Positions 1-64,000 of a stretch of DNA of 64,000 nucleotides are shown here, one piece after another. Position 1 is the stretch's first letter. Each line of letters begins with the position of its first letter. Origin of the DNA: [Bacillus] enclensis (GTDB lineage: Bacteria; Bacillota; Bacilli; Bacillales; Bacillaceae_B); the NCBI RefSeq assembly GCF_001456935.1, contig NZ_KQ758482.1:124001-188000 (forward strand), in the 5' to 3' direction. The position numbers and the translations under genes were made by a program. The notes beneath the pieces are model-generated. The model did no database searches. It saw only the letters and a list, made by a program, of their open reading frames with translations, and was not told the origin of the DNA.

Positions 1-504
1 GTTATGATTCACCTCACTCCAGAACTTTGGGATTTCCTGATGATTTTCCCCATCGGTCGTTTTCATCCTCAGCCCTTTTCCAATTACGTTGAATGACTCC
101 CTCTTTACAATCTTATAGTCCATTTCCTTCTCTCCTTTTAATTGTATTTGAAAAGAGATGCGCGGGAATGCTTTAAGGCTCGCCCCTGATTCCCTGACTG
201 CCGAGGGAGATACTCCATGAACTTTCCTGAACGCTTTAGAGAAGGCTTCCGGTGTTTCGTATCCATATTGAAATGCCACATCGATCACTTTGCTGCCGGT
301 GTCCGTCAGTTCCTGGGCAGCAAGTGTCAGCCTCCTCCTGCGAATGTAATCCGCCACAGTAAACCCTGTCACGATATGAAACATCCGCTGGAAGTGGAAT
401 TTCGAACTAAGGGTGATATGAGCCAATTCGTCGAGCTCAATCTTTTCATGAAGATTGTCTTCGATATACTCGATACAGTCATTCATTCTTTGGAGCATCT
501 CCAT
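1..504 (-). CDS. AraC-family transcriptional regulator with start of an effector domain (truncated by window edge)
   Basis: Reading the minus strand from the ATG at 504 gives an open frame of 168 codons that runs off the window without a stop. The first 100 or so residues are a typical AraC-type double helix-turn-helix (IEYIEDNLHEKIELDELA, then FHFQRMFHIVTG and the second helix pair ending GVSPSAVRE). After a linker the frame continues with MDYKIVKRESFNVIGKG, which looks like the start of a GyrI-like effector-binding domain. An AGGAG lies 11 bases before the ATG; an in-frame ATG follows two codons later. The HTH-first, GyrI-second order is common in Bacillus regulators that respond to small molecules. 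The ligand cannot be told, and the C-terminus is missing. Confidence 0.85.
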   Translation of the reverse strand, partial: MEMLQRMNDCIEYIEDNLHEKIELDELAHITLSSKFHFQRMFHIVTGFTVADYIRRRRLTLAAQELTDTGSKVIDVAFQYGYETPEAFSKAFRKVHGVSPSAVRESGASLKAFPRISFQIQLKGEKEMDYKIVKRESFNVIGKGLRMKTTDGENHQEIPKFWSEVNHN

Positions 505-856
505 GCGGTTTTCATCTCCTTATGTAAAAAATTATAGCAACCCCGGGTTTCATGGTCCGGTTCCATTGTGCTCAGTGGTGACAGATTGATTTTCTGAGAG
601 TTTATAAGAGCCTGAAGATTTCTCAGTACTCAACACTACTTACCATTCTCCAATTAACAGGGAGATTCCTTTAATATGTTTTTATAGATTACCTTGGCAT
701 TCACTCGACATTTAAATCAGCCCCATCCGTTTCGCCTGTCCACTTCGTCACATAAGCAGCAGTAATGTCAAAAGGAGCAGAAAAGGCTGTCTACAAGACA
801 CTGAGAGCATGACTCGATCTGTGTCACGCTTTCTGATACACCGCCATTCAGTGGGA
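505..856. other. Intergenic region, no gene seen
   Basis: This stretch separates the AraC-type gene (reading left) from the end of the coiled-coil gene at 857. I see no coding frame with a ribosome binding site on either strand, no convincing terminator hairpin and no repeat shared with the rest of the window. It must hold the AraC-type promoter, but I cannot place it. Confidence 0.5.
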
Positions 857-2182
857 TCAGCCATTCTGCCCCTTTAACATTTGTGCCTTCAGGTAGTGAA
901 TCTCTTTTGTTAAAAGCCTTATCTCCTCTTCCATGGAGTAAATAATGGAAAGATTCATAGTCAGTTTACTTTCATACTTTGAGGCGAGGTTTGACAACTC
1001 TTTGATTTGTTTTTCAAACCCATTATCATCATTCCTTGATGTGTGGTTGACCTTATTGGTGGACAAACTATGCAGCTCTTTTTCAACCTCCTCGACCTTC
1101 ATCATCAATTCTTGATTATGACTTTCCAATCTTGCTAACTGTTGTTGATATAGCTTTTGTTCATCTTCCAAAGTGTTGGATTCTTCAAGTGCCCGAACCA
1201 GTGATTCGTTCGTTTGTTTCAATTTTTTGTTTACTTCCAGGAGTTCCTCCATCTTTTTTGATGCATGGGGAGGACCGGCGTCATGTTTCTGTATCAGTTT
1301 GTGGTTATCTGCTTCTGCCTGCAGTAATTTAGCTTTCAAAGCTTCAAGTTCGTGTTGCAATGCTTGTATCATTCCCGACGACTCATCTTTTTCTTCTTTT
1401 GTATTTTCTAAGGTTTTTGTAGTCTGTGAGAGTTTGTCTTCCATTTTTTGTTTTTCCTTTATCTGCTCCTGCAGTAAGGAACGGGCATTCTGGATGTCAG
1501 TTTCAAGCTCTTGATTTATTCTTTTTACTTCTTCAGTTTCTGATTGAAAAGCTTCTTGAGCGGAAGTGATTTTGTTATATTGAGTGGTCTTTTCTTTTAA
1601 TTCTTTGATCGTTTTTTTTAGCTCAGACCTCAGTTTTTTGTTCCGCCTGTCTTTTTTCTGCTGCTCTTTTTTCTCCTTTGCCAGCTCCTGTTTGAGTTCT
1701 TTGTTTATCGACACGGCTTGTGTTATTTCTTCTTTCAGCCTGGAGATTTCTTGCTGATGATCATGCTCGGCCGATTGTAATTCACTGTGGAGCTCCTTGC
1801 TTTTTCCTTTCCATTCTTCCACTGCGGCGTTCTCAGTAACTAATTGCTGCTTCAAATTAGCAATCTCAAGGGATAATTGTTGATTTTCCTTCACTTGAGC
1901 TGCTAATTGTTCGTGGTTCGCTTTAATATGATTATTTTCACCTGTTAACTGCAAGTTCATTTCAGTTAAAGCATTGATTTCTTTTGCAAACTCTTCCTGA
2001 AGTTCTTTCAGGTACGCTGTCAGCTCGTTATTCTTCTCCTGCGCTTTCTCAAACTCCTGAACCGTATAGTTTTTTCTATACCTTTCTACTTTTCTCTTAT
2101 ATTTTTCCAACTCTGCTTTATAGTAGAGGATCTTTTGTTCAAGTAGAATGGTTTCATCCGTTTGTTTACGCTTTTTGCGCAT
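857..2182 (-). CDS. Long coiled-coil protein, function unknown
   Basis: About 441 residues, almost all charged heptad-type helix rich in Glu, Lys, Gln and Leu, with no Cys and no membrane segment or signal peptide. I chose the ATG at 2182 (MRKKRKQ) because GGGGGTGA lies just in front of it; a TTG 12 codons further upstream has no such site. The gene begins about 50 bases after the stop of the coiled-coil gene at 2233, so the two are probably one transcript. A nearly pure coiled coil of this size is structural or scaffolding by appearance. The neighbours are spore-type genes, so a role in the spore envelope is possible, but that is inference. I do not recognise the family. Confidence 0.75.
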   Translation of the reverse strand: MRKKRKQTDETILLEQKILYYKAELEKYKRKVERYRKNYTVQEFEKAQEKNNELTAYLKELQEEFAKEINALTEMNLQLTGENNHIKANHEQLAAQVKENQQLSLEIANLKQQLVTENAAVEEWKGKSKELHSELQSAEHDHQQEISRLKEEITQAVSINKELKQELAKEKKEQQKKDRRNKKLRSELKKTIKELKEKTTQYNKITSAQEAFQSETEEVKRINQELETDIQNARSLLQEQIKEKQKMEDKLSQTTKTLENTKEEKDESSGMIQALQHELEALKAKLLQAEADNHKLIQKHDAGPPHASKKMEELLEVNKKLKQTNESLVRALEESNTLEDEQKLYQQQLARLESHNQELMMKVEEVEKELHSLSTNKVNHTSRNDDNGFEKQIKELSNLASKYESKLTMNLSIIYSMEEEIRLLTKEIHYLKAQMLKGQNG

Positions 2183-2232
2183 ATCATCTTCACCCCCTTC
2201 CTGATTCACTGTCAGCAAATGGCTCCCTTTGA

Positions 2233-3273
2233 TTATCTTGAATTGTTGAAAGGATTTATTACAGACGAGGACGATCCCAGATTCTTTGCTTCATAATATT
2301 TTCTTAATGCTTCTTTGCTTTTTTGATTGTCATCTGAATCATGATAGGGTTCCGTGAAGTCATTCGGTGCATAGGGCTGACGATTTCGAGATTGTGACTG
2401 GACAGCATGGGTTCTTTGATGATTAAAGTGCTCATTTGCATATGGATGATTAGGTTGGGCTGACAGCATTTCCTTTAATTGCTTGTTTTCAGTACTGATT
2501 CTTTTATTCACTTCTTTTTGATTAGAAATCGTATTCTTGATTTGTTGTATGGCTCCCTCGTATTTGTTCTCATTTTCATTCATTTTTTCAATCGTTTGCT
2601 TTAATTGCTGTATTAATTGTTTATTTTCTTCTTCTTTCTTCATATAGGTGATCAACGACTCCTTCATAAGCTCAATCCGGGACTTACTCTCTGACACTTC
2701 ACCTTTCAGCAGCTCGATCGAACTCAGCAACTGGTCGATTTTATCTCCTGCATGGTCTTGATTTTCATCTTTCTGGGAATTCCAGAACATATAACTCCAC
2801 TTCTTTCTGCTTGTTTGTTTAAGCATTCTTACCGATTTATAAAAAGAATCAAGATCTTCCAGGATCCCTTCATACCGGGGCAGAATTTCTGCAATGATCC
2901 TGTTGATGTTTTCTGCTGTTTTTTCTTTTTCAAACAAATTTTTCTCCAGTGAAAGTAAGATCTTCAGTACCGATGAAGGCTTTCCTTCTGCGTTTCCTGA
3001 AGAAATTTCCGGCAAAGAATGTTCAATATAGGATTGGGGTGATGATAGAGTTGAACCAGGTACAGTTCCTAAGCCTCCATCTTTGATTGAATCCCCCGCC
3101 TGATAGGCTCGAGCAGGAAAATCACTTTTGTTCAGCAGCTGACCCAGAGCAGAGTTTAATCTTTGGAATTCTTTCAAAGAGTCCTTCATTTGATTGAGCG
3201 CTTCTGAATAAGCGGTCAGCTTTTCTTCATGGTTTTTCAGGTTTTCCAAGGAAAGCGGATCTGGATTCTGCAT
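2233..3273 (-). CDS. Coiled-coil protein, function unknown
   Basis: 346 residues starting MQNPDPLSLENLKNHEEK with AAGGTG eight bases upstream. Helical heptads fill residues 1-60 and about 100-260. The C-terminal 80 residues are different: polar, Asn/Gln/His-rich and probably disordered, with a tract NHQRTHAVQSQSRNRQPYAP. No membrane segment or catalytic motif is visible. It is the first of two coiled-coil genes read leftward, and the pair may form a hetero-oligomer; that is inference from order and similar make-up. The gap upstream holds a hairpin that ends the JAMM operon, so this gene should have its own promoter in 3274-3380. Confidence 0.75.
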   Translation of the reverse strand: MQNPDPLSLENLKNHEEKLTAYSEALNQMKDSLKEFQRLNSALGQLLNKSDFPARAYQAGDSIKDGGLGTVPGSTLSSPQSYIEHSLPEISSGNAEGKPSSVLKILLSLEKNLFEKEKTAENINRIIAEILPRYEGILEDLDSFYKSVRMLKQTSRKKWSYMFWNSQKDENQDHAGDKIDQLLSSIELLKGEVSESKSRIELMKESLITYMKKEEENKQLIQQLKQTIEKMNENENKYEGAIQQIKNTISNQKEVNKRISTENKQLKEMLSAQPNHPYANEHFNHQRTHAVQSQSRNRQPYAPNDFTEPYHDSDDNQKSKEALRKYYEAKNLGSSSSVINPFNNSR

Positions 3274-3382
3274 ACTAACACACCTTCTTCGTTATCTCAT
3301 ATTTAATATATGATTGCAGTGAAGCTTAGGTGAAAGGGGATCTCTATTTCTTTCTTGTGTGCTGAAATCACATTTGCATGCT

Positions 3383-3415
3383 AAAAACTCGTAATCCTGA
3401 TGAATTACGAGTTTT
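3383..3415 (-). terminator. Rho-independent terminator after the JAMM gene
   Basis: A 12-bp stem (AAAACTCGTAAT and its complement) with a short loop, giving a T-run on the minus strand right after the stop of the JAMM-peptidase gene. Confidence 0.8.
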
Positions 3416-3427
3416 ATAGAATTTTAA

Positions 3428-3823
3428 TTAAACAAGCTCAATCTTCAACTCTGTTACAAGGCTGTTTTCGATTAAGAAACATCGCACAGCCGGTTTATTT
3501 TGAACAAGTGAAACGATAATATAGGGAATCTCGGGATAATTGTGGAACAGAATGTCTTCCTGTGAAGGGTATGCCCTGTCCGTGGGATGAGAATGGTAGA
3601 TTGCCATCCACTCCTCGTCCCTGTTCTTGAAGCCTTTGAAAGCCCTGCTGATTTCATTTTCACTCATAGAAAAAGAAACAGGACTGCGATCCACGTTTCT
3701 CATCCGGCAAATTTCAGTTGCCATTCCGTTCTTGCCTGATAATAATCCGCATGCCTCAAGGGGCAGCTCTGTTTGGCAATGTATGATGAGTTCATTGTAG
3801 AGTTCCCGTGATAGGTGAAAATT
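3428..3823 (-). CDS. JAMM/MPN (M67 family) metallopeptidase, start codon unclear
   Basis: The frame has the complete JAMM zinc motif: HSHP, seven residues, then SQED (H-x-H-x7-S-x2-D), as in Rad C/Mov34-like peptidases that cleave isopeptide or thiocarboxylate bonds. The first ATG, at 3724, would begin after the conserved N-terminal helix and catalytic Glu. In the same frame upstream I read NFHLSRELYNELIIHCQTEL followed by PLEACGLLSG, which is the normal family N-terminus, and the frame stays open to 3853. That stretch holds no ATG, GTG or TTG, so the real start is about 3823 with an odd codon, or the start was lost, or there is a sequencing indel. The segment overlaps the stop of the 54-residue gene, suggesting translational coupling. 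Physiological substrate unknown; in Bacillus such genes are usually single small peptidases. Confidence 0.7.
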   Translation of the reverse strand, partial: NFHLSRELYNELIIHCQTELPLEACGLLSGKNGMATEICRMRNVDRSPVSFSMSENEISRAFKGFKNRDEEWMAIYHSHPTDRAYPSQEDILFHNYPEIPYIIVSLVQNKPAVRCFLIENSLVTELKIELV

Positions 3824-3986
3824 ACGATTTCTTGTTTTTCCCGCAGCACCCTTTTACTACGTTATCCGCAGTTTTTTTAATGGTATTAACAGGCTTCTTA
3901 AAGGAAGTTTTCATCTGGTTATTTGCCTGGCCATTCATTGCTTTAAGATGCTTTTGAACACTGTTATAAAAATTCTCAAATGCCAT
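3822..3986 (-). CDS. Small 54-residue protein of unknown function
   Basis: ATG at 3986 follows GGAGTGA with good spacing and opens a 54-codon frame: an amphipathic N-terminal half (MAFENFYNSVQKHLKAMNGQ), a Lys-rich middle and a tail DNVVKGCCGKNKKS with a Cys pair. Its TAA stop overlaps the upstream edge of the JAMM frame, so the two genes look cotranscribed and coupled. A Cys pair near a basic C-terminus could be a metal, disulfide or thiol-modification site. A partner or substrate of the JAMM protease is an attractive but unproven idea. I do not recognise the family. Confidence 0.65.
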   Translation of the reverse strand: MAFENFYNSVQKHLKAMNGQANNQMKTSFKKPVNTIKKTADNVVKGCCGKNKKS

Positions 3987-4120
3987 TTATTCATCACTCC
4001 TTTATTTTTACATATATATATATATGTCCAGTGAATAAAACTCGTACCATCATTAGGGGAAAATAGGTTATTAATAGACTGAAGCCCCATTCCCTGTTAC
4101 CCGTTAAAAGGAGGATAAAC

Positions 4121-5323
4121 ATGGAGATAACTGTAGAGATTTCAGGTATCAGGCAAGGCTCGATATCTTATGAGTCCATTCCTGCATTTCTGCTGTTTGT
4201 TGACAATCTCGGATTTGAAACGTCTTGGGATTCATCTCAGACATTACAATTAAAGCCTCGTGCTTCATCAAAGAAAGTTGCCCTTTCCCATGGTTCATCC
4301 GTTACTCACTCCCACAGGAAACGCGATTTAGAATCGCTGATATTAAAGGAAATGGAAGGTTTTTTGGTTCATGATGGCATTGAGGTAACAAAGAAAAAGA
4401 AAAGAAATAAAATCGCAAACACTGACCTCCAAATGATGGTAGAAGTCCTCGAAGATAAGAATGCAGCAAAAACCCAATTGGACCTTTCTTATACGAATCA
4501 CGATTCCTCCCATACATGGCTTGATTCTCTCCAGAGACAAGTTGAAGCTTCGGGATTCTCATTTTGTGCACGGAAAAAATTTGAGTCATCCTCACCACAG
4601 CTTCAAGTGACAATACGTTTTCCTAAAAAGATGGAAACTAGTGAGAGGACCATGAAACTTAAGCAAGCTTCCATGATCCTGACGATGGGTGTATTGGCCT
4701 ATATGAATACACACCATCCACTGTCTTCGTTTTCTCTCATCCCATTTAATGAGTTATCTTCATTTCTGTCCCCTCCTCCCACTGAAATAAAGGATACAAG
4801 TAAAACGGCAAGTCATGAATCCAACATTACGAGTCTACCCGCAGAAGAGATGAAAATAATAGAAGCCGAAGCTTATTTTGACTATCATGTCTTGTTACAC
4901 AAAGAAGACAGCTCAAAGGTGAAGATCATGGGCAGCTTCCATCTGAAAAATACAGGAACGGAGGCTTTGCAGAATCCTGTTATCTGCTTTCGAATAAGTC
5001 CTGTGAACAGCGTAAAAATTTCCGGACAGATTCTGCCTCCGAATGTAGTCGAGACAAAGGGAGTCCAGGGAGATTACGGTTCAAAAGGCTGGAGATATCT
5101 GAATGATTCCTGGCATAAAGAGATTCAGGAAAAAGGGGAAGTATGGATTTGTCCTGTTCATTCGCTTCAAATACAACCCGGACATTTTGAATCTTTCCAA
5201 AATATTCAAATGACCCTCCTGCAGCCGGAAGAACATGATAAAGTGTCGATCCAGGGTTTTGTCTTCTTCAATGACAACGATCTTCAAATCGAAGCAAATA
5301 ATCAAGTATCTCTTTCTTTCTAA
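4121..5323 (+). CDS. Unknown 400-residue soluble protein, probable spore-block gene
   Basis: ATG follows AAAAGGAGG with ideal spacing. No signal peptide or clear membrane span is present. The N-terminal 50 residues (MEITVEISGIRQGSI onward) look like a small mixed alpha/beta unit, residues 70-190 are polar and basic, residues 190-225 hold a moderately hydrophobic stretch, and residues 245-400 look like a beta-sandwich (alternating hydrophobic strands, HLKNTGTEALQNPVICF). It is divergent from the JAMM operon and followed 31 bases later by the DUF1360 gene on the same strand, so the two probably share a transcript. I do not recognise the family and make no functional claim beyond the spore-type context. 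Confidence 0.7.
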   Translation: MEITVEISGIRQGSISYESIPAFLLFVDNLGFETSWDSSQTLQLKPRASSKKVALSHGSSVTHSHRKRDLESLILKEMEGFLVHDGIEVTKKKKRNKIANTDLQMMVEVLEDKNAAKTQLDLSYTNHDSSHTWLDSLQRQVEASGFSFCARKKFESSSPQLQVTIRFPKKMETSERTMKLKQASMILTMGVLAYMNTHHPLSSFSLIPFNELSSFLSPPPTEIKDTSKTASHESNITSLPAEEMKIIEAEAYFDYHVLLHKEDSSKVKIMGSFHLKNTGTEALQNPVICFRISPVNSVKISGQILPPNVVETKGVQGDYGSKGWRYLNDSWHKEIQEKGEVWICPVHSLQIQPGHFESFQNIQMTLLQPEEHDKVSIQGFVFFNDNDLQIEANNQVSLSF

Positions 5324-5354
5324 ACTGAATATAAAGCAGAAGGAGGTGTGCAGC

Positions 5355-5699
5355 ATGGTAAGTCTATCTTGGATTGAATTCATCATCCTCATCCTGGCTT
5401 CATTCAGGCTGACCCATTTAATTGTCTATGATGAAATTACTTCGTTTATCAGGGACCCTTTCGTCTCGGTTACGTATGAAGAAAATGAAGCTGGGCAGCT
5501 CGTCCAAACCATTGAAGTCAAGGGGAACGGCCTGAGGAGCTGGATCGGCAAACTCTTGAGCTGTCATTGGTGTACCGGGATATGGAGTGCAGCATTAATC
5601 GTAGGCATTTATGTATACTTGCCCGGCGCTTTCCCTGTCATTCTAGTATTGGCTGTTGCGGGAGCGGCTGCTGTGATTGAGTCAAAACTATCTCTATGA
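5355..5699 (+). CDS. DUF1360 family membrane protein (YngL-like)
   Basis: 114 residues from the ATG at 5355, which has AAGGAGGTG in front; the longer open frame upstream overlaps the previous gene and lacks a site. Residues 5-25 form a membrane segment followed by RLTHLIVYD, and the C-terminal 40 residues form one or two more segments. Between them sits the CHWCTGIW motif that marks DUF1360 (B. subtilis YngL and relatives, tied to sporulation). The two Cys around His suggest a metal or redox site. The function is not known. It ends against the coat gene at 5740 with a shared hairpin between them. Confidence 0.85.
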   Translation: MVSLSWIEFIILILASFRLTHLIVYDEITSFIRDPFVSVTYEENEAGQLVQTIEVKGNGLRSWIGKLLSCHWCTGIWSAALIVGIYVYLPGAFPVILVLAVAGAAAVIESKLSL

Positions 5700-5703
5700 G
5701 AAA

Positions 5704-5731
5704 TAGGGGGAAGCAGCAGCTTCCCCCTTTT
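5704..5731. terminator. Bidirectional terminator
   Basis: GGGGGAAGC / GCTTCCCCC hairpin flanked by A- and T-runs, between the convergent DUF1360 gene and the first coat paralogue. Confidence 0.85.
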
Positions 5732-5739
5732 AGGGTATT

Positions 5740-6849
5740 TTAGAATCGGTCGCAGGCCCCAACAGAGATATTATCCTCTGAGATGGCAACAACCATATCT
5801 GCTATAGTCTCAACTCCGCCTTCTTCTCTGAACGCAAGAGTTACTGTGTTGGCAGCATCATCTATTATCATTAGGAATTGTGCGTTTGTTTCTTCCTGTC
5901 CTGCTAATTTAATCGTTCCAACACCAGTTACTGTAAATGCAGCAGGAGGGTCGGTAGCAAGACTACAAATAGGCTGGTTGAGTTGAGTTGCAAAGAACGT
6001 GAAGCTTTGGTCCACTGCAGGGTCAGTACCTCCAGGTAAATCCTGGAACATTACAGTCAGTGAACTGTTTGAGAGAGTACATTGATCACAAATCACTGTG
6101 TTTAATGTCAATCTCCCATTAACAGGCAACAATCCGCCACCATAACGTACTGCAACTGTACGAAGCTCATTCTGCAATGCAGCACTTCCTTGGCATCCGC
6201 AGTTGTCAGGCGGAAAGAATGTTGGACATTGGCGAGGGAATAACGGGAATCGGTCACATTGCGGACGCAGGTTTTCAACAGGGATCGCCTGGCGCGGGCC
6301 ACAGAATTTTGCTTCTACTTCCAGTTTCACTTCTGCTTCTACTTGGACGTCTGCACATATGACAAGATCGATCAATACTTTGTTATCCAATAATCTGCTC
6401 AGGACTACGGCACAGTCGACCTCAAAAATGTCACATTTGATTTCTGTTCCTGGAGGGTTACATAGTATCACTTCATCCGTAAAGCTGACAGGGACGGTGA
6501 ATTTACAAATGAATCTTCCTGAACAGAAGAAGTGAATCCGTAGCTCAGTACTTAGTACAAGCGTGACGATACGGGCACCTTCAACTCCTGGGACTTTTGC
6601 TGGTCTACATGCTGCCACTTCACAATCACGGCTCCCCAACACTTCTTCGCATGTTGCTGTTACTTGCCCGGCACGTTTGAGGCATCTTTTAATACGAGCA
6701 ATACAATCTTTCGGGATATCTACTTTATTGATGTATCTGTCCGAAATCACTACCCAATCGTATACTTTAGTCACTCTGATACACTCTGGACCAATAGGGT
6801 TCGGGTTAGGCGTTTGTTTGCCCTGGATGGGTTTTATGTCTTTTCCCAT
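5740..6849 (-). CDS. Putative spore coat protein, paralogue 1 of 3
   Basis: 369 residues from the ATG at 6849 (MGKDIKPIQGKQTPNP). AAAGGATG sits about nine bases before it; in-frame ATGs a few codons upstream touch the binding site. The protein has a conserved N-terminal head (IGPECIRVTKVYDWVVISDR), a middle with many evenly placed Cys (CEEVLGSRDCEV, LCNPPGTEIKCDIFEVDC), a proline/cysteine segment PRQCPTFFPPDNCGCQGS near residue 240, and a beta-rich C-terminus ending CDRF. It resembles, from memory, the family NCBI calls BMQ_0737 morphogenetic spore coat protein. High Cys content suggests disulfide cross-linking in the coat. It is the most diverged of the three; KDCIARIKRCLKRAGQ replaces the shorter loop of the others. 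Confidence 0.75.
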   Translation of the reverse strand: MGKDIKPIQGKQTPNPNPIGPECIRVTKVYDWVVISDRYINKVDIPKDCIARIKRCLKRAGQVTATCEEVLGSRDCEVAACRPAKVPGVEGARIVTLVLSTELRIHFFCSGRFICKFTVPVSFTDEVILCNPPGTEIKCDIFEVDCAVVLSRLLDNKVLIDLVICADVQVEAEVKLEVEAKFCGPRQAIPVENLRPQCDRFPLFPRQCPTFFPPDNCGCQGSAALQNELRTVAVRYGGGLLPVNGRLTLNTVICDQCTLSNSSLTVMFQDLPGGTDPAVDQSFTFFATQLNQPICSLATDPPAAFTVTGVGTIKLAGQEETNAQFLMIIDDAANTVTLAFREEGGVETIADMVVAISEDNISVGACDRF

Positions 6850-6876
6850 CGCATTCATCCTTTCTATTAATATAAT

Positions 6877-6919
6877 AGTTTCCCTACATATTATGGGAGA
6901 CAAGCAGTGGTGGTACATG
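6877..6919 (-). promoter_or_regulatory. Conserved promoter block of coat paralogue 1 (sigma-K-like)
   Basis: Minus-strand CATAATATGTAGGG with TACCA about 20 bases upstream. It is nearly identical in front of all three paralogues. CATAnnnT(A/G) with an upstream AC fits late mother-cell sigma factors (sigma-K/E) better than sigma-A. The assignment is by eye. Confidence 0.5.
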
Positions 6920-7085
6920 TTTTTGGAAGAAGAGACTGATTCACTATATAAAAATAGATTTAATTTTTTGGTGTACTGTTCTTGAAAACTAGTAAGAATA
7001 CTTGTATATGTATAACCTGTTATTCTTATGGTATTTGTAGCAGTAGGCTGTCACTGTGAGAGTCGAAAGAAACTACCTCTATAAA

Positions 7086-7117
7086 AAATAGGGAGGAAGC
7101 AGCAGCTTCCCCTATTT
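7086..7117 (-). terminator. Terminator after coat paralogue 2
   Basis: AGGGGAAGC / GCTTCC-type hairpin with T-run on the minus strand just after the paralogue 2 stop; a variant of the hairpin at 5704. Confidence 0.8.
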
Positions 7118-7126
7118 GAATAAATA

Positions 7127-8233
7127 TTAGAACTGATCACAATCCCCCACAAAGATATTTTCAGCTGGGATAGCAACTGTCATAGTAGCTAAAATCTCAG
7201 TTCCGCCTTCTTCTCTAATTGTAAGATCGACTGTGTTAGTTGCATCATTTATGGTCATTTGGAACTGAGCGTTTGTTTCTTGCTGTCCAGCTAATTTAAA
7301 CGTTCCAACACCGGTTACTGTCAGATTAGTAGGAGGGGCACCAGGGCTGGTAGTAATGCAAGCTGGCTGGTTGAATTGGGTGGCAAAGAAGGTGAAGCTT
7401 TGATCTACTGCCGGGTCGGCGCCTCCAGGTAAATCCTGGAATACAGCAGTCAGTGAACTGCCCGAGAGCGTACATTGATCACAAATCACTGTATTCAATG
7501 TCAATCTTCCATCAACAGACGTTAACCCACCACCAGAACGTACACTCACTGTGCGAAGTTCATTTAGCAAGGACGCACTTCCTTGGCATTGGCAGTTCGC
7601 AGGCGGGAAGAATGTAGGACATTGACGCGGGAATAGCGGGAATCGGTCACATTGCGGACGGAGGTTTTCAATAGGGATTGCCTGGCGCGGACCGCAGAAT
7701 TTTGCTTCAACTTCCAGTTTCACTTCTGCTTCTACTTGGACGTCTGCACAAATTACTACATCAATCAACACTCTGTTATCCAATAATCTGCTCAGGACCA
7801 CAGCACAATCAACATCGAAAATGTCACAGTTGATTTCAGTTCCAGGAGGATTGCATAGAATCACTTCATCCGTAAAGCTGACAGGCACGGTAAATTCACA
7901 AATGGAACTGCCTGAACAGAAGAAGCGAATGCGCAGCTCAGTACTTAATACCAGGGTCACGATGCGTGCGCCTTCAACTCCAGGCACGTTTGCCGGTCTG
8001 GAAGCCACTTCATCACAATCACGGCTTCCCGGCACTTCTTCACAAGTTGCGGTTACTTGGCCACTGCACCCCTCAATTGCAGCAATACAGTCATCAGGAA
8101 GATCTACTTTATTGGAGTATCTGTCCGAAATCACTACCCAATCGTATACTTTTTGTACTCTGATACATTCCGGACCAATCGGATTCGGGTTGGGCGTTTG
8201 ATTGCCCCGGATGGATCTAATGTCTTTTCCCAT
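7127..8233 (-). CDS. Putative spore coat protein, paralogue 2 of 3
   Basis: 368 residues from the ATG at 8233 (MGKDIRSIRGNQTPNP), chosen for its spacing from AAAGGATG; an ATG three codons upstream abuts the site. It is closely similar along its length to paralogue 3 and somewhat less to paralogue 1. It has the same Cys framework, the IRVQKVYDWVVISDRY head and the PRQCPTFFPPANCQCQGS segment. The C-terminal domain (about 250-368) is the most variable part between copies, with an insertion ACITTSPGAPPTNLTV. Own promoter and own terminator flank it, so the three genes are expressed separately although tandem. It is likely a coat structural protein; exact layer unknown. Confidence 0.75.
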   Translation of the reverse strand: MGKDIRSIRGNQTPNPNPIGPECIRVQKVYDWVVISDRYSNKVDLPDDCIAAIEGCSGQVTATCEEVPGSRDCDEVASRPANVPGVEGARIVTLVLSTELRIRFFCSGSSICEFTVPVSFTDEVILCNPPGTEINCDIFDVDCAVVLSRLLDNRVLIDVVICADVQVEAEVKLEVEAKFCGPRQAIPIENLRPQCDRFPLFPRQCPTFFPPANCQCQGSASLLNELRTVSVRSGGGLTSVDGRLTLNTVICDQCTLSGSSLTAVFQDLPGGADPAVDQSFTFFATQFNQPACITTSPGAPPTNLTVTGVGTFKLAGQQETNAQFQMTINDATNTVDLTIREEGGTEILATMTVAIPAENIFVGDCDQF

Positions 8234-8254
8234 CTTTTTCATCCTTTCAATTAA

Positions 8255-8298
8255 TAGTTTCCCTACATATTATGGAAGACAAGCAGTAATGGTACATG
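8255..8298 (-). promoter_or_regulatory. Conserved promoter block of coat paralogue 2 (sigma-K-like)
   Basis: Same block as at 6877: CATAATATGTAGGG downstream of TACCATTACTGCTTGTC. The match in non-coding sequence shows that the upstream region was duplicated with the gene or is under selection. Confidence 0.5.
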
Positions 8299-8437
8299 TT
8301 CTTGCGAGAAAAGGCTGAAGTACTATATAAATAATTGGGTCTGCAATATTTTTAGCAGGGAATTTATGTATTACTTATTATTAATGTGAAGTATGAAAGG
8401 GCGATTGATATAATTCAGTCGAAATTATTTCAATAAT

Positions 8438-8469
8438 AAATAGGGGGAAGCAGCCCTCCCCCCTATTTT
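8438..8469 (-). terminator. Terminator after coat paralogue 3
   Basis: AATAGGGGG / CCCCCTATT hairpin followed by a T-run on the minus strand, directly after the paralogue 3 stop. Confidence 0.8.
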
Positions 8470-8476
8470 CGGTATG

Positions 8477-9574
8477 TTAGAATTGGTCGCAATCCCCCAC
8501 AAAGATATTTTCAGCTGGGATTGCAACTGTCATAGAAGCTAAAATCTCAGTTCCGCCTTCTTCTCTAATTGTAAGAGTTACTGTGTTAGTAGCATCATCT
8601 ATTGTCATTTGGAATTGAGCGTTTGTTTCTTCCTGTCCTGCTAATTTAAATGTTCCTACACCGGTGATTACAAGGTTAGTAGGGGGATCGGTAGCTCCGC
8701 AAACAGGCTGGTTGAATTGGGTGGCAAAGAAGGTGAAGCTTTGATCTACTGCCGGGTCGGCACCTCCAGGTAAATCCTGGAATACAGCGGTCAGTGAACT
8801 GCCTGAGAGCGTACATTGATCACAAATGACTGTGTTCAATGTCAATCTTCCATCAACAGACGTTAACCCGCCACCAGAACGTACATTCACTGTACGAAGT
8901 TCATTTAGCAATGACGCACTTCCCTGACACCCACAATTAGCAGGCGGGAAGAATGTAGGACATTGACGCGGGAATAACGGGAATCGGTCACATTGCGGAC
9001 GCAGGTTTTCAATAGGGATTGCCTGGCGCGGACCGCAGAATTTTGCTTCTACTTCCAGTTTCACTTCTGCTTCTACTTGGACGTCTGCACATATGACAAC
9101 ATCAATCAACACTCTGTTATCCAATAACCTGCTCAGGACAACGGCACAATCCACATCGAAAATGTCACAGTTGATTTCTGTTCCAGGAGGGTTGCATAGA
9201 ATCACTTCATCCGTAAAGCTGACAGGTACGGTGAATTCACAAATCGAACTACCTGCACAGAAGAAGCGAATGCGCAGCTCAGTACTTAATACCAGGGTCA
9301 CGATGCGGGCACCTTCAACCCCCGGCACGTTTGCCGGTCTGGAAGCCACTTCATCACAGTCACGGCTTCCCGGCACTTCTTCGCATGTTGCTGTTACTTG
9401 GCCACTGCAACTCGCAATTGCAGCAATACAGTCATCTGGAAGATCTACTTTATTGGAGTATCTGTCCGAGATCACTACCCAGTCGTATACTTTTTGTACT
9501 CTGATACATTCCGGACCAATCGGGTTCGGGTTGGGCGTTTGATTGCCCCGGATGGATCTAATGTCTTTTCCCAT
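8477..9574 (-). CDS. Putative spore coat protein, paralogue 3 of 3
   Basis: 365 residues from the ATG at 9574 (MGKDIRSIRGNQTPNP) with AAAGGATG in front. Nearly identical to paralogue 2 through the first 280 residues, including SNKVDLPDDCIAAI and the Cys pattern; it differs mainly in the C-terminal loop (VCGATDPPTNLVITG) and in CAGSS for CSGSS. The strong similarity suggests a recent duplication or ongoing gene conversion. It is the outermost of the array and has its own promoter block at 9597. Expected location is the spore coat or an outer spore layer; the role as structural protein is inferred from Cys content, promoter type and family resemblance. Confidence 0.75.
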   Translation of the reverse strand: MGKDIRSIRGNQTPNPNPIGPECIRVQKVYDWVVISDRYSNKVDLPDDCIAAIASCSGQVTATCEEVPGSRDCDEVASRPANVPGVEGARIVTLVLSTELRIRFFCAGSSICEFTVPVSFTDEVILCNPPGTEINCDIFDVDCAVVLSRLLDNRVLIDVVICADVQVEAEVKLEVEAKFCGPRQAIPIENLRPQCDRFPLFPRQCPTFFPPANCGCQGSASLLNELRTVNVRSGGGLTSVDGRLTLNTVICDQCTLSGSSLTAVFQDLPGGADPAVDQSFTFFATQFNQPVCGATDPPTNLVITGVGTFKLAGQEETNAQFQMTIDDATNTVTLTIREEGGTEILASMTVAIPAENIFVGDCDQF

Positions 9575-9596
9575 CTTGTTCATCCTTTCAATTAAT

Positions 9597-9639
9597 AGAT
9601 TCCATACATACTATGGAAGACAAGCAGTATTGGTACATG
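9597..9639 (-). promoter_or_regulatory. Conserved promoter block of coat paralogue 3 (sigma-K-like)
   Basis: CATAGTATGTATGG downstream of TACCAATACTGCTTGTC on the minus strand, the third copy of the block at 6877 and 8255, with a few substitutions. The remaining 170 bases up to the next promoter at 9818 show no gene. Confidence 0.5.
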
Positions 9640-9817
9640 TTTTTCTGAAAAAAGGCAGGTGCACAATATATCCTTATTGGGATGAAGTTGAAGTCTCTTT
9701 CTACTAATAGAAAATCAATTACCGACTTTAATTTAATAGGTAATTAGTAATGATTCAAAGTAACCATTTATAGGAAATATAAGAATATCGAAAAAATCCT
9801 CTCACATTAAAAGTTAG

Positions 9818-9848
9818 TTGACATATAACCAAAAGGTGTTATATTAAT
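9818..9848 (+). promoter_or_regulatory. Sigma-A promoter of the AHSA1/ArsR pair
   Basis: TTGACA at 9818 and TATATT about 16-17 bases later, some 45 bases before the AHSA1 start. One operator copy lies in the spacer and one just downstream of the -10. Confidence 0.7.
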
Positions 9849-9870
9849 AAACGAAACCATATGGTGTTAT
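9827..9870 (+). promoter_or_regulatory. Duplicated operator, probable ArsR-type autoregulation site
   Basis: AACCAAAAGGTGTTAT (9827-9842) and AACCATATGGTGTTAT (9855-9870) are two copies 28 bases apart; each has ACC/GGT dyad symmetry and the second contains a perfect ACCATATGGT palindrome. They overlap the promoter of an operon that includes an ArsR-family repressor, so binding by that protein is the simplest reading. Confidence 0.6.
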
Positions 9871-9894
9871 TTTACTTAGAAAGCAGGAGGTCAA

Positions 9895-10317
9895 ATGACA
9901 AATCTAGTGAAAGATATTGAACAGACAGCGATTTTCGATGCATCCATCCAAAAAGTGTGGGATGCTGTCTCAACTTCAGAGGGAATTTCTGCGTGGTTCA
10001 TGCCGAATGACTTTGAGCCTGTTGTCGGCCATGAATTCCATATTCAATCCCCTTTCGGCCCCTCTCCCTGCAAAGTGCTGGAGATCGATGAACCGAACAA
10101 ACTCTCATTTGCGTGGGACACCGACGGCTGGGTTGTGACGTTCCAGTTGAAAGATCTTGGAAACCAGACAGAATTCACGGTCGTACATGCAGGCTGGAAA
10201 GAATCGGATGATACGATCTCGAAAGCCGGCGAGAAGGCTTCCATCATTCGCGACCGCATGAACAACGGCTGGTCCGGACTTGTGAATGATCGCCTGAGGA
10301 AGGTTGTGGAGGAATAA
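9895..10317 (+). CDS. AHSA1/SRPBCC-domain protein
   Basis: 140 residues with the SRPBCC (START-like) fold signature: an N-terminal strand and [22 protein letters not shown], typical of AHSA1/YdjC-like solute-binding domains that hold a hydrophobic ligand in a long cavity. GCAGGAGG precedes the ATG. Its TAA is directly followed by the ATG of the ArsR gene, so the two are translationally linked. Pairs of AHSA1 and ArsR proteins are frequent in Bacillus and Actinobacteria. The ligand is unknown; it could be an effector-binding partner or a small hydrolase-like protein under the repressor's control. Confidence 0.85.
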
Positions 10318-10641
10318 ATGGGAGCGGTGAAACACGATGTCTTTCATGCAATCGCAGATCCGACCCGCCGGGAGATGCTGCGCCTGCTTTCCGAAAAAGA
10401 CCGTCCGATTTCGGACATCACTTCCCATTTCTCCATCAGCAGGACCGCGGTCACCAAGCATCTCGGGATTCTTACCGAGGCAGACCTTGTCAGCGGTAAA
10501 AAAGTCGGTCGTGAAAAAATATACAGCCTTCATCCTGAACCCCTGACTGAACTCAAGGACTGGCTGTCCTACTATGAACGTTTCTGGAATAATAAACTGT
10601 CGATGCTTAAGCATCTGGTTGAAGATGACGAAGATCTTTAG
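10318..10641 (+). CDS. ArsR-family transcriptional repressor
   Basis: 107 residues with a single winged-helix domain: FHAIADPTRREMLRLL, then the recognition helix region SISRTAVTKHLGIL, then a wing containing VGREKIYSLHPEPL. There is no Cys, so it lacks the metal site of arsenic or cadmium sensors; it belongs to the Cys-free branch often found with SRPBCC proteins. Zero-base spacing to the AHSA1 gene. It most likely represses its own operon through the two AACCAwAwGGTGTTAT sites upstream. Confidence 0.88.
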   Translation: MGAVKHDVFHAIADPTRREMLRLLSEKDRPISDITSHFSISRTAVTKHLGILTEADLVSGKKVGREKIYSLHPEPLTELKDWLSYYERFWNNKLSMLKHLVEDDEDL

Positions 10642-10675
10642 CCTGCTTTTTTATGAGCAGGCTTATTTCTTTTTA
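10641..10675 (+). terminator. Terminator after the AHSA1/ArsR operon
   Basis: GCCTGC / GCAGGC hairpin and T-rich tail overlapping the ArsR stop. Confidence 0.75.
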
Positions 10676-10771
10676 ACTAAACTTCTCGCGTAACGATTTC
10701 CGAATTGACGAAACTTTTCCATTTTTCATCCGTATATAAACTAAACAACTTCTCTTAAGGACGTGATACGG

Positions 10772-11728
10772 TTGAACAAAATCGAAACGTATAAAGATAT
10801 ATATGCAGGCGCAAAAAAGAAACTCAGCTGGAAGGTCACCGACCAGCGTTCCGTCATGTTGATCGCTTCCCTTTATGTGACCGAGAATCTTGAATTTGAT
10901 GGCGACCGGCTTGAGGCAATGGCAGACTTCATTAAAAAGAAAGTCGGATTCTTTACCACGCTTCATTCCCATCAGCGCTATCTGTTTGCAGCGATGCTCA
11001 TCACCCGCTTTCAAGACCCCAAAACAGCGTTTCAATCGTTCATTTCAACGTACAAAGCACTGGTGGATGAAGGTTTCTCGATGGGAGCGTATACCTATAT
11101 TTCCGCTATGGTACTGATCAGCGCTGAAAACACTGATGGAGAGACATCCTCCCGTGCAATGGAAGTGTACAAGAAGATGAGAAAGAAGCATTTCTTCCTT
11201 ACAGGCCAAAGCGACTATCCGCTTGCGATGCTTCTTGCTCAAAGAACAAAGGATACGGACCTCTTGATTGACCATATCGAATATTTCTACGATAAGCTGA
11301 ACCTTTCCGGTTTCAATAAAGGTAATGACCTTCAGACGATGAGCCACATCCTTTCGCTTGTCGAAGACGAGGATCCGGATGACCTGGTGACACGCTGTAC
11401 GGAAATCTTCGATTGTTTAAAAGAAGAAGGCATCCGGCCGAAATCCATGTTCTATCCACAGGTCGCCATGCTTGCCTTTTTAAAAAACGGCAAAGATCAA
11501 ATCAGTGAATTAAAGGAAATCCGGGAATCATTGAATGAAAAAATCCGCTGGCAAAAGGACATGAATTTCATGATGGCTGTCAATCTTCACCTCAGCAATC
11601 AAATTGATAATTCATCCCTCTTGCAGATGAATCTGTCCACGACCATCGAAGCGCTCATTCAGGCACAGCAATCCGCAACGATCGCAGCCATCGGCGGTGC
11701 GACCGCTGCAACGCATAACGGGAGTTGA
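10772..11728 (+). CDS. DUF4003 family protein
   Basis: 318 residues from the TTG at 10772, where AAGGA stands ten bases upstream; the GTG three codons earlier is too close to that site. All-helical, with IETYKDIYAGAKKKLSWKVTDQR at the N-terminus and several hydrophobic helices but no clear signal peptide; the C-terminus carries a small Ala-rich hydrophobic stretch (TIAAIGGATAATHNGS). This matches the Bacillus family DUF4003, whose function is unknown. It is a single gene closed by a palindromic terminator. Confidence 0.75.
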   Translation: MNKIETYKDIYAGAKKKLSWKVTDQRSVMLIASLYVTENLEFDGDRLEAMADFIKKKVGFFTTLHSHQRYLFAAMLITRFQDPKTAFQSFISTYKALVDEGFSMGAYTYISAMVLISAENTDGETSSRAMEVYKKMRKKHFFLTGQSDYPLAMLLAQRTKDTDLLIDHIEYFYDKLNLSGFNKGNDLQTMSHILSLVEDEDPDDLVTRCTEIFDCLKEEGIRPKSMFYPQVAMLAFLKNGKDQISELKEIRESLNEKIRWQKDMNFMMAVNLHLSNQIDNSSLLQMNLSTTIEALIQAQQSATIAAIGGATAATHNGS

Positions 11729-11730
11729 TT

Positions 11731-11767
11731 GAGGGGACGGGCCTTTAGTGTTAAGGCCCGTCCCTCG
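11731..11767 (+). terminator. Terminator built from the GGGACGGGCCTT palindrome
   Basis: GAGGGGACGGGCCTT and its complement AAGGCCCGTCCCTC around a short loop. The same arms occur at 34362 and 62346 and as a half copy at 26768. Confidence 0.75.
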
Positions 11768-11828
11768 GTGCGTTAAAGTGTGATAGTATGATAAAAAGAT
11801 TATGATTTTGGACTTGGGAGGTTTCAAA

Positions 11829-13436
11829 ATGCGGATTGGAGTTTCAGATGATCTAGAGCGAGCAGTTGAACTGTTCTCTTCTTCTGAAGAAGAGTGTTTG
11901 GAGGTTCATGATGAAGAAGGTAAAACGATTAGCATTTTGACGCTGGATGAATTGAAGGAGATATTCCAGGAGGTACCATCGCATTTATCAGTAGGAGAAA
12001 TTATCCATAAGCTGTCAACAGACCTCCATACCACTAATAAGCAGGCAAGAGTAATGAATGAATATAGTGAATTGCTTGAGAACGAAATTTTCACTAACAT
12101 CATCAATTCCCTTTATGATGGCGTATTTATCACAGACGGGTATGGGATAACGGTCAAAATAAATAAGGCATATGAAAGGATTACGGACCTGAAACCCCAG
12201 CAGCTGATCGGTTATCATATGGAAGAAATCATTAAGGAAGGCTATATTTCAAAATCCGCTTCCATCCAGGTAATTAAAGAAAAAAAACCCGTTACACTGA
12301 TGCAGACCATTCATAACGGCCGCAAGATCATTGTATCGGGTACCCCTATATTCAATGAAAAAAAGGAGATTCTTTATGTCATTAACAGCGTAAGGGACAT
12401 CACTGAACTTTTGAAGCTCAAACTCCGGATTGAAGAGCTGCAAGAATTAAAGAATCTCAGGCAAAGTACAAAAGCAACCTTCATGAACGATTCACCACAA
12501 TCATCATTCTATCATAGTGAAAAAATGAAAAAGACATTCCAAATCATTGATCGAGTGGCGAAAACGGATGCTAAGGTACTCCTTCAAGGTGAAACCGGTG
12601 TAGGTAAAACAATGGTCGCGAAGTATATTCACGAACACTCAACCCGTACCGCAGGAAGCTTTCTGGAGCTGAATTGCAGTGCCCTCCCTTCAAGCTTAAT
12701 CGAAGCTGAACTATTCGGGTATGAACCCGGGGCATTTACAGGAGCTCTGGCGAAAGGAAAAAAAGGGCTGCTGGAAATTGCCGATAACGGGACTTTATTC
12801 CTTGATGAAATCGGGGATCTGCCTTTGGAACTACAAGTTAAATTACTAAAGGTCATCGAAGACCAGGCTTTCATTCCGATTGGGGCTTCAAAACTGAAAC
12901 AAATCAATGTAAGGATCATTGCCGCCGCACACAAGAATATTAAAGAGCTTGTAAAGAATGGAGAGTTTCGGGAAGATCTTTATTATCGATTAAACGTGGT
13001 GCCAATTGAAATCCCTTCCTTACAGGAACGGCAGGAAGAAATCATCCCCCTGGCAGAGCAATTTCTTGAGAAATTTAATATAGAATATGGATTGAGCAAG
13101 ACATTAAGTATTGAAGCATTGAATATCCTTCATGAATATAAATGGCCGGGAAATATCCGGGAATTAAAAAATTGCATTGAACGGTTAGTGGTCACATCAC
13201 CTTTCGAAACCATAGCTTCAAAGGATTTGCCTTATGAACTCTCAGAAATAAGCAACAAGCAAGAGAGCTTCTCAACTGAAATGGAAATCATACCGTTAAA
13301 AGAAGCGGTAGACAGCTTAGAAAGAAATTTAATTACAAGGGCATTGAAGAAATACAAAACAACACGTAAAGCAGCCGATGTATTACAAGTCAGCCAGTCA
13401 ACAATCGTACAGAAAATGAAAAAATGGGAGATTTGA
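11829..13436 (+). CDS. Sigma-54-dependent activator (PAS-AAA+-HTH)
   Basis: 536 residues from the ATG at 11829 (GGGAGG upstream). Residues 1-80 are a small sensory region, 85-190 a PAS domain, 225-460 the AAA+ core with Walker A GETGVGKT (254-261) and the GAFTGA loop (301-306) that contacts sigma-54, and 495-535 a Fis-type helix-turn-helix (KTTRKAADVLQVSQSTIVQ). It is an enhancer-binding protein that activates sigma-54 RNA polymerase. A perfect -24/-12 promoter lies 100 bases downstream in front of the alcohol dehydrogenase operon, so this is almost surely its target. The signal is unknown, probably the substrate of that operon or a derived aldehyde sensed through the PAS domain. Confidence 0.92.
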   Translation: MRIGVSDDLERAVELFSSSEEECLEVHDEEGKTISILTLDELKEIFQEVPSHLSVGEIIHKLSTDLHTTNKQARVMNEYSELLENEIFTNIINSLYDGVFITDGYGITVKINKAYERITDLKPQQLIGYHMEEIIKEGYISKSASIQVIKEKKPVTLMQTIHNGRKIIVSGTPIFNEKKEILYVINSVRDITELLKLKLRIEELQELKNLRQSTKATFMNDSPQSSFYHSEKMKKTFQIIDRVAKTDAKVLLQGETGVGKTMVAKYIHEHSTRTAGSFLELNCSALPSSLIEAELFGYEPGAFTGALAKGKKGLLEIADNGTLFLDEIGDLPLELQVKLLKVIEDQAFIPIGASKLKQINVRIIAAAHKNIKELVKNGEFREDLYYRLNVVPIEIPSLQERQEEIIPLAEQFLEKFNIEYGLSKTLSIEALNILHEYKWPGNIRELKNCIERLVVTSPFETIASKDLPYELSEISNKQESFSTEMEIIPLKEAVDSLERNLITRALKKYKTTRKAADVLQVSQSTIVQKMKKWEI

Positions 13437-13466
13437 TTATTTTTTTAATCAAATCTCCCGTTTTTG
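13426..13466 (+). terminator. Terminator after the sigma-54 activator gene
   Basis: A 14-bp stem, GGGAGATTTGATTA and complement, overlapping the stop and followed by GTTTTT. Confidence 0.9.
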
Positions 13467-13534
13467 ATTTATTTACTAATCATCCCCTCCCCCCCTACAT
13501 TCTTCAACCCCTTCCATTCTAACTTTTCTGAAAG

Positions 13535-13551
13535 TTGGCACAAAAATTGCA
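13535..13551 (+). promoter_or_regulatory. Sigma-54 (SigL) promoter, -24/-12
   Basis: TTGGCACAAAAATTGCAT matches the consensus TTGGCACnnnnTTGC(A/T) at all key positions, with GG and GC in the right spacing, 70 bases before the alcohol dehydrogenase start. Confidence 0.9.
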
Positions 13552-13620
13552 TTAATGATTACAAAGAGTTTTTTCTAAAAGCTATCTACGATTTCATAAA
13601 TAAGAAAGGAGCACGTCATC

Positions 13621-14769
13621 ATGTCAATATCCACATTTAAAATTGCAAACAAACTCATTACCGGGAAAGGTGCCATAGAAACAATCCCAAATGAAATTCA
13701 GCGTCTGGATATCAAAAAACCTCTTATTGTGACGGACGAAATTCTTCAAAAATTAGGCGTCGTCGATCAGGTCACACCGTTTTTGAAAGGGCTTACGGTC
13801 GGGTTATATACAGGAGTAAAACCTGAGCCTGAATTTTCAGTCGTGCACGAATGTACAAACATGTTCAACGAAGGTGCCCATGATGGACTGATTGCCATAG
13901 GTGGAGGAAGTGCCATCGATATCGCCAAAAGTGTATCGGCTTTTGCAGGCTTTGATGGAAAGCTTACGGATTTAGTAGGGACAGACCTCGTACCGAAGAA
14001 AGGCGCTCCGATTATCGCTCTTCCCACTACAGCGGGGACTGGCTCTGAAGTAACGAATATTTCCATTCTTTCTGATAAGGAAGCTCAACTGAAAAAAGGA
14101 ATTGTCAGTGATTATCTGCTGCCAGATGTCGCGATAGTTGCCCCTGAGATGACCTTGACGATGCCTCCTTCTGTCACGGCTGCAAGCGGTGTTGATGCAC
14201 TTGTCCATGCAATCGAGGCCTATATCTCGGTGCACGCATCGCCAATCACAGATGCACTCGCTATATATGCCATTAAAATGATCGCTGACAATCTGCCAAA
14301 AGCATACGCCAACCCATCCCATTTGGAAGCACGTGAAAACATGGCAACCGCAAGTTTGATGGCAGGTATGGCATTTGGAAACGCCGGAGTGGGCGCTGTA
14401 CATGCCCTCGCTTATCCGCTTGGGGGGCGTTACCATATTCCACATGGAGTAAGCAATGCCCTGCTTCTTCCTTACGTAATGGAATGGAATAAGATTTCCT
14501 GCATGGAGCGTTTCAGGGATATCGGATCAGCTTTAGGTGAAAAAGTTAGTCATTTATCTGACGCTGATGCCGCAGATCAAACCGTTCAAGCAATGAAACG
14601 GTTGTGCACTGCAGTTAATATTCCTTCTGGATTACGGGCCTTCTCCATTCCTGAAAGCGATATTCGGGAAATGGCTGAAGATGCAAGCAAGATTGAACGT
14701 CTCTTAAACAACAACCCTCGTAAACTGACTCAAAAAGAAATCGAACAAATTTATCAGGCTGCTTACTAA
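13621..14769 (+). CDS. Iron-containing alcohol dehydrogenase (possible 4-hydroxybutyrate dehydrogenase)
   Basis: 382 residues of the type III Fe-ADH family. Visible marks are the nucleotide motif GGGSAIDIAKSV, the PTTAGTGSEVT loop, and the metal-binding residues in VDALVHAIEAY and GAVHALAYPLGGRYHIPHG. It oxidises an alcohol to an aldehyde with NAD. First gene of the sigma-54 operon, followed by a permease and a succinate-semialdehyde-type dehydrogenase. That order (uptake, hydroxy-acid to semialdehyde, semialdehyde to acid) fits 4-hydroxybutyrate or a similar omega-hydroxy acid; the substrate is an inference from context and could equally be a simple diol or alcohol. Confidence 0.85.
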   Translation: MSISTFKIANKLITGKGAIETIPNEIQRLDIKKPLIVTDEILQKLGVVDQVTPFLKGLTVGLYTGVKPEPEFSVVHECTNMFNEGAHDGLIAIGGGSAIDIAKSVSAFAGFDGKLTDLVGTDLVPKKGAPIIALPTTAGTGSEVTNISILSDKEAQLKKGIVSDYLLPDVAIVAPEMTLTMPPSVTAASGVDALVHAIEAYISVHASPITDALAIYAIKMIADNLPKAYANPSHLEARENMATASLMAGMAFGNAGVGAVHALAYPLGGRYHIPHGVSNALLLPYVMEWNKISCMERFRDIGSALGEKVSHLSDADAADQTVQAMKRLCTAVNIPSGLRAFSIPESDIREMAEDASKIERLLNNNPRKLTQKEIEQIYQAAY

Positions 14770-14844
14770 GCAGTTTTGATTTGAAGGATGGGATGAAAAA
14801 GCTTAGAAAAGAGTAATAACTATTGTTGAAAAGGGGTATATAAT

Positions 14845-16233
14845 ATGTGGAAAAACCGTAAACATGGTGAAGAATCACCATACATCCCTATGGGACCATT
14901 TAAATTAAGACTTCCCTTTATACATTATAAGTTTGAATGGCCCGACTATGTACAGGGACTGCTCATGTGTGCCGTGGATTTAGCTGCCATTCCATTGATG
15001 ATCGAATTATTGGGGATGCCATTTGAAGTCGCTTTGGCCGTAGTGTTACTGAATGGTTTGCTTTATTTGACTCATCATTTACTTGGCGATCCGGTTGTTC
15101 CTGGCTGGATCACACCGGCCATCCCGTTAATTATGGCTTATGTATCAACGTTTCCAGAAGGTGTAGACAGGGTGCACGCACTGGTTGCCTTCCAGCTCAC
15201 CCTTGGGCTCTTCTCTATTTTCTTAGGGGTGACAGGACTTGCAAAGAAAGTGGTATCGTTTGTTCCACCGGCGATTAAATCTGGCGTCATTCTGGGTGCA
15301 GGATTCGCTGCGGTCATCTCGGTTTTTCAGGTTGGAGGCCGTTTCGAAAGTTTCCCATGGACCATCTCAATCGCTGTAGGAATCGCATTTTACATCATTT
15401 TCTCGCAGCATTTCAATCAACTTAAAAACAAAAGCGCACTCTGGGGATTAATTGGGAAGCTCGGTATTTTCCCTATCATTATTCTAGCAGTTATCATTGC
15501 TCCTTTATTCGGTGAAGCACCTTGGCCTTCGATTGAATGGGGCCTGATAAATCCGGATTTCGGTACTCTATGGAGTGAATATACCGTATTTGGGATAGGC
15601 TTCCCATCAGCTATGTTATTTTTGACTGCCCTGCCAACAGTACTGGCAGCATATATTGTATTATTCGGTGATGTCCTGCAGAGTAAGGCATTGGTTGAAG
15701 AAGCTGATGATGTCCGGCGTGATGAGAAAATCGACTATAATCCAAACCGGGCTCATATGATTTTTGGGGGACGGAATACGATCATGAGTATCCTCGGTCC
15801 TGATGTGACGATGGCAGGTCCCTTATGGGCAGCCATGCAGGTCGTTGTCATCGAACGGTTCAAAGAAGGAAAAAAAGCGATGAATTCTATCTTTGGAGGA
15901 TCGGGCTCCTTTCGGTGGGGGACCAACACCGGGCTTCTATTGCTTCCGATTGTGAGTTTAGTAGAACCCATTCTCGGAATTGCCCTTGCTCTTACTCTAT
16001 TAATCCAGGGCTACGTCAGTGTCCGGGTAGGTATCCTCGAAGCCCGCAGTCATAGGGATCTCGGGATTGCAGGGATCATTGGCGCAGTACTTGCCACTAA
16101 AGGAGCCACCTGGGGCTTTGCAGTCGGAATCATTCTTTGTGTACTCATTTATGGAAAGAAGTTTTTCAAAGGAGAAAATGATAAAATATTCACTAAAGAT
16201 TTAGAAGAAGATGAAATTAAAAGAATTTCTTAA
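14845..16233 (+). CDS. DUF3360-type permease (NCS2/SLC23-like)
   Basis: 462 residues with about 12 hydrophobic segments. The N-terminus is cytosolic (MWKNRKHGEESPYIPMGPFK), then WPDYVQGLLMCAVDLAAIP starts the membrane part. The duplicated-half pattern and the GP/TPAIP loops look like nucleobase-cation symporter 2 proteins, and I place it in DUF3360. It sits between the alcohol and aldehyde dehydrogenases in the same operon, so it likely imports their substrate. The substrate is not predictable from sequence alone. AAAAGGGG is in front of the ATG. Confidence 0.7.
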   Translation: MWKNRKHGEESPYIPMGPFKLRLPFIHYKFEWPDYVQGLLMCAVDLAAIPLMIELLGMPFEVALAVVLLNGLLYLTHHLLGDPVVPGWITPAIPLIMAYVSTFPEGVDRVHALVAFQLTLGLFSIFLGVTGLAKKVVSFVPPAIKSGVILGAGFAAVISVFQVGGRFESFPWTISIAVGIAFYIIFSQHFNQLKNKSALWGLIGKLGIFPIIILAVIIAPLFGEAPWPSIEWGLINPDFGTLWSEYTVFGIGFPSAMLFLTALPTVLAAYIVLFGDVLQSKALVEEADDVRRDEKIDYNPNRAHMIFGGRNTIMSILGPDVTMAGPLWAAMQVVVIERFKEGKKAMNSIFGGSGSFRWGTNTGLLLLPIVSLVEPILGIALALTLLIQGYVSVRVGILEARSHRDLGIAGIIGAVLATKGATWGFAVGIILCVLIYGKKFFKGENDKIFTKDLEEDEIKRIS

Positions 16234-16254
16234 TATTTGAAGAGGAGGCAAAAC

Positions 16255-17673
16255 ATGCAACACTACAATATGCTCATAAACGGTGAAGAAATCGGGAACG
16301 ACCTGCCAAAGACGGAGGTGACGAATCCTGCTACATCAGAGGTTGTGGCGACGATTCCACGCGGCGGTAAAGATGAAGCGGTGCGTGCGGTCGACGCAGC
16401 GGATACAGCATTCCGTGACTGGTCAAAGAAATCCGTCTACGAGAGAAGCGAGCTCATCCGAAAATGGTACGACCTCATCAATGATCATAAAGAAGACCTG
16501 GCTGAAACCATGACAAGGGAACAAGGTAAGCCCCTTAAAGAAGCAGCGGGTGAAATTCAATATGCCAACGGCTTCATTTCCTGGTACGCAGAAGAAGGAA
16601 AACGGGTTTATGGTGAACAAATCCCGGCTACCCAGACCAACAAGAGATTATTTGTTTCGAAGCAGCCTGTCGGTGTCGTGGCGGTCATCACTCCTTGGAA
16701 CTTCCCAGCTGCGATGATCACGAGAAAAGTGGCTCCGGCCCTTGCGACCGGCTGTACCGTCGTCATCAAGCCGGCCAACCTGACACCACTGACCGCTTTG
16801 AAAATGGCTGCTCTTGCTGAAAAGGCGGGTATCCCGAAAGGAGTCATCAACGTCGTCACCGGAGATTCGAAAGCGATCGGTGAAGCATGGCTTGAGGACA
16901 TGCGCGTGCGCAAGCTTACCTTTACCGGATCGACGGAAGTAGGCAGACAGCTTATGAAAGGCTCTGCTGATACGATAAAGAAAATTTCACTTGAACTTGG
17001 CGGTCATGCCCCATCCATCGTGATGGACGACTGTGATATTGATAAAGCAGTCGAAGGCGTCGTCGCATCCAAATTCCGTAACGCCGGTCAGACATGTGTG
17101 TGCTCAAACCGTGTTTATGTGCATGAGGATATCTCTGAAGAATTCACTCAGCGACTGGTGAAAAAAGTGAAAGAATTGAAAGTCGGAAACGGACTTGAAG
17201 AAGGCGTTGACATCGGGCCCCTCATCGATGAAGATGCAGTGGAAAAAGTCCAGAAGCATATCGATGATGCTGTAAGCAAAGGGGCAAAAGTGGTCACAGG
17301 AGGTAAAGCCGGCAAAGGGCTTTTCTTCGAACCCACCGTCCTCACTGATGTGAGTGAAGACATGATTTGTATGACGGACGAAACATTCGGGCCTCTTGCC
17401 CCGATTTCAACATTCAAGACTCAGGAAGAAGCAATCGAGCGAGCCAATGATTCGATCTATGGACTTGCTGCCTATGTGTTTACAGAGAATATCACACGGG
17501 GCATCCAGATCTGCGAGCAGCTTGAATATGGGATTGTCGGCCTGAACGACGGCGTCCCTTCCACACCTCAGGCTCCGTTCGGCGGATTCAAGCAGAGCGG
17601 ACTCGGACGGGAAGGCGGACATCAGGGAATCGAGGAATTCCTGGAGGTTAAATATATTTCTGTTGGATTGTAA
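16255..17673 (+). CDS. NAD(P)-dependent aldehyde dehydrogenase, succinate-semialdehyde type
   Basis: 472 residues from the ATG at 16255 (AGAGGAGG in front; upstream codons in the open frame belong to the intergenic gap). It has TPWNFPAAMITRKVAPALATG, the cofactor helix FTGSTEVGRQLM, the general base region LELGGHAPSIV and the catalytic Cys in NAGQTCVCSNR. Two Cys in QTCVC and the FGGFKQSGLGREGG signature match GabD-like succinate-semialdehyde dehydrogenases. It would finish oxidation of the aldehyde made by the Fe-ADH, giving a carboxylate such as succinate. Last gene of the sigma-54 operon. Confidence 0.85.
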   Translation: MQHYNMLINGEEIGNDLPKTEVTNPATSEVVATIPRGGKDEAVRAVDAADTAFRDWSKKSVYERSELIRKWYDLINDHKEDLAETMTREQGKPLKEAAGEIQYANGFISWYAEEGKRVYGEQIPATQTNKRLFVSKQPVGVVAVITPWNFPAAMITRKVAPALATGCTVVIKPANLTPLTALKMAALAEKAGIPKGVINVVTGDSKAIGEAWLEDMRVRKLTFTGSTEVGRQLMKGSADTIKKISLELGGHAPSIVMDDCDIDKAVEGVVASKFRNAGQTCVCSNRVYVHEDISEEFTQRLVKKVKELKVGNGLEEGVDIGPLIDEDAVEKVQKHIDDAVSKGAKVVTGGKAGKGLFFEPTVLTDVSEDMICMTDETFGPLAPISTFKTQEEAIERANDSIYGLAAYVFTENITRGIQICEQLEYGIVGLNDGVPSTPQAPFGGFKQSGLGREGGHQGIEEFLEVKYISVGL

Positions 17674-17684
17674 GAATTTCAAAA

Positions 17685-17717
17685 CCCCTGACACATTTAA
17701 TGGTGTCAGGGGTCTTT
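17685..17717 (+). terminator. Terminator of the sigma-54 operon
   Basis: CCCCTGACAC / GTGTCAGGGG stem with TCTTTT after it. Confidence 0.9.
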
Positions 17718-17750
17718 TATTATCCATCCATCTTTGACAGTTAAAGCAGG

Positions 17751-18008
17751 TTACTTTTTCTTATCTTCCTCTAAATCAAGCCAGGTCAGCACCTCTTTCA
17801 GAATCGTATTGACCTTTTTGCTCACATATTCTTCTCCGTAAATACGTTTCGCTTTCTCTAGGTCTTCAAGGACCCCTTCCTCCAAATCGATAAACGGAGT
17901 GTCTTCTTCCATATCATTATACAATTCGATCATTGCTTCGAGTCCCTCTTGCATCTTATCGATTGCATCACTGTACTTTTGGATTTCATCGCTTTTCCCT
18001 CGCATCAT
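17751..18008 (-). CDS. Small acidic helical protein, unknown
   Basis: 85 residues from the ATG at 18008; a second ATG follows at once, and a GTG three codons earlier is the longest alternative. The protein is helical and acidic (MQEGLEAMIELYNDMEEDTP, DLEEGVLEDLEKAK) with a Lys-rich end and no membrane segment or Cys. A weak GTGGGTGAT stands in for the ribosome binding site. I do not recognise the family. It is alone between terminators and reads opposite to the operon before it. Confidence 0.55.
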   Translation of the reverse strand: MMRGKSDEIQKYSDAIDKMQEGLEAMIELYNDMEEDTPFIDLEEGVLEDLEKAKRIYGEEYVSKKVNTILKEVLTWLDLEEDKKK

Positions 18009-18089
18009 ATCACCCACTTCTAGTATGCGTGGGAATTGCTGGCATTATTCTTTCACCAGCCAAAAGTCCATTCCGTCATAAAACTAAAT

Positions 18090-18130
18090 CAAAACACCCG
18101 GCTCCCTTTTCAAAGGATGCCGGGTGTCGA
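18090..18130 (-). terminator. Terminator after the DUF805 gene
   Basis: ACACCCGGC / GCCGGGTGT hairpin with a T-run on the minus strand. Confidence 0.8.
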
Positions 18131-18136
18131 CGTTTA

Positions 18137-18496
18137 CTATAGATAGCCTCCGCCAAATTTAGGGTTCTGTCCCCATTTATTGGACTGGCTTTCGCCTTCC
18201 AGGCACATGAATACAAGGATAACGATCCATCCAACGACCGGAATCAGGGAAATGAGAATCCACCAGCCGCTTCTTCCAGTGTCATGGAGCCTGCGAATGG
18301 TAACTGCAAGAGAGGGCAAAAAGATAAATAATGAGTACAATCCGTTCAACCACCCGTCTATGCCAGCTGCCATTTGAATGACAAAAATCCCCATGCTTAT
18401 TAAGAAGTTGACCAGATAAAACATCCAATACTCTTTCCGTCTTGCTCGATCCCCAAAGTTTACATAGTTCTTTATTACTTTTAAATACCAGCTCAT
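18137..18496 (-). CDS. DUF805 membrane protein
   Basis: 119 residues with four membrane segments and the DUF805 hallmarks: GDRARRKEYWMFYL after the first short helix, RRLHDTGRSGWW in the middle, and a polar tail SQSNKWGQNPKFGGG. It is an inner-membrane protein family found across bacteria (E. coli YhaH/YhaI) with no settled function. It stands alone with its own terminator. Confidence 0.92.
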   Translation of the reverse strand: MSWYLKVIKNYVNFGDRARRKEYWMFYLVNFLISMGIFVIQMAAGIDGWLNGLYSLFIFLPSLAVTIRRLHDTGRSGWWILISLIPVVGWIVILVFMCLEGESQSNKWGQNPKFGGGYL

Positions 18497-18766
18497 TTAA
18501 AAACTCCTTTATACTGCAATTCTACTATGCTAGTATAACATATCATTGTCGAAGTTTGTCAGGACGAGGAGGGCAAAATCTCGTTTATCCTTCTGTATAA
18601 AAGGTCTCTTTCTTCTCTTCAACCCTTTCCAGCACTCGTTTTTATGATAGTCCATAAAACTCATTCTATGGCAAACTTTCACATATTACTGGACAGGCTG
18701 GGGGTGTTACTATATATAATAGAAAAGGATTCAACCAGAAAACGCTTACATCATGAGGGGGATTTT

Positions 18767-20185
18767 ATGTTAGATGTGCTAAACAAGATCAATGCTTTTC
18801 TATGGGGTACACCAAGTTTAGTACTGTTGTTTGGAACAGGCTTATTTTTGACCATTATGCTTAAAGGTTTGCAATTCAAAAAACTATTTTATGCTTTTAA
18901 GCTTGCGTTCACAAAGGAATCAAATACGGATTCCTCTGATTCTGAAGGGGATATCAGCAACTTTAAAACGCTGATGACTGCTCTATCAGCCACAATCGGT
19001 AACGGGAACATTGCCGGTGTTGCGACCGCACTGACAATCGGCGGACCGGGAGCGATCTTCTGGATGTGGATCGTCGGCCTACTGGGCATGGCGACGAAAT
19101 ATGCCGAGGCGCTGCTGGCAATGAAATACCGTGTGAAGAATAAAAACGGTGAATACTCGGGCGGTCCGATGTATTACGTTGAAAAAGGGCTCGGCAGCAA
19201 ATGGAAATGGCTGGCCGTCGCTTTCGCATTATTCGGTGCTTTCGCTGCACTCGGTATCGGAAACAGTGTTCAGTCCAATACAATTGCCGACGTCATGACC
19301 ACTAGTTTCTCCATCAATAACTGGGTCACGGGGATCGTTCTTGCCGTGCTGACTGCTTTGATCATTTTTGGCGGTATTCAACGTATCAGTACAGTTGCTT
19401 CATTCTTTGTGCCGATCATGGCATTCCTTTATATTGGCGGTTCACTTTTGATCATCGGGTTGAATTATGACATGATCATTCCGGCTTTTAAACTGATTTT
19501 CCATTACGCATTCAATCCGGTTTCGGCTGCAGGCGGATTCGCCGGGATCGTCATAAGTGAAGCGATCCGAAGCGGTGTTTCACGCGGGATCTTTTCCAAT
19601 GAAGCAGGTCTCGGTACGGCTGCACTCATCGCGGGGAATGCTAAGACCGATCATCCAGTAAAACAGGCTTTGGTTGCGATGACGGGTACCTTCATTGTTA
19701 CCATCATCGTGTGTACGATGACAGGACTTGTATTGATCATCACCGGTTTCTGGGATCCGACAGGCGGAGCCATTTCAGGCATCCAGCATTCCGCTTCACT
19801 AGATGGCGGGGCGTTGACGAGTGCCGCGTTCGGACATGCCATCGGGGTTGCAGGAGAATACATCGTTTCATTCTCTGTCATTTTCTTCGGCTTCTCCACG
19901 ATCGTCGGCTGGTATATGTATGGGGAGAAATGCTTCGAATATCTCACAGGCTACCGCTACATCGCTTCCTACCGCTTGATCTATGTCGTTGCGACAGGTA
20001 TGGGTGCAGTGGCGAACCTTGAACTAGTTTGGGCGTTTGCGGATATGTCGAATGCTTTAATGATGATCCCGAATTTGATTGCCCTGCTGCTGCTTTATAA
20101 GGTAATCGTGAAGGAAACGAATCATTATTTCAATGACTATCTGCCTTTGCAGATGAAGGGTTATTCTAAGAGGAAAGCAAGTTAA
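18767..20185 (+). CDS. AgcS-family sodium:amino-acid symporter
   Basis: 472 residues from the ATG at 18767, which follows GAGGGGGATTTT; the open frame before it is non-coding. About 11 membrane segments. The AgcS signatures are visible: TALSATIGNGNIAGVATAL, GPGAIFWMW, GGPMYYVEKGL, FSNEAGLGTAAL. The family imports alanine, glycine or glutamine with sodium. Which one cannot be told here. It is a single transcription unit ending in a strong terminator. Confidence 0.93.
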   Translation: MLDVLNKINAFLWGTPSLVLLFGTGLFLTIMLKGLQFKKLFYAFKLAFTKESNTDSSDSEGDISNFKTLMTALSATIGNGNIAGVATALTIGGPGAIFWMWIVGLLGMATKYAEALLAMKYRVKNKNGEYSGGPMYYVEKGLGSKWKWLAVAFALFGAFAALGIGNSVQSNTIADVMTTSFSINNWVTGIVLAVLTALIIFGGIQRISTVASFFVPIMAFLYIGGSLLIIGLNYDMIIPAFKLIFHYAFNPVSAAGGFAGIVISEAIRSGVSRGIFSNEAGLGTAALIAGNAKTDHPVKQALVAMTGTFIVTIIVCTMTGLVLIITGFWDPTGGAISGIQHSASLDGGALTSAAFGHAIGVAGEYIVSFSVIFFGFSTIVGWYMYGEKCFEYLTGYRYIASYRLIYVVATGMGAVANLELVWAFADMSNALMMIPNLIALLLLYKVIVKETNHYFNDYLPLQMKGYSKRKAS

Positions 20186-20208
20186 GAGAAGAAACTGAGT
20201 CTATATAA

Positions 20209-20258
20209 AACCCGAACTAAATTGCCTTAAGAGCGGCAATTTAGTTCGGGTTTTTTTG
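20209..20258 (+). terminator. Terminator of the AgcS symporter gene
   Basis: A 16-bp perfect stem CCCGAACTAAATTGCC and complement, then TTTTTTT. Confidence 0.95.
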
Positions 20259-20282
20259 TAGTTTTGTATAATGATGCATTCA

Positions 20283-20548
20283 GTTCCAGCGTTTGATTGG
20301 AGTGCAAGACGAAGACTCCTGCGGGAGAAGTGGCCAATCAGAAAAGCGGAAGGGCGGGTAGCATAAGACGAATTGGCCTGGAAGGCGTTCTTTGCCTTCT
20401 TGGTCGATTTGGCTTATGACAAGGTGACTCTAAGCCCTGCAGCTGGACCCGTGAGACCCCGGAGGCGCAGCCGAGGAGGCTCACGGGTCTCACGGGTCAC
20501 CCGCGGAAAGCGAAGTCTTGCACGGAAATCAATAGCGGTGATTAAGTC
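20283..20548. repeat. Dispersed palindromic repeat, family A, copy 1
   Basis: About 266 bp with imperfect terminal inverted repeats of some 33 bp (left end TTTGATTGGAGTGCAAGAC, right end GTCTTGCACGGAAATCAA) and an internal hairpin around GAAGGCGTTCTTTGCCTTC. A second copy lies at 55710, and a decayed right end at 40218. It carries no gene; a short open frame across it is incidental. It looks like a non-autonomous, MITE-like element or a Bacillaceae dispersed palindrome. Confidence 0.85.
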
Positions 20549-20715
20549 TGCCCTAATGTGCTTTAGTTATATTTTTTATTTTGAGCTCTGCTAATACCTG
20601 ATTTCTCGGAATTATTTTGGACATTACATCATTTAGTCCTTTTTTCTCAATTTTCAAAATCAATTGACGGCATCCTATTAATGCGTTACAGTAATACATA
20701 ACTTAAAACGAACAA

Positions 20716-20870
20716 TCCTTATCAAGAGCCAGGGGAGGAAATTGGTCCTGTGATCCTGCGGCAACCTGTTATTTTCTTAATTGAAAGTAGTAAGGTGCTA
20801 ATTCCAACAGACACACAGTCTGGAAGATGAGGGAGAGATGATGCCTCTTCCTCTGGGAGAGGTTTTTCTT
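20716..20870 (+). ncRNA. S-box (SAM-I) riboswitch with terminator
   Basis: The core words of SAM-I aptamers are present in order: CTTATCAAGAG, GGGGAGG, TGCGGCAACC, AAGGTGCTAATTCCAAC and GATGAG. CTTATC (20718-20723) pairs fully with GATGAG (20826-20831) to make P1. A terminator hairpin CCTCT/AGAGG with TTTTTC follows at 20844-20870. SAM binding should favour the terminator and switch off the transporter gene that starts 60 bases on. Confidence 0.93.
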
Positions 20871-20932
20871 TTGATTCCTCTTTAATTCCTGACTAAACAG
20901 ATCGTTATAAAATATTAAAGGGGATGCTAAAG

Positions 20933-22549
20933 ATGACGGAAGTTGGTTATTGGTTTATCGGATTTGCACTTTTTTACACCGTTTTTCTTATTTTCGTAAG
21001 TCAGTTCTCAAGAAAGAAGGCTGCCGACGGCAATGGTTTCTTTGTTGGCGGCCGGGGATTCAATTCCTTTTTTGTAGCAGTATGCATTACCGGATTATTT
21101 TCGGGGTCTTCCTATATCGCGATACTCGAACTGAGCTATCTGACCGGCATTTCAGCGATTTGGTACGGGGTGGCGGAGACCATTCACGTATTGATCATTG
21201 CTCTTGTCTTGATTACCCCATTTAGAAAAAAAGCCTTGGTGACGATTTCAGGCCTCCTGGGAGATCGTTATGGTGAAAAAGTTAGAGGGATTGCAGGTGC
21301 CATTACGGCATTCACATTCCCAATGTGGTCGGTCGCCACTGCACTTGCTTTTGCCTCTGCATTGTCAGTATTCACCGGCGTCTCATTGATTTGGGCCGTC
21401 ACGATGACAGCCGTCCTTCTCCTCGCTTATCTTCAGTTTGGCGGGATGTGGTCAATCGGATTCACACAATTGAGTAATGTGGTCGTCTTTTTCATCATGC
21501 TGGTAATAGGAACATATGCATTCTTCATCAACCCCGGCGTGGAAGGAATCGCTTCATTATTTAATGAAAAACCGCAGTATGCTACATGGGATGGGGCAGG
21601 AATACAAACGATACTTGCGTGGTTCGGAACCTTTTTATTCAATGTGATCCTGGCTCAGGCAGCCTTTCAGATGGCATTATCCTGCAAAACTCCTGAAGAG
21701 GGCCGGAAAGGATTATTATATGGCGCTGTATTGGGTATCCCGCTCATACTTGGAGCTGTGTTATTCGGTCTTGCTGCCCAGCAGGTGGTTCCGGGTCAAT
21801 CCCAGGGATTGGTCGCGATCCCGCTTTATTTGATGGAGACTCTGCCTGCTCCACTTGTCGGATTATTCTTTCTTGGATTCTGGGCTGCTGCCCTGAGCTG
21901 GGGGGCTCCTTGTCAATTCTCTGGCGCCACAAGTCTTGGGAGAGATACCGGGAAAGCCATTAACCCGAAAGCGACAGAACTTCAGCTTGTCCGTTATACG
22001 AAGTGGTCACTTGTGTTATTGACTGTATTAATGATCAGCTTTGCTTTGATTCGTTCTGAACAGTCCGCCTGGTGGAATGTTCTGGCCTGGGTTACACGGA
22101 ACTCGGCAACCTTCGCCCCGGTTGTAGCTGCTTTATTCTGGCCGGCCGTCACAAAACGGGCTGCCCTCATTTCCCTTTTTACAGGTTCTTCATCGGGTTT
22201 GCTCTGGTATCACCTTGGAGGATGGGCGATTAATGATTTTTATCAGAACATCCACCCCGTGTGGATCGGGATGATCGTGAATATCCTGACGATCGTTTCA
22301 ATAAGCCTCATTGAAAATGCCGGCAAACTGGAATGGAAGAGTTCCATCAACAGCATCGGCACGTATTCAGCAGCAATATCCCTTTTGCTTGCTGTCACAG
22401 CGGCATTTGCTTTCAACTTTCTTTACAATACAGGGCTGCTCGGCATTGTGCTGACACTGATTGTACTCGGACTATTCACGACTTGTATCAATTTCATCAA
22501 GAAAAAAGAAACATCACAGGCCAAAAACGCACTGTTGAGAACAAGCTGA
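20933..22549 (+). CDS. SSS-family sodium:solute symporter under S-box control, candidate methionine-related transporter
   Basis: 538 residues from the ATG at 20933; an ATG three codons upstream touches the AAAGGGG site. About 13 membrane segments of the sodium:solute symporter fold, with VGGRGFNSFFVAVCITGLFSGS near the start and a GA/SG-rich core (FLGFWAAALSWGAPCQFSGA). The SAM riboswitch in front means its expression rises when SAM is low, so the cargo is likely methionine or another sulfur/methyl source. Known S-box transporters in Bacillus are of other families (MetNPQ, MetT-type), which makes this one unusual. Single gene, own terminator. Confidence 0.8.
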   Translation: MTEVGYWFIGFALFYTVFLIFVSQFSRKKAADGNGFFVGGRGFNSFFVAVCITGLFSGSSYIAILELSYLTGISAIWYGVAETIHVLIIALVLITPFRKKALVTISGLLGDRYGEKVRGIAGAITAFTFPMWSVATALAFASALSVFTGVSLIWAVTMTAVLLLAYLQFGGMWSIGFTQLSNVVVFFIMLVIGTYAFFINPGVEGIASLFNEKPQYATWDGAGIQTILAWFGTFLFNVILAQAAFQMALSCKTPEEGRKGLLYGAVLGIPLILGAVLFGLAAQQVVPGQSQGLVAIPLYLMETLPAPLVGLFFLGFWAAALSWGAPCQFSGATSLGRDTGKAINPKATELQLVRYTKWSLVLLTVLMISFALIRSEQSAWWNVLAWVTRNSATFAPVVAALFWPAVTKRAALISLFTGSSSGLLWYHLGGWAINDFYQNIHPVWIGMIVNILTIVSISLIENAGKLEWKSSINSIGTYSAAISLLLAVTAAFAFNFLYNTGLLGIVLTLIVLGLFTTCINFIKKKETSQAKNALLRTS

Positions 22550-22560
22550 ATGACAGAAAG

Positions 22561-22600
22561 AAAGCCTGCTCCAAAGAATATGGGAGCAGGCTTTCTTTTC
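22561..22600 (+). terminator. Terminator after the SSS transporter
   Basis: AAAGCCTGCTCC / GGGAGCAGGCTTTC hairpin with T-run; A-rich on the other side so it may serve both strands. Confidence 0.9.
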
Positions 22601-22617
22601 GGATATATTATTTCCCT

Positions 22618-23379
22618 TTATTTTTCTGCAATATAAATGATTTTCTGATTCCCGCTTGCCGGCTCCTCACCTTCCTCGAAATCCGCGCATATTTCCACGT
22701 GAGAAAACCCGATTTCCTTCAGGACGAGTCTGAGTTCCTCTACTCCATACCATCGCAAGGCAAAGCGCTGGAGTTCTGTCTCGACGAGGCTCCCGTTTCT
22801 CCATTTTTCATATTTCAAGTGAGTCACTTTACGCTGATGGAAGAAATCCACTTCGACTAGCTTGCTTTCCATCGTGATCGTGTCCCCGCCTGGAAGCGGG
22901 AAAACAGAGGTGTGCACCTTCCCGATATCAAAAGTTGCATCAGGCAGGAAAACATCCATGATGAGTCTTCCACCCGGTTCTAAATGGGCATACAGCTTCT
23001 TTAACGCTTCCATCGATTCATTACGGTCATCAATCAGTAAGAAGGAACCTCCCGGAATGATGATGACTTCGTACTGATGAGGGAGATCGAGATTCTGCAG
23101 GCTTGATTCGTAAAGCTCCGCCTTGAGACCCCTTTCTTCCAAACGGTGACGGCATGATGCCAGCATCTCAGGAGAATCATCCACTCCATCGACCACTATG
23201 CCGTTTTCCACAAGCGGGATGGTGACCCTTCCCGAGCCGGCCATCGCCTCGAGGATCCTGCCTTTGCATTCTTTCAATTTTCCCTGATAAAACTCGATAT
23301 CACCGCCGAATGATTGTCCGACTTCTTTCGTCAGATCATATACTTCGGTGCATAATTTGCCGTAGTGACTAAATGACAT
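22618..23379 (-). CDS. Class I SAM-dependent methyltransferase
   Basis: 253 residues from the ATG at 23379 with GGAGG upstream. Rossmann motif I is ILEAMAGSGRVTIPLV near residue 45, followed by an acidic residue at the end of strand 2 (GVDDSPEML) and a motif IV-like region IIIPGGSFLLI. These are the usual marks of a small-molecule methyltransferase. The substrate cannot be predicted. It faces the SSS transporter end to end, and no partner gene is evident. Confidence 0.88.
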   Translation of the reverse strand: MSFSHYGKLCTEVYDLTKEVGQSFGGDIEFYQGKLKECKGRILEAMAGSGRVTIPLVENGIVVDGVDDSPEMLASCRHRLEERGLKAELYESSLQNLDLPHQYEVIIIPGGSFLLIDDRNESMEALKKLYAHLEPGGRLIMDVFLPDATFDIGKVHTSVFPLPGGDTITMESKLVEVDFFHQRKVTHLKYEKWRNGSLVETELQRFALRWYGVEELRLVLKEIGFSHVEICADFEEGEEPASGNQKIIYIAEK

Positions 23380-23449
23380 TTTCGTACATCCTCCATTTAC
23401 CACAGTCCGCCAGAATGCAGTCCGTGTCCATTATCTTAAACATGATTAA

Positions 23450-23490
23450 AAAGAATGCCCTCCCCGGATGTCCGGGTCGGGCATTCTCCG
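23450..23490 (-). terminator. Terminator after the GNAT fusion gene
   Basis: GAATGCCC / GGGCATTC stem with a GC-rich inner part, overlapping the end of the 1027-residue gene. Confidence 0.75.
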
Positions 23491-26400
23491 TTAGTTAAAC
23501 GATATTTTTCTCAGTTGTTTATATGCACCGGACAAATCTTCTTCACCCAAAACCATCATGGTCGGTTTGACTTTTACGGATTCACCGGAAGCAGCTGTCC
23601 ACTCCTCAGAAGAAGCCGCTACCAGCACTTCCTGATTGATATACACTTCGGTCATTTTGGCCGAATCAGGATGGATGAGCATCGCCTGCTCTTTCCGTTC
23701 ATCGGAACCGGCTTGAATGAATGGACTGTCCCCGATCACAAATTCCTCGATACCTGCATAATACGTATCGAATTTGCCGTCGGACGGCAGCTTCACAAAA
23801 CTTGAGGTCAATGTTTCACCCGGCTTGAAAAACACCTCCAGATCCACTGACTCCCCTGTAAAGGTACGGCCGGATTCCTGCTCGATTTCACAATAGAAGG
23901 CAAGTACCGGAACTTCGGGAAGGGTTAGGGCATATTGACGGAGCGTGATCCCCTTCATCGATTCATGCTCTTTTAAGACAGTGGTAACTGCAAGCCCTCT
24001 CCATGAATTTCCGTTAGAATCCTGCTTCGTGACGGGATTCACACTTGTCGGTTCCTTCAGCATCGAATACGGGCTTACATTCATGAATGTATAGCGAATT
24101 CCTCCTCCCCAAGGATTCCACCAGGCTTTCGGTCCTGGGGCAGGGTACTGATGATGAAGGAATTCTTTATTTTTATACATCAATGAATAGATTCCAGGAT
24201 AATAGCCTTCTGCCGCTTTGAAGGAAAGCACTCCATTATCGACCGTCCAGCCGTCAGCTTTCTCGACTATTTCGATTATTTCCTTCTCTCCTGTTACCAT
24301 AGAAATAGTTTCAAATGAAGCCCTCTGGCCCTGAGAGTGGAATTTGCCTTTGATACGCTTGAGGCCCGCTTCTCTATGATGCAGCTCCACATTCACATCT
24401 GTGGTTTCATCCTTTTTCGTTACGGTTTTATCCATGCTTTCGTCTTCATTCTTAAGCTCCAATGTCCCGTCGAGATATGGTGTAAGCATGGACCGGAATG
24501 AGTAGCCTGCATGATCGCCCGCAGCCGAAACGAGATTTCCATCACTTGGTTCAAGAGAATAAAGCGGACATTCCTCAAGGCGTTTCATATCATCACCGAG
24601 TACGAGTGACCTCCACTCTTTCCACGAAGGTGCTGTATTGATCCCGACTTGAATCGGCCCTAGACATACTTCCCCCTGGGACTGGACAGGATCTACCTTA
24701 TACTCAATCGCAAAGTGCCAGTCATTCTTTCTGCCAATTGCCCCTTCCGGCCACGCAAGGCCCTTCGTTTCCCCATTCGCCCCAGAGGTGAACAACCAGC
24801 GTTCCGAGATTTCCTTGTCACGGATGTAATCCATGAAGGGCATCATGACTTCGTCGCCGATTACTACACCTTCCTTTTGAGGGATGGCCATACCCTTGAA
24901 CTCAATCGGAAGCGGCTGAATGAGATAGAGCTGTTCCTTCGTTTCTTTCGACTTGTTCACGACTTCATGCTTGATATCCACAATCCCGGATCCGTACAAC
25001 TTAAAATACGTATTCAGGACAACAGATGGAAAGGCCTCTGATTCCAGGGTTGTCTTTACTACGAATGCCTCAGGGGTTTCAATGTATTCAACTGAAGAAG
25101 CTTCTTTTTTAGAAAATTCTTCGCTGAACGGTTTGCCGAGCCTTGGAGTGAACAGGATCGTCGGACTCTGTTTTGACAGGACAGACCCGATCTTGACGAA
25201 ATGATTCCTCTTTTCGATTTCGACAAAGTAAGGACCGGTAAAGGCCTTCCAGTGATATTCGGATTCTCCGCCGAACCGGGCTCCAAGACCAGGGAATTCT
25301 AGAGCCAGCCTTGAACTGAATTCAAAGGATTCCCCGTCTTTTTTCACGACTTCGATTTTGACTTCTTCCGAATAGAATCCGTTCTTAAGCAGTTCAGCAT
25401 GAAGCGGCACCGAAATCCTGCTTTTCCCTTTTATCTCAGCATTGATTTCCGCCTGTGACCATTTCACAACATGGCTGTGCGGAAGTTTGACTGTCCAGTG
25501 CGCGTCGTCCTCAAGCTGACTTTCAATATCCAGATGAAGGACGGCTTTCTGGTTCTGCCGCCAATGTTTGTTCACCGTGCGCAAATGAAGTTTGCCTGCC
25601 TGTTTCGGGTAGACCCCCATTTTCAAAGGGAATAATTTTCCGTCAACCTCGATATTTGCAGAGACCACGGGATGTGTTTTCCATGGACTCGGTTCCCGGT
25701 CTGGCAGAGTCAGGACCGCCGGATACTCTCCCGTCCATTCGCCTTCCACCGTTTCTTTTCCTATGAAACTATGATTCACGATTTCTGTGGACATCCCCCA
25801 TATGGAAACATCAACAGGTGTAGTGGTCTTATTGACGACACGGTAGGAAACCAGATGTTCTTCCTTCTCCAGAAGCTTGAAGTCCGGAAGCTTCATTTCC
25901 ACCAGGAGTTCCTGCGTTTCAATCAGGCGGATTCCGCGTCCTGTCCGTTCAAATTGGACACGGACAAATTCATCTCCCGCTTCCCATTTGTACTCATAAT
26001 AAGTATGGTCTTTATCCTTGATCCCGTCAGGCTTCACCTCGATGATGCGCTGACTCGCAGAGTACCAGTCATGTTTTTCAAAGAACGGCTTCAGCCAATC
26101 GACCTGCAGTACTGAAGGAATGAAGTTCATCAAGTGGGTTGTGTCATCACGGTCTTCCCAGAAGAAACCGCACTTCTTGTATAGCGGGACAGCCTTCGTG
26201 TTCCCGGGCCACGTAAATAAATCGAGCCGCGGCCACTTCAATTCGATCGTCTTTTCGAGGGCCTTCAGGACGAGCTGCTTTCCGATCTTCAATCCATGAT
26301 AATCAGGATGGACATTCAAGAGCGGAATGTACATCGCCCCTTCGTCTTCACGGTATTGAGACAATCCGCAGTACCCGACGACCTCGTCGCCCACCATGGC

Positions 26401-26574
26401 CAGATATAAGTGCAGATTGGAAGAGTTAGCTTCCTTTTCGATCACGTCCTGCTCCGTTGTTACCGTGGAATCACCGCCCCAGTTTTCGCGGCTTTCGTTC
26501 CACATCTTTGCAATCCCCTTTGCAAGACCTTCATGGTATTCTACGATTCTTACTTTCTCCAACGTTGTCTTCAT
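23491..26574 (-). CDS. GNAT acetyltransferase fused to a large beta-rich region of unknown function
   Basis: 1027 residues, ATG behind AGGAGGACATT. Residues 5-150 are a GNAT N-acetyltransferase: LLNVHPDYHGLKIGKQLVLKAL is the acetyl-CoA loop, and GNTKAVPLYKKCGF the last helix. The next 850 residues are unrelated: Ig-like strands to about 430, then a region about 450-680 (YHWKAFTGPYFVEIEKRNHFVKIGS) and another from about 800 (EGYYPGIYSLMYKNKEF, PGPKAWWNPWGGGIRYTF) that look like mutarotase-type or carbohydrate-binding beta-sandwiches. No signal peptide, so it is cytosolic. A sugar- or glycan-linked substrate for the acetyltransferase is plausible. Length is far above the 150-180 of ordinary GNATs; the frame is intact, so the fusion is real. 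Confidence 0.8.
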   Translation of the reverse strand: MKTTLEKVRIVEYHEGLAKGIAKMWNESRENWGGDSTVTTEQDVIEKEANSSNLHLYLAMVGDEVVGYCGLSQYREDEGAMYIPLLNVHPDYHGLKIGKQLVLKALEKTIELKWPRLDLFTWPGNTKAVPLYKKCGFFWEDRDDTTHLMNFIPSVLQVDWLKPFFEKHDWYSASQRIIEVKPDGIKDKDHTYYEYKWEAGDEFVRVQFERTGRGIRLIETQELLVEMKLPDFKLLEKEEHLVSYRVVNKTTTPVDVSIWGMSTEIVNHSFIGKETVEGEWTGEYPAVLTLPDREPSPWKTHPVVSANIEVDGKLFPLKMGVYPKQAGKLHLRTVNKHWRQNQKAVLHLDIESQLEDDAHWTVKLPHSHVVKWSQAEINAEIKGKSRISVPLHAELLKNGFYSEEVKIEVVKKDGESFEFSSRLALEFPGLGARFGGESEYHWKAFTGPYFVEIEKRNHFVKIGSVLSKQSPTILFTPRLGKPFSEEFSKKEASSVEYIETPEAFVVKTTLESEAFPSVVLNTYFKLYGSGIVDIKHEVVNKSKETKEQLYLIQPLPIEFKGMAIPQKEGVVIGDEVMMPFMDYIRDKEISERWLFTSGANGETKGLAWPEGAIGRKNDWHFAIEYKVDPVQSQGEVCLGPIQVGINTAPSWKEWRSLVLGDDMKRLEECPLYSLEPSDGNLVSAAGDHAGYSFRSMLTPYLDGTLELKNEDESMDKTVTKKDETTDVNVELHHREAGLKRIKGKFHSQGQRASFETISMVTGEKEIIEIVEKADGWTVDNGVLSFKAAEGYYPGIYSLMYKNKEFLHHQYPAPGPKAWWNPWGGGIRYTFMNVSPYSMLKEPTSVNPVTKQDSNGNSWRGLAVTTVLKEHESMKGITLRQYALTLPEVPVLAFYCEIEQESGRTFTGESVDLEVFFKPGETLTSSFVKLPSDGKFDTYYAGIEEFVIGDSPFIQAGSDERKEQAMLIHPDSAKMTEVYINQEVLVAASSEEWTAASGESVKVKPTMMVLGEEDLSGAYKQLRKISFN

Positions 26575-26767
26575 AATGTCCTCCTGAGCTACGTTTTAAT
26601 GTGTCGAACCTCACGCTTTTTTCCGTTATCCTCTGCTCCGTTAAAAGTAATCATCATCTTTGATCTCCTCCTTTTTTTATTTGGAAAAAATTACTTCCCA
26701 CTCACAGTTTAAAATGATATGCCCGATAAGTAAAGAATATTCTAACTCTTTAGCGCGGTGCTGAGAT

Positions 26768-26790
26768 GAGGGACGGGCGTTTAGCACAGT
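26768..26790. repeat. Half copy of the GGGACGGGCCTT palindrome family
   Basis: TGAGGGACGGGCGTTTAGCAC resembles one arm and loop of the hairpins at 11731, 34362 and 62346, without its partner arm. It lies in the gap between the GNAT fusion and the cyclase and is probably a decayed copy. Confidence 0.5.
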
Positions 26791-26827
26791 GCAGCATTTT
26801 GACTGCTGAAGGATAGCGGCACTCTTT

Positions 26828-28708
26828 TCATCCATACTTTTTAAGATAATGGTTTAATGTAAGAAGCGGCCAGATATACTGGTAACTGTGATAGTGAGCG
26901 TAGAATACATCTTTTAGGACCGCACCTGTCGGATAGGTGTGTGCCGGGGACGATTCCTCGCTGTGGAGGAGTTCCAAGAGTCTCCCCATCCCCTTTTCAA
27001 TGGCAGGGGTAGGCTGATCCGATATACTGATGAGTGCATCGAGTGCCCAGGCCGTCTGAGAAACGGTACTGAATGAGAGCGGGACATACTTCCCCCGTTG
27101 ATCGCTGTAGCATGATTCTCCCCACCCGCCGTCGGTTCTTTGGATATTTTCAAGCCACTTTTCAGCCTTCCCGATCCTTTTGTTCGAAGAAGGCACCCCG
27201 GCGGCCCTCATGCCGGTGACAGCTGCCCATGTTCCATAAATGAAATGAATTCCCCACCTGCCTGCCCAGGAACCGTCTTCTTCCTGAGTCATTGTCAACC
27301 ATGTGATCCCTCTTTTCACATCGGGATGATCCTTTGTCAATCCGGCTCTGCTCCCGAGGAATTCAAGGGTCCTTCCTGTCAGGTCTGCCGTAGATGGATC
27401 AATCGCCGCGGCCTCTGCCCCGTCCAGCGGAAATGAAGCGAGAATCCCTTTGGTCTTATTTTTCTCAAAAGCAGGCCATCCGCCGTCTCGGTTCTGCATT
27501 CCAAGAACCCAGTCGACGCCCCTCTCCCAAGCGTGCCGAATTTCCGGTTTGGCTCCTGCTGAATACGTGATGGCGCGGAGGGCGGCAGTCGTATCATCTA
27601 CATCCGGATGAATCGAATTGCTCTCAGAAAATCCCCATCCTCCCGGTGATACGTCCGGTAGATCGATGGCCCAATCCCCGAACTTAAAGTGCTGATGCTT
27701 TAACAGGTAGTCGACGGATTTCCGGATTGTCTCATTTTCAAAGGAAAGACCGGATTCTTGAAGCGCATGGCTGATGAGAGCCGTGTCCCATATAAGGGAA
27801 GGTGAATTTTGGACATGGGGACCGTTATCGGTCTGACAGATCATCCGCTTCAATCCGTCTAATGCATTTTTTATGATGGACGAATCACTGCGGTAACCAA
27901 TCGATTTCAAAGCATATATCATAAAAAAGGTCGTGCTGAAATAACTCAGGTACGTCCCATCCCGTTCGATTCGTTTAAGCATATAATCCTTCGCAAATTG
28001 CCTTGCCTCTGAACGGAGTAACTCAGGGAAACCAGCAAGCCCCTTTATGCCCTCCTTCAGTTTTTCAAAAAGGAAAAAACGGTCTTCATCAATATCATGC
28101 AAGCTGTCCGATCGCCCTTGGAGGAACAGATGTCTGATATTCGGGGTCCGGGCACTCTGCAAATGATAGCGGGCATCCCTTACCAGCAGAAACGGAACAA
28201 TATGGGCCCTTGCATAAGAGCTGAAATCCCAGAAACTGATCGGGAACGTCCGGGGAATGAGGAGCACTTCAATCGGAACAGGCATGATATGCCGCCATTC
28301 ATATTGTCCGTGAACGGCAAGCATCATCTTTGTCAGTGAATGAGCCTTTTCCAGTCCGCCCATATGTTTAATGAATCGTTCCGCTTTTACCAGACGGGGA
28401 TCTTTTTCATGAAGCAGCCCGCTGTACCGCAGAGCGAAATATGCCTCGATCGTCGCCGATAAATTCCCTTCCGCTTCATCCTTGAATAACTTCCATGTTC
28501 CCTCTTTTGTCTGCCTGTTCAAGAGCCGTTTTACAAGCTGCGATACCAGCGCGTCTTCCTTAAAATATAATGATCTGATGAGGATGATCATATAGGCATC
28601 CGTCATCGGGCTGTTTTCAAAACAGAATGACCAGGTTCCGTCAGGATTTTGTCTTTCACGGATCTCTTCCGCCATCTTGTCGGCTGTTTCTTTGATTTCT
28701 CCTTTCAT
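26828..28708 (-). CDS. sqhC: Squalene-hopene/sporulenol-type terpene cyclase
   Basis: 626 residues from the ATG at 28708 (GGGAGG upstream), against about 632 in B. subtilis SqhC; the longer frame to 28801 has no start signal. Repeated QW motifs (NPDGTWSF, TKEGTWKL, NRDGGWPAFE, EEDGSWAGRW, RTDGGWGESC) and the catalytic acid DVDD at residues 369-372 identify a class II triterpene cyclase. In B. subtilis the homologue cyclises tetraprenyl-beta-curcumene to sporulenol in spores, and that is the likely product, though hopene cannot be ruled out. It should be peripheral to the membrane. Single gene; the DUF346 gene upstream ends in its own terminator. Confidence 0.9.
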   Translation of the reverse strand: MKGEIKETADKMAEEIRERQNPDGTWSFCFENSPMTDAYMIILIRSLYFKEDALVSQLVKRLLNRQTKEGTWKLFKDEAEGNLSATIEAYFALRYSGLLHEKDPRLVKAERFIKHMGGLEKAHSLTKMMLAVHGQYEWRHIMPVPIEVLLIPRTFPISFWDFSSYARAHIVPFLLVRDARYHLQSARTPNIRHLFLQGRSDSLHDIDEDRFFLFEKLKEGIKGLAGFPELLRSEARQFAKDYMLKRIERDGTYLSYFSTTFFMIYALKSIGYRSDSSIIKNALDGLKRMICQTDNGPHVQNSPSLIWDTALISHALQESGLSFENETIRKSVDYLLKHQHFKFGDWAIDLPDVSPGGWGFSESNSIHPDVDDTTAALRAITYSAGAKPEIRHAWERGVDWVLGMQNRDGGWPAFEKNKTKGILASFPLDGAEAAAIDPSTADLTGRTLEFLGSRAGLTKDHPDVKRGITWLTMTQEEDGSWAGRWGIHFIYGTWAAVTGMRAAGVPSSNKRIGKAEKWLENIQRTDGGWGESCYSDQRGKYVPLSFSTVSQTAWALDALISISDQPTPAIEKGMGRLLELLHSEESSPAHTYPTGAVLKDVFYAHYHSYQYIWPLLTLNHYLKKYG

Positions 28709-28806
28709 ATCTAAGCCTCCCGCTTTCTCTGATGTGGATATCTCTGCTATGTATATGTGTATGGGGTGATGGTTAGTCGTTGAAGGCTGTCCATTTTCCA
28801 CTCATT

Positions 28807-28842
28807 AAAAGAAGGAACCGTTGTTGGGTGGTTCCTTCTTAA
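28807..28842 (-). terminator. Terminator after the DUF346-repeat gene
   Basis: AAGAAGGAACC / GGTTCCTTCTT perfect 11-bp stem. Confidence 0.85.
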
Positions 28843-28860
28843 ATGCCGTTCAGTGAATCA

Positions 28861-29985
28861 TTACGAATACCATTTATGCCACATATGTTCGTTTCTTCCC
28901 CTGGCGAAGGTGTCGATGCGTCTTTGCCCCCACGAGACAGCCCCTGGTGAGGAACGCACTCCTCCCCTCGGTGCCCCGAGGTCTTCCCAATTGCTCCATC
29001 TGGAACCATTCCACCATTTATGCCACATCGTATTGTTGTCTCCGCGGACAAATGTATCAATTCGGTTCGATGCCCAGGATGACGCTGCCGGGGCCCCCTC
29101 AAAACCGCCGCGCGGCGACCCGAGATCCTCCCAATTGCTCCATCTTGAGCCATCCCACCATTTATGCCACATCCGGTCGTTATTTCCTCTCACAAAACAA
29201 TCGATGCGGTTCGGCCCCCATGATACCGCTCCAGGTGAATCCCTGAGACCGCCGCGTGGTGCACCGAGATTTTGCCATCCGCTCCAGCGCGAGCCGTCCC
29301 ACCATTTATGCCACATGTTGTTGTCGTCTCCCTCGACGAATACATCAAGCCGGTTTGCGGACCATGAAGAAACGGCCGGATCGCCTTTGAATCCACGAGG
29401 GGGTCCGCCAAGGTCTTCCCATTCACTCCAGCGCGAACCGTTCCACCATTTATGCCATAAGGTGTCCCGGTTCCCCCTTACGAAGGTATCGATCCGATTC
29501 GGTCCCCATGATACGGCCGCAGGGGAACTTTTCAATCCCCTTCTTGGAGCACCGAGATCTTCCCAGTTGCTCCAGCGCGAGCCGTTCCACCATTTGTGCC
29601 ACATCCGGTCGTTTTCCCCACGGACAAATGCATCGAGTCTGTTTGACTGCCAGGAGGCAACAGCAGGAGATCCTTTCATTCCCCTTGGCGGTGCACCGAG
29701 GTCTTCCCATTGCTTCCAGTTTGCGCGGAACTCATCATGGTTTCCGCCCCCGTACTCATATCCGTAACCGTACGGATAATGGACAGGCTGATACTGGGGA
29801 ACATAATAAACCGGATCGTTCTGGTAAAACGTTCTCTGTTGGTAAGGTTTCATTTGATAAGGATAATAAGAATGTGCATGCACCAGCCAGTCATACTGAA
29901 TGCCACTGTACAGGTCCGGATGACCGTTTGGAAACATTCCATTCCGGCCATTAAACTGATTTACAGGATAATGATAAGGCAGCAT
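28861..29985 (-). CDS. Six-repeat lectin-like (DUF346/tectonin-type) protein with Tyr/Pro-rich N-terminus
   Basis: 374 residues. From residue 90 on there are six repeats of 48 residues, each running WEDLGAPRGG, then SPGAVSWGPNRIDTFVRG, then MWHKWWNGSRWS. This is the DUF346 repeat, which builds beta-propellers of the PLL lectin type in characterised relatives. The last repeat ends the protein. The first 85 residues are rich in Tyr, Pro, Asn and His (YPYGYGYEYGGGNHDEF) and resemble spore-coat proteins, with no signal peptide. AAGGAGGGG precedes the ATG. A spore-surface sugar-binding role is inference from composition and the spore-rich neighbourhood. Confidence 0.8.
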   Translation of the reverse strand: MLPYHYPVNQFNGRNGMFPNGHPDLYSGIQYDWLVHAHSYYPYQMKPYQQRTFYQNDPVYYVPQYQPVHYPYGYGYEYGGGNHDEFRANWKQWEDLGAPPRGMKGSPAVASWQSNRLDAFVRGENDRMWHKWWNGSRWSNWEDLGAPRRGLKSSPAAVSWGPNRIDTFVRGNRDTLWHKWWNGSRWSEWEDLGGPPRGFKGDPAVSSWSANRLDVFVEGDDNNMWHKWWDGSRWSGWQNLGAPRGGLRDSPGAVSWGPNRIDCFVRGNNDRMWHKWWDGSRWSNWEDLGSPRGGFEGAPAASSWASNRIDTFVRGDNNTMWHKWWNGSRWSNWEDLGAPRGGVRSSPGAVSWGQRRIDTFARGRNEHMWHKWYS

Positions 29986-30219
29986 CGTGTACCCCTCCTT
30001 TTCAATCTGTATTTACCTTATGCAGGCAGCCCAATTTAGGAGTACGTACACTTTTTCAAACCGCCTCTTTATGATTCGTTACAACTTAGTGTCAACGCTA
30101 TTTTTTTCCAGAATCTTGTTGTAAACTCCTGCCAGACATGTTAATTTTAAATCGATAAGTACTATTTGAAATGCATGTTTTAATGAACTTTAGTTTATAT
30201 AGGAGGGAAAGATGTTTCG

Positions 30220-30933
30220 ATGGATAGGATGAAAAGAAAAAGTGACCTTTCAACTGTTTCAGAAGATTTGTCTTCCTTATTAATATCAATCGGAACACCC
30301 CGCACAGTAAAAAAAGGATCTTTTTTGTTCCAGGAAGGGGAAAGGGCCGACGAATTGTTTCTGATCAGATCCGGTGTTTTTCAAATCAGCAAACTGAGCC
30401 TTGAAGGCAAGGAATTGAATATGCGTATATGCAAGAAGGACGATTATATCGGGGAGCTGACCCTCTTCTCGGAGAATGCCACATACATGCTGAGTGCATA
30501 TGCCCTCGAAGCTGGAGAAGTCTTGACTATCCAAAGGAACCAGCTTGAAAAAGCACTGATCAATGATGCCCCGCTGACTTTTGAATTTATGAAATGGATT
30601 TCGACCCAGCTGCGAAAAAACCAGTCAAAAATCAGGGATCTCATCATGCACGGAAAAAAGGGAGCCCTCTATTCCACTCTCATCCGCATTTCGAATTCAT
30701 ACGGAGTAAAAATGGATGACGGCATCCTCCTCGATATCCATCTCACCAACCAGGAGCTCGCTAAATTTTGCGCTGCCACAAGGGAAAGCGTCAACCGGAT
30801 GCTGAGTGACCTTAAGAAAAAGGGTATGATTGATTACACTCCTGATGGCAGGATAATCCTCCTTGATCTTGGGTACCTGCGGGAGGAAATCGGATGTGAG
30901 AACTGTCCTATTGATATATGCAATATCGACTAG
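30220..30933 (+). CDS. fnr: Fnr, oxygen-sensing Crp/Fnr-family regulator
   Basis: 237 residues against 238 in B. subtilis. An N-terminal cyclic-nucleotide-binding-like domain (SFLFQEGERADELFLIRSG) is followed by a winged helix (TNQELAKFCAATRESVNRML). The C-terminal tail CENCPIDIC keeps the C-x2-C-x4-C spacing (226, 229, 234) that holds the [4Fe-4S] cluster in B. subtilis Fnr, rather than the N-terminal Cys of E. coli FNR. It activates anaerobic respiration genes when oxygen is absent. The ATG at 30220 has GGAGGG 13 bases upstream; another ATG three codons on is possible. No narGHJI genes or other usual targets follow here. Confidence 0.92.
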   Translation: MDRMKRKSDLSTVSEDLSSLLISIGTPRTVKKGSFLFQEGERADELFLIRSGVFQISKLSLEGKELNMRICKKDDYIGELTLFSENATYMLSAYALEAGEVLTIQRNQLEKALINDAPLTFEFMKWISTQLRKNQSKIRDLIMHGKKGALYSTLIRISNSYGVKMDDGILLDIHLTNQELAKFCAATRESVNRMLSDLKKKGMIDYTPDGRIILLDLGYLREEIGCENCPIDICNID

Positions 30934-30997
30934 GTAGGATTTTCACGATTCCGGGATGAAAATCATTTGAATTTTTGTCCCTTTCTTTGTGCTTGAA

Positions 30998-31100
30998 GGG
31001 TTTATGATCCATTCGACAAAAAATACGCTCCTTTTTGGAGATTTATGATCCATTCCTGGGAAATATGATTCATTTTGTAATTATATGATTTTTTAAGAAT
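30998..31100. repeat. Degenerate tandem array, about 20-bp period, five copies
   Basis: TATGATCCATT-type units start at 31003, (31023, weak), 31044, 31064 and 31084, that is, steps of 41, 20 and 20. Copies read TTTATGATCCATTC, AAATACGCTCCTTTTT, TTTATGATCCATTC, AAATATGATTCATTTT and TTATATGATTTTTT. The region downstream of fnr has no gene on either strand up to 31252. Confidence 0.5.
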
Positions 31101-31211
31101 GATTCTATACAAAAACGCCATCATATCACCCTGCAAACCCAACATATCCGTCAACCGACAAAACTCCCTTTTCCTCAACATATTTCCCGGGCTATATTCG
31201 ACATTCCCACT

Positions 31212-31250
31212 AAAAAAAGCCTGCTGAATAAATACTCAGCAGGCTGCCTT
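31212..31250 (-). terminator. Terminator after the SDR pseudogene
   Basis: AGCCTGCTGA / TCAGCAGGCT stem, T-run on the minus strand. Confidence 0.8.
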
Positions 31251-31252
31251 TA

Positions 31253-32032
31253 TTATTTCCCTAAAAATCCTCCGTTCGATTCGATGACCTGTCCTGTCAC
31301 CCATTGTGATTCAGCGCTTGCCAGAAATCGGATCAATTTGGCTGCATCTTCCGGAAGCCCGATTCGTCCCTGTGGGAACATCGGAAGAAATGCTTCCGCC
31401 AGGGCTTCATCGATCCATCCGGAATCAGTCGGCCCCGGATCAACCGAATTGACTGTAATTCCAAGGGGTGCCAAGCCTGTCGCAAGCGGCGCGGTGATGG
31501 CCTTCAGTGCTCCTTTTGTGGCAATGTAGGCTAGATTATCAGGGTCAGGTCCTCCTGAAACAAGATAAATGATCCTGCCCTCTCCGCCATCGGGATATTC
31601 TTGTTCAAATGCTTTTGCAAACTCCATCGACAGCATGAGGGTTCCCCGGTTGTTCACGTTGTAACGCTTATCCAATATGTCTGTGTCCAAGGTACGGAAG
31701 CTTGAAGGTGCACAGTATGTGGCGTTGTTAATCAGGATATGGGGGGTGCCGAGAGATTCACGGACGGCACCGATGATTCTGCCCGGCGTCAAATCATTTT
31801 CAAGGTCCGCCTCCATATGGGAGGCACGTACCCCCCTCTGCAATAACTTTTCCTTTAATTACTGAGGCCATTCCCTCTCCAGTCCGTTGCCCGCCGTTTC
31901 ATCAAACGGTATCCAATGGGTGAAGAAGATATCCGCCCCCGCTTCAGCCAGCGCGAGGCAGATGGCTGTCCCGATTCCATTTGACCGGCTTGCCCCTGTG
32001 ACGATGGCTGTTTTTCCTCGTAATGAGTTCAT
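31253..32032 (-). pseudogene. Short-chain dehydrogenase/reductase interrupted by an in-frame stop
   Basis: The frame starts at the ATG at 32032 with the cofactor motif MNSLRGKTAIVTGASRSNGIG, runs 57 codons to EREWPQ, hits TAA at 31859-31861, and continues in the same frame with LKEKLLQRGV and the rest of an SDR: NNAT, a Ser in YLVSGG, Y-x3-K as YIATKG, and the PGPTDSGW region. Both halves align with a normal 259-residue SDR, so the TAA (probably from GAA) is a nonsense mutation or a sequencing error. The downstream half could restart at TTG 31843 but would lack the nucleotide-binding motif. No obvious partner genes. Confidence 0.8.
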
Positions 32033-32184
32033 AGCGTTCCCCCTCCTTTTTTTGATTATATCAGTCTATTTGAGTTCCTCTAGCATTGTCATTTATTTAG
32101 CGTGTTACATAGAGCCATTTTCAATTTGTTTATCTTTCATCTCAGCGGGAAAAACAAAGCACGTCCCGAAGGAGGAGATATCAT

Positions 32185-32568
32185 ATGAAGCATGCAAAAG
32201 CGTTCGCCATTAAAGGAATCATGATCCTGGCTGTGTTTTCATTCGTTCTAAGCCTCGGGTTCCGTGTCTCTGCTGAAAGTACTGCGCTCATTGCCGTCCT
32301 GTTTGGAGCCGTCTCATATGGGCTCGGAGATCTGGCCTTTCTACATAAAACCAATAATGTCGTCACCTCCACAGCTGAATTGTTCATTGCCTTCATATTG
32401 GTCTGGGCAGTGATTTCCATGATTGAAGGATTGGACGCAGATGTCGCCCTGCCTTCTGCATTCATTTCAGCCCTCCTCATCGGTGTGGGGGAATATTTCT
32501 TTCATTTTTATATTTATAGACACAAGCTTGGGTCGGTGGACGATAGGTCCATTAATGTATCAGATTAA
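32185..32568 (+). CDS. DUF2512 membrane protein (YndM-like)
   Basis: 127 residues with four membrane segments and a short polar tail. The ATG follows AAGGAGGAGATATC. The pattern of a GLGDLAFLHKTNNVV loop between helices 2 and 3 fits DUF2512, the family of B. subtilis YndM, whose function is unknown. It is a lone gene meeting hflX end to end, with a shared hairpin. Confidence 0.8.
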   Translation: MKHAKAFAIKGIMILAVFSFVLSLGFRVSAESTALIAVLFGAVSYGLGDLAFLHKTNNVVTSTAELFIAFILVWAVISMIEGLDADVALPSAFISALLIGVGEYFFHFYIYRHKLGSVDDRSINVSD

Positions 32569-32583
32569 TAGAACAGTTTAACA

Positions 32584-32614
32584 AAAAGGACTTTACGCAG
32601 CCGTAAAGTCCTTT
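32584..32614. terminator. Bidirectional terminator between DUF2512 gene and hflX
   Basis: AAAAGGACTTTACG / CGTAAAGTCCTTTT perfect 14-bp stem with a four-base loop. Confidence 0.9.
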
Positions 32615-32628
32615 TCTCTGTACTCTGT

Positions 32629-33897
32629 TTATTGAACCACATACTCCCTGTACTTCTCAAAATCCGAACTCCTGCATTCCATCGTCAGCTTTGTGCCGTT
32701 CTCTTCATATTCGGTATGAAGCACGTTTGCATGTTCATTGAAATAAGATATCAGTTGTCCCTGGCTGAACGGGATGAGCATGTCGCATTTCTTGTAGTCT
32801 TTAAAAATATGGCCTTTGATGACATCGATCAGCTCATCGATGCCTTTTCGCTGTTTCGCGGATAGATAGATCCTGTCGTTCACAACGCTTCCGACTGATT
32901 CTTCATCGACTAGTTCCGCCTTATTGAAGGCGTAGACCATCGGAATGCCTCCCACTCCGATATCATCAAGAGTTTTGTTCGTGACTTCCATCATTGTTTC
33001 ATGATGGGGATCGGAATAATCCACCACCTGGACGATGAGATCTGCCTCTGCCACTTCCTCAAGCGTCGAGCGAAATGCCTTCACGAGATGGTGGGGCAGC
33101 TTGTTGACAAAACCGACGGTGTCGGTCAGCAGGAAAGACTTATTATCAGGAAGTGTGATGTTCCTGACTGACGTATCCAATGTGGCGAACAGCATATCTT
33201 TTTCAAAAACCTGCTTGTTTTCACCGGAATTGAATGTTTCCAGAAGGGCATTCATGGTCGTCGATTTCCCTGCGTTCGTGTATCCGACGAGTGAAACAAC
33301 CGGGATACCGCTCTTCTTGCGCTGCTTCCGCTGAGTCTTCCTCAGATCAACTAGCGCTTCAAGCTCTTTGTTAAGTGCCGTGATATTGTCTTCGATGCGG
33401 CGGCGGTCGAGCTCAAGCTTTGTTTCACCTGCACCCCTGTTTGCAAGTCCGGATCCCCCTCCTTGACGTCCAAGTGATTCGCGCCTTCCGATCAGGCGTG
33501 GCAGCATGTATTGAAGCTGTGCCACTTCCACCTGCAGCTGAGCTTCCCTCGTCTGCGCGCGTTCTGCGAAAATATCGAGGATCAGCATGGTCCGGTCCAT
33601 CACACGGATATCAAGTTTTTCTTCGAGCACCCGGATCTGTGACGGCGACAGCTCATCATTGGCGATGAGTACATCCGCTTCCATTTCTTCAATCAGAGGC
33701 AGAAGCTCATCGATTTTCCCTTTCCCGATATAATGCACATGATTCCTTTTCGGCAGGTTCTGCGTCATTTCTGCGAGGACATCAATGCGGCGGGCTTCGG
33801 CCAGCCCCTTCAATTCAAGCATATTGTATTCAAAATCTTCTCCCTTTTCCTTGGTGTTCACGCCAACGGCGATGGCTCTTAAACGTTCTTCCATCAT
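32629..33897 (-). CDS. hflX: GTPase HflX
   Basis: 422 residues. The N-terminal HflX domain (about 1-190) includes VHYIGKGKIDEL and the glycine-rich GRQGGGSGLANRGAGETKLELDRRRI; the GTPase domain has the P-loop GYTNAGKST (205-213), DTVGF and NKAEL. HflX splits stalled or damaged 70S ribosomes, and some relatives give macrolide/lincosamide resistance. Start is one of two adjacent ATGs with GGAAGTGAAG upstream. The 420-base leader carries a leader ORF and two terminators, so expression is probably controlled by ribosome stalling. Confidence 0.95.
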   Translation of the reverse strand: MMEERLRAIAVGVNTKEKGEDFEYNMLELKGLAEARRIDVLAEMTQNLPKRNHVHYIGKGKIDELLPLIEEMEADVLIANDELSPSQIRVLEEKLDIRVMDRTMLILDIFAERAQTREAQLQVEVAQLQYMLPRLIGRRESLGRQGGGSGLANRGAGETKLELDRRRIEDNITALNKELEALVDLRKTQRKQRKKSGIPVVSLVGYTNAGKSTTMNALLETFNSGENKQVFEKDMLFATLDTSVRNITLPDNKSFLLTDTVGFVNKLPHHLVKAFRSTLEEVAEADLIVQVVDYSDPHHETMMEVTNKTLDDIGVGGIPMVYAFNKAELVDEESVGSVVNDRIYLSAKQRKGIDELIDVIKGHIFKDYKKCDMLIPFSQGQLISYFNEHANVLHTEYEENGTKLTMECRSSDFEKYREYVVQ

Positions 33898-33928
33898 CTA
33901 TCTTCACTTCCCATTCTTTTTTTATATC

Positions 33929-33958
33929 GAAAAAAACACAGGCTGCTGCCTGTGCTTT
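33929..33958 (-). terminator. Second attenuator terminator (T2) in the hflX leader
   Basis: Minus strand GCACAGGCAGCAGCCTGTG then TTTTTTT, ending 30 bases before the hflX start. Its 5' arm GCACAGGCAG is exactly complementary to a leader segment at 34220-34229, so the two pairings exclude each other. Confidence 0.8.
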
Positions 33959-34127
33959 AGCAAATGGATCCGTCAACCGGCCACGTGCAGCTGTTTTCAA
34001 AAGAAAACAACGGTCCGCGTCCTTTTCTTGCATGGGCCGGCATGACTTTAGGATACCCTTTTCACTACACGGTAAAACTCGCGGGAACCCGTTAAAAGTC
34101 CACTATTCAGTTCTATTTTCAAGACAC

Positions 34128-34158
34128 GAAAAAAGAGGAGTCCTTCGCCCCCTCTTCT
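34128..34158 (-). terminator. First attenuator terminator (T1) in the hflX leader
   Basis: Minus strand AAGAGG / CCTCTT hairpin with TTTTTT, some 90 bases after the leader ORF stop and 230 bases before hflX. Confidence 0.7.
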
Positions 34159-34219
34159 TCACCAACACGTTAAATGAAGTTTCCCTTAAAAATAGGCAGA
34201 CCAATTCCATTTACCCTGC

Positions 34220-34229
34220 GCACAGGCAG
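34220..34229 (-). promoter_or_regulatory. Antiterminator segment in the hflX leader
   Basis: Minus strand CTGCCTGTGC, 20 bases after the leader ORF stop, copies the 3' arm of T2 and can pair over 10 bases with its 5' arm. Confidence 0.6.
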
Positions 34230-34248
34230 AGCGTCCGAACATATTCAA

Positions 34249-34290
34249 TTATCTGTTGGAATCGCGGAATCGTAGTCTGATTAAGATCAA
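34249..34290 (-). CDS. hflX leader peptide MILIRLRFRDSNR
   Basis: A 13-codon ORF with TTG start, GGAGG exactly eight bases before it, and a TAA stop. An in-frame ATG overlaps the binding site itself and is less likely. The Arg/Leu-rich peptide (RLRFR) resembles leader peptides of antibiotic-inducible Firmicute genes whose translation stalls under ribosome-targeting drugs. It is placed right before a set of terminator and antiterminator sequences. No other role is needed. Confidence 0.7.
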   Translation of the reverse strand: MILIRLRFRDSNR

Positions 34291-34323
34291 AGGGAAAACC
34301 TCCATTTCTTGTAAGTTATGATT

Positions 34324-34332
34324 ATCTTAACA
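34324..34332 (-). promoter_or_regulatory. Extended -10 promoter of the hflX leader
   Basis: TGTTAAGAT on the minus strand, an extended -10 element about 35 bases before the leader ORF. No good -35 is visible. Confidence 0.5.
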
Positions 34333-34359
34333 TAGATGACCGGGATTGAGAAGACCAAT

Positions 34360-34411
34360 TTGAAGGCCCGTCCCCCATCGCTTTAAAGCGGTGAGGGACG
34401 GGCCTTCATTT
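34360..34411 (-). terminator. Terminator after mmsA, GGGACGGGCCTT palindrome family
   Basis: AAGGCCCGTCCC ... GGGACGGGCCTT arms around CGCTTTAAAGCG, the same arms and loop as the hairpin at 62346. Confidence 0.85.
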
Positions 34412-35868
34412 TACCAGCGTGCGGTCATCATCTTGCGTCTTGTATAGAATTCGACTCCATCCGGTCCGTTGGCATGAAGGTCTCCGTAGAAGGAGTTTTT
34501 CCAGCCGGAGAACGGGAAGAATGCCATCGGTGCAGGCACCCCGATATTGACGCCGAGCATGCCGACTTCGATAAATTCACGGAAGTAGCGGACATCGCTC
34601 CCGTCTTTCGTGAACAGGCAGGCACCGTTTCCAAAGTCTGATTCATTGGTCAGGTTAATTGCGTCTTCCAGTGTATTCACACGGACGATCGAAAGAACGG
34701 GAGCAAAGATTTCATCTTTCCAGATTTTCATGGTGGATGTCACATTGTCAAAGATGGTCGGGCCGATGAAGTAGCCGTTTTCCTTGTACGCTTCATCCGT
34801 ACGACCGTCACGTACCAATGTCGCCCCTTCTTCAACACCGCTCTCAATATAGCTTTCCGTCTTCTTTTTATGTTCATCGCGGATGACAGGACCCAGGAAC
34901 ACATCTTCATCCATCCCGTTGCCGATTTTAATCGCATCCGCCTGCTCGTTCAGCTTCTTGATCAGATTATCCGCAACATCTCCCACTGCGACTACAACAG
35001 AGCAGGCCATGCAGCGTTCACCGGCAGACCCGTATGCTGCAGCGATGATTTCTTTTACGGCAGCGTCAAGGTCGGCGTTCGGCATGACGATGGAGTGATT
35101 CTTCGCTCCTGCAAGTGCCTGGACCCGCTTGCCGTTCCCTGCAGCGGTTTTATAAATATACTCTGCCACCGGCTGCGAGCCGACAAATGAAATCGCCGGG
35201 ACATCCTTATGTTCAAGAAGGCTATTCACGACGTCATGAGCACCGTGGACCACATTAAGCACGCCGTCCGGCAGGCCTGCCTCCTGGAACAGCTCTGCAA
35301 GGCGGTTGGCAAGGAGCGGCGTCCGCTCGGAAGGCTTCAGGACAAATGTATTTCCGCACGCAATCGCCAGCGGGAACATCCAGCATGGCACCATCATCGG
35401 GAAGTTGAACGGCGTGATGCCGCCGACCACACCGACGGGATAGCGGTACATGCCAGATTCAATATTCGTCGCGATATCAGGCAGCTGTTTCCCCATCATC
35501 AGGGTCGGGGCACCAGCTGCGAACTCCACGCATTCGATCCCGCGCTGTACTTCACCGTATGCTTCTTTAAAGCTTTTCCCGTTTTCCTCTGTGATTAATT
35601 TTGCAAGCTCGTCCCAATTCTCGACAAGCAGCTGCTGATATTTAAAGAGAATACGTGCACGTTTTGGCACCGGCGTCCTGCTCCATGATTTGTATGCTTC
35701 TTTAGCGGTATGCACCGCGTCATCCACGTCCTGCCTGGTTGAGATCGGAACCTGGGCCAGTTCTTCACCGGTAGCAGGATTCGGTACGGATTGGTAGTGG
35801 TCCGTCTTGGCATCCACCCATTTTCCGTTGATAAAGTTCTTCAAGGTATTAGTCGTTGCAGTCGCCAT
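34411..35868 (-). CDS. mmsA: CoA-acylating methylmalonate-semialdehyde dehydrogenase
   Basis: 485 residues of the ALDH superfamily, IolA/MmsA branch. The catalytic Cys is in [12 protein letters not shown], the cofactor region in [13 protein letters not shown], and the end is [19 protein letters not shown] with [10 protein letters not shown]. The family oxidises methylmalonate or malonate semialdehyde to propionyl- or acetyl-CoA with NAD and CoA, in valine, inositol or beta-alanine breakdown. It follows the Fe-ADH gene by 62 bases and both read left, so they likely form one operon; no iol genes or valine genes are near. An aldehyde made by the ADH is the probable feed. Confidence 0.93.
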
Positions 35869-35930
35869 GAATGATTTCCCCTTTCGAGAGTTGTTTTCGG
35901 TTGATCAGTGATCCATGCTGATCCCATTTT

Positions 35931-37127
35931 TCACTTTACTTTTTCGTTTGAGGTGTACTGATAATCGTAGCAGTGGTGATACAGAGCTTCCAGTTCCGCT
36001 TTCGTCGGCACCCTCGGATTGTTTGCAGGGCTGCCGCTGATGAAGGCATCTTCCGTCATTTTTCCCACTGCATTAGTGAATGCCTCTTCCTCGATTCCCC
36101 ATTCCTTAAGATTCGGGATGTTCAGCTTCCGGCAGAGCGCTTTGACCGAAGCCAGTGCATTTTCGGCACATTCCTCATTCGTCAGGGGCCCGCTGTCCTT
36201 CACGAATATCCGCCCTATATCAGCCAGGCGGTCGATGCAGTGGTCTTTGCTGAATTCCAGCACCGCCGGCAGCAGCATCGCATTCGAGTAGCCGTGCGGG
36301 ACATGGAACAGTGCACCGATCGGGCGTGACATTCCATGAACCAGGCAGACGGAAGCATTGGAAAAAGCCATTCCTCCCTGCATGGCAGCAAGGCTCATTG
36401 CTTCCCGGGCATCAAGGTTCCCGCCATCATCATATGCCTTCAACAGATTGTCCGCAATCAGCTCGATGGCAGCAAGAGCTGCTGTGTCGGTCATCGGTTG
36501 GGCTCTCCTTGATAAATATGCTTCCACCGCATGGCTCAGCGCATCGACGCCGGTCGCAGCCGTCACGGTTTTGGGTGAGGAGACGGTCAGGAGCGGATCC
36601 ACAATGGCGACGTCCGGCATAAAGGCCGGCTGCTTGATCATCATTTTCACGTCATCCTGCGTATTGGTGATGACCGTCACATCCGTCGCTTCCGAACCAG
36701 TACCCGCAGTCGTTGGGATGGCGATATGAGGGAGAGGTTTTTTATCAGCTAAAAACCTGCCACCCATATAATCCCCGATATACCCTCCATTCGAAGCAAG
36801 CACAGCAATTGCCTTGGCGGTATCGATGCAGCTCCCCCCTCCGAGTGATATGACCAGATCGCAGCGTTCCTCCTCGAGCATCGAGAGGGCCTCTGCAACA
36901 TACCGGTCGGTCGGTTCAGACTCGACCCCAAGATAGACGGCGCTCGGAATCCCATGATCCTGTAAATACTGGCGGCACCGGCTGACATAGCCGAGCCCGT
37001 CCATGATTCCATCACTGATGATCAGGGCCTTTCCGCCCCGATCTGCCGCTTCCCGGCCGACATTCCCTAAAGCCTCCCGGCCGTAAAAAATCGTTTCCGG
37101 TACACGAAAAATTGCAAACTTCTCCAC
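35931..37127 (-). CDS. Iron-containing alcohol dehydrogenase
   Basis: 398 residues from the GTG at 37127 with AAGGGGTG ahead. Type III Fe-ADH marks: SLGGGSCIDTAKAI, PTTAGTGSEATDVT, VDALSHAVEAYLS, CLVHGMSRPIGALFHVPHG. It turns an alcohol into an aldehyde with NAD and iron. With mmsA after it, the pair could take a 3-hydroxy acid or short diol to an acyl-CoA (for instance 3-hydroxypropionate to malonate semialdehyde to acetyl-CoA). That route is inferred. A 15-bp dyad overlaps its promoter, so a repressor is likely. Confidence 0.88.
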   Translation of the reverse strand: MEKFAIFRVPETIFYGREALGNVGREAADRGGKALIISDGIMDGLGYVSRCRQYLQDHGIPSAVYLGVESEPTDRYVAEALSMLEEERCDLVISLGGGSCIDTAKAIAVLASNGGYIGDYMGGRFLADKKPLPHIAIPTTAGTGSEATDVTVITNTQDDVKMMIKQPAFMPDVAIVDPLLTVSSPKTVTAATGVDALSHAVEAYLSRRAQPMTDTAALAAIELIADNLLKAYDDGGNLDAREAMSLAAMQGGMAFSNASVCLVHGMSRPIGALFHVPHGYSNAMLLPAVLEFSKDHCIDRLADIGRIFVKDSGPLTNEECAENALASVKALCRKLNIPNLKEWGIEEEAFTNAVGKMTEDAFISGSPANNPRVPTKAELEALYHHCYDYQYTSNEKVK

Positions 37128-37223
37128 AGACCAGCACCCCTTTTATCGTTTGATAATAAGATAGGGTCTCTATGAAGTACATGCTTCCCAGGATGCGCAA
37201 CCCGTCAGTAAAATCTAAATATT

Positions 37224-37244
37224 TAAACTATTCGTTTAGTATAA
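37224..37244 (-). promoter_or_regulatory. Promoter -10 with overlapping dyad operator
   Basis: TATACT on the minus strand (37239-37244) is followed at once by TAAACGAATAGTTTA (37224-37238), a 5-5-5 dyad typical of repressor sites. It lies about 100 bases before the Fe-ADH start. Confidence 0.45.
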
Positions 37245-37348
37245 CAGAAATTGTAACAGACGTCCCTTGTTAAGCTAAAGCATCGCCGCACAGGCATTTA
37301 ACATGGTATAACGGCGAGGACCGATACCGAAGAAAACATTCCTCAAAC

Positions 37349-37382
37349 GAAAAAACGCACCTTCGAGTAAAGGTACGTTTTC
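37349..37382 (-). terminator. Terminator after the CotY/Z-type gene
   Basis: AAAACGTACCTT / AAGGTGCGTTTTTT hairpin (one mismatch) overlapping the stop. Confidence 0.8.
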
Positions 37383-37836
37383 ACCATTTCGGTTCAATGA
37401 TTATTTTGCGTTTTAAAAGGTCGATATCGATGCACTGGATGGCACAAATACAGGTTACATCCACTTTGACGCAAGTGTCGGTTCTTTTCAACACAAGGAT
37501 TTTACAGCAGGAGTGATCATTTTTTCCACAGATGCAAAGCGGGCGCAGCAGGGAGATTGTTGCACAACCGGATTTTCCATCGAGATCTTCAATGCGGAAA
37601 TAGCTTGTTTTAAAAGACGCCGCTGTTCCACAAGGGTCCTTATCAACCCCCGTAAAGGTCAGCTTTCCATCCTCTGTGTATAAAGAAAAAGGAATCGTAT
37701 CCACACCTACCAGCTTTGAGAACATTTTTCCAAAGTAAGGGATGTCCGCTTGGTTGATGAAATCCTGGACCTTCTTCAGTTCAGCCAGCGCTTTATGGAT
37801 ACATGTAGAATCAGCTTTGCCCTGTTCTTTTTCCAA
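37381..37836 (-). CDS. CotY/CotZ (ExsY)-type spore coat protein
   Basis: 151 residues if the TTG at 37836 is the start; GGGGGGAGA is right before it, and an ATG five codons upstream is the alternative. The N-terminal LAELKKVQDFINQ, the PFSLYTEDGKLTF strand and the Cys-rich C-terminus (CGTAASFKTSYFRIED, CATISLLRPLCICG, CVKVDVTCICAIQCIDI) match CotY/CotZ/ExsY proteins, which self-assemble by disulfides into crust or exosporium layers. It differs in ending KRKIIIEPKW. It is the first of the spore-surface block that runs to 47 kb. A late sigma factor is expected to drive it. Confidence 0.85.
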   Translation of the reverse strand: MEKEQGKADSTCIHKALAELKKVQDFINQADIPYFGKMFSKLVGVDTIPFSLYTEDGKLTFTGVDKDPCGTAASFKTSYFRIEDLDGKSGCATISLLRPLCICGKNDHSCCKILVLKRTDTCVKVDVTCICAIQCIDIDLLKRKIIIEPKW

Positions 37837-37915
37837 GTCTCTCCCCCCCATCGTCTACATCATTATTCTATGGAAAGTAAGGTCTCAGGTGTATGAAATA
37901 GAGCAAAATGGACAT

Positions 37916-38929
37916 TTATCCCTCCTTCTTCATTAAGTACGCACAATATGGAAGAAGCCTCTTCGCCACTTCAAATTCACGGTGTTTGCTGCCTGGCCTC
38001 CAATTCACTTCAAAGATCCACAATTTCAAATTTTCATCGATACCGACATCGATCCCCAGTTCATCAAATGAATGAGGATAAAGGCTGTCAAAATGTCTTG
38101 GGAAAGCATGTGCAAATGACTCAAGCTTCCCCCTTACCTCTTCCCAGTCCTGGCCGAATTCCGCTTTCAGGAAAGGCACCCAGTCACCACGGTACCCGCC
38201 GCTGCTTACATTGCTCACGAGCTTTCCAGTTCCGCTGATACGCGGGTAAATAAGATTGATCTCCCATCTCCCTCTTCCATTTCTCTGGACATGAATTCGT
38301 ATATCATACGTCAACCCTGCGTTTGTCCTGCACAGGATGAATGGCTGAATCAGATAGCGGTTATCCAGCAGCAGCTGATGAATCCATACTTCCAATTCGT
38401 TTTGGCTGTATTTCTGAGAGGAGAGCCCTGCGGTTACTAAGTAGTGAGCGTCTTGTTGTTCAAGAAAATAAACATTCTTCCCTTTATTTCCCGACAATGG
38501 CTTGATGACAAGCTTTTGATATTGTTGAAAAAAAGCGGTCACCTCACCGAATCCCGTAAGTGGTAAGGAAGGGATAAGGTATGAGGCGTATTTTTTCTTG
38601 TTTTTAAGCTTGTGATAGACGGTCAATTTGTTGCCCACGGAATGACTGGTGAATATACAGTGTTTCTTTAATTCTTTTGTGACGATTGATTGCTCCTTCG
38701 TTTTCGGGTTGGACAAATTAATAATGACCTCGGGATAGTTTAGGTTCTTTCTTTTCCACTTTCCTTCCTGAAAGACCCATCCTTTGATCTTTTTATCCTT
38801 TTTATTTACGCCGCTGTAGGTAAAGTAGCAAAAATTGATGTCCTGCATCTTTGCGACGGCTGCGCATGCGTATGCCTTTTTCACCCGGTGAGGCTGAGAG
38901 CGGTGGTGCAGCATCCCTACCATTTTCAT
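37916..38929 (-). CDS. YheC/YheD-family ATP-grasp protein
   Basis: 337 residues. The N-terminal 110 residues are the YheC/D unit (GMLHHRSQPHRVKKAYACA), and the rest an ATP-grasp domain: KLVIKPLSGNKGKNV is the ATP loop, YDIRIHVQRNGRG and DVGIDENLKLWIFEVNWRPG carry the Mg-binding acidic and Asn residues. B. subtilis YheC and YheD are endospore coat-associated. The family is thought to form amide or ester bonds on the spore, but no substrate is known. It ends close to the second ATP-grasp gene (12 bases apart). Confidence 0.85.
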   Translation of the reverse strand: MKMVGMLHHRSQPHRVKKAYACAAVAKMQDINFCYFTYSGVNKKDKKIKGWVFQEGKWKRKNLNYPEVIINLSNPKTKEQSIVTKELKKHCIFTSHSVGNKLTVYHKLKNKKKYASYLIPSLPLTGFGEVTAFFQQYQKLVIKPLSGNKGKNVYFLEQQDAHYLVTAGLSSQKYSQNELEVWIHQLLLDNRYLIQPFILCRTNAGLTYDIRIHVQRNGRGRWEINLIYPRISGTGKLVSNVSSGGYRGDWVPFLKAEFGQDWEEVRGKLESFAHAFPRHFDSLYPHSFDELGIDVGIDENLKLWIFEVNWRPGSKHREFEVAKRLLPYCAYLMKKEG

Positions 38930-38941
38930 CTTCCATTCCCC

Positions 38942-40144
38942 CTAGAGAGGTTCTAAATAAAACTTCAATTCCTTTGCGGCATGCCTGGCAATGTCCTTTG
39001 CTTTTTGAATTGTTTCAGCGCTTGTAATAATGCAGGCATACCTCTCCCCCATTGATTTTGCCGGCATGACGATACTGCCTGGTTCAGGTGTTACATGCAC
39101 GTATTCGACTCCATCGAGGCTCTGCGCCTTTTCTAATCCGCTTATATACAAAAGTCTTCCGGCCGTCTTCAGCGTTAAATACCTGGCATAGGTGGAGCGG
39201 GCAGGTACCGCATGGAAGTCAGGCACTTCCCCCAGCTGCATCTGCAAAAGTTCCTTCAAGGGATTGAGCCCAGTCCCCGTCTCGATAATCTTATTCATCC
39301 ATCCCCCCGACATCCGCGGATTGATTTCAATAAGCTTCCAGGTGTTTTTAACGTTACGCATTTCGAGGTGGCAAGACCCCTGGCGAAGGCCGATGAGTTC
39401 GAGGATGTCACGGACGGCTTTCCTGAGGGAATTGGCCTCTTCACTGCTGATTTCTGCGGGGAAAGAGTATCCATTTATGATGAAGGATTCATTCCATTCC
39501 TGTTCGATGACTGCAATGATTGAAATTTCCCCTTTGTAAACTGCCACTTCGATCAAGTACTGCGGACCATCCAGGTATTCCTCTGCTAATACCGGCTGTT
39601 CTCCATACTTTTCAGAAAAAAACAATAACGCCTCTGCCATTTCCTCCTCTGTCTTCACAAGTTTTATATCCTTTGAACCGTTGGAGACCACGGGCTTAAG
39701 GATGAGAGGAAGCGCATGAACATGAGAACGGGAGAATTCGGTGAAGTTGCTAAGATTCTCAATCACTGAGAAAAAAGGGGAGGAATTCAATTCCTTCAGT
39801 TTTTTCCGAGTGTCAGCTTTGTTTTCTGCAAGTGACAGTGCATCTGATGAAAAATCCCCCAGTCCCAGCCCTTCTGAAATCCGGGCCGCATAGGACACAA
39901 AGGGATCTATGAAACTCATGCAGGCAGATACCTTGTTTCCACCGCTCTCTAAACTCTTTAGGAGGTGGAGCAGATCTTCTTTTTCAAAAAGATTCGGCAT
40001 ATAGATGATTTCATCCGCTTCAGGTATTTCCAACCGGTGACGGTCTGTAACCAAAACGGTATGGCAGCCCAGTTCTTTCGCCGTCCTTACGGCTTCCCTG
40101 CTTGTACCGGACTTTCTGCTTCCGAGAAATACAATCGTCTGCAT
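38942..40144 (-). CDS. ATP-grasp ligase (carbamoyl-phosphate-synthase-like domain)
   Basis: 400 residues from the ATG at 40144 (MQTIVFLGSRKSGTSREAV), which has GAAGGA nine bases upstream; earlier in-frame starts touch that site. A Rossmann-like pre-grasp domain comes first, then ATP-binding LPLILKPVVSNGSKDIKLV, AEEYLDGPQYLIEVAVYKGE and the metal site CHLEMRNVKN ... LIEINPRMSGGW. This resembles amino-acid ligases such as BL00235 and DdaF that make dipeptides or amides. With the YheC/D gene 12 bases on, it may make part of a spore-surface polymer. The exact reaction is unknown. Confidence 0.8.
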   Translation of the reverse strand: MQTIVFLGSRKSGTSREAVRTAKELGCHTVLVTDRHRLEIPEADEIIYMPNLFEKEDLLHLLKSLESGGNKVSACMSFIDPFVSYAARISEGLGLGDFSSDALSLAENKADTRKKLKELNSSPFFSVIENLSNFTEFSRSHVHALPLILKPVVSNGSKDIKLVKTEEEMAEALLFFSEKYGEQPVLAEEYLDGPQYLIEVAVYKGEISIIAVIEQEWNESFIINGYSFPAEISSEEANSLRKAVRDILELIGLRQGSCHLEMRNVKNTWKLIEINPRMSGGWMNKIIETGTGLNPLKELLQMQLGEVPDFHAVPARSTYARYLTLKTAGRLLYISGLEKAQSLDGVEYVHVTPEPGSIVMPAKSMGERYACIITSAETIQKAKDIARHAAKELKFYLEPL

Positions 40145-40217
40145 CTCTTTCATTCCTTCTTGATTCAATATTACTTATTCTTATGAAAAAAGAAGTTGGG
40201 GTGACACAGAAAGCAGG

Positions 40218-40262
40218 CCATTCGGGGGAAAGCGAAGTCATCCACGGCAATCAATTAGCCCG
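40218..40262. repeat. Decayed right end of repeat family A
   Basis: GGGGGAAAGCGAAGTCATCC followed by ACGGCAATCAATTAGCC matches the right terminal repeat of the elements at 20283 and 55710 with several changes. The left end and middle are gone. Confidence 0.6.
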
Positions 40263-40267
40263 ATGAT

Positions 40268-40300
40268 TAAAACCACCCTTATCAATAAGAGTGGTTTCAT
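40268..40300 (-). terminator. Terminator after the nucleotide-sugar dehydrogenase gene
   Basis: AAACCACCCTTAT / ATAAGAGTGGTTT stem, one mismatch, two-base loop. Confidence 0.75.
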
Positions 40301-40315
40301 CGATTTACAGCCAAT

Positions 40316-41587
40316 CTATAACAGAATGACCTTATTATTATTATTTACTTTTGTTACTCTGCGGGTATCCAATACCAAATTGGAGAATTGTACGATTTTT
40401 TCATAATCAAGGGAAGCGTGATCAGTATGAATGAGGGTAAGATTTGCTTGAGCGATGGTTTCAGGAGTTAACTCAACGGATTTCAGGGTGTGGGCATTCA
40501 ACTTAATGGATGGAATGTACGGATCATGATAGTGAACGTCAGCTCCTTTGTCTTGAAGGAGTTTTATTATTTTCAAAGCCGAGGACTCTCGAACATCGTT
40601 CACATTCTTCTTGTAGGCCGTGCCTATCACAAGAATTTTCTTGCCGTTCAAAGAATGTCCTTCAGAATGCTCTTCGATTTTATTCACAATGTAGGAAGGC
40701 ATTCTTTCATTTACTTGATGCGCCCATTTTATTAAATCAAGATCTATTTGATAGGTACCTGCTTTCCATAATAAATACATGGGATCGACAGGTATGCAAT
40801 GTCCACCTATGCCGGGTCCGGGAAAATAAGGGGTAAAGCCAAAAGGTTTGGTACTTGCTGCGTCTATGACTTCCCAGAGGCTGATATCCATCTTCTCACA
40901 TAAAAGGAGAAGTTCATTCATGAATGAGATATTGATCAACCGCTGGGAATTTTCCACCAGCTTGCTCATTTCGGCGACCTTGGGTGAGGATACAGGAACG
41001 ACGGAATCAAAAATGGTTTCATACACTTCACTCGCCCGTTCTGTACATTCTTTCGTTACCCCTCCGACCAATTTTGGGATTTCATTTAACTGGTAGGAGG
41101 TATTACCAGGATCGATTCGTTCAGGAGAATAAGCAATAAAAAAATCTTTCCCGATCGTATAGCCTGAGGATTTAATTGCAGGACATATCACTTCTTCAGT
41201 GGTTCCTGGATAGGTGGAACTTTCAAGAATGATAAGCTGATCTTGCTGCAGATGTGGTATACAGTTGGAAAGTGCGCTTTTTAAAAAGCGTAAATCAGGC
41301 TGATGTTCCGGCGTTAACGGGGTCGGGATGCATAGAATCACTGTTTTCACTTGGGATATGACATCAAAAGCTGTACCCGGATGAAAGGAACCGTGCTCAA
41401 ATAGGTCAGCAATCGCTTCATCCTTGTAATCACTCAAGTAACTTTTGTGCTGCAGCAAGCTGTCTATCTTGGATTGATCAATATCAATACCGTACACTTC
41501 CCAACCGCCTTTTATAAACAATTCTGCCAACGGCAGCCCAACGTACCCTAAACCTACTATTGCCACCGGGGCTTTATGTTGATTCAT
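40316..41587 (-). CDS. UDP-sugar (nucleotide-sugar) dehydrogenase
   Basis: 423 residues from the ATG at 41587 with AAAAGGAGG upstream; it overlaps the end of the GT2 gene by 14 bases. Motifs of the UDP-glucose/GDP-mannose dehydrogenase family: VAIVGLGYVGLPLAELF (NAD), CIPTPLTPEHQPDL, ESSTYPGTTEE, the SPERIDPGN segment and the catalytic Cys in GPGIGGHCIPVDPMYL. The wording ERIDPGN and GHCIPVDP points to the UDP-N-acetylhexosamine branch (WbpA/TviB type), so the product would be an N-acetyl-hexosaminuronic acid donor. With the tandem GT2 gene ahead of it, it likely supplies a charged sugar for the spore surface. Confidence 0.88.
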   Translation of the reverse strand: MNQHKAPVAIVGLGYVGLPLAELFIKGGWEVYGIDIDQSKIDSLLQHKSYLSDYKDEAIADLFEHGSFHPGTAFDVISQVKTVILCIPTPLTPEHQPDLRFLKSALSNCIPHLQQDQLIILESSTYPGTTEEVICPAIKSSGYTIGKDFFIAYSPERIDPGNTSYQLNEIPKLVGGVTKECTERASEVYETIFDSVVPVSSPKVAEMSKLVENSQRLINISFMNELLLLCEKMDISLWEVIDAASTKPFGFTPYFPGPGIGGHCIPVDPMYLLWKAGTYQIDLDLIKWAHQVNERMPSYIVNKIEEHSEGHSLNGKKILVIGTAYKKNVNDVRESSALKIIKLLQDKGADVHYHDPYIPSIKLNAHTLKSVELTPETIAQANLTLIHTDHASLDYEKIVQFSNLVLDTRRVTKVNNNNKVILL

Positions 41588-43088
41588 TTTCTTCCTCCTT
41601 TTTGCGAAGTTCATTGATCGCTTCAAATTTCTTCCCATCTGAGAATCCGCCTTTTTCGTGGGTATTTTCTATTAATAGATTAATAGCTTCCAGATGATCC
41701 CCAAAGAAGATTTCATCGCATATTACATCCTCTTCACACGTCTTGATTCTCTGTGGTGCGGAAACGTTAAAATTGGAGAGCAATGCCTTCACATAAGCTA
41801 CCGGTGGTTTTAGCAAATCTTCTGGTTGAAGGTGATTCAGCACTCTACCGCTTAAGGCATGAGGATATTCTGTCAGGGAAAAATTAAGAAGGTCAGGTTT
41901 CTTCATTAAAATATTCAAACAATAATGAATGGAGGTTTTCGAACTCATAGGATAGTGTCCCAGTAAATATCCTTTGTCATTAAGAGCAAGGTCCGTGTTT
42001 CCCTCAACCGCTTTGTAAAAACGATTAATTTCCCGCGTAGAGAGTAAAAAATCCCCGTCCAAAAACAACACATTTTCACCTCTCACATGCTGCACGGCTA
42101 TGAACCTTTCATAGTAAGTGCCCTCTGATCCAGATATCTTTATAACTTTCACTTTTTTATTCTTTTTCATTTCAGAATAAGAATCTATTGTCTGATCCGT
42201 CACGATGACAATCTCATTAACCTTAGCTGTTTCTAAGCGGGATATTAAGGAAGGTACGGATTTCCCCCTCCCTTTGGTGGTGACGATTACAGCGCTTCTT
42301 TTGCTTTTTGTCTTCCCAAGTGTGGGGGTTTCTTTGTTAACAGTTGATATTGCGGCATTTCTGTCATCAAGGAATCCCCCTCTTACTCCTTTTTGTCGGA
42401 TTAAACAATGTAACCCTAAAACATGATCACCCAGGATTTCATCATGGGTGATAGCAAAAGGAGACGTCTTTGCCCTTATCCTGGCCCCGGGTCTGCGAGC
42501 ATTTTTTCTTAACACATTAATGGCAATGGGGGATTCTACTTTCAGATCACTCATAAATGTTTTGGCAATGGCTACTCCCGTTTCCGCTAGATTCCACCAG
42601 CCTATTGTTTCCAGTGCTTTTCTATTCATGGCATGAGGAATTGATACGTAAGAATCTATATCATGTTCCTCTTTATTTAAAAATAAATTTAATCCTTTTC
42701 TCGCAACGGCTGTGCAGTGGGGTCTTCTCTTTTGTTTCAGCACGTATCTGAAATCATTTAAGGTAACATCCGCCCCCTCCTCGATCGCTTGAATGAATGG
42801 TTTAAGCTTGTCAGAAGATATGACTTGATCTCCATCAATGAATAGAAAAATATCCCCCTTCGCATAGTAAGCGCCAATTGCTCTTGGTACGTTCCTGCCG
42901 AGGGGATATGGATATTCAATCACTCTTCCACCAAGTTGTTTGACGATTTCTTTCGTATTGTCTCTAGACCCGTTATCGACAACGATTATTTCAAACGGTT
43001 TCAGTTTTGATACTTCTTTCATGATCCCACCGATCAGCTTCGCCTCATTTTTAGCAGGTATGATGATCGAGAGTTTATTTTCAGCCAA
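41574..43088 (-). CDS. Tandem GT2-type glycosyltransferase
   Basis: 504 residues from the TTG at 43088, four bases after GAGGTGATT; a GTG three codons earlier is the longer option. Two GT-A units in one chain: residues about 6-220 (LSIIIPAKNEAKLIGGIMK, VVDNGSRDNT, FIDGDQVIS) and about 250-470 (AVIVTTKGRGKSVPSLISRL, VTDQTIDSYSE, FLDGDFLLS). Both keep the DGD nucleotide-metal motif and share HAMNRKAL / HALSGRVL regions, so the gene arose by internal duplication. The second unit has lost the usual DNGSxDxT. No membrane span. It overlaps the dehydrogenase gene and should use its product or a related sugar. Confidence 0.85.
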   Translation of the reverse strand: MAENKLSIIIPAKNEAKLIGGIMKEVSKLKPFEIIVVDNGSRDNTKEIVKQLGGRVIEYPYPLGRNVPRAIGAYYAKGDIFLFIDGDQVISSDKLKPFIQAIEEGADVTLNDFRYVLKQKRRPHCTAVARKGLNLFLNKEEHDIDSYVSIPHAMNRKALETIGWWNLAETGVAIAKTFMSDLKVESPIAINVLRKNARRPGARIRAKTSPFAITHDEILGDHVLGLHCLIRQKGVRGGFLDDRNAAISTVNKETPTLGKTKSKRSAVIVTTKGRGKSVPSLISRLETAKVNEIVIVTDQTIDSYSEMKKNKKVKVIKISGSEGTYYERFIAVQHVRGENVLFLDGDFLLSTREINRFYKAVEGNTDLALNDKGYLLGHYPMSSKTSIHYCLNILMKKPDLLNFSLTEYPHALSGRVLNHLQPEDLLKPPVAYVKALLSNFNVSAPQRIKTCEEDVICDEIFFGDHLEAINLLIENTHEKGGFSDGKKFEAINELRKKEEENEST

Positions 43089-43185
43089 TACAATCACCTC
43101 TCTTGTGATATTTTTATCTCAGTACAATTAAACCAAGTTATCTATTTCAGTTTATTTCTTCCCCATTTTCATGAAACGGCGCTTG

Positions 43186-43217
43186 TCCATTAAAAAAAGC
43201 CCCGATATGGCTTTTTT
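43186..43217 (-). terminator. Terminator after the second YheC/D gene
   Basis: AAAAAAAGCC / GGCTTTTTT hairpin between two leftward genes; it stops transcription from 43226 onward. Confidence 0.75.
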
Positions 43218-43225
43218 CTGTTTCT

Positions 43226-44296
43226 CTATGATTCTGATAAAAACTTTGCATATCCCACCGGGGCGAAATGAGTCTGCTTCCATTCTTCTTTCATTCCTGC
43301 ATGCTTGTAGACGATTCTTAAATCCCTGCAGTTGCATTCAATAAACATGGGCACCCCATCATGGGTAATGCCTATATCAAGACCTACGTCAGCAATGTTC
43401 GGGATCTCCTGTGCCAGCTGCCCGGCGATCATAATGGATAATTTCTTGATATCCTCGCTTACCTGTTTTTGATTCAGATGCGGCAGGTCATCCAGTAATT
43501 CTTCTAATGAATGGCACGTTCCTCCCCGTGCTACATTCGTCAAATACCAGCCTTTTTGGGCGACTTTACCCGCCATTCCAGATACCTGCCAATTCCCGGT
43601 ATCATTTCTCTGCACCGTTACCCTCATATCGAAGATCCCGCCCTTGCTTTTTGCAAGCGGAATTCTTTCTTGAATGATGAGATATGATTTATCGGCAAGC
43701 TTCTGTAATAGGGGCGGCCAATCAGTGGAGAAACACTGCTTCTTTAATGAATTATGTTCGCGGCTGGTTAGTTCCCATTCCTGATTATCTTTTTTCGTTA
43801 GTTTTACTACTCCGATCCCCAGCGTCCCGCTATTCGGTTTTATAATTAATTCAGGATATTTATCCATCATGCGTTTTAAATTACCCCTGCTCGCTTGAAC
43901 CGTTTCCGGGAGATGTGGATGAAGTGTCTTATTCTTTCTAAGAATCTTATAGATGTTTAATTTCTTGTACCGATTATTTTCATTAAAGAAAGTGATTCCC
44001 TCTTTCTTAAGCTTTCTCATTTTCCTTCTCTGAGCTCTTTTCCCTGTGAATGTCCGGTTGTGGATAATTGCAGGCTTTTGAACTTTGCGGAGAATGTATT
44101 TTCCCTCGGCATTCTTCACATAAGCCATCACAGTATCTTCTCCCGGATTAATATCTTCAAAGCGGAAATAACACACTGTTAAATTGTAATGTTCACAGGC
44201 AGCCTCATAAAATGAAAGGTTTTCAAAGGAAGTTCTCCCTTTTGTAATTCTTTTATATATACCTGTCCCTACCATAATACCTAAATATGTGTCCAA
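43226..44296 (-). CDS. YheC/YheD-family ATP-grasp protein
   Basis: 356 residues from the TTG at 44296; GGAGG lies ten bases upstream. The N-terminus is MDTYLGIMVGTGIYKRITKG, then the ATP-grasp: YPELIIKPNSGTLGIGVVKL, FDMRVTVQRNDTG, RGGTCHSLEE and DVGLDIGITHDGVPMFIECNCRDL. It follows the same plan as the protein at 37916 but is only distantly similar. It is read away from the GT4 gene at 44577, and the 280 bases between them must carry both promoters; I see no further gene there. Spore-coat association is assumed from the family. Confidence 0.85.
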   Translation of the reverse strand: MDTYLGIMVGTGIYKRITKGRTSFENLSFYEAACEHYNLTVCYFRFEDINPGEDTVMAYVKNAEGKYILRKVQKPAIIHNRTFTGKRAQRRKMRKLKKEGITFFNENNRYKKLNIYKILRKNKTLHPHLPETVQASRGNLKRMMDKYPELIIKPNSGTLGIGVVKLTKKDNQEWELTSREHNSLKKQCFSTDWPPLLQKLADKSYLIIQERIPLAKSKGGIFDMRVTVQRNDTGNWQVSGMAGKVAQKGWYLTNVARGGTCHSLEELLDDLPHLNQKQVSEDIKKLSIMIAGQLAQEIPNIADVGLDIGITHDGVPMFIECNCRDLRIVYKHAGMKEEWKQTHFAPVGYAKFLSES

Positions 44297-44576
44297 TGAT
44301 TCTAATCCTCCTAATCAGTTATTTACTCTGTAAAAAAAGTAAAGATATTTCATGATGGTGATGATCAAATTCTTTATAACTACTCTATTCAGCGTTCAAA
44401 GGAATGGTATAGGCAATCGGCTGACTTAGGCCTTCCCGATGTTGGCTTTAAGAATGGTGAAATAGTGATGTGACCATTTTGAGCAACATCCCCCAAAAAT
44501 GTGAATAGAATATGTAAAAATAAAGCTCCTCCTTCATTAACAGAACCAACTATGAAAACGAGAGAAGGTGAGAAAA

Positions 44577-45737
44577 TTGACTTTAAAGAAACCAAAGGTG
44601 CTGATCATCACTCCCGGATCCTTTCCTATCCCCTCTCCACGTTCAAGTTCCGTAGAAACGGTGATTGATAGAGTCACCAATGCTTTACAAGAAAAAGTCG
44701 ACTTTTATATAGCAGGCAAGAAGTCGCGGGGATTCTCCCGTATTGAACAGAATGGAAATATTCACTATTATCGCTGCCGCTTTAAGAATTGGCGGCATTA
44801 TCTATTAAAGGTCCTCCCTTATATCAAAGAGATAAACCCTGATATCATTCAGGTTGAAAACAGACCAAAGTTCGCAGGTTTTCTCCGTAAAATCCTGCCA
44901 CATCAAAAAATTTTTTTATCCCTTCACTCAACAGCCTTTATTTCTTCATCCGCTATACCCAAAAATGAGTTGATTCAGAGTATACATTCTTGCGACAAAG
45001 TGATTGTGAACAGTCACTTCTTGAAAGAGGTTGTCATCCAAAAGACTCAGTGTCCGAGTGAGAAGGTCGCAGTCAACCATTTAGGTGTAGATATTTCTCA
45101 ATTCACATCAAAATGGGATTCTGACTTGATGGCTAATAGAGAGGTACTTAAAAGGAATGATCTTGAAGATAAGCAGATATTATTATTCGTAGGACGTCTT
45201 CGAAAAATGAAAGGAATTCATCATCTATTAAATATCTTGCCTTCCCTTATAAAAAAGCATCCTGACCTTTGCCTGGTGATCATCGGAAATGCTTTTTATT
45301 CAAGCAAGCGTAAAACAAACTATGTGCTGAATCTAGAAAAAACTGCGAAACAATTTCCCGGCCATGTTAAATTCATTCCATTTGTTCCCCACAGCGAAAT
45401 ACATCGCTGGTTCCAATCAGCAAGTATCGTTTACGTTCCATCGCAAGTAAAGGAAGCATTTGGATTAGTAAACGTTGAAGCAATGGCCTGCGGAGTCCCG
45501 GTCATCGCTTCAAGAGCAGGCGGTATGAAGGAAATCATCAAACATGGAAATACCGGCTACCTTATTGATTTAAACAATATCGAAGCAGAGCTTACTCATT
45601 ATACAGAGAACCTTCTTACCGATCCCGGGAAACAGAAAGACCTCGGTATAAATGCCATTTCGTCTATCAACAGCCATTTTACCTGGGACCATTGTGCAAA
45701 CCGTTTGTATGAATTGTATTTGGATGAATGGAAGTAA
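44577..45737 (+). CDS. GT4-family glycosyltransferase, CotSA-like
   Basis: 386 residues from the TTG at 44577 (AGAAGGTGAG ahead; a GTG three codons earlier is possible). A GT-B fold: an N-terminal acceptor half with SFPIPSPRSSSVETVIDRV, and a C-terminal donor half with LLFVGRLRKMKGIHHLLNIL and the EAFGLVNVEAMACGVPVIAS motif (E-x7-E) of the GT4 family. B. subtilis CotSA, a spore coat protein, is of this kind. It reads opposite to the surrounding spore genes. Donor and acceptor unknown; a spore glycan is probable from the neighbours. Confidence 0.85.
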   Translation: MTLKKPKVLIITPGSFPIPSPRSSSVETVIDRVTNALQEKVDFYIAGKKSRGFSRIEQNGNIHYYRCRFKNWRHYLLKVLPYIKEINPDIIQVENRPKFAGFLRKILPHQKIFLSLHSTAFISSSAIPKNELIQSIHSCDKVIVNSHFLKEVVIQKTQCPSEKVAVNHLGVDISQFTSKWDSDLMANREVLKRNDLEDKQILLFVGRLRKMKGIHHLLNILPSLIKKHPDLCLVIIGNAFYSSKRKTNYVLNLEKTAKQFPGHVKFIPFVPHSEIHRWFQSASIVYVPSQVKEAFGLVNVEAMACGVPVIASRAGGMKEIIKHGNTGYLIDLNNIEAELTHYTENLLTDPGKQKDLGINAISSINSHFTWDHCANRLYELYLDEWK

Positions 45738-45759
45738 ACATAGAACGATTTTCCACAAG

Positions 45760-45795
45760 AAAAAAAGCTGCCGGAATTTATCACGGCAGCTTTAT
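45760..45795. terminator. Bidirectional terminator after the GT4 gene
   Basis: AAAGCTGCCG / CGGCAGCTTT stem between the convergent GT4 gene and the beta-rich protein gene. Confidence 0.85.
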
Positions 45796-45835
45796 GAAAC
45801 GTATCATGTTTCTCTATTTCTCTTTAGCAACAGGA

Positions 45836-46243
45836 TTAACAAGGTGCCCCAAAAATGACCGTTGCAGGTAAGCAAAATGGGTCAATACCTTCTGCTTCGA
45901 TACATATTTCTTGATTTGCTTCATTGATGCTTAACGTAAACGTTACATCTGACGGCACACCCATAAGTGTCAGAGTTCCTTCAACGACAACGGTTAAGGT
46001 CTGATTCCCAGCTGCATCAATTGTACAGATTGGAAAACCGATTTCAGTTGATACGAAATCTGCTTCAATCTCCAGTCCAAAAACAGTAACTGTAAAAGCG
46101 CCAGTCACTGAGCTGCTGGCAGGTAAACACTCCGGACAAATATCTGCATTAAATTCGAAATTCAAAAAGAGCAGCGGCGATTCGCAATTCATTTCTCCGG
46201 ATCCTGCAGCTGTAGCACGGCAATCACATAAGACCAATCCCAT
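45836..46243 (-). CDS. Beta-rich Cys-containing protein, probable spore-surface component
   Basis: 135 residues starting MGLVLCDCRATAAGSGEMNC, with 9-10 Cys placed at both ends (CPECLP near residue 37, final FGAPC) around a strand-rich, hydrophobic and acidic core that lacks Lys almost completely. No signal peptide. AAAGGGGGGA precedes the ATG. The make-up (end Cys, beta core, no catalytic motif) recalls self-assembling spore appendage or coat proteins, but I cannot name the family. It sits between the GT4 and another YheC/D gene, which supports a spore role. Confidence 0.65.
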   Translation of the reverse strand: MGLVLCDCRATAAGSGEMNCESPLLFLNFEFNADICPECLPASSSVTGAFTVTVFGLEIEADFVSTEIGFPICTIDAAGNQTLTVVVEGTLTLMGVPSDVTFTLSINEANQEICIEAEGIDPFCLPATVIFGAPC

Positions 46244-46399
46244 AAAAATCCCCCCTTTCGTAAGAAGATAAAGTATTATATGAATAACTCATAGATTTGC
46301 ATGGACATATTTAATAGTGACTGAGAAAATAACCCGAATGAACTATACAGGAGTCATGTATTTTACTCGCCCCCCGGATAAACTGTGTACGAAGTACGA

Positions 46400-47137
46400 T
46401 CATCCTTTTCTATACATCCTTATCTTTTCGTACACTGATTTATTTTTAAGAAACTTAAACATAGCAAGATCCGGACCGAGGTTTGCTTCAAGGATCGAGA
46501 TATGCCCATCCTCCGTCAGCCCCACATCCAGCCCTATACGCCTTGCAGCTGGATAGTGTTCCTGTAAGATGTTTGCTGAGTTAAGACCAACTTCGTTCAA
46601 TTTCTCTACTACTTTATTTGCATCCAACCCTCTTGCACCCGACTTTTCCAATGCCTCTTCGACAGTCATGACAGCTTTAGCATAATTCGTAACAAAATAA
46701 CCTTTCGCCGCAACCCTAACGAGAATACCCGTGACTGCCCACTGATAAGAACTTTTTTTTCGCTGAACCAGCACTCTTATATCAAACGGACAACCATTAA
46801 TGGTCGTCAAGGTGATTCTTTCTTGTATAATGTACCTTCTCTTCTTGAATAAATGATTTTTTTTCAAGGAAGAAAAGGCTTCCCCTTTGCTCTCAAACAC
46901 AGTTTTAGTTAAACCTGACTGTATTTCAATGTTCGTCCCATTCAATAATCTAATTTGTACAACACCTATTCCTTTATATCCTCTGCATGGCTTCACGATG
47001 ACGATGCCGAACCTGTCCAGATAGTCAGAAAAAGACTGCTCTGTCAATAAAGCCGTTGCCGGTAAATGAGGAGCGATTACAGAATGCTCTTTCATGAACT
47101 TGTATTTCGTATACTTTCCAATCGGACTACCCATCAT
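46400..47137 (-). CDS. YheC/YheD-family ATP-grasp protein, short form
   Basis: 245 residues, about 100 fewer than the other two YheC/D proteins because the N-terminal domain is absent. It begins MMGSPIGKYTKYKFMKEHSV, with AAAAGGAGT ahead, and then has the ATP-grasp core: FGIVIVKPCRGYKGIGVVQI, YIIQERITL, CPFDIRVLVQRKKS and GLDVGLTEDGHISILEANLGPD. The acidic and Asn metal ligands are kept, so it should be active. The tail KNKSVYEKIRMYRKG is basic. Substrate unknown; part of the spore block. Confidence 0.85.
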   Translation of the reverse strand: MMGSPIGKYTKYKFMKEHSVIAPHLPATALLTEQSFSDYLDRFGIVIVKPCRGYKGIGVVQIRLLNGTNIEIQSGLTKTVFESKGEAFSSLKKNHLFKKRRYIIQERITLTTINGCPFDIRVLVQRKKSSYQWAVTGILVRVAAKGYFVTNYAKAVMTVEEALEKSGARGLDANKVVEKLNEVGLNSANILQEHYPAARRIGLDVGLTEDGHISILEANLGPDLAMFKFLKNKSVYEKIRMYRKG

Positions 47138-47228
47138 AATTTACTCCTTTTCCTAATACTCTCTTAGTATCCTATGAAGATCAGGAGCAAATTCTTGTAC
47201 GATAACCCACTAGTAGGCGTCCATAATA

Positions 47229-47270
47229 AAAACAGGTGCCTTCATTTTATATAAGGGGCACCTGTTTATT
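47229..47270 (-). terminator. Terminator after the DUF2254 gene
   Basis: AACAGGTGCC / GGCACCTGTT arms around an AT-rich loop. Confidence 0.8.
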
Positions 47271-47322
47271 CGAGAACCTGTTCTATATTCATTACGCATG
47301 GGATCAATCGTCAATCTCCCGG

Positions 47323-48702
47323 TTAGCTCTTCATCATATTCATTAGTTTTTCGTAAGCCTCTTCGTTACCTGTGATATCGGCGATTTCCCACACGACATC
47401 CTGGAAGTGTTTAAGGTCCAAGTTATAGAGAAGCTTATGGTCAAACCCAGTGGCTGTATACTCTGTAAAGTTCCATATATGGTGGTGATCCTTTTTATCA
47501 ATGGCAGTTGCAATTGATCTGATGACGCGCAGAAGTTCCCCGGTGATTACCGCGTCCTCTCTCGCGTAATGTCTGATAGACGCAAACCCGCGGTAGAGAT
47601 AGTCATCGAAGTTTAAGTTTTTTAAAATGACTCGAAGGTTTCCTTCCTCATCTGTAAGATAGGGTGAAAATACTTCCATTTCCGATATATGAATAAGGAG
47701 GTCACCGATTTGATAGATAATATTCGTTGCTGTCTTTGGGTCATCATTCCCGAGTGCGCGTATGGCGATCTCCACAAATTTATTAATACTGAATTCTATA
47801 TCCTGGACTTCCGTTTGATTCTTACCAACCTCAAACATACGGGTATAGCGCTCTTCATCAATTTCAAAGTCTGATGAAGGATGCCAGTACGTCATAAAAG
47901 GTGTCGACCGGAAGACGAAGCTACCGATGCGGTTATCAATCCGGATGATCAGATTGTCCTCGGCTGCCTGCCGGATCAGTGCATCAAAGTAGGTTTTCTG
48001 CAGATAGCCGGACTGTTTGGCATACATCTGCTTCCCCTCTCCGCCGGGGACCTGCATCTTTATACCATCGGGCTGCTTCGCTTTATGAGGCTTCAATTCA
48101 TTAACCAGCGAGCTTTCAATGATATCGACGGATTCCAGCTTGATCTGCTCGGTCAGATTGGTGACCTGCAGCCAGTTGACGATATGGTTGATGAAAACAG
48201 CGAAGGTACTGATCGTGAGCAGAGCTGTGAACACAGCTCCAGATGGAATCAGACTGTATGCCTGAGCCGTATCTTCATTGATGAAAAACAAACAAAAAAG
48301 CACATATAGAAAGCTTCCGCTAAAAATCCCGAGCGTCCGCTGGGTCACTTTATTCATCATGAAGTTCTTAAGGATCCTCGGAGAGAACTGACTGGAAAAT
48401 GTGGACAGCGCCCCGAGCACGCCGTAAAAAGTAAACGTGGTAAGCGATAAGATTCCTGCGGTCAGTGTACTCAGGATCGTCTTGGTCAACCCGTAGTCGA
48501 CCTTTAAGAACGACGGCATCTCTTTGTACACATTCATTTTCAGATCCGCCCACAGTGTTATGAAGACGAGTATAAGGGAGAGAAGCGCATAAATCATGGG
48601 GGTCATCCACAAGTTGGAGTAAAGGACACTCCACTTTTCCCGCTTTGTCATCCTTGCAAATCGCTTCGCCTCCGAGGGCAGTTTTTTAAATATGTAATGC
48701 AT
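47323..48702 (-). CDS. DUF2254 membrane protein
   Basis: 459 residues. Four membrane segments lie in the first 190 residues (MIYALLSLILVFITLWADL, ILSTLTAGILSLTTFTFYGVL, GIFSGSFLYVLFCLFF, AVFTALLTISTFAVFINHIV), followed by a soluble helical C-terminal half. The motif SQFSPRILKNFM after the second segment is typical for DUF2254. The function is unknown; some members affect potassium or membrane stress, but nothing here supports that. It is a single gene with its own terminator. Confidence 0.88.
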   Translation of the reverse strand: MHYIFKKLPSEAKRFARMTKREKWSVLYSNLWMTPMIYALLSLILVFITLWADLKMNVYKEMPSFLKVDYGLTKTILSTLTAGILSLTTFTFYGVLGALSTFSSQFSPRILKNFMMNKVTQRTLGIFSGSFLYVLFCLFFINEDTAQAYSLIPSGAVFTALLTISTFAVFINHIVNWLQVTNLTEQIKLESVDIIESSLVNELKPHKAKQPDGIKMQVPGGEGKQMYAKQSGYLQKTYFDALIRQAAEDNLIIRIDNRIGSFVFRSTPFMTYWHPSSDFEIDEERYTRMFEVGKNQTEVQDIEFSINKFVEIAIRALGNDDPKTATNIIYQIGDLLIHISEMEVFSPYLTDEEGNLRVILKNLNFDDYLYRGFASIRHYAREDAVITGELLRVIRSIATAIDKKDHHHIWNFTEYTATGFDHKLLYNLDLKHFQDVVWEIADITGNEEAYEKLMNMMKS

Positions 48703-48803
48703 TCCGGTCCCACCCTGTATAAAAGTATCCAGCTGAAAATGTTCAACTTTCCCGTAATCTTCCCTGATGGGGGCCTTCTTAAACTTCTGGAATACCCTTT
48801 ATT

Positions 48804-48838
48804 TAAAAGAAGGAATCCGGCCGCAGCCGGGATTCCAC
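48804..48838 (-). terminator. Terminator after the 42-residue gene
   Basis: GGAATCCCGGC / GCCGGATTCC stem; the tail is only moderately T-rich. Confidence 0.6.
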
Positions 48839-48847
48839 TCTGGCGGA

Positions 48848-48976
48848 TTATACAGTCGTGTTACATACTCCGTTTCTCAGGCAGGTTAATACACTGCCCA
48901 GCAAACCGAGAATCCAGCAGATAATGCTGCGAAGCCAATCCAAAATGCATGATGATCCAGGAAGAGCTGCTCCCAT
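48848..48976 (-). CDS. Small hydrophobic 42-residue peptide
   Basis: The ATG at 48976 stands eight bases after AGGAGGGGGG, a very strong site, and the frame is 42 codons to TAA with a hairpin after it. The peptide starts MGAALPGSSCILDWLRS, has a hydrophobic stretch ICWILGLLGSVLTC, and ends LRNGVCNTTV. Four Cys flank the helix. It could be a small membrane or spore-surface peptide, or a bacteriocin-like molecule; no processing or export gene is next to it. Not recognised. Confidence 0.6.
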   Translation of the reverse strand: MGAALPGSSCILDWLRSIICWILGLLGSVLTCLRNGVCNTTV

Positions 48977-49101
48977 TGTTCCCCCCTCCTTTCTCTATGA
49001 AACTAGTAAATAAAATTCACCACTATCTATTCTATTAATCGTCCTTGATTGTTGTATAAACCCTTGTACCAGTCCTTTCGGAATTTAGGCCGGAATACCA
49101 A

Positions 49102-49135
49102 CAAAAAAAAGACCGCCTTAGATAGAACGGTCCCC
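49102..49135 (-). terminator. Terminator after the DNA glycosylase gene
   Basis: GACCG / CGGTC hairpin (with extra inner pairs) and a long T-run on the minus strand; overlaps the end of the gene. Confidence 0.75.
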
Positions 49136-49627
49136 TTCGAGTAATTTTCGATAGATTGCTGAAATTTCATCTACTTTCATCCGTACCAGTCCGCTTGATG
49201 AAGGTGCTACAAAATCGCGTACCCCGGGTACCGTCGATTCTTCCTGCCATCCCCACGGTACCTTCTTCTTTCCTGAAAACTGCTGATAGACGCCTTTGCC
49301 AACGAAGCATGCGATCCGGGGTCTATACGTTTCCAGTTTTTCTTTTAATAGAATCCTTCCTTCCCGGTATTCTTCCTTCGTTATCTCAGAAGCGTCCTTG
49401 GTCGGTCTTTCTACGATATTCGTCAATCCATATCCAAGCTCCAGCAGACTGCTGTCTTCCTCCGTTTGATAGAGCCTGGGCGTCAGGCCCGACTGATAAA
49501 GGATCTTCCAGAAGCGGTTTGTAGGATTCGCATAATGATGCCCCGTTTCACTCGAGCGGATACTCGGATTGAACCCGATGAATACAATGTCAAGGCCGTG
49601 TTCCAGGTGATCCGGAATGGTGTCCAT
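49118..49627 (-). CDS. MUG-type mismatch-specific uracil/thymine DNA glycosylase
   Basis: 169 residues from the ATG at 49627; AAGGTGG lies eight bases upstream, while the longer frame to 49714 has none. The first motif is IVFIGFNPSIRSSETGHHYANPTNRFWKIL (split here as GFNPSIRSS, HHYANPTNRFW), the Mug active-site loop with the Asn of GFNPS. LTNIVERPTKDASEI and a C-terminal VPGVRDFVAPSSSGLV match the second motif. It removes U or T from G:U/G:T mismatches, and the family also acts on damaged bases. Lone gene, no signs of transfer. Confidence 0.88.
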   Translation of the reverse strand: MDTIPDHLEHGLDIVFIGFNPSIRSSETGHHYANPTNRFWKILYQSGLTPRLYQTEEDSSLLELGYGLTNIVERPTKDASEITKEEYREGRILLKEKLETYRPRIACFVGKGVYQQFSGKKKVPWGWQEESTVPGVRDFVAPSSSGLVRMKVDEISAIYRKLLEGDRSI

Positions 49628-49786
49628 GAGCATTACCACCTTTTTGTATTTTCTATCCTCCATGATAACCGAGACTCCGGCCCAATCAAAGTTTGTAACC
49701 TCGGGCCATCTCAAGAGGGCACGTCAGAGGGTCCGGTGTGCAGCGCTTTGCCGTGTTGAAACCCAGTCGCTGACACCCTGGAGAAC

Positions 49787-49823
49787 GAAAGAAAACCCGC
49801 TTCCGGACGGAGGCAGGTTTTCT
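49787..49823 (-). terminator. Terminator of the GH3-GH94 operon
   Basis: GAAAACCTGCCTCC / GGAAGCGGGTTTTC hairpin with a T-run, right after the GH94 stop. Confidence 0.8.
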
Positions 49824-49830
49824 GGAAATA

Positions 49831-52800
49831 TCACAGATGAATTTCGATTGTGCTGGTTTCGCCTGTAAGCAGTTTTTCAAGTTCGGTTTGGGTAATTTTC
49901 ACTCCGCCTTCACGGTATCGGTTGGATACAGGGATGGCAGACGCTTCCTGACCGTTGATCACTACACGCATTCCGTCATGGCTCCCCAGGTGATAGACGA
50001 AAGTCACCGGCTTGTGCTGGAATGTGAAATCGAATCTCATGCCGTCAAGATCTTCCGGCAGAACCGGGTCGATCACGAGGTCCCCATCTTCCTGGCGGAT
50101 TCCCAGTGCATTTGAAATCAATTGATTCATATAAATCCCCGGTCCGCTTGAATAGATTCTCCAGCCGCCTTTGACCGACACGGAACCGTCACGCAGTTCA
50201 CCAAAACGCTCCTGTGCTTCGTACCTCGTATTGAATTTTCCATCAGAAGAGCTGAAATACACATTGCTCTGACGGCGTTCCGCGTTCGGCACGGCCTCTT
50301 TCAGGCCGACCGGATTGATGATTTCGAGGCCTTTCCATACTTCATCCGTATACCCGAGCTTCGCCATCGCTTCCACAAAGCGGATGTGGGCATGGACGTA
50401 TTGAAGGCCGATTTCACGTCCGAAGTTCGAGGCCTGTTCGGCACGCTTGAAGTGGGTGCTGACCCCGCCTTTATACTTCGCCGGGCGGTTCATCAGGCGG
50501 ACCCCGTCCGGACAGTATAAGTGTTCCTTCACCAATTCATAATGCGCTGCTGCCTGTTCAGGTGTGAACAGCTCAGAGATGATGCTGCGGTTCATCGGCA
50601 GCAAACGGTAATGTATGCCGGTTTTTGTATCCTTCGGATGAACCATGAATTCGGGTTTCCCCGCTTCTTCCATATACACGAATCCAGGGATGACGTCATC
50701 CTGGAGGATATACTTGTTGAAATCCTGCTGGATGCCCTCCGCAAGGGCTTTGAACTCCTCTGCCTCCTCCTCTAAAACTCCTTGGAGCACGGAGGAAAGC
50801 TTCCCGATCACTTGATAGGTCAGCGCGACCGTCCAGCTGCTTGCCATGTATTTTTTCAGATTGGCGTTCGCCGGCTGAAGCGTATCGTCCCAGTCCCCGT
50901 CGCCGTAGGAAGACAGGAACGTATCATGCAGGAAGTTTTCCTTGATATAGGAAAGCTCTTTCCTGATATGATCGAGAAGAGTCGCTTTCCCTTCAGTGAA
51001 ACCGAATCCTTCCCGCTCTGTAAAAGGAATCTCTTCCTGTAGAATTCCGTAGTCATTCGTCGCCGCGAGATAGTCGCTTACCACTTTCAGCGGCCAGACG
51101 ATGATATCCCCGTGGCTGTCATCCTGCTGGAATTTATAATACTTGTCAAACATGAACCATTGCGGCCAGTTGCCGTCATCTTCATATTGATGCGCATAAA
51201 CGGTTTTGATGATTTCCTTCACGGACTCATAGTTCTGTGTCGCCATGAAATATTCGGTCGGACCCTGACACACATCGCGGGTTCCCCAGGCTGCCCCTCC
51301 GTATTGTTCCAACCCGTGCGGAACGGAGTAGTGGACCAGCATATTGTGAGTGTACCACCAGGCGAGCGCATTCACTTTTTGAAGGGATGCCGGTGTGGAT
51401 TCATTGGTGGAAAGTTTGAAGCCGTTCATGACACCTCTATAGTATTCACGGTACTTCTCGATTTCTTCATTGAGATCGCGCTTCACGAAATCGCGCTCTT
51501 CCCCGTTCAACAGACCCTGGACGGTCAGATTCCATTCTGCGGACGCACTTACTTCCATCACAACGAGGGAAGCAGCACCTTGTTCAACACCGCCCGCAAG
51601 CTTCTCTTCACGGCCGGTTTCCATATCCGCACCGTCGATTTTCAACCTGTAGCAAAGATGCGGAAACGTTTGACTGCTGTCCGCTTTCGGATCGGCAGTG
51701 ATCGTCAGGATTCCGTCTTCCTGCTTCAGGTTGAAGCCTTTTTCATATTCATTGTTATTCATCGTCACCTGATTCGTCACGATATAACGGTACGATTTGC
51801 CGTTTCGTGATTTCACGTTCAGCTGCACTTCCGGTGAATCGACCACGGTATAATTTGAAATGACGATCATATCGTCCTCAGTCTTATAGTACCAGCGTGC
51901 GTAATTGAAGCCGATTTCGAACAGGGATGGCATCGTCAGCAGCCGGTACTCGCCGTCCACTTCTATATAGATGCGCTGCCCCGATGTTTTAGGCACATTC
52001 AAATGACTGCGCTGGTTCGTCAACATTTTATTAAACGACGTATTCCCGACCACAAGCTGCGAGTTGAACAATCCGTACATGAAGGAGGTTGTCGTAATCG
52101 TATCTGCTTTCATGCGGTGGTTTTCACCCGACATCAAAATATGACCGTGCGGCCGCTCCACCATCAATTCCTTTTCTTTCAAGACGACATGCTCATGTGT
52201 ATCCGTGAAGAATGACAACAGGCGATCGCCTTCCCGCTCCTCATTGTGACGGTCTCCAAACAGTTCTTTTATTTCGGTTTCATTCATAGAGAGCGTTTGG
52301 AGGGGCTTGCCGAATCCCGGTTTCATTTTCACATATTCACCGGCACCCTTATATTCAGTTCCCCCGGCCTGCGCCTCTTCCCATGCCGCTTCGATTTCGT
52401 CCTGGAATTCTAATTCTTCAATCGCTCCAGCATGATCTTCCTTGAAGACCCCATAGAAGGTAAATCTCTGTTTGCCTTTTAGTATTGCCTTTCGGGACTG
52501 CAGGGCCGTATAGGCGAATTCATACTGATAGATTTCATTTGCCAGCGATTCTTTTGTCAAGACTTCAGGTCTATCTGTTTCTTTATAAGACAATCCGTAA
52601 AATTGGAACCCGTCCGTTGAATAGCCTGCCGCTTTTCCGAGCGAACCCTGCTGAAGATAAGGGAATCCGCTTGACTGCGGCTGATTCTGTCTCGAGCAGA
52701 CCACATATCCTCTGTCTTCATTCTTAAACACGCGATGATCGATATACTGGGACATATAGGCTTCATTTGAACGGACGGCCCCCCTGTCGGCAAGTCCCAG

Positions 52801-53163
52801 ATCCTGTCCGTAAATGACATCGACCTCTATTCCATCTCCTTCAACCTCGGCATCCCAGAACCAGATACCGCGGTCCGTCAATGTGAACGTCACTTCGTAG
52901 GCCGCGCCTTCGAAAGAACCGCTCCATTTCACGTGGGAATCAGCCCATTCCACCTTGCTTCCTGATTTGACCCCGATCATCGGCTTGAATGTGATGCCAT
53001 TATCCCCATGAATGCGAAGATACAGATTGTTCATCGACCCATCGATCGGGTTGGCCATCAATCCATTCACCATGATGTCTTTATGTGTAAGGGCAAATAA
53101 GTCGCCGCCCGGTAAAAAAGTAAATGTCAGATCTCCTGCTGAGAGTACAACGTTTGTATTCAT
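49831..53163 (-). CDS. GH94 phosphorylase, likely 1,2-beta-oligoglucan phosphorylase
   Basis: 1110 residues, the size of the Listeria 1,2-beta-oligoglucan (sophorooligosaccharide) phosphorylase and longer than cellobiose phosphorylases (about 800). An N-terminal beta-sandwich (1-560) leads to an (alpha/alpha)6 barrel with GGAAWGTRDVCQGPTEYF near 622-639 and the acid motif GDGDWDDTLQ at 754-763, which holds the catalytic Asp. It splits beta-1,2-glucooligosaccharides with phosphate, giving glucose-1-phosphate, in the cytosol without a signal peptide. GAGGGG precedes the ATG. It follows the GH3 gene by 18 bases. Same gene set as in the Listeria innocua lin1839 region; substrate assigned by that synteny and length. 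Confidence 0.85.
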   Translation of the reverse strand: MNTNVVLSAGDLTFTFLPGGDLFALTHKDIMVNGLMANPIDGSMNNLYLRIHGDNGITFKPMIGVKSGSKVEWADSHVKWSGSFEGAAYEVTFTLTDRGIWFWDAEVEGDGIEVDVIYGQDLGLADRGAVRSNEAYMSQYIDHRVFKNEDRGYVVCSRQNQPQSSGFPYLQQGSLGKAAGYSTDGFQFYGLSYKETDRPEVLTKESLANEIYQYEFAYTALQSRKAILKGKQRFTFYGVFKEDHAGAIEELEFQDEIEAAWEEAQAGGTEYKGAGEYVKMKPGFGKPLQTLSMNETEIKELFGDRHNEEREGDRLLSFFTDTHEHVVLKEKELMVERPHGHILMSGENHRMKADTITTTSFMYGLFNSQLVVGNTSFNKMLTNQRSHLNVPKTSGQRIYIEVDGEYRLLTMPSLFEIGFNYARWYYKTEDDMIVISNYTVVDSPEVQLNVKSRNGKSYRYIVTNQVTMNNNEYEKGFNLKQEDGILTITADPKADSSQTFPHLCYRLKIDGADMETGREEKLAGGVEQGAASLVVMEVSASAEWNLTVQGLLNGEERDFVKRDLNEEIEKYREYYRGVMNGFKLSTNESTPASLQKVNALAWWYTHNMLVHYSVPHGLEQYGGAAWGTRDVCQGPTEYFMATQNYESVKEIIKTVYAHQYEDDGNWPQWFMFDKYYKFQQDDSHGDIIVWPLKVVSDYLAATNDYGILQEEIPFTEREGFGFTEGKATLLDHIRKELSYIKENFLHDTFLSSYGDGDWDDTLQPANANLKKYMASSWTVALTYQVIGKLSSVLQGVLEEEAEEFKALAEGIQQDFNKYILQDDVIPGFVYMEEAGKPEFMVHPKDTKTGIHYRLLPMNRSIISELFTPEQAAAHYELVKEHLYCPDGVRLMNRPAKYKGGVSTHFKRAEQASNFGREIGLQYVHAHIRFVEAMAKLGYTDEVWKGLEIINPVGLKEAVPNAERRQSNVYFSSSDGKFNTRYEAQERFGELRDGSVSVKGGWRIYSSGPGIYMNQLISNALGIRQEDGDLVIDPVLPEDLDGMRFDFTFQHKPVTFVYHLGSHDGMRVVINGQEASAIPVSNRYREGGVKITQTELEKLLTGETSTIEIHL

Positions 53164-53181
53164 TTCTTTCCCCTCGCTTCT

Positions 53182-55347
53182 CTATTTTTCCAGTATAAAG
53201 GATGCCTCCATGACGTCCTTGCTGTTTCCTCCAATATAGGCGATGAATGTACCTCTGTCGCTCGTAAACGTAAGATCGGAGTGATGATATCTGAGCTGCT
53301 CCTCTGTCAGGCTGAAGCCCACTTCTTTCGATACCCCCGGTTCCAGGCTTATTTTTTCAAAAGCCTTCAACTCCTTCAGCGGCCGTACCACTTCACCACT
53401 GACGTCCCGCACGTACAGCTGAACGACTTCTTCCCCGGCTGCCGTGCCGCTGTTCGTCACAGTGACCGTCAGATTCAACGGGCGATCGCACGTCATTTTT
53501 TCACTCGATAGCTCCATACCGCTGTAAGTGAACTCCGTATAGCTCAAGCCGTATCCAAATGGGAACAGCGGGCTGTTCGGGATATCCAGGTACTGTGAAA
53601 CATAGCGTTCCTGAGCGTCCGGCGCTCCCTTCGGCCGTCCGGTATTGTACTGATTATAATAAACCGGGATCTGGCCCGCACTGTAAGGGAAGGACATCGC
53701 CAGACGTCCGGACGGATTCACGTCACCGTATAATAGGTCCGCAACGGCTGCGCCGCCTTCCGTTCCCGGATACCAAGCTTCAAGGACTGCATCGGTTTCA
53801 TCCCACACACCATGAAGATCAAGCGGACGGCCGTTGAACAGCACTGAGACAATCGGCTTGCCCAGCTTCTTCATGCGCTGGATCAACTCGAGCTGTGCTT
53901 CGGGGAGACGGATATCTGCGCGGCAGCCCGCTTCCCCGCTCATTTCCGAGTCCTCGCCGAGTGCGAGGACGATGACGTCTGCGTCTTTTGCCGCATGTAG
54001 CGCGTCCTGAATTTGTTCTTCTGAAATCGTTTCAATGTCACTGCCGCCTGCGACAGTCAACTGTGCTTCATTGATTTTTTGTGAAAAGCCTTCTCTAACC
54101 GTCACGGCATCTTTCTTCGATCCCAGCCATGACCACGGTCCAAGAATGTCCCCGCTTTCTGCAAAAGGACCAATCAAAGCGATGTTCTGCTCTTTTCGAA
54201 GAGGTAAAACGCCTTCATTTTTCAGCAGCACTGCCGATTTCGATGCAAGCTCCCTGGCAGCTTCGCGGTGCGCGGTACTTAGCATCACTTCTTTTTCGAG
54301 CTCCTCATCCGCTCCCCTGTAGGGATTTTCGAATAAACCAAGCTTTTCCTTCAGCGTCAGGATCCGGAGGACGGCTTCATCGATCAATGCCTCCTCCACC
54401 TGACCTTCTTCTACTAATATCTTTAAGTATTTCACATACGCGGCGGTCATCATTTCAATATCCACCCCTGCCGTGAGTGCTTTCAACGCAGCTTCCTTTT
54501 CATCTTCTGCGACACCGTGAGGAATCATTTCCTTCACCGCCCCCCAGTCGGAGATCAGGACGCCGTCAAATCCCATTTCTTCACGGAGGATCGACCGCAT
54601 CAGCTTCTTATTTCCGGTCGCCGGGATGCCGAACACGGTATTGAATGCCGTCATCACCATCTCACAGCCTTCGTCGAGCGCCGCTTTATACGCAGGCAGA
54701 TAACTCTCCCGAAGCTCCCGCTCAGACATATCCACCGTATTATAATCACGTCCGCCTTCTGCTGCCCCGTACGCAGCAAAATGCTTTACACAGGCGGCTA
54801 CGCGGTCCGTTTCATTTGTCAGGTCATTCCCTTGAAAGCCGCGCACGAATGCCCTGGCAAACTCACTGTTCAAATACGGATCTTCCCCTGTCGATTCCAT
54901 CACCCGGCCCCAGCGAGGGTCCCGGACGAGATCGACCATCGGAGCGAATGTGACATGTACACCGGATGCCGATGCTTCACGCGCGGCAATTTCGGCACTT
55001 TTCTCCGCCAGTTCAAGATCCCATGAGCAGCCGATCGCAAGCGGTACAGGAAAGATCGTTTTATATCCGTGCACGATATCGGACATCACCAATAGAGGGA
55101 TGCCGAGCCGGTTCTCTTTCAGATGCTTCCGCTGGATGCTTTTCACTTCTTTCGCACCGGACGCGCCGAGCACCGATCCCGCATTCCCGATCGTCTCGTC
55201 GCTGATTCCCATTTCGGCCATCGGACCGGTGATCTGCCCCCCGTCACTTGCCCCTTTGAAAAATGGAGTCGCGAGCTGTGTCAGCTGGGCGATCTTTTCA
55301 TCCAATGTCATTTCATTTACTAATGAAGTAAGCTTCTGTTCATTCAT
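53182..55347 (-). CDS. GH3 beta-glucosidase (probably sophorose-active)
   Basis: 721 residues, BglX-like, without signal peptide, so intracellular. The (beta/alpha)8 domain has KHFAAYGAAEGGRD (188-201) and the nucleophile Asp267 in GVLISDWGAV; the second domain has GEDSEMSGEAG with the expected acid region, and a fibronectin III-like domain ends the chain. In Listeria innocua the matching GH3 (Lin1840) cleaves sophorose and short beta-1,2-glucans, completing what GH94 leaves. ATG behind GGAGGTTCC. First gene of the leftward transcript, controlled by the LacI-type operator at 55396. Confidence 0.9.
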   Translation of the reverse strand: MNEQKLTSLVNEMTLDEKIAQLTQLATPFFKGASDGGQITGPMAEMGISDETIGNAGSVLGASGAKEVKSIQRKHLKENRLGIPLLVMSDIVHGYKTIFPVPLAIGCSWDLELAEKSAEIAAREASASGVHVTFAPMVDLVRDPRWGRVMESTGEDPYLNSEFARAFVRGFQGNDLTNETDRVAACVKHFAAYGAAEGGRDYNTVDMSERELRESYLPAYKAALDEGCEMVMTAFNTVFGIPATGNKKLMRSILREEMGFDGVLISDWGAVKEMIPHGVAEDEKEAALKALTAGVDIEMMTAAYVKYLKILVEEGQVEEALIDEAVLRILTLKEKLGLFENPYRGADEELEKEVMLSTAHREAARELASKSAVLLKNEGVLPLRKEQNIALIGPFAESGDILGPWSWLGSKKDAVTVREGFSQKINEAQLTVAGGSDIETISEEQIQDALHAAKDADVIVLALGEDSEMSGEAGCRADIRLPEAQLELIQRMKKLGKPIVSVLFNGRPLDLHGVWDETDAVLEAWYPGTEGGAAVADLLYGDVNPSGRLAMSFPYSAGQIPVYYNQYNTGRPKGAPDAQERYVSQYLDIPNSPLFPFGYGLSYTEFTYSGMELSSEKMTCDRPLNLTVTVTNSGTAAGEEVVQLYVRDVSGEVVRPLKELKAFEKISLEPGVSKEVGFSLTEEQLRYHHSDLTFTSDRGTFIAYIGGNSKDVMEASFILEK

Positions 55348-55395
55348 ACCGGAACCTCCGAGTTTTAGGATTTTGTCGTACGATCCTTTATTTGG

Positions 55396-55407
55396 TGAAA
55401 CGTTTCA
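55396..55407. promoter_or_regulatory. LacI-type operator upstream of GH3
   Basis: TGAAACGTTTCA, a perfect 12-bp palindrome, 18 bases downstream of the GH3 -10. The core is the same as the site at 55607. Confidence 0.8.
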
Positions 55408-55424
55408 ATAATCAGTTGAGTCGA

Positions 55425-55453
55425 ATTATAAGCGTATTCTTCTTGATAGTCAA
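55425..55453 (-). promoter_or_regulatory. Sigma-A promoter of the GH3-GH94 operon
   Basis: On the minus strand TTGACT, 17 bases, TATAAT. A near-consensus promoter with the operator just after it. Confidence 0.85.
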
Positions 55454-55569
55454 CAAGGATCCGGTGCTGTAATAATTACCAAAATCATCTATTATCAAGG
55501 CTTCCAACCTATTAACCAGTGAATTTTAGTGAAATTGATTTTATCAGTCCAACATTTTTAAAAAAGTGG

Positions 55570-55598
55570 TTGAAAGCGGATTCATGTTTGATTATAAT
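55570..55598 (+). promoter_or_regulatory. Sigma-A promoter of the sugar ABC operon
   Basis: TTGAAA, 17 bases, TATAAT, reading toward the binding-protein gene, with the operator nine bases after the -10. Confidence 0.85.
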
Positions 55599-55606
55599 AT
55601 AGTTAT

Positions 55607-55618
55607 CGAAACGTTTCA
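55607..55618. promoter_or_regulatory. LacI-type operator of the sugar ABC operon
   Basis: CGAAACGTTTCA, the same GAAACGTTTC palindrome as at 55396, overlapping the likely transcription start. The LacI gene at the operon's end is the obvious binder; CcpA could also compete for it. Confidence 0.8.
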
Positions 55619-55709
55619 ATAACGTTTGGCTGATTTTTGGGTTTGTTCAATAGAATGCATCCAGCAGTGATTCAGACAGTGCAAGGCCATATGCTCTGTA
55701 TCAGTTCTA

Positions 55710-55968
55710 GCTTTTGATTGGAGTGCAAGACGAAGACTCCTGCGGGAAAAGCGAGACAGGTGAGACTTGTCCAGCTCCAGGGCTTAGAGGCACATGTCAT
55801 AAGTCAACTCGCCCAAGAAGGCAAAGAACGCCTTCGTGGACGATTCGCCTTATGCCACCCGCCTCTGACCAAAGCCCTTCCGCTTTTCTAACCCGCAGGA
55901 GCTTTAGCGACGAGGAGGCTCACCGGCCGCCCGCGGAAAGCGAAGTCTTGCACGGAAATCAAAAGCGG
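55710..55968. repeat. Dispersed palindromic repeat, family A, copy 2
   Basis: Same ends as at 20283 (TTTGATTGGAGTGCAAGACG at left, GTCTTGCACGGAAATCAA at right). The central hairpin is present in the opposite orientation: AAGAAGGCAAAGAACGCCTT here against GAAGGCGTTCTTTGCC there. It lies between the operon promoter and the binding-protein start, so it is transcribed as a long hairpin in the 5' leader. Confidence 0.85.
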
Positions 55969-56024
55969 CATTTACAGGGACTGCTTTTTTGAAAAACAAT
56001 AAAGAATAGAATGGAGATGGGAGA

Positions 56025-57257
56025 ATGAGAAAGAAATCATGGACACTGTTACTGGTCGCGATGATCGCATTATCGGCCGTACTTGCTGCATGCGGAGGCG
56101 GCGGCGATTCAAAAGACGGCAAGAAAGAAATCACCGTCTGGGCCATGGGTGAAGAAGGAAAGAAATTGAAGGAAATAGCTTCTAAATTTGAAGAAGAAAA
56201 CAAAGACATCACTGTAAAAGTGCAGGCGATCCCTTGGGGCAACGCCCACGATAAACTATTGACTGCCGTTGCTTCAGGAAACGGACCGGATGTCCTTCAA
56301 TTAGGGACAACCTGGGTTCCTGAATTTGCAGATGCCGGCGCTTTGCTAGACTTGGAACCTTATCTCGAGGATTACCCGGAATTCAAACCTGAGAATTTCT
56401 TCGAAGGTTCCGTCACTTCCATGAAATATGACGATAAAATTGTCGGTGTTCCTTGGTACATCGATACACGCGTACTCTACTACCGCACAGATCTATTGAA
56501 AGAAGCTGGTTACGACAAAGCCCCTGCCACATGGGACGAGCTGAAGGATGCAGCTGAAAAGCTGAACGCACGCGGAGACGACATGTACGGTCTTGATATC
56601 GACCGTAATGACCAGATCACACCTTTCATCTTTGCATGGCAAAATGGATATGAATTCGAAGGCAAGGACAAAATGAACTTCGACAGCCCTGAATTCAAAG
56701 GCGCAATCGAATACTATGCAAGCTACTTCAAGGAAGGCTTAAGCCCGACTGCAGAAGGAATCGATATCGTACAGGCATTCAAGAGCGGTTCAAAGCCGAT
56801 GTTCTTTAGCGGCCCTTGGATGATCAACATTATCAACGACCAGGCTCCTGACCTTAAAGACAAATGGGCAGTAGCTGAAATGCCGAAGAAAGAAACAAAC
56901 ACATCAAGCATGGGCGGATCGAACCTCTCGATCTTCCACAACTCTGAAAATGTTGATGAATCCCTTAAATTCATCTCTTATATGAACGAAGTGGACACAC
57001 AAATGGAATGGCTGGAAATGTCAAACACACTTCCTTCACGTACAGAAGCTTGGGAAGAGCCTAAGCTGAAAGAAGATCCATTACTTTCTGTGTTCGGTAA
57101 GCAGCTGGAAAACACTAAAGCATCACCGCAAATCAAAGAATTTGAAAAGATCGCACAGGAATTCCTTTCTTCCATCGAAAGAATCACTGTCGGCGGTGCA
57201 GATATCGATAAAGAACTTGAACAGTTCAATAAAAAAGCAAACGACATTGTTGAGTAA
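56025..57257 (+). CDS. Sugar ABC transporter substrate-binding lipoprotein
   Basis: 410 residues with a lipoprotein signal: MRKKSW, a hydrophobic stretch, and the lipobox LAAC with Cys23. The mature part is a family 1 solute-binding protein (EITVWAMGEEGKKLKEIASK, TTWVPEFADAGALLDLEPYL, GVPWYIDTRVLYYRTDLL). In Listeria the homologue in this gene set binds sophorooligosaccharides, and that is the likely ligand. ATG behind GGAGATGGGAG. No ABC ATPase gene is present, so a shared MsmX/MsmK-type ATPase is expected. The gene is separated from the permeases by a second large hairpin repeat. Confidence 0.92.
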   Translation: MRKKSWTLLLVAMIALSAVLAACGGGGDSKDGKKEITVWAMGEEGKKLKEIASKFEEENKDITVKVQAIPWGNAHDKLLTAVASGNGPDVLQLGTTWVPEFADAGALLDLEPYLEDYPEFKPENFFEGSVTSMKYDDKIVGVPWYIDTRVLYYRTDLLKEAGYDKAPATWDELKDAAEKLNARGDDMYGLDIDRNDQITPFIFAWQNGYEFEGKDKMNFDSPEFKGAIEYYASYFKEGLSPTAEGIDIVQAFKSGSKPMFFSGPWMINIINDQAPDLKDKWAVAEMPKKETNTSSMGGSNLSIFHNSENVDESLKFISYMNEVDTQMEWLEMSNTLPSRTEAWEEPKLKEDPLLSVFGKQLENTKASPQIKEFEKIAQEFLSSIERITVGGADIDKELEQFNKKANDIVE

Positions 57258-57259
57258 AA

Positions 57260-57382
57260 CGAAAAGCGGAGGCGGCCCGTTCAGCCCCGACAAGTGTTGG
57301 AAGTCCGGCCGGTGAAGTCGTTCTTTGACTTCAGTGGCCGGACTGAAACGTCTCGAGGGGCTGGCCGCCGGAGCTGGATAAG
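57260..57382. repeat. Dispersed hairpin repeat, family B
   Basis: About 120 bp with arms AGCGGAGGCGGCC / GGCCGCCGGAGCT and AGCCCCGAC / CTCGAGGGGCT and an inner stem GAAGTCGTTCTTTGACTTC. It is a long, GC-rich, nearly self-complementary unit between the binding protein and the permease genes. A type known in Bacillaceae genomes; only this copy is in the window. Confidence 0.8.
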
Positions 57383-57511
57383 ATTAAATACTAAAAAGCA
57401 TTCGCTCTTAATAAGGAAGATAGTTGGAGTTACAGGCATATCCCCACTGGGATTGCCTGAACTCCATTTTTAAAATAAACCTTCTGCGGTGTTTTGGTTA
57501 GGTGGGATATC

Positions 57512-58411
57512 ATGAGCAATGGATTAAAAAATATCAGAACAAATAAGCATCCATACGTGTTTATTGCTCCTGCAGTCATCATATTGGCTGTTTTCAGCAT
57601 CGTTCCGATCATAGTGGCCTTCTTGATCAGCTTTACCGACCTGGATCTTGCCGGGCTTGCCAACTGGTCGAATGTACACTTTGTCGGCCTGGAAAACTAC
57701 TCTGCATTGATTTCAGACGAACTCTTTCATAAATCGATTTACAACACATTTTTCTATGTCATCATCGGGGTCCCTCTTGTCATTGTATTCTCTTTAGGGA
57801 TCGCCCTTCTTCTTAATTACGGGACAAGCAAGCTGTTCACGGTTTTCCGCGGGGTCTATTATATGCCTTCGATCACGAACATCATCGCTGTGGCGGTTAT
57901 CTGGGGCTTCCTTTACAACACCGAGTACGGACTTTTCAACTACTTATTATCTCTTTTGGATGTCGAGAAAATCCCATGGTTAGGAGAGCCAACGATCGCC
58001 AAGCTATCGTTGATTGTTTTAGCTGTATGGAAAGGGATCGGGATCAATATGATCATCTTCCTCGCGGCACTCCAGGGGATACCGAAATCTTACTATGAAG
58101 CGGCCGAAATGGACGGGGCCAACCGCTGGCAGGTGCTTTGGAACGTGACCATTCCATTACTGAGGTACGCTACGTTCTTCGTCACCGTCACGACACTCAT
58201 CGGATGGCTTCAGTTCTTCGAAGAACCGTTCGTCATGACAAACGGCGGACCGCTTGACGGGACGATCTCAATGGCACTATTCATTTACCAGCGGGGCTTC
58301 CAGTTCAGTGAATTCGGATACGCGGCAGCAGGCTCATTCATTCTGTTCGTGTTCATCATCATCATTACCTTGGTTCAATTTAAGATTAGAAAATCTGATA
58401 CAGAATACTAA
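57512..58411 (+). CDS. ABC sugar permease, MalF-type
   Basis: 299 residues from the ATG at 57512, six bases after AGGTGG; the frame upstream is not coding. Six membrane segments, and the EAA loop YYEAAEMDGANRWQVLWNVTIPLL that contacts the ATPase. Pairs with the permease 32 bases downstream. Imports the oligosaccharide delivered by the lipoprotein, powered by an ATPase encoded elsewhere. Confidence 0.93.
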   Translation: MSNGLKNIRTNKHPYVFIAPAVIILAVFSIVPIIVAFLISFTDLDLAGLANWSNVHFVGLENYSALISDELFHKSIYNTFFYVIIGVPLVIVFSLGIALLLNYGTSKLFTVFRGVYYMPSITNIIAVAVIWGFLYNTEYGLFNYLLSLLDVEKIPWLGEPTIAKLSLIVLAVWKGIGINMIIFLAALQGIPKSYYEAAEMDGANRWQVLWNVTIPLLRYATFFVTVTTLIGWLQFFEEPFVMTNGGPLDGTISMALFIYQRGFQFSEFGYAAAGSFILFVFIIIITLVQFKIRKSDTEY

Positions 58412-58443
58412 GATTGTAAATACACAGTATCGGGGTTGAAACT

Positions 58444-59262
58444 ATGAAAACATTTAAAATGGAACGGCTTTTTGTCATCATCCTCCTGATCCTCGGCGGA
58501 ATCATTGTATCCGTCCCGTTCATCTGGATGATCTCAAGCTCATTCAAGCCGGAAAGCGAAGTGCTTCAAATACCGCCTACGCTCATTCCTGAAAATCCAA
58601 CGCTCGAAAACTACGCCAATCTGTTCGAAAGCATGAACTTCGGCGTCTACTTGAGAAACACATTGATCATCGTGCTCTTCTCCTTTGTCGGCCTGTTCTT
58701 CAACGCCATGGCCGGTTACGGTTTTGCGAAATACCAATTCAAAGGCAGGGAAAAAATCTTCTACATCGTGCTGGCAACGATGATGATCCCTGCACAGGTA
58801 ACGATGATTCCCGTTTACCTGATCCTGAATGAAATGGGTCTGACCAATACGATGACAGGGATCGTGCTGCCGGGACTTGCAGCCGCCTTCAGCATCTTCC
58901 TGTTCAGGCAGTTCATGACGACGATCCCGACCGACCTGATCGAGGCTGCCCGCCTTGATGGCGCAGGAGAACTCTACATCTTTTTCCGCCTGATCGTGCC
59001 GATTGCCAAACCAATCTTCGCCGTACAGGGGATCCTGACCTTCATCGGGGCATGGAACAGCTTCCTCTGGCCGCTGATCATCGCCAATGATGAAAGCCTT
59101 TATACCCTGTCAGTCGGACTTTCGCTTTTACAGGGCCAGTACGCCAACAACTTCGGCCTGCAGATGGCCGGCGCGGCATTCATGGTGGTACCGATCATCA
59201 TCATCTTCTCGTTCTTCCAGAAATATATCGTGGAAGGATTTACGATGTCGGGGATTAAGTAG
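58444..59262 (+). CDS. ABC sugar permease, MalG-type
   Basis: 272 residues with six membrane segments and the EAA loop LIEAARLDGAGELYIFFRLIVPIAKP. The end is KYIVEGFTMSGIK, typical of MalG-like permeases. GGGGTTGAAAC precedes the ATG, a weak site. It completes the membrane part of the importer. Confidence 0.93.
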   Translation: MKTFKMERLFVIILLILGGIIVSVPFIWMISSSFKPESEVLQIPPTLIPENPTLENYANLFESMNFGVYLRNTLIIVLFSFVGLFFNAMAGYGFAKYQFKGREKIFYIVLATMMIPAQVTMIPVYLILNEMGLTNTMTGIVLPGLAAAFSIFLFRQFMTTIPTDLIEAARLDGAGELYIFFRLIVPIAKPIFAVQGILTFIGAWNSFLWPLIIANDESLYTLSVGLSLLQGQYANNFGLQMAGAAFMVVPIIIIFSFFQKYIVEGFTMSGIK

Positions 59263-59299
59263 TTGATTTGTTGGGGGTTTGTGAGGTTGTTTTAGGGGT

Positions 59300-59534
59300 G
59301 TACCTGGTACAGTGGGGGTTGGTTGTACCAGGTACACCAGCTCGGATTTGTACCTGGTACAATCCTTTTTCGGATGGTGGCGGGCTTCGTTTCGGTGAAA
59401 TGAGCCTGGCACCTTTTGGTGTATTTTGAGCCTTGCTCATTTTGGGGGTTTTGAGCCAGGCTCAATTCCGGCTGTTTGAGCCTGGCTCGAACTCGCCGGG
59501 GCCAGGCACAAATCAAACATATTGTTCCTGGCAC
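59300..59534. repeat. Cluster of nine 11-bp CCWGG-centred palindromes
   Basis: GTACCTGGTAC at 59300 and 59350, GTACCAGGTAC at 59325, GAGCCTGGCAC at 59402, GAGCCTTGCTC at 59428, GAGCCAGGCTC at 59453, GAGCCTGGCTC at 59478, GGGCCAGGCAC at 59499, and GTTCCTGGCAC at 59524. The gap between the permease and the GH13 gene (59263-59615) contains no coding frame besides. Spacing is 23-52 bases, most often 25. Confidence 0.75.
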
Positions 59535-59615
59535 CAAAAACAATGGACCGCACACCCCAGACACCCTATCCCCTCACCCAGCATCCCGGCAACCAACACA
59601 TTCAAGGAGGCAGCC

Positions 59616-61253
59616 ATGGAGAAAAAATGGTGGCACCGCTCGACGGTGTATCAAATATACCCGCGCAGTTTTAATGACCATAATGGCGACGGGATCGGGG
59701 ATATTCCCGGTATTATTGAAAAACTCGATTATCTTGCTTTTCTCGGGATTGATATCATCTGGCTTAGCCCGGTGTATCAATCGCCGAATGACGATAACGG
59801 ATATGATATCAGCGATTATTATGAGATCATGAGTGATTTCGGTACGATGGATGACATGGAGAAACTAATTCAAGAGGCACGCAAGCGGGATATCCATATC
59901 ATGATGGATCTTGTCATCAACCATACTTCTGATGAACACCCATGGTTCATCGAATCCCGGAAATCAAAGGATAATCCGTATCGTGATTATTATGTATGGA
60001 GGGATGGCAGCGGCGGTCCGCCGAGCGGCATCACCTCTGTTTTCAGCGGTCCTGCATGGGAATATGATGAAGAGACCGGCGAGTACTACTTCCATCTTTT
60101 CAGCAGGAAACAGCCTGACTTGAACCTTCATAACAAGGAAGTCAGGGAACATCTCTATAATATGATGAATTTCTGGCTCGATAAAGGAGTGAGCGGGTTC
60201 CGTATGGATGTGATCGATTTGATTGGGAAGGAAATCGATCACAACGTTTTGACAGACGGACCGAAGCTGCATGATTACCTGCAGGAAATGAATCGGGAGG
60301 TCCTCTCGAACTATCCGACCGTCACTGTCGGTGAAACTCCTTCTGCCACGCCTGAGACGGCAAAGCTTTACACGGGAGAAGGACGGAATGAGCTTGATAT
60401 GGTGTTCACTTTTCAGCATATGTCGCTTGATGAAGTGGATGGAAAAGGAAAGTGGGCGCTAAAGCCGCTTAATCTGCGGGACTTGAAACAAACACTGGGT
60501 AAATGGCAGACTGAACTTCACGGGCAGGGATGGAACAGCCTGTACTGGAATAATCATGATCAGCCGAGGATCGTTTCCAGATGGGGCAACGACAGAGAGT
60601 ACCGGGTGGAATCGGCGAAGATGCTTGCCACCATCCTTCATATGATGCAGGGCACACCCTATGTTTATCAAGGTGAGGAAATCGGGATGACGAATATCGT
60701 TTTTGATGATATCCGGGACTACCGCGATATTGAGACGATTAATTTATATAATGAAAAAATTTCGGAAGGCATCCCGCATAAAGAGGTCATGAAATCCATC
60801 CATGTAAAAGGAAGGGATAATGCCCGCACCCCGTTCCAGTGGGACCGCAGTCATCACGGCGGCTTCACGACCGGGACACCTTGGCTTGAAGTGAATGCAA
60901 ACCATAAGGAAATCAACGCGGAAGATGCACTGAAAGATGAGGACTCCATCTTCCATTACTATAGAAAGCTGATCCGATTAAGGAAAGAGCACGACATCAT
61001 CGTGTACGGCGGGTACGATCCGATCCTGGTTGAACACCCTGAAATTTTCGCCTATAAGAGAAAGCTCGGAAATGAGACACTGGTTGTCGTCGCGAACTTT
61101 TATGGAAACGAACCGGAGCTGTCACTGCCGGAACAATTAGACGGCACCAGCTGCGAAATCGTGATAAACAACTGTGAAGGGGCATCCGGACGGCCTTCCG
61201 GATTGAAAACTTTACGTCCATATGAAGCAATCGTCTATCTCATAAAACACTAA
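59616..61253 (+). CDS. GH13 alpha-glucosidase, probably oligo-1,6-glucosidase type
   Basis: 545 residues from the ATG at 59616, with AAGGAGG upstream; open sequence to 59433 is non-coding. The (beta/alpha)8 motifs are DLVINHTSDEHPWF, the nucleophile Asp198 in GFRMDVIDL, the acid Glu240 in TVGETPSA and the transition-state Asp315 in WNNHDQPR. Val199 directly after the nucleophile is the residue that marks alpha-1,6 specificity in this subfamily (Ala or Thr mark alpha-1,4). An alpha-glucosidase is not expected for beta-1,2-glucan use, so the operon may handle mixed-linkage or isomaltose-type sugars as well. Confidence 0.9.
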   Translation: MEKKWWHRSTVYQIYPRSFNDHNGDGIGDIPGIIEKLDYLAFLGIDIIWLSPVYQSPNDDNGYDISDYYEIMSDFGTMDDMEKLIQEARKRDIHIMMDLVINHTSDEHPWFIESRKSKDNPYRDYYVWRDGSGGPPSGITSVFSGPAWEYDEETGEYYFHLFSRKQPDLNLHNKEVREHLYNMMNFWLDKGVSGFRMDVIDLIGKEIDHNVLTDGPKLHDYLQEMNREVLSNYPTVTVGETPSATPETAKLYTGEGRNELDMVFTFQHMSLDEVDGKGKWALKPLNLRDLKQTLGKWQTELHGQGWNSLYWNNHDQPRIVSRWGNDREYRVESAKMLATILHMMQGTPYVYQGEEIGMTNIVFDDIRDYRDIETINLYNEKISEGIPHKEVMKSIHVKGRDNARTPFQWDRSHHGGFTTGTPWLEVNANHKEINAEDALKDEDSIFHYYRKLIRLRKEHDIIVYGGYDPILVEHPEIFAYKRKLGNETLVVVANFYGNEPELSLPEQLDGTSCEIVINNCEGASGRPSGLKTLRPYEAIVYLIKH

Positions 61254-61342
61254 ACCGCTTACAATCCATACCAATAATTGTATAATAAGACATATACCAG
61301 ACAATGAACTGACAAGCCCTATGTTAAAAGGAAGTGAACAAC

Positions 61343-62329
61343 ATGGCCACCATAAAAGATGTAGCCAAGCTTTCCGGGGTCGCGGTCTCCACCGCTTCCT
61401 ACGCGCTCAACAACAGCACGAAGGTCAGCGAAGAAACCCGGCAGAAAGTATTGGCCGCAGCAAAAGAATTGAATTACCAAAAAAACGGACTCGCTTCCGA
61501 TTTGAAAAGGACAAGCACAAACACGATCGCTCTGATCCTCAGCGACCTGTCAGGGCCCTACTACTCCGAACTGATCAAAGGCGTCCAGGATGTTGCGTCG
61601 ACGAACGGATACGATTTGATCGCCTGCAGTTCGATCGGCGGGGCACAGTCCACCGCTGTGAAATTCCTGCGTGAAAAGCGTGTGGATGGCGTGATCATCC
61701 TTGCTCATAATATCGATGACAACACCATTCTTGAGTCAGCCCGGGAAGGCTTCCCGATTGTCGTCCTCGACCGGAGTGTGCAAAATGATCATGTCGTCCA
61801 GATCGAGGTTGACAATGAACACGGGGCATTCATGGCGACTGAACACCTGATAGAAAAAGGCAGCCGGGACATTGCCTTTGTAAGCGGACCTTATAACTCG
61901 CATGACAACGAACTCCGTTTCAAAGGTTATCAGGCCGCACTTGAAAAGCATGGAATCGATTATCGTTCCAAATGGAAAGTGTCTGGAGGCTTTACGAGGG
62001 AAGGCGGCTATCAGGCGACGAAGATGCTCATCGCCCAAAAGGATGTCCCCCAGGCCATCTTCTTCGCCAATGATGAAATGGCCATCGGCGGACTTCAGGC
62101 ATTGAATGAAAAGAAAATCTCTGTCCCTGATGACATATCAATCATCGGATTCGACGATATCCAGCTTTCAGAATATGTCTCTCCTCCGCTGACAACGATG
62201 CGCCAGCCTAAATACGAAGCCGGCGCCCTGGCAGTACACTTGATCTTCCAGGTACTGTCGAAGGAAAAAGTCGACCACAATTACAAACTGACGACGGAAC
62301 TGATCGAACGGAAATCTGTCAAAGGATGA
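61343..62329 (+). CDS. LacI-family transcriptional regulator
   Basis: 328 residues from the ATG at 61343; a GTG three codons earlier overlaps the AAAGGAAG site. N-terminal HTH: MATIKDVAKLSGVAVSTASYALNNSTKVSEETR, hinge, then a periplasmic-binding-type effector domain (IALILSDLSGPYYSELIKGV, IIGFDDIQLSEYVSPPLTTM). It most likely represses the two divergent operons at the GAAACGTTTC sites and is released by sophorose or a related sugar. It is the last gene of the rightward unit and could be autoregulated. Confidence 0.95.
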   Translation: MATIKDVAKLSGVAVSTASYALNNSTKVSEETRQKVLAAAKELNYQKNGLASDLKRTSTNTIALILSDLSGPYYSELIKGVQDVASTNGYDLIACSSIGGAQSTAVKFLREKRVDGVIILAHNIDDNTILESAREGFPIVVLDRSVQNDHVVQIEVDNEHGAFMATEHLIEKGSRDIAFVSGPYNSHDNELRFKGYQAALEKHGIDYRSKWKVSGGFTREGGYQATKMLIAQKDVPQAIFFANDEMAIGGLQALNEKKISVPDDISIIGFDDIQLSEYVSPPLTTMRQPKYEAGALAVHLIFQVLSKEKVDHNYKLTTELIERKSVKG

Positions 62330-62343
62330 TGGTCCGCGACATG

Positions 62344-62397
62344 GCAAAGGCCCGTCCCGCACTGCTTTAAAGCGATGCGGGACGGGCCTTCATTTTA
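62344..62397. terminator. Bidirectional terminator, GGGACGGGCCTT palindrome family
   Basis: AAGGCCCGTCCCGC ... GCGGGACGGGCCTT around a CTTTAAAGCG loop, between the convergent LacI and chemoreceptor genes. Confidence 0.9.
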
Positions 62398-63324
62398 TTA
62401 TAGGATCTCTTTAAAATCCCTTGCCTGCAGATCGAGCTGACGGGCTGCATGGCCGATCTCTTTGAATGCGGCGACCGCCTGTTCGTTGAGGTCCTGATTG
62501 TTTGAGATTCCTGCCTGTGAGCGGATCGTCCCTTCACTCACCTTGTTGATTTCAGAGGTGATCCCTTCGATGCGGGCGTTGACTTCGCCGATCGAATCCT
62601 GGACGCGGGTAGCAAGCTTCCTTACTTCACCCGCCACAACATTGAAGCCTCTGCCATGTTCACCTGCGCGGGCCGCTTCGATGGCTGCATTCAATGCCAA
62701 AAGATTCGTCTGGGCTGCGATTTCCCTTATCGTTTTCACAATGCTTTCAATCGATTTTGCCTGTGATTTAAGAGATGCCATGATTTCGAGATTTTCCTTC
62801 GACTCTTCGACGAGTCTTCCAATCGCTTTTGCCGCTTCTTCACTTCGACGGATGCCGTCCTCCGCTTTACCACTGAGTTCTTCAGACATCTTCTGCAATT
62901 GAGATGCCACCTTCACAGCCGTGTTTTCCCGTTCTGTGATATCCGTTGCCACTTTTACCACCCCCACGACCCTCCCGCGCTCATCTTTGACTGGCGTATA
63001 GGTGGCTTCAAGCCAGATAAGGTCACCGCGCTTTGTCACACGCTGGATCTTCTCCTGAAAACTTCTACCGTTCCGCAGGTTCCTCCATAACTCCTGATAC
63101 GCGCGGCTTTCGGCAAATTCAGGTGTACAGAATGCCCTGTGCCTCATGCCGGGCATCTCTGCTGCTCTATATCCGACCGTGCCCGCAAAATTCTCATTCG
63201 CCCACAGCACATTTCCTTCCGGGTCGAATTGAATCATCGCAAGCGACCCTTTAATCGCGTCCATTACCTGTACTGCCCCAAATCCCTGATTTCTTTCTTC
63301 GATTTCTGTAAGTGTACTGTTCAT
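62398..63324 (-). CDS. Soluble chemoreceptor with PAS domain
   Basis: 308 residues from the ATG at 63324 with AAGAGG in front. Residues 20-125 are a PAS domain ([20 protein letters not shown], the W-x-E region [27 protein letters not shown]). From 130 on comes a short MCP signalling domain with the hairpin tip [22 protein letters not shown] followed by [15 protein letters not shown]. No membrane segment, so it is cytosolic. It likely passes a redox, oxygen or small-molecule signal to CheA. The signalling domain is short, as in other small cytosolic receptors of Bacillus. Confidence 0.9.
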
Positions 63325-63463
63325 CCTCATCCTCTTTTCTGGAATCAAGCATCATATGTATTTTCAACCGTGAGTTAAGATACATTCTGCTAATCGTAAG
63401 ACTATCGTACTAAGTAAATTTAAATTTAACAATTTACAACTCTCGAAATCGAAACATTTCTAT

Positions 63464-63500
63464 TAAAAAAAGCGTGCGGTCCAGGCCACACGCTCTTTAC
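63464..63500 (-). terminator. Terminator after the DUF6612-like gene
   Basis: AAGCGTGYGG stem with TTTTTTT on the minus strand, just past the stop. Confidence 0.85.
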
Positions 63501-63502
63501 TC

Positions 63503-64000
63503 TTATTCACCCTGCAAAGCTGCTTCATCCATTTCCACGACATTCTCTTTTACTTCTGCCGGAATCGTGATGTCCTCGATCTCATTGAACTTGGAATAGC
63601 TTCCCGTCATCTTCTGGACAGATTGCACCTTCTCCCCTTCAATCTCCATATCGAAATCCATGTTCACTGTGAAATTCAAAGGGTGATAGGTTTTTTTGTC
63701 AATTTCATAGGTATAGTCCAATTTGTTTACTTTCAAGCCTTCCAGCATCTCCTTCGGCATCAAACCTTCAGGCATCGTGGCCTCGACCTGTTCCTCTACA
63801 AGATTCTGATACTCTTCCCCGGAAGCAGAGAATGAGATGACATAGCGATCATCTTTCTCATCCACTTTAACATCTTTGATGTATTCCTTCATTTGCTTGA
63901 GCTGCTCAGTCGCATCCGCTTGATCCTTGCTCATCTGGACAATTGAGTCAGACATTTCCTTAGGCGCGGCCTGCCACTGGTTACTCATCGAATCCTTCGT
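63503..64000 (-). CDS. DUF6612-like lipoprotein, C-terminal part (truncated by window edge)
   Basis: The frame is open to the right edge; the first visible residues are TKDSMSNQWQAAPKEMSDS, so the start and any lipobox lie outside. What is seen has repeated helix and strand stretches (VDEKDDRYVISFSASGEEYQ, VNKLDYTYEIDKKTYHPLNF, MEIEGEKVQSVQKMTGSYSKF) like the DUF6612 family of Bacillus lipoproteins, related to LolA/LppX-type folds. The function is unknown, and the ATG at 63988 is an internal Met. Confidence 0.65.
   Translation of the reverse strand, partial: TKDSMSNQWQAAPKEMSDSIVQMSKDQADATEQLKQMKEYIKDVKVDEKDDRYVISFSASGEEYQNLVEEQVEATMPEGLMPKEMLEGLKVNKLDYTYEIDKKTYHPLNFTVNMDFDMEIEGEKVQSVQKMTGSYSKFNEIEDITIPAEVKENVVEMDEAALQGE

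Follow-up and report, generated by a model that had tools for sequence, protein, structure and literature searches.

The hflX gene lies on the minus strand at positions 32629..33897 of the window (the whole stretch of DNA analysed, 64,000 nucleotides), and encodes an HflXr-type GTPase (TIGR03156, 430 bits against a cut-off of 217). The top match among solved structures is chain 8a57_D (GTPase HflX, 491 bits), with 56% identity across residues 4–411. We take 8a57 to be the structure of Listeria HflXr. The second hflX in the genome (L002) is a paralogue with 45% identity to the window copy; of the two, sequence comparison assigns the window copy to the HflXr type. The window belongs to a Rossellomorea genome, and its hflX shares 91–99% identity with hflX loci recorded under R. 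aquimaris.

The leader 5' of hflX is approximately 420 nt long on the minus strand. It folds far more stably than shuffled sequences (z −4.0, 0/100), and is present as a single copy in this genome. The original prediction, which was read from the letters of this strand, listed an extended −10 element, a TTG-started ORF of 13 codons with GGAGG at 8 nt, and two terminators, T1 and T2. All of these are present. The extended −10 element TGtTAAGAT is located at 34324..34332 (minus strand), the aligned positions of the relatives read TGnTAnnAT, and the element would act as the promoter −10. The Shine–Dalgarno sequence GGAGG is located at 34299..34303, 8 nt before the TTG start codon at 34290, and GGAGG(G) is nearly invariant in 33 hflX leaders. 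The leader ORF (MILIRLRFRDSNR) occupies 34249..34290 and ends with a TAA stop codon.

T1 is a terminator-like hairpin with a U tract at 34129..34160 (−14.1 kcal/mol, z −2.4). T2 is an intrinsic terminator at 33930..33958, about 30 nt 5' of the hflX ATG (AAAGCACAGGC AGCA GCCUGUG UUUUUUU; −16.0 kcal/mol, z −3.9, none of 200 shuffles equally stable). A simple terminator scan listed T1 and missed T2, because the T2 stem probably runs into the T tract. Between the two terminators, the spacer forms a highly structured hairpin (33961..34067, minus strand), which is a consensus hairpin with little covariation in 12 relatives; the fold of the spacer together with T2 (33921–34068) has a z of −4.7 (0/200).

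Outside the leader, a GC-rich inverted repeat, GGCCCGTCCC...GGGACGGGCC (34361–34410, minus strand), is located 3' of the aldehyde dehydrogenase gene and 5' of the hflX promoter, and is probably the terminator of the former gene. A different palindrome, GGACGGACCT...AGGTCCGTCC, takes this position in many relatives. In the Rfam search of the window, no family reached threshold for the hflX leader; a SAM riboswitch was detected at 20716–20833 on the plus strand (RF00162, 76.7 bits).

Leader peptide and alternative pairings

The codons AGA CTA CGA (Arg-Leu-Arg) at 34270..34278 are the predicted macrolide stall site, according to the conservation of the motif. The position of the stalled ribosome would be that of the RYR motif in the tlrB leader, by analogy (PMC6851288), and the sensing motif Arg-Leu-Arg (+X+) is typical of macrolide stalling. 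We fetched 80 hflX loci for the conservation analysis. The leader is kept in nearly all examined Rossellomorea hflX loci (L003–L022), and its peptide is nearly always MILIRLR(I/F)R... there. In more distant loci, among them those of Heyndrickxia, Peribacillus, Neobacillus and Paenibacillus, the +X+ motif persists in different peptides, for example MKFVRLRST..., MYFCRLRFQTLNR and MINIKFRFFSLCR. Among the hflX loci retrieved, a leader of this type is absent at some, e.g. L024 and L039. The leader 5' of hflX in L021 (2159–2500) shows natural decay, in which RLE replaces RLR and the T2 3' arm and U tract are broken too. The +X+ motif (R/K-X-R/K) is present in 107 of the 111 distinct leader ORFs, so that the ORF proves to be conserved. 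Among these ORFs, the Leu codon is CTA, TTA, CTT or TTG, and the last Arg codon is CGT, CGA, CGC, CGG or AGA. That the second and third motif codons vary synonymously indicates that the leader peptide itself is under selection, beyond the RNA. The stalling logic of the original prediction is supported; its stall site, an Arg/Leu-rich leader, is amended to the specific Arg-Leu-Arg motif.

The first Arg-Leu-Arg codons double as the 5' arm of a helix, P2, of the OFF structure. P2 is formed between 34279–34275 and 34201–34197, and P3 between 34270–34266 and 34208–34204; the 3' arms of both helices are located in 34197..34208 (minus strand), where GUCUG is near-invariant. Hairpin H2 is closed within the antiterminator strand (34231–34226 with 34219–34214). 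In 70 leaders aligned to R1, a model trained on hflX leaders, the OFF helices P2, P3, H1 and H2 are paired in 86.8% of cells, a value reached in 0 of 500 shuffles, and slid versions pair in 34–47%. Twelve pairs are changed on both sides, compared with 6.5 in the shuffles. RNAalifold on the 33-leader alignment returned H1 and H2 only, and P2 and P3 were taken from single-sequence folds and then counted. P1, formed by the Shine–Dalgarno region and the AAGGGAA strand, is visible per locus; as it is out of register in the alignments, it was left out of the counts.

The antiterminator strand CUCUGCCUGUGCGCAGGGUAAAUGGA (34206..34231, minus strand) pairs with UCCAUUUGCU AAA GCACAGGCAG (33946..33968), which overlaps the T2 5' arm. 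In helix AT1, CTGCCTGTGC (34229–34220) is the exact complement of GCACAGGCAG (33955–33946), as predicted. The pairing is real, but its extent was underestimated by the ten nucleotides originally proposed as the antiterminator. In the adjoining helix AT2, GGUAAAUGGA (34215–34206) pairs with UCCAUUUGCU (33968–33959), and the two-part antiterminator of about 20 bp (34231–34206 with 33968–33946) has an energy of −34.8 kcal/mol (z −6.3 against shuffled strands). Covariation was counted over 35 loci, in which the last terminator was located independently of complementarity. The duplex z is below −3 at all 35 loci (mean −6.2), and the strands of one locus pair better with each other than with the strands of other loci (p = 4e-5). 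The complement is conserved in the alignment: pairing is kept in 86.4% of cells compared with 41–47% for slid versions, and 31 double-sided changes were counted compared with 13 in shuffles (0/500 as high). As the shuffles do not remove relatedness, the covariation numbers for both structures are supportive and are not to be read as probabilities.

The full leader was folded by partition function, and a stalled ribosome with Leu6 in the P site was represented by occluding nucleotides 34290–34259. In the naked leader, the probabilities are 1.0 for P2, 0.99 for P3, 0.88 for H2, 1.0 for T2 and 0 for the antiterminator. When the RLR codons are covered by the stall mask, P(T2) becomes 0.0 and P(antiterminator) becomes 1.0. 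The two structures are mutually exclusive in the computation, and the occlusion frees the antiterminator as originally proposed. With a sliding mask of 32 nt, strong loss of T2 occurs only over the ORF region (~34310–34231) and over the 3' partner strand (34206–34159); apart from this partner strand, control masks elsewhere have no effect. Among 75 leaders, 67 form T2 when naked, and 35 of these lose T2 under the stall mask compared with 5 under the control mask, a count that is lowered by the wrong ORF having been picked by the script in a few of the 75 (e.g. MGVTYEKWRFSF). At equilibrium, the effect is strong in hflX leaders, and weak in mph and many ABC-F leaders. These weakly switching leaders have a highly stable T2, and kinetics must play a part in them. 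As long as the RNA of the window lacks the T2 3' arm, folding favours the antiterminator in the naked leader as well. Thus, the OFF state depends on refolding or timing.

The leader had been proposed as an attenuator with both T1 and T2. T2 switches, whereas T1 is left unchanged by the stall mask in equilibrium folding, which gave no support for T1 as a part of the same stall-driven switch. Most non-hflX leaders have a T1, and in several Rossellomorea the U tract of T1 is missing. The near-invariant GUCUGxCUAUUUUU is partly complementary to the T1 5' arm (window, −9.6 kcal/mol, z −1.6). The pairing of GUCUGCCUAUUUUU with this arm is moderate, with a mean z of −1.4 over 92 leaders (mph leaders, −2.4; hflX leaders, −0.8), and a second antiterminator acting on T1 is possible. 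Since the stall mask leaves T1 intact at equilibrium, T1 must be either leaky or relieved by this weaker pairing.

The same RNA before other resistance genes

The model R1, in which the ORF is included, matches in 107 of 300 genomes of the order and in 104 of 400 genomes of the class. As R1 includes the ORF, a second model, R2, was built from a non-coding part, the 70 nt from the stop codon onward, using hflX leaders only. R2 matches all 83 other loci tested, with 32–88 bits; these loci were first found by R1, and the result is a test of homology outside the ORF, not a fresh discovery. R2 alone matches in 14 of 399 genomes of the phylum. According to NCBIfam, the downstream gene clusters are Mph, Mef-like MFS, Msr-family and Sal-like ABC-F, Erm, 23S G745/G748 methyltransferase (RlmA/TlrB-like), LmrB and HflX, and these are family-level assignments, as several of the genes score below the curated cut-offs of named alleles. 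Among plasmid-borne loci, B. licheniformis has the leader RNA before a gene annotated as ErmD (L230), Macrococcoides before mef(F)-msr(G) (L231), Lysinibacillus before an Msr ABC-F gene (L234) and Priestia before mph (L236). The matches of the non-coding model, which also include the leader of an SDR oxidoreductase gene, point to one homologous RNA common to many macrolide and lincosamide resistance genes.

The ermD leader of B. licheniformis is matched by the hflX-trained R1 with 85.5 bits (E 1e-15). It contains MTHSMRLRFPTLNQ, T1, T2 and the two-part antiterminator complement (−32.4 kcal/mol). This leader is the ermK/ermD attenuator.

Two groups of leaders depart from this arrangement. The MTASMRLR-type leaders before mef-like MFS genes (L106, L111, L114, L118, L127 and L164) are mostly without T2. 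In several of them, the H2 loop is instead complementary to GAAxGUAGGU, a sequence located some 65 nt 5' of the gene, which suggests a different downstream pairing partner. The rlmA/tlrB-like leaders L131, L142 and L144 have an insertion of about 200 nt between T1 and T2, as read in L131 and L142.

Mechanism and relation to known attenuators

The locus is very probably a ribosome-mediated transcription attenuator of the ermK and rli80-hflXr kind, by which hflX would be induced on macrolide-type stalling. Without the drug, ribosomes would complete the 13-codon ORF and depart. The ORF RNA would then pair with the downstream GGAAUUGGUCUG strand (P2 and P3), and H2 would close. T2 would form, and transcription would halt before hflX. 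With a macrolide-type antibiotic, the ribosome would stall once the Leu codon of the Arg-Leu-Arg motif occupies its P site, and would cover the 5' arms of P2 and P3. The strand CUCUGCCUGUG...GGUAAAUGGA would be released and would pair with UCCAUUUGCU...GCACAGGCAG; this antiterminator would exclude T2, and RNA polymerase would read into hflX. HflX of the HflXr type would then split drug-blocked ribosomes. Thus, the switch probably turns hflX on when antibiotics of this type stall the ribosome on the ORF; we infer its co-transcriptional timing and its role in resistance as parts of the same scheme.

Stalling might instead act chiefly on mRNA stability or on hflX translation. Effects on mRNA stability are published for such a leader of mef(E) (PMC4335068), tlrB has a hairpin sequestering the Shine–Dalgarno sequence (PMC6851288), and the MTASMRLR leaders often lack T2. 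In the window, however, T2 is placed directly before the gene, about 30 nt from the ATG, and the complement targets the terminator arm and not the hflX Shine–Dalgarno sequence. This explanation is very improbable here. It is very unlikely that the conserved core, CUCUGCnUGUGUGCAGRGUAAAYGGGAUNRGUCUGCCUA, binds a ligand or a protein as in a riboswitch, with the ORF incidental. Many non-coding positions are indeed near-invariant, but the conserved bases are largely explained by OFF pairing (P2, P3 and H2) and ON pairing (antiterminator), and this reading was rejected. Moreover, the ORF retains +X+ with synonymous variation, the element is located 5' of ribosome-drug resistance genes of unrelated enzyme types, and Erm-modified ribosomes abolish induction in Listeria (PMC6310831). 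The least probable reading, an arginine-starvation attenuator sensing charged tRNA-Arg through the four Arg codons among 13, fits the Arg-rich leader of the window, but was also rejected, as only the +X+ pair is constant across leaders and the remaining Arg codons lack conservation, 10 leaders have Lys at the first motif position, and the downstream genes are not amino-acid genes.

The stalling-dependent attenuator is of a type already known for hflX, and the locus is a further member; the original prediction likewise named control of hflX by a leader ORF and terminator as known. The motif uORFC-6-1 is described, in the accessible text of the report (PMC8632094), as a predicted Bacillales motif with 51 examples, mainly before hflX. 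According to this published description, by which the likeness was judged, it shares the location 5' of hflX in Bacillales, an Arg-Leu-Arg uORF, a proposed control by stalling and covarying RNA downstream of the uORF start. Neither an antiterminator nor a partner of T2 is named in that text; the present analysis contributes the two-part antiterminator, the computed switch and the extension to other resistance genes. In Listeria, rli80-hflXr attenuation was demonstrated by mutants and RNA-seq (PMC6310831). The shared features are an RLR leader peptide, terminator and antiterminator alternatives, ribosome-dependent attenuation, and an HflXr-type gene in a genome with a second hflX copy (56% identity of the protein to the 8a57 chain). 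Compared by description, the rli80 peptide has 14 residues and that of the window 13, and the window has two terminators in a leader of ~420 nt. The sampled genomes included no Listeria, and the best match to the HflXr query among them is 60% identical.

The ermK/ermD attenuator of Bacillus licheniformis has two adjacent Rho-independent terminators, as summarized in PMC4335068 (citing Kwak 1991). It shares with the window an MRLR-type peptide (IRLRF in the window, MTHSMRLRFPTLNQ in L230), the tandem T1 and T2, a homologous RNA core (L230 with R1) and the same antiterminator complement; its downstream gene encodes a 23S rRNA methylase, and the N-terminus of its peptide differs. The tlrB (yxjB) leader of B. 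subtilis (PMC6851288) also has a +X+ peptide (RYR) and a drug-stalled ribosome that prevents termination. It differs in its length of 177 nt, in having no antiterminator identified, and in its hairpin over the Shine–Dalgarno sequence and NusG pause.

The erm, mef, msr, mph and hflXr attenuators have mostly been described gene by gene so far. The mef(E) and ermK leaders were reported to have no discernible homology beyond the peptide (PMC4335068, 2015), and the tlrB, hflXr and msrD leaders were called akin to erm leaders (PMC11264731, 2024). In the literature searched, which covered few subscription journals, no paper treating these leaders as one RNA was found; this breadth, one leader RNA across unrelated macrolide and lincosamide resistance genes, was not found described before. 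We consider it likely that they form one RNA class on chromosomes and plasmids of Bacilli, with a +X+ ORF, an OFF domain, T1 and/or T2 and a two-part antiterminator, serving at least seven macrolide/lincosamide families (hflX, erm, mph, mef-like, msr ABC-F, rlmA/tlrB-like and lmrB). Leader-bearing genes not known for resistance, such as a plasmid SDR gene, would then be candidates for new ribosome-drug resistance functions. If there is one RNA, it would be a portable drug sensor common to resistance genes of different mechanism, and a single model could find inducible, phenotypically hidden resistance genes from sequence, unrecognised ones included. In the window, the case is clean and the computed switch is strong.

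Plasmids of Acinetobacter and Latilactobacillus (L232:2471–3713 and L233:2467–3741) carry the leader RNA 5' of a gene for an SDR family oxidoreductase, with T1 and T2 present in both; one genome of the order likewise has it before an SDR gene (L188:2201–2335). This oxidoreductase is a candidate for an unrecognised ribosome-drug resistance enzyme. The plasmid leader peptide is MIDILTLNR, without +X+. Close copies (at least 99% identical) occur on 31 plasmid records, a count of SDR genes and not of leaders. The antiterminator of the plasmid leaders is maintained by a compensatory change (CUGCUUAUGCUC/GAGCAUAGGCAG).
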